Assembly (NCBI GenBank): GCA_030698575.1
Contig: JAUYMQ010000346.1
Coordinates: 1 to 5,812 of the forward strand
DNA: 5,812 nucleotides
From: Deltaproteobacteria bacterium
Lineage (GTDB): Bacteria > JAUYMQ01
Reading direction: 5' to 3'
In this document: positions 1 through 5,812 of the stretch, in pieces
Layout: each line of letters opens with the position of its first letter
Position numbering within the stretch: position 1 is the stretch's first letter
The notes under the pieces: generated by a model
The model's database searches: none
What the model saw: only the letters and a program-made list of their open reading frames with translations
Told to the model about the DNA's origin: nothing
Made by a program: the position numbers and the translations under genes

Positions 1-398
1 TCCTCTCCCTTCGATTCGATCTCGATCCGCCCGGAGTCGTAGTACTGCTGGAAGAGAATGGGCGCCATCTTGAGGACGAAGCCCGGATCGTTCTGCTTGC
101 CGAAGCTCTGCTGCACGCCTCCCGCCAGCGCCACGCGCGCCGTGAAGCCGCCGATTTTGCGCATCAGCTCGAAATCTCCCTTCCCGAAGATCTCGTCGAT
201 GGCCACCAGTATCTCGATAGCCTTGTCGAGGGGGTACCAGGTCGAGACCAGCACGCCGTCGCGGATCGCGTCCTGCCCCTCGGGCGGGAGCGATTCGATC
301 AGGAGCTGCAGTCCCTTCTCGCCATAGAACTGCTTCACGTAGTCCAGGCGCGACTTGAGCACGAGTCCCTTGATGTGTGCAGCCGTGTTTACCGTCAT
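1..398 (-). CDS. Partial uncharacterised helical protein, myxobacterial sensory-type (DUF2378/TIGR02265- or V4R/HNOB-like), N-terminal part
   Basis: Reading the minus strand from the ATG at 398-396 gives 132 open codons with no stop; the C-terminus lies off the left edge. The start is supported by GGGAGAG (410-404) five bases upstream. The protein begins MTVNTAAHIKGLVLKSRLDY and continues with an FYGEKGLQ segment, a LIESLPPE segment, VSTWYPLDKAIEIL, and later a FQQYYDSGRIEIE segment. The pattern KG-(V/S)-LK-R near the N-terminus, then 'WYP' and then 'YYDSGR', is what I recall from small alpha-helical proteins that are abundant as paralogues in myxobacteria, some annotated DUF2378/TIGR02265 and some as heme-NO-binding or 4-vinyl-reductase-like sensors. 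I am not sure which of these families applies. No signal peptide or membrane segment is visible, so it is probably cytosolic. It is transcribed away from the other genes and there is no evidence that it shares their pathway. The gene is certain; its function is not. Confidence 0.8.
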   Translation of the reverse strand, partial: MTVNTAAHIKGLVLKSRLDYVKQFYGEKGLQLLIESLPPEGQDAIRDGVLVSTWYPLDKAIEILVAIDEIFGKGDFELMRKIGGFTARVALAGGVQQSFGKQNDPGFVLKMAPILFQQYYDSGRIEIESKGE

Positions 399-403
399 GA
401 CCG

Positions 404-410
404 CTCTCCC
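404..410 (-). promoter_or_regulatory. Ribosome binding site for the minus-strand gene at 398
   Basis: GGGAGAG on the minus strand ends five bases before the ATG at 398-396. This is good Shine-Dalgarno complementarity at normal spacing and fixes the start of the leftward gene. Confidence 0.65.
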
Positions 411-459
411 GGACGCCCGCGTACTCCCCACCGCCGGCTATCCCGTTAAACGCTTATCG

Positions 460-475
460 GCGTTCCCCGGAACGC
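460..475. repeat. Perfect 7-bp inverted repeat in the divergent spacer (possible operator)
   Basis: GCGTTCC (460-466), two bases, then GGAACGC (469-475) form a perfect inverted repeat. The 5' arm can alternatively pair with AACGC at 449-453, so the three copies of the AACGC/GCGTT word could form two mutually exclusive stems. A shorter odd palindrome, CGTTAAACG, sits at 444-452. The cluster lies between two divergently transcribed genes, where a repressor site would be expected, but no regulator is encoded in the window and the pattern could be chance in GC-rich DNA. Confidence 0.4.
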
Positions 476-532
476 GCTTGACCCCCTCCCGCGCGCTTGT
501 GCCGCCACGGGGCGGGTGCTAGACAGAGGGCC

Positions 533-1450
533 ATGAAAGCCTGCGTGAGCTGCGGAAAAACCTCGGGAAAACCGGTCTGGCGCGAACAGGACGTGGACAT
601 CGTCCGCTGCGGCGGGTGCGGCCTGGTGTATACCAACCTCGAGGGGGACGTGGCCGAGACCTTCTGGAAGGAGCCCAAACCCGAAAAGCTCGATCAGGAG
701 GATTTTTACTGGGACACCGCGCGGGCGGCGGTCTACGACGAAGTGCTCGATCTGCTGGAACCGGAGAAGCGGGCGGAGGGCGGCGAGCCCGCCCGCATCC
801 TGGACATCGGCTGCGGCAAGGGCTTCTTCCTGAAGCGGGCCGCCGACCGGGGCTGGGAGGCCCATGGGCTCGAGCTGTCGCCTCACGCGGTGAAGTTTGC
901 GAAAGAGAAGCTGGGGCTGCGCCACGTGGCGATGGGCCGGGTCGAAAACGTGGCCTTTCGCGCCAGGATGTTCCGCGTGATCACGCTCTGGGACGTGATC
1001 GAGCACCTGGCCGATCCCGGACCCATCCTGAGGAAGTCGGCCGAGCTGCTTGCCGAGGACGGACTGCTCTTCATCCAGACGCCCAACATCGGCTTTCACC
1101 TTCCCTACGCGCACCTGAAGCGCCTGGTGGGGCGCGTGACCAACAGCCGGAAGGCCCGCAAGCATCAGCTCGAGGCGAAACACCATCTCGTCCAGTTCAC
1201 GCGCGAGAGCCTTGCCGGGATGCTGCGGCGCTCGGCTTTCAAAGACGTCACGTTCCAGGTGCTCCGGCCCATCGAGTCGGTGGCCGGGAGTCGCAGCGAG
1301 CGGCTGGCCGCCGCGAAAGGCGCCTACGTGAGCGTCGCGCGGCGAATTTTCGGCGCCACCGGCGGCCGGGTCATGCTGGCGAACACGCTCCACGCCTTCG
1401 CCAGGCGCGGCGACGTCCCCCCGCCCAAGCCGTTCAAGGCCCCCCGGTAA
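533..1450 (+). CDS. Zinc-ribbon class I SAM-dependent methyltransferase
   Basis: Encodes 305 residues. The ATG at 533 is preferred over an upstream TTG at 497 because AGAGGG (525-530) lies just before it, although closely spaced, and because the conserved N-terminal cysteine motif begins only four residues in. A zinc-ribbon-like segment has C4-x2-C7 and C26-x2-C29, followed by GLVYTN. The Rossmann methyltransferase core shows the glycine-rich SAM motif ILDIGCGKGFF (residues 89-99), an acidic strand-2 end (HGLELSPHAVKFA), the motif LWDVIEHLADP (152-162, D154/E157/H158), and the post-motif strand LLFIQTPN. A later HHLVQFTRESLAGMLRRSAF segment matches the usual C-terminal pattern of this subfamily. 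Such proteins are common in polysaccharide, O-antigen and natural-product loci, where they methylate sugars or small molecules; the substrate here cannot be read. It is predicted cytosolic. It is separated from the next gene by 268 bp, so co-transcription with the downstream cluster is uncertain. Confidence 0.9.
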   Translation: MKACVSCGKTSGKPVWREQDVDIVRCGGCGLVYTNLEGDVAETFWKEPKPEKLDQEDFYWDTARAAVYDEVLDLLEPEKRAEGGEPARILDIGCGKGFFLKRAADRGWEAHGLELSPHAVKFAKEKLGLRHVAMGRVENVAFRARMFRVITLWDVIEHLADPGPILRKSAELLAEDGLLFIQTPNIGFHLPYAHLKRLVGRVTNSRKARKHQLEAKHHLVQFTRESLAGMLRRSAFKDVTFQVLRPIESVAGSRSERLAAAKGAYVSVARRIFGATGGRVMLANTLHAFARRGDVPPPKPFKAPR

Positions 1451-1630
1451 GAGGGACCCACTTATCATTCGCCCCCATGTCATTGCGAGGAGCGAAGCGA
1501 CGAAGCAATCCCCCTGTTCGTGGGGTGCCCGGGAGATTGCTTCGTCGGGCCTTTCGGCCCTCCTCGCAATGACATGCGGGCAAAGGCGCAAACTGACCCG
1601 CTCTGCCCTCTTTAAGCGGGACTGTCCCTC
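1451..1630. mobile_element. Possible non-autonomous REP/MITE-like remnant
   Basis: The stretch begins immediately after the methyltransferase stop with GAGGGAC (1451-1457) and ends with the inverted copy GTCCCTC (1624-1630). Within it lies the large palindrome at 1476-1576. The flanks of that palindrome are also partly related in inverted orientation: CATTCGCCCCCATG (1466-1479) versus CCTTTGCCCGCATG on the opposite strand, 11 of 14 identical. A small perfect palindrome, GGGACTGTCCC, occurs at 1618-1628. No open reading frame for a transposase is present. This looks like a decayed non-autonomous insertion, but the outer repeats are only 7 bp and no target-site duplication was identified, so the boundaries are tentative. 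Confidence 0.4.
1476..1576. repeat. Large interrupted palindrome with side hairpins (REP-like intergenic repeat)
   Basis: The left arm CATGTCATTGCGAGGAG (1476-1492) is perfectly repeated in inverted orientation at 1560-1576 (17 bp). A second arm pair, GACGAAGCAATC (1499-1510), is perfectly repeated in inverted orientation at 1535-1546 (12 bp). Between the two paired blocks the left side carries 6 nt, forming the word GCGAAGC at 1492-1498, and the right side carries an insert that can fold as GGGCC-TTTC-GGCCC (1547-1560). The apex contains CCCC (1511-1514) facing GGGG (1522-1525). The structure would be a long stem with side hairpins, typical of dispersed intergenic repeats. The 'CATTGCGAGGAGCGAAGCGACGAAGCAATC'-type word, here split across arms, is one I recall as widespread in diverse bacterial genomes; that is recollection and was not verified. 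Confidence 0.85.
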
Positions 1631-1703
1631 TTTTGCCGCTTTCGCTCTTTCGTTGCGTGACTGATCCCTGTGTGCTACCAAAAGGGCCGTAACTGAACGT
1701 CCT

Positions 1704-1711
1704 GGAAGGGG
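1704..1711 (+). promoter_or_regulatory. Ribosome binding site for the deacetylase-like gene
   Basis: GGAAGGGG ends seven bases before the ATG at 1719, separated by a run of six T. The spacing favours ATG 1719 over the adjacent in-frame TTG at 1716. Confidence 0.6.
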
Positions 1712-1718
1712 TTTTTTG

Positions 1719-2753
1719 ATGCGTGGCGACGCTGGAACGGGAGCGGTAACGAAAACGGCACGCCGCTGGGCCGGATACCTGCGCGACGCGGCCCTCGACC
1801 GCCTGGCGTCCGCCCGCGACGCCGCGCGGACCGAGCCGGTCCGCATCAACTTCGTCTTTCACACCGAGCGTGTGGCCGAGCAGCCGAGCTTCGAGCGGCT
1901 GCTCGACTTCGTCACCTCCTTTCACAGCGCGACCGGCGTCCGCCCCACCCTCTGCCTGCTCACCCCGCACTGCCCGAAGGTCCAGGTCCAGATGGAGCGG
2001 ACCGGTCTCGACGACGACGGTTTCGGCGAGCGCGTGACGCGCCTTCTCGAGCATGCCGAGGCGGGCTACCACGGCCACTACTTCGAGCTGACCGACGACG
2101 AGGAGCGCGCGCGGAAGTCCCACCGCGAGCACTTCGGGCGCGAGGGCGCCTACCCCGGTCCCCGGAGAGCAAGCGAGGCCGGCGGCGGCGGAGCCACGTG
2201 GATGATCCCGGTGAGCCACCTGAACCCGCGCCACGATCTCGCCGAGGCGCAGATGGATCGCGAGCTGGCCTGGCTCGCGAAGGCCGGCATCCGGCCGCGC
2301 GTCTACACGGCCGGCTGGTGGCACATGGACGCCCCCATCGCCCGGCTTCTCGCGGCCCGCGGCATCGTGGTCGACTGCTCGATCCGCCGGCGGCACCGGA
2401 ACACTTTCGGCGCGCGCTACCTCGGCGACGACGCCATCCCGCCCCGCGGCGAACCGTTCCTGCTGCCGCCCACGGAAAGCCTCATCGAGGTGCAGTCGAT
2501 CTTCTACCCGGTGGATCACCCCTACCGGCTGCGCGAGGCCTACGCCGCCATCGTCGCCCACGCGCCCGATCGCCCGCTCTTCGTCGCCCTCCCCTCGCAC
2601 GAGGGGGAGCTGTTCACCCATGCGCGCGTCTACCAGGATCACATCCGCCGCATCTCTGATTCGCCCGCCTTCGCCTGGCGCGCGGTTTCCTCCTTCGAAA
2701 CGGAGATCCGGCGCGCATGGCCGGAGCGGGTCGGAAACGGAGGCGCCGCGTGA
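1719..2753 (+). CDS. Divergent NodB/polysaccharide deacetylase-like protein
   Basis: Encodes 344 residues from ATG 1719 (purine-rich RBS at 1704-1711). The N-terminal 40 residues are basic and show no obvious signal peptide. The first predicted beta strand is VRINFVFHTERV (41-52, H48/E50), where classical family members have an Asp-Asp pair. Further along, HAEAGYHGHYF (112-122) carries an H118-x-H120 pair resembling the metal-binding histidine motif. QMDRELAWLAKAGIRPRVYTAGWWHMDAPIARLLAARGIVVDCS resembles the helix-strand-helix 'E-L-..G..P..F/Y..G......L...G' signature of NodB-type enzymes. LPSHEGEL near residues 292-298 could supply a late catalytic His (H294). I infer a carbohydrate-esterase-4-like or related (beta/alpha) barrel deacetylase acting on an N-acetylated sugar or glycan, but the assignment rests on a few motifs. 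Its TGA overlaps the next start in a GTGA, so it is translationally coupled to the FkbH-like gene. Confidence 0.85.
   Translation: MRGDAGTGAVTKTARRWAGYLRDAALDRLASARDAARTEPVRINFVFHTERVAEQPSFERLLDFVTSFHSATGVRPTLCLLTPHCPKVQVQMERTGLDDDGFGERVTRLLEHAEAGYHGHYFELTDDEERARKSHREHFGREGAYPGPRRASEAGGGGATWMIPVSHLNPRHDLAEAQMDRELAWLAKAGIRPRVYTAGWWHMDAPIARLLAARGIVVDCSIRRRHRNTFGARYLGDDAIPPRGEPFLLPPTESLIEVQSIFYPVDHPYRLREAYAAIVAHAPDRPLFVALPSHEGELFTHARVYQDHIRRISDSPAFAWRAVSSFETEIRRAWPERVGNGGAA
2739..2743 (+). promoter_or_regulatory. Ribosome binding site that decides the GTG start of the FkbH-like gene
   Basis: GGAGG ends six bases before the GTG at 2750, whose last two bases are the first two of the upstream TGA (GTGA overlap). 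An in-frame ATG at 2717 has no comparable site and would add an arginine-rich 11-residue stretch that is simply the overlap with the preceding gene, so GTG 2750 is preferred. Confidence 0.75.
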
Positions 2754-4480
2754 GCCGCCCCGGACCCCTCAAGATCGCCATCCTCTCCAACTACACGCTT
2801 GATCCGTTGAAAGAGTTCCTCGGGCGGGAGATCACCGCACTCGGCTTCGAGAGCGAAACGTGGGTGGCGCCCTTCGGCACCTACGCGCAGCAGATTCTCA
2901 ATCCGCAAAGTGAACTGCACACCTTCGCTCCGGATGTGACCGTGCTCGCGCTCTCGCCCGGACCGATTTTCGGGCGGCTGATCGAGCGATTCTCCGAGAC
3001 GTCGCCCGAGGCGCGGCATGCCGGGGTGTCGGCCGCCGTGGGGGAGATCGCCGGCCTCTGCGAAGCCTGGGGTCGCGCAACGGGAATCCTGATTCTGCAC
3101 AACTTCGTCATTCCCTCCTCGCCCGTGCTGGGCCTCCACGATTTGAGGAACCCCTTCGGTGAGCGGGCGATGTTCGCCGCGGCCAACGACGAGCTGGCCG
3201 CCGCCTGCCGGAAGCTCGCCGGCGCCTGGGTGCTCGACCTGGAAGCGCTTGCCGGCCGCGTCGGGAAAGATGCCTGGAGCGATCCGAAGATGGTCTTCCT
3301 GGCGCGCATGGACGTCTCGCGCGCGGGGCTCGAGGCGCTGGCGCAGGAGACGATGCGCTTCGTCCGCGCGCTGCTGGGGCGATCGCACAAGGCGCTCGTG
3401 CTCGACCTCGACAACACGCTCTGGGGCGGCGTCATCGGCGAGGACGGCGTGGCCGGAATCAAGCTCGGAGACGCGCCGCCGGGCAACGCCTTCGTGGCTT
3501 TCCAGCGCCGCCTGCTGGTCCTCCACAAGCGCGGCGTGCTGCTGGCGGTGAACAGCGCCAACAATCCCGAGGACGCCATCGAGGTTCTCGAATCGCACCC
3601 AGAGATGGTTCTGCGGCCGGAGCACTTCGCGGCCATGCGCATCAACTGGCGCGACAAGACCGAGAACCTGCGCGAGATCGCCGCCGAGCTGCGGCTGGGC
3701 CTCGACGCCTTCGTGTTCTGGGACGACAGCGCGACCGAGCGCGAACGCATGCGGGCGCGGCTCCCCGAGGTGCTCACCATCGAGGTGCCGCGCGACCCGG
3801 CGCTCTACGAGCGCGCGCTGGCGCAGCTCGCGGATTTCGACGCGCTCTCGCTCACCGAGGAAGACCGCGCGCGGGGGCGCATGATGGCCGAGGGGCGCGC
3901 CCGCGACGATGCCCGCGCGAAGGTTGCGACCGAGGACGATTTTCTCCGGAGTCTCGAGATCAACGCGACGATCGCGGCGCCGGACGCGATCACGCTCCCG
4001 CGCTTCGCCCAGCTCACGCAGCGCACCAACCAGTTCAATTTGACGACGCGGCGATATACCGAGGCCGATCTCACGCGAATGCTCGCCGACGGAAAGACGC
4101 TGGTGCGCGGCCTGCGCGTCGTGGATCGTTTCGGCGACGAGGGGTGGGTGGGCCTGGCGATAGCCATGCGCGAAGGCGAAAGCGCGCGCCTCGACACCTT
4201 CCTCATGAGCTGCCGGGTCATCGGCCGGAAGATCGAGCACGCCTTCCTGGCCGCGCTCGTCGAGGAGCTCTGCGCCGCCGGCGTCCAGCGCTTCGAGGCG
4301 AGCTACATCTCCACGCCGAAGAACGCCCTCTGCGAACACTTCCTCGCCGACGCGGGGCTCGCGGGCGCCGGCGAGGCCGGCGAGGAAACGCGCTACACTC
4401 TCGATCTGACGGTCGCCCTCCCCGCGCCGCCGCAACACGTGACCCTCCTCCGGGCGCCTGACGGCGCCGGACCCGCCTGA
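2750..4480 (+). CDS. FkbH-like protein: HAD-IIIC phosphatase fused to a GNAT-like acyltransferase
   Basis: Encodes 576 residues from GTG 2750. Residues ~1-210 match the N-terminal domain of FkbH proteins (LKIAILSNYTLDPLKEFLGRE, then GILILHNFVIPS). The HAD domain follows: motif I is LVLDLDNTLWGG with nucleophile D219 and D221; motif II is S269 in VNSANN; motif III is probably K303 in INWRDKTENL; motif IV is D325-D326 in FVFWDDS. The C-terminal GNAT-like domain has RTNQFNLTTRRYTEADL (~425-441), VVDRFGDEGWVGLAI and FLMSCRVIGR (484-493, with C488), all hallmarks of the family. Characterised homologues take D-1,3-bisphosphoglycerate, remove phosphate, and load a glyceryl group onto an acyl carrier protein for extender-unit or tetronate synthesis; others occur in surface-polysaccharide loci. 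The adjacent ACP-containing gene fits this loading role. Minor deviations are Ala270 where I recall Lys in 'SKNN', and WDDSAT in place of the usual DDxPxERE. Predicted cytosolic. Confidence 0.93.
   Translation: MSRPGPLKIAILSNYTLDPLKEFLGREITALGFESETWVAPFGTYAQQILNPQSELHTFAPDVTVLALSPGPIFGRLIERFSETSPEARHAGVSAAVGEIAGLCEAWGRATGILILHNFVIPSSPVLGLHDLRNPFGERAMFAAANDELAAACRKLAGAWVLDLEALAGRVGKDAWSDPKMVFLARMDVSRAGLEALAQETMRFVRALLGRSHKALVLDLDNTLWGGVIGEDGVAGIKLGDAPPGNAFVAFQRRLLVLHKRGVLLAVNSANNPEDAIEVLESHPEMVLRPEHFAAMRINWRDKTENLREIAAELRLGLDAFVFWDDSATERERMRARLPEVLTIEVPRDPALYERALAQLADFDALSLTEEDRARGRMMAEGRARDDARAKVATEDDFLRSLEINATIAAPDAITLPRFAQLTQRTNQFNLTTRRYTEADLTRMLADGKTLVRGLRVVDRFGDEGWVGLAIAMREGESARLDTFLMSCRVIGRKIEHAFLAALVEELCAAGVQRFEASYISTPKNALCEHFLADAGLAGAGEAGEETRYTLDLTVALPAPPQHVTLLRAPDGAGPA
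4453..4468 (+). promoter_or_regulatory. Small GC hairpin at the FkbH/ACP-GNAT junction
   Basis: GGCGCC (4453-4458), loop TGAC, GGCGCC (4463-4468) gives a perfect 6-bp stem inside the last codons of the fkbH-like gene, ending 13 bases before the next ATG (4482). There is no strong Shine-Dalgarno for that ATG (only GGA at 4469-4471), so the downstream gene probably depends on coupling to upstream translation; the hairpin might modulate this. There is no T-run, so it is not an intrinsic terminator. Confidence 0.3.
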
Positions 4481-4481
4481 C

Positions 4482-5812
4482 ATGGATGAACGCGTACGCG
4501 ACGTCTTCGTGACCGTGCTGGCCGTGCCCCGGGAGATCGTCACGCCCGAGGCGACGCCCGAGCAGGTGCCGGGGTGGGATTCACTGGCGCATCTTTCGCT
4601 GGTGGCCGAGTTCGAGCGACTCTTCGGCGTGCAGCTCACGATGGACGAGGTACTCGCGGTGGGATGCGTGGGCGATTTCGCGCGCCTGGCCGTCGCCGGG
4701 GGCGAGGCGCCTGCATCTCAGCCGCCGCCCGCGGGCGCGCCGTCGATCGATCCCGTCGCGCCGCTGCTCCCGCCCGAACACGAAGCGCTCTTCGATTTCG
4801 CCCGCCGCGTCTCGAAGGAGATCACGCTCGTCCATTCCCCGGAGCACTGGGCCTGGCAGTACGAGCAGAACCCCGGCGCCACACCCGGCCGATCGCCGGT
4901 CTATCTCTTCCATCACGAGGGGGCCATCGCCGGGCACCTCGGCACCATTCCGGTGACGCTCGAGGCGCAGGGGAAACTGCTCCGCGCGAGCTGGAGCGCG
5001 GGGCTCGTCACCTCGCCGGAGGCCCGCTCGCGGGGGGCGGGCGTCAGGCTCGTCGAACGCTGGACGCACGATTGCGACGTGAGCCTGGTCCTCGGCACCA
5101 CGCCGGACGCCGAGAAGCTTTTCACCTCCCTCGGCTGGCTCCGTCCCGCGGGCGGCCACCTTCGCTCCTACATGAAGCTTCTCGATGCCGATGCCGTGGT
5201 GCGAAAGCGGGTGAAGAACCCGGCGGCCCGGAAGGTGCTCGCGTCGGTGGCCAACGTGGCGCTCTCGATGATCCTCCGGACGCCGAGCGTGGCCGGAGGC
5301 GATCTGCGCGTGAGCCACTTCGATCGCTTCGATGCGCGCTTCGACGATTTCTGGGAGCGGGTGCGCGGGGGTTTTCCGGTCATCGTGCGGCGGGATCGAA
5401 GGTACCTGCAGTGGAAGTTCGCGTCGCAGCCTGGCGTGGAGTACATCCGGCTTGTGGCCGAGCGGTCGCCGGACGGCGCGGCGGGGAGTGCCAACGAAAA
5501 AAGTCCGCGCGAGGTCGCGGGCTACGCGGTGCTGCGAATCATGAAGCGGAAGCCCTACGTGGCCTACATCGTCGACTGGCTGGCCGGCGCCGATGACGAC
5601 GAAGCCTGGCGGTTTCTCCTCGCGGCTTCCGTCGACGTTCTCCAGTCGCGCGGCGTGCAGCAGATCTGGTGCGTGGTGCTGAATCCCACGGCGGAAGAGC
5701 ATCTCCGGAAATTCGGCTTCGTGGTCCGCGACTCGCCCATGACCTTCTTCGTCCGCCCGAACCGCCCCGATCTCGATCCCGCCTTCTTCACCGACGGCGC
5801 AAACTGGTTCGT
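4482..5812 (+). CDS. Fused acyl carrier protein / tandem GNAT-like acyltransferase, C-terminus off the window
   Basis: The frame is open from ATG 4482 to the right edge (443 codons plus 2 bases), one base after the FkbH stop. Residues 1-72 form an acyl carrier domain: helix VRDVFVTVLAV, then VPGWDSLAHLSLVAEFERLFGV, where Ser34 is the expected phosphopantetheine attachment site. Residues ~73-98 are a Pro/Ala-rich linker (PASQPPPAGAPS). Residues ~102-215 form a GNAT-like domain: WAWQYEQNP (123-131), EGAIAGHLGTIPV, and the acetyl-CoA-binding-type motif SPEARSRGAG (178-187, R182-x-x-G185-x-G187), then LFTSLGW. A second GNAT-like half (~290-430) has RRDRRYLQWKF (303-313), AGYAVLRI, YIVDWL and HLRKFGF (407-413) but no clear RxxGxG/A motif. 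GNAT proteins with WKY/RDxxYLxWRF patterns are frequent in polysaccharide loci. The end PAFFTDGANWF suggests only a few residues are missing. Likely role: receive the acyl group from FkbH on Ser34 and transfer it to an acceptor. Confidence 0.85.
   Translation, partial: MDERVRDVFVTVLAVPREIVTPEATPEQVPGWDSLAHLSLVAEFERLFGVQLTMDEVLAVGCVGDFARLAVAGGEAPASQPPPAGAPSIDPVAPLLPPEHEALFDFARRVSKEITLVHSPEHWAWQYEQNPGATPGRSPVYLFHHEGAIAGHLGTIPVTLEAQGKLLRASWSAGLVTSPEARSRGAGVRLVERWTHDCDVSLVLGTTPDAEKLFTSLGWLRPAGGHLRSYMKLLDADAVVRKRVKNPAARKVLASVANVALSMILRTPSVAGGDLRVSHFDRFDARFDDFWERVRGGFPVIVRRDRRYLQWKFASQPGVEYIRLVAERSPDGAAGSANEKSPREVAGYAVLRIMKRKPYVAYIVDWLAGADDDEAWRFLLAASVDVLQSRGVQQIWCVVLNPTAEEHLRKFGFVVRDSPMTFFVRPNRPDLDPAFFTDGANWF

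Follow-up and report, generated by a model that had tools for sequence, protein, structure and literature searches.

An acyl carrier domain fused to a tandem GNAT acyltransferase directly behind an FkbH gene in a deltaproteobacterial draft genome

The window, by which we mean the whole stretch of 5,812 nucleotides that was analysed, is one entire contig (C507) of the draft genome of a Deltaproteobacteria bacterium, an assembly of 4.13 Mb in 653 contigs that is 91.6% complete and 4.6% contaminated. Four forward-strand genes lie on it in operon-like order, encoding a SAM methyltransferase, an uncharacterised protein, an FkbH-type enzyme, and a protein in which an acyl carrier protein (ACP) domain is followed by a tandem GNAT acyltransferase (Table 1). 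The frame of the last of these, which begins with the ATG at 4482, is still open at the window end, 5812. The final 140 bases (5673-5812) are identical, with 0 mismatches, to the start of the minus strand of a second contig, C100. This exact overlap looks like an assembly-graph join, as expected of neighbouring contigs, and on C100 the frame reaches a stop 11 codons on, at merged position 5846, to give a protein of 454 amino acids. Beyond this reading frame, C100 carries seemingly unrelated genes (SDR, glycyl radical enzyme-like and acyl-CoA dehydrogenase-like). Polyketide synthase genes were seen neither in the window nor on the adjoining C100, and the window itself contains no glycosyltransferase gene. 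Very long open frames, of up to 666 amino acids, also run on the antisense strand opposite the real genes (for example at 2639-4639, minus strand); these are a by-product of high G+C, and no evidence gathered here marks them as genes.

Table 1. Genes, domains and motifs of the window
Feature	Position	Strand	Basis or remark
SAM methyltransferase, ORF from first start	497..1450	+	Methyltransf_23, E 3e-22
Uncharacterised glycan-locus protein, conserved His/Glu/Asp	1716..2753	+	Relatives in glycan loci
FkbH-type HAD glyceryl transferase/phosphatase	2717..4480	+	TIGR01686; stop 1 bp before fusion ATG
Acyl carrier (PP-binding) domain, residues 1-73	4482..4700	+	Pfam PF00550, AlphaFold2, ACP alignment
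Predicted phosphopantetheine Ser34 in GWDSL	codon 4581-4583	+	Ser aligned in 22 other ACPs
Pro/Ala-rich linker, residues 74-97	4701..4772	+	No stop, no in-frame start codon
First GNAT half	4773..5270	+	Pfam Acetyltransf_9, E 1.5e-5; family profile against PDB
R-x-x-G-x-G loop RSRGAG, residues 182-187	5025-5042	+	Motif in first GNAT half
Degenerate second GNAT half, with the C-terminal motif of the family, NWFVTKGDADQDRP	5271..5812	+	Completed on C100, stop at merged position 5846

The presence of an ACP and a tandem GNAT in a single gene is a real, rare fusion of familiar parts. The first-pass annotation had described one uninterrupted frame leading from a complete ACP domain, with Ser34 in GWDSL, through a Pro/Ala-rich linker to two GNAT-like halves, in the neighbourhood of an FkbH gene, and this description is borne out. 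No stop interrupts the 454 residues obtained with C100, the PP-binding match extends over residues 3-69, the linker occupies about residues 74-97, and the FkbH gene ends at 4480 with the fusion starting at 4482; both GNAT-like halves are present as well, the second on weak evidence (E 0.036-0.31 for a profile of C-terminal halves, described below). A missed stop or frameshift in the linker finds no support in the stops, the in-frame starts, the codon-position composition or the contig overlap. Between codon 63 and codon 158 the frame contains no ATG, GTG or TTG, which leaves the GNAT without a start of its own near its natural N-terminus. The GC3 along the frame is steady at 0.80-0.93, and the two parts meet at the position that corresponds to the C-terminal end of free-standing ACPs and to the N-terminal start of free-standing tandem GNATs.

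That a sequencing or binning error has joined two genes is, on this evidence, highly improbable. The idea draws on the state of the genome, a 653-contig draft with 4.6% contamination, and on the failure to find a second fusion, the relatives being encoded as separate genes, a circumstance that the earlier annotation had coupled with an assembly artefact as grounds for doubt. Separate genes are indeed what the relatives show, but nothing points to an artefact here: the junction sits mid-contig, with neither a stop nor an in-frame GNAT start, two genes could be explained only by an indel or by at least two errors, the codon-position composition is unbroken and the composition of the linker is typical.

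The carrier domain is readily recognised. PF00550 covers residues 3-69, and positions 1-66 of the 67 in the profile, with E-values of 6e-6 for the whole protein and 2e-7 for the domain alone (26.8 and 31.6 bits against a cut-off of 20.8). AlphaFold2, run with alignment rows from the window and from loci L066 and L067, models residues 1-70 at a pLDDT of 75-88 with helices at 3-13, 34-48, 54-58 and 63-72. Among 22 other ACPs, the nearest to the domain are those encoded behind FkbH genes (41% identity in L098, 36% in L101 and 33% in L060), as expected if FkbH charges the ACP; an ACP fused to an AMP ligase in L108 likewise reaches 33%, and the ACPs near tandem GNATs share less than 24% identity with it. 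The FkbH gene itself matches TIGR01686 at E 8e-90 (301 bits against a cut-off of 146.65), and its DLDNTL (DxDxT) and SCRVIGR (conserved Cys) motifs align with those of 7 homologues. Its product is likely to be the enzyme that charges the ACP of the fusion.

The tandem GNAT part comprises residues from about 97 to 454. Acetyltransf_9 is matched on residues 136-198 with 25.4 bits, just above the cut-off of 25, and a profile of the family searched against the PDB retrieved, through the first half, the Eis-like tandem GNAT 2ozg (E 1e-7) and N-myristoyltransferases (E 4e-5 and weaker). The second half lies below single-sequence detection; a profile of 12 C-terminal halves from the family returned GNAT proteins only from the PDB, all of them weak matches. 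With the three-row alignment the AlphaFold2 model of the GNAT part has a pLDDT of about 30 and is unusable, with no acceptor site or ACP docking visible. The part has full-length homology to stand-alone proteins of 350-400 amino acids, members of a tandem GNAT family of glycan loci that was defined here by an iterated profile and has 45 members within the loci examined. Its best match is a stand-alone tandem GNAT of Azospirillum, to which residues 97-450 are 29.9% identical (E 8e-34). To our knowledge, no enzyme of this family has been characterised. In ordinary GNATs the R-x-x-G-x-G loop binds the pantetheine and pyrophosphate of CoA; it is kept in the fusion and in several, not all, of its relatives, and acyl-CoA is therefore a possible donor for the GNAT of the fusion. 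A second family member without an ACP domain, 28% identical, is encoded in the same genome (contig C275, L005 1780-3048), upstream of a glycosyltransferase-like reading frame. In a member of the Terriglobia (L066 8144-12114), two tandem GNAT copies are separated by about 1 kb, and the R-x-x-G-x-G loop is missing from both.

The remaining two genes are less easily placed. The methyltransferase has a CxxC..CxxC segment near its N-terminus that suggests a zinc ribbon. The 1716-2753 protein has no match by sequence in Pfam, NCBIfam or the PDB. Relatives of 31-38% identity are found in 4 other genomes, in loci with glycosyltransferases, and H49, E51, Y-H-G-H (118-121), D220 and H295 are invariant among them. 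The gene that follows such a relative is FemAB-like by Pfam in genome G074 and is similar in G217, on which basis the protein is possibly a distant deacetylase-like enzyme.

The neighbourhoods of the GNAT family were collected as 41 loci totalling 592 kb, each with family members. A polysaccharide deacetylase relative lies near the tandem GNAT in 14 of the 41, usually as the next gene. In seven (7/41) a separate ACP is encoded 5 bp to about 6 kb from the GNAT; the loci are not wholly independent of one another, and the 0.5-1.8 such loci expected is an estimate from an assumed 3-10 ACP genes per 3.3 Mb genome, not a measured background. The ACP of L093, at 17.7 bits, falls short of the PP-binding cut-off (20.8 bits), which all the other locus ACPs scanned with Pfam exceed. 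In L097 the order is AMP ligase, ACP, GNAT, with 5 bp from the ACP stop to the GNAT, and in L099 FkbH, ACP, MaoC-SDR, tandem GNAT (a family member at E 1e-57) and AsnB follow one another as separate genes. The window has its un-fused counterpart in L099, and the fusion itself has its own in L097; two- and three-gene equivalents of the arrangement exist elsewhere. ACP, KAS III, SDR, GNAT and deacetylase genes succeed one another in L048, and on Azospirillum plasmids the order is deacetylase, ACP, AMP ligase, AsnB, NadE, GNAT. The earlier suggestion of a cis carrier that feeds the GNAT gains support from these loci, in which ACP, FkbH and GNAT family members are neighbouring separate genes. The other 34 of the 41 tandem GNAT loci have no nearby ACP, which indicates that the family may ordinarily use acyl-CoA.

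Carriers joined to other enzymes were also encountered. In L060 about 24 bp separate an FkbH gene from the gene behind it, which encodes an ACP-SDR fusion (1489-2571, minus strand); this is the layout of the window except that the processing domain is an SDR and not a GNAT. On a plasmid of Aquisphaera giovannonii, within a glycan locus, a single protein of 1003 amino acids combines FkbH, ACP and thioesterase (L111 4959-7970); here too a carrier is fused in cis to a processing enzyme, with a thioesterase instead of the GNAT. In L108 an AMP ligase is joined to an ACP, and in Niveispirillum the genes behind FkbH and ACP encode a WcbI-type polysaccharide acyltransferase and an SDR. The fusion of an FkbH-linked carrier to a cargo-handling enzyme is thus a recurring theme, to which the window adds a tandem GNAT. 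A plasmid of Maritalea myrionectae encodes an aminoglycoside 3-N-acetyltransferase-like (Antibiotic_NAT) domain fused to FkbH (L113 4197-6656), in a protein annotated merely as a HAD-IIIC phosphatase.

A second ACP-tandem-GNAT fusion was found neither in 386 diverse genomes nor in 193 genomes of one phylum, nor in a few genomes of five small phyla, nor among 72,556 plasmids or viral contigs. A search of 84,980 species genomes with short exact peptides, which sees close relatives only and is weak evidence of absence, likewise gave none. The survey is shallow and included no relative from the window's own phylum. The architecture is either rare or restricted to a lineage not yet sampled, and it is not to be called unique.

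We propose that the four-gene unit (methyltransferase, 1716-2753 protein, FkbH and ACP-GNAT) would place a small hydroxyacyl group on an acceptor, for which an amino sugar in a surface glycan is the likeliest candidate. FkbH would take a glyceryl unit from 1,3-bisphosphoglycerate and load it onto the phosphopantetheine of Ser34, the fused tandem GNAT would move the acyl group from its cis carrier to an amine, and the methyltransferase and the 1716-2753 protein would act on the same product. The fusion would in this way perform in cis the task that an ACP and a tandem GNAT carry out elsewhere as two separate proteins. The central proposition, that FkbH loads a glyceryl-type unit on the cis ACP and the GNAT passes it to an amino group, most likely of a sugar, is in our judgement evenly balanced between right and wrong. 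The glyceryl identity of the cargo is suggested by the FkbH family, the ACP is a putative donor for the fused GNAT, with acyl-ACP preferred over acyl-CoA on gene context, and the glycan acceptor and any substrate channelling are likewise presumptive. The retained CoA-type loop, the many family loci that lack an ACP and the missing glycosyltransferase in the window count against this reading. GNAT-fold enzymes with ACP-dependent acyl transfer in trans are known in the LuxI and FeeM types. Nothing direct on FkbH together with a GNAT or with glycan acylation was found in the open literature.

The two domains may instead exchange no acyl group at all, the FkbH-charged ACP serving another enzyme and the GNAT using acetyl- or acyl-CoA, with the fusion coupling their amounts only. 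We consider this rather unlikely, though deserving of weight. It would account for the retained R-x-x-G-x-G loop, for the loci without an ACP nearby (34/41) and for the ACP of L060, which is fused after FkbH to an enzyme that is not an acyltransferase; however, the window shows no further acyl-accepting enzyme, L097 and L099 have ACP and GNAT side by side in one operon-like run, and SDR fusions also suit a domain whose substrate is the carried acyl group.

The nature of the acceptor is a separate matter. The same chemistry might be directed at a peptide, a lipid or another small molecule, given that no glycosyltransferase is encoded in the window, that the genes which come next on C100 have no apparent connection with glycans and that FkbH is also common in antibiotic clusters. 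The GNAT family and the relatives of the 1716-2753 protein nevertheless reside in loci with glycosyltransferases, and we judge a non-glycan acceptor improbable.

A known system with GNAT and ACP domains bears on the direction of transfer. In the CurA loading module, a GNAT decarboxylates malonyl-CoA and loads the acetyl group onto an ACP (PMC3252866). The first-pass annotation had suggested that the architecture is not well described; a lack of precedent for a GNAT-tethered carrier is not supported, because GNAT and ACP are adjacent in CurA-type loading modules, where the GNAT loads the ACP (PMC3252866). As in the fusion, both domains belong to one polypeptide, but in CurA-type modules the GNAT precedes the ACP, the context is polyketide synthesis and the transfer runs from CoA to ACP, whereas in the fusion the ACP comes first and the direction is presumed to be the opposite. 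Assignment of the fusion as a CurA-type loading module was ruled out by the order of the domains and by the lack of polyketide synthase genes both in the window and on C100. Given this precedent of a GNAT next to an ACP (PMC3252866), the GNAT could still load the adjacent ACP from acyl-CoA for the use of some other enzyme, but such a direction is very unlikely: besides the ACP-GNAT order and the missing polyketide synthase, FkbH is already there as a loader, and the relatives of the GNAT occur in glycan loci.

Other known systems resemble the locus in part. Like the window, the systems for glyceryl-ACP in tetronate and methoxymalonate pathways have FkbH directly before the ACP, with the catalytic motifs; their ACP is free-standing, in contrast to that of the window, which is joined to a tandem GNAT and has no polyketide synthase nearby. 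The Azospirillum protein WP_111068178.1, annotated as 'GNAT family N-acetyltransferase', is about 30% identical over residues 97-450 and has the same C-terminal motif as the fusion, and its locus includes a deacetylase and an ACP; it differs in having no ACP domain of its own, the separate ACP gene standing beside an AMP ligase and not an FkbH gene. Eis-type and N-myristoyltransferase tandem GNATs are built of GNAT repeats, as the fusion probably is too, but the profile similarity is remote and limited to the first half. Membership of the Eis family was rejected, there being no SCP2-like third domain by Pfam; the fusion protein ends after the second GNAT half.

When genes that are neighbours in other organisms are fused in one, this is good evidence for a joint function of their products. 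By this token the gene ties carriers of the FkbH type to a tandem GNAT family of glycan loci that is widespread and apparently uncharacterised; beyond that link, it is a further example of familiar domains arranged in cis. More speculatively, and in our view with a probability well short of even, the protein may be a self-loading, single-polypeptide N-glyceroyl transferase, with a cis carrier charged by FkbH and delivery by the GNAT to an amino sugar of glycans. If true, this would reveal by what enzymology bacterial glycans acquire N-glyceroyl groups, and would make acyl-ACP the donor for a widespread GNAT family.
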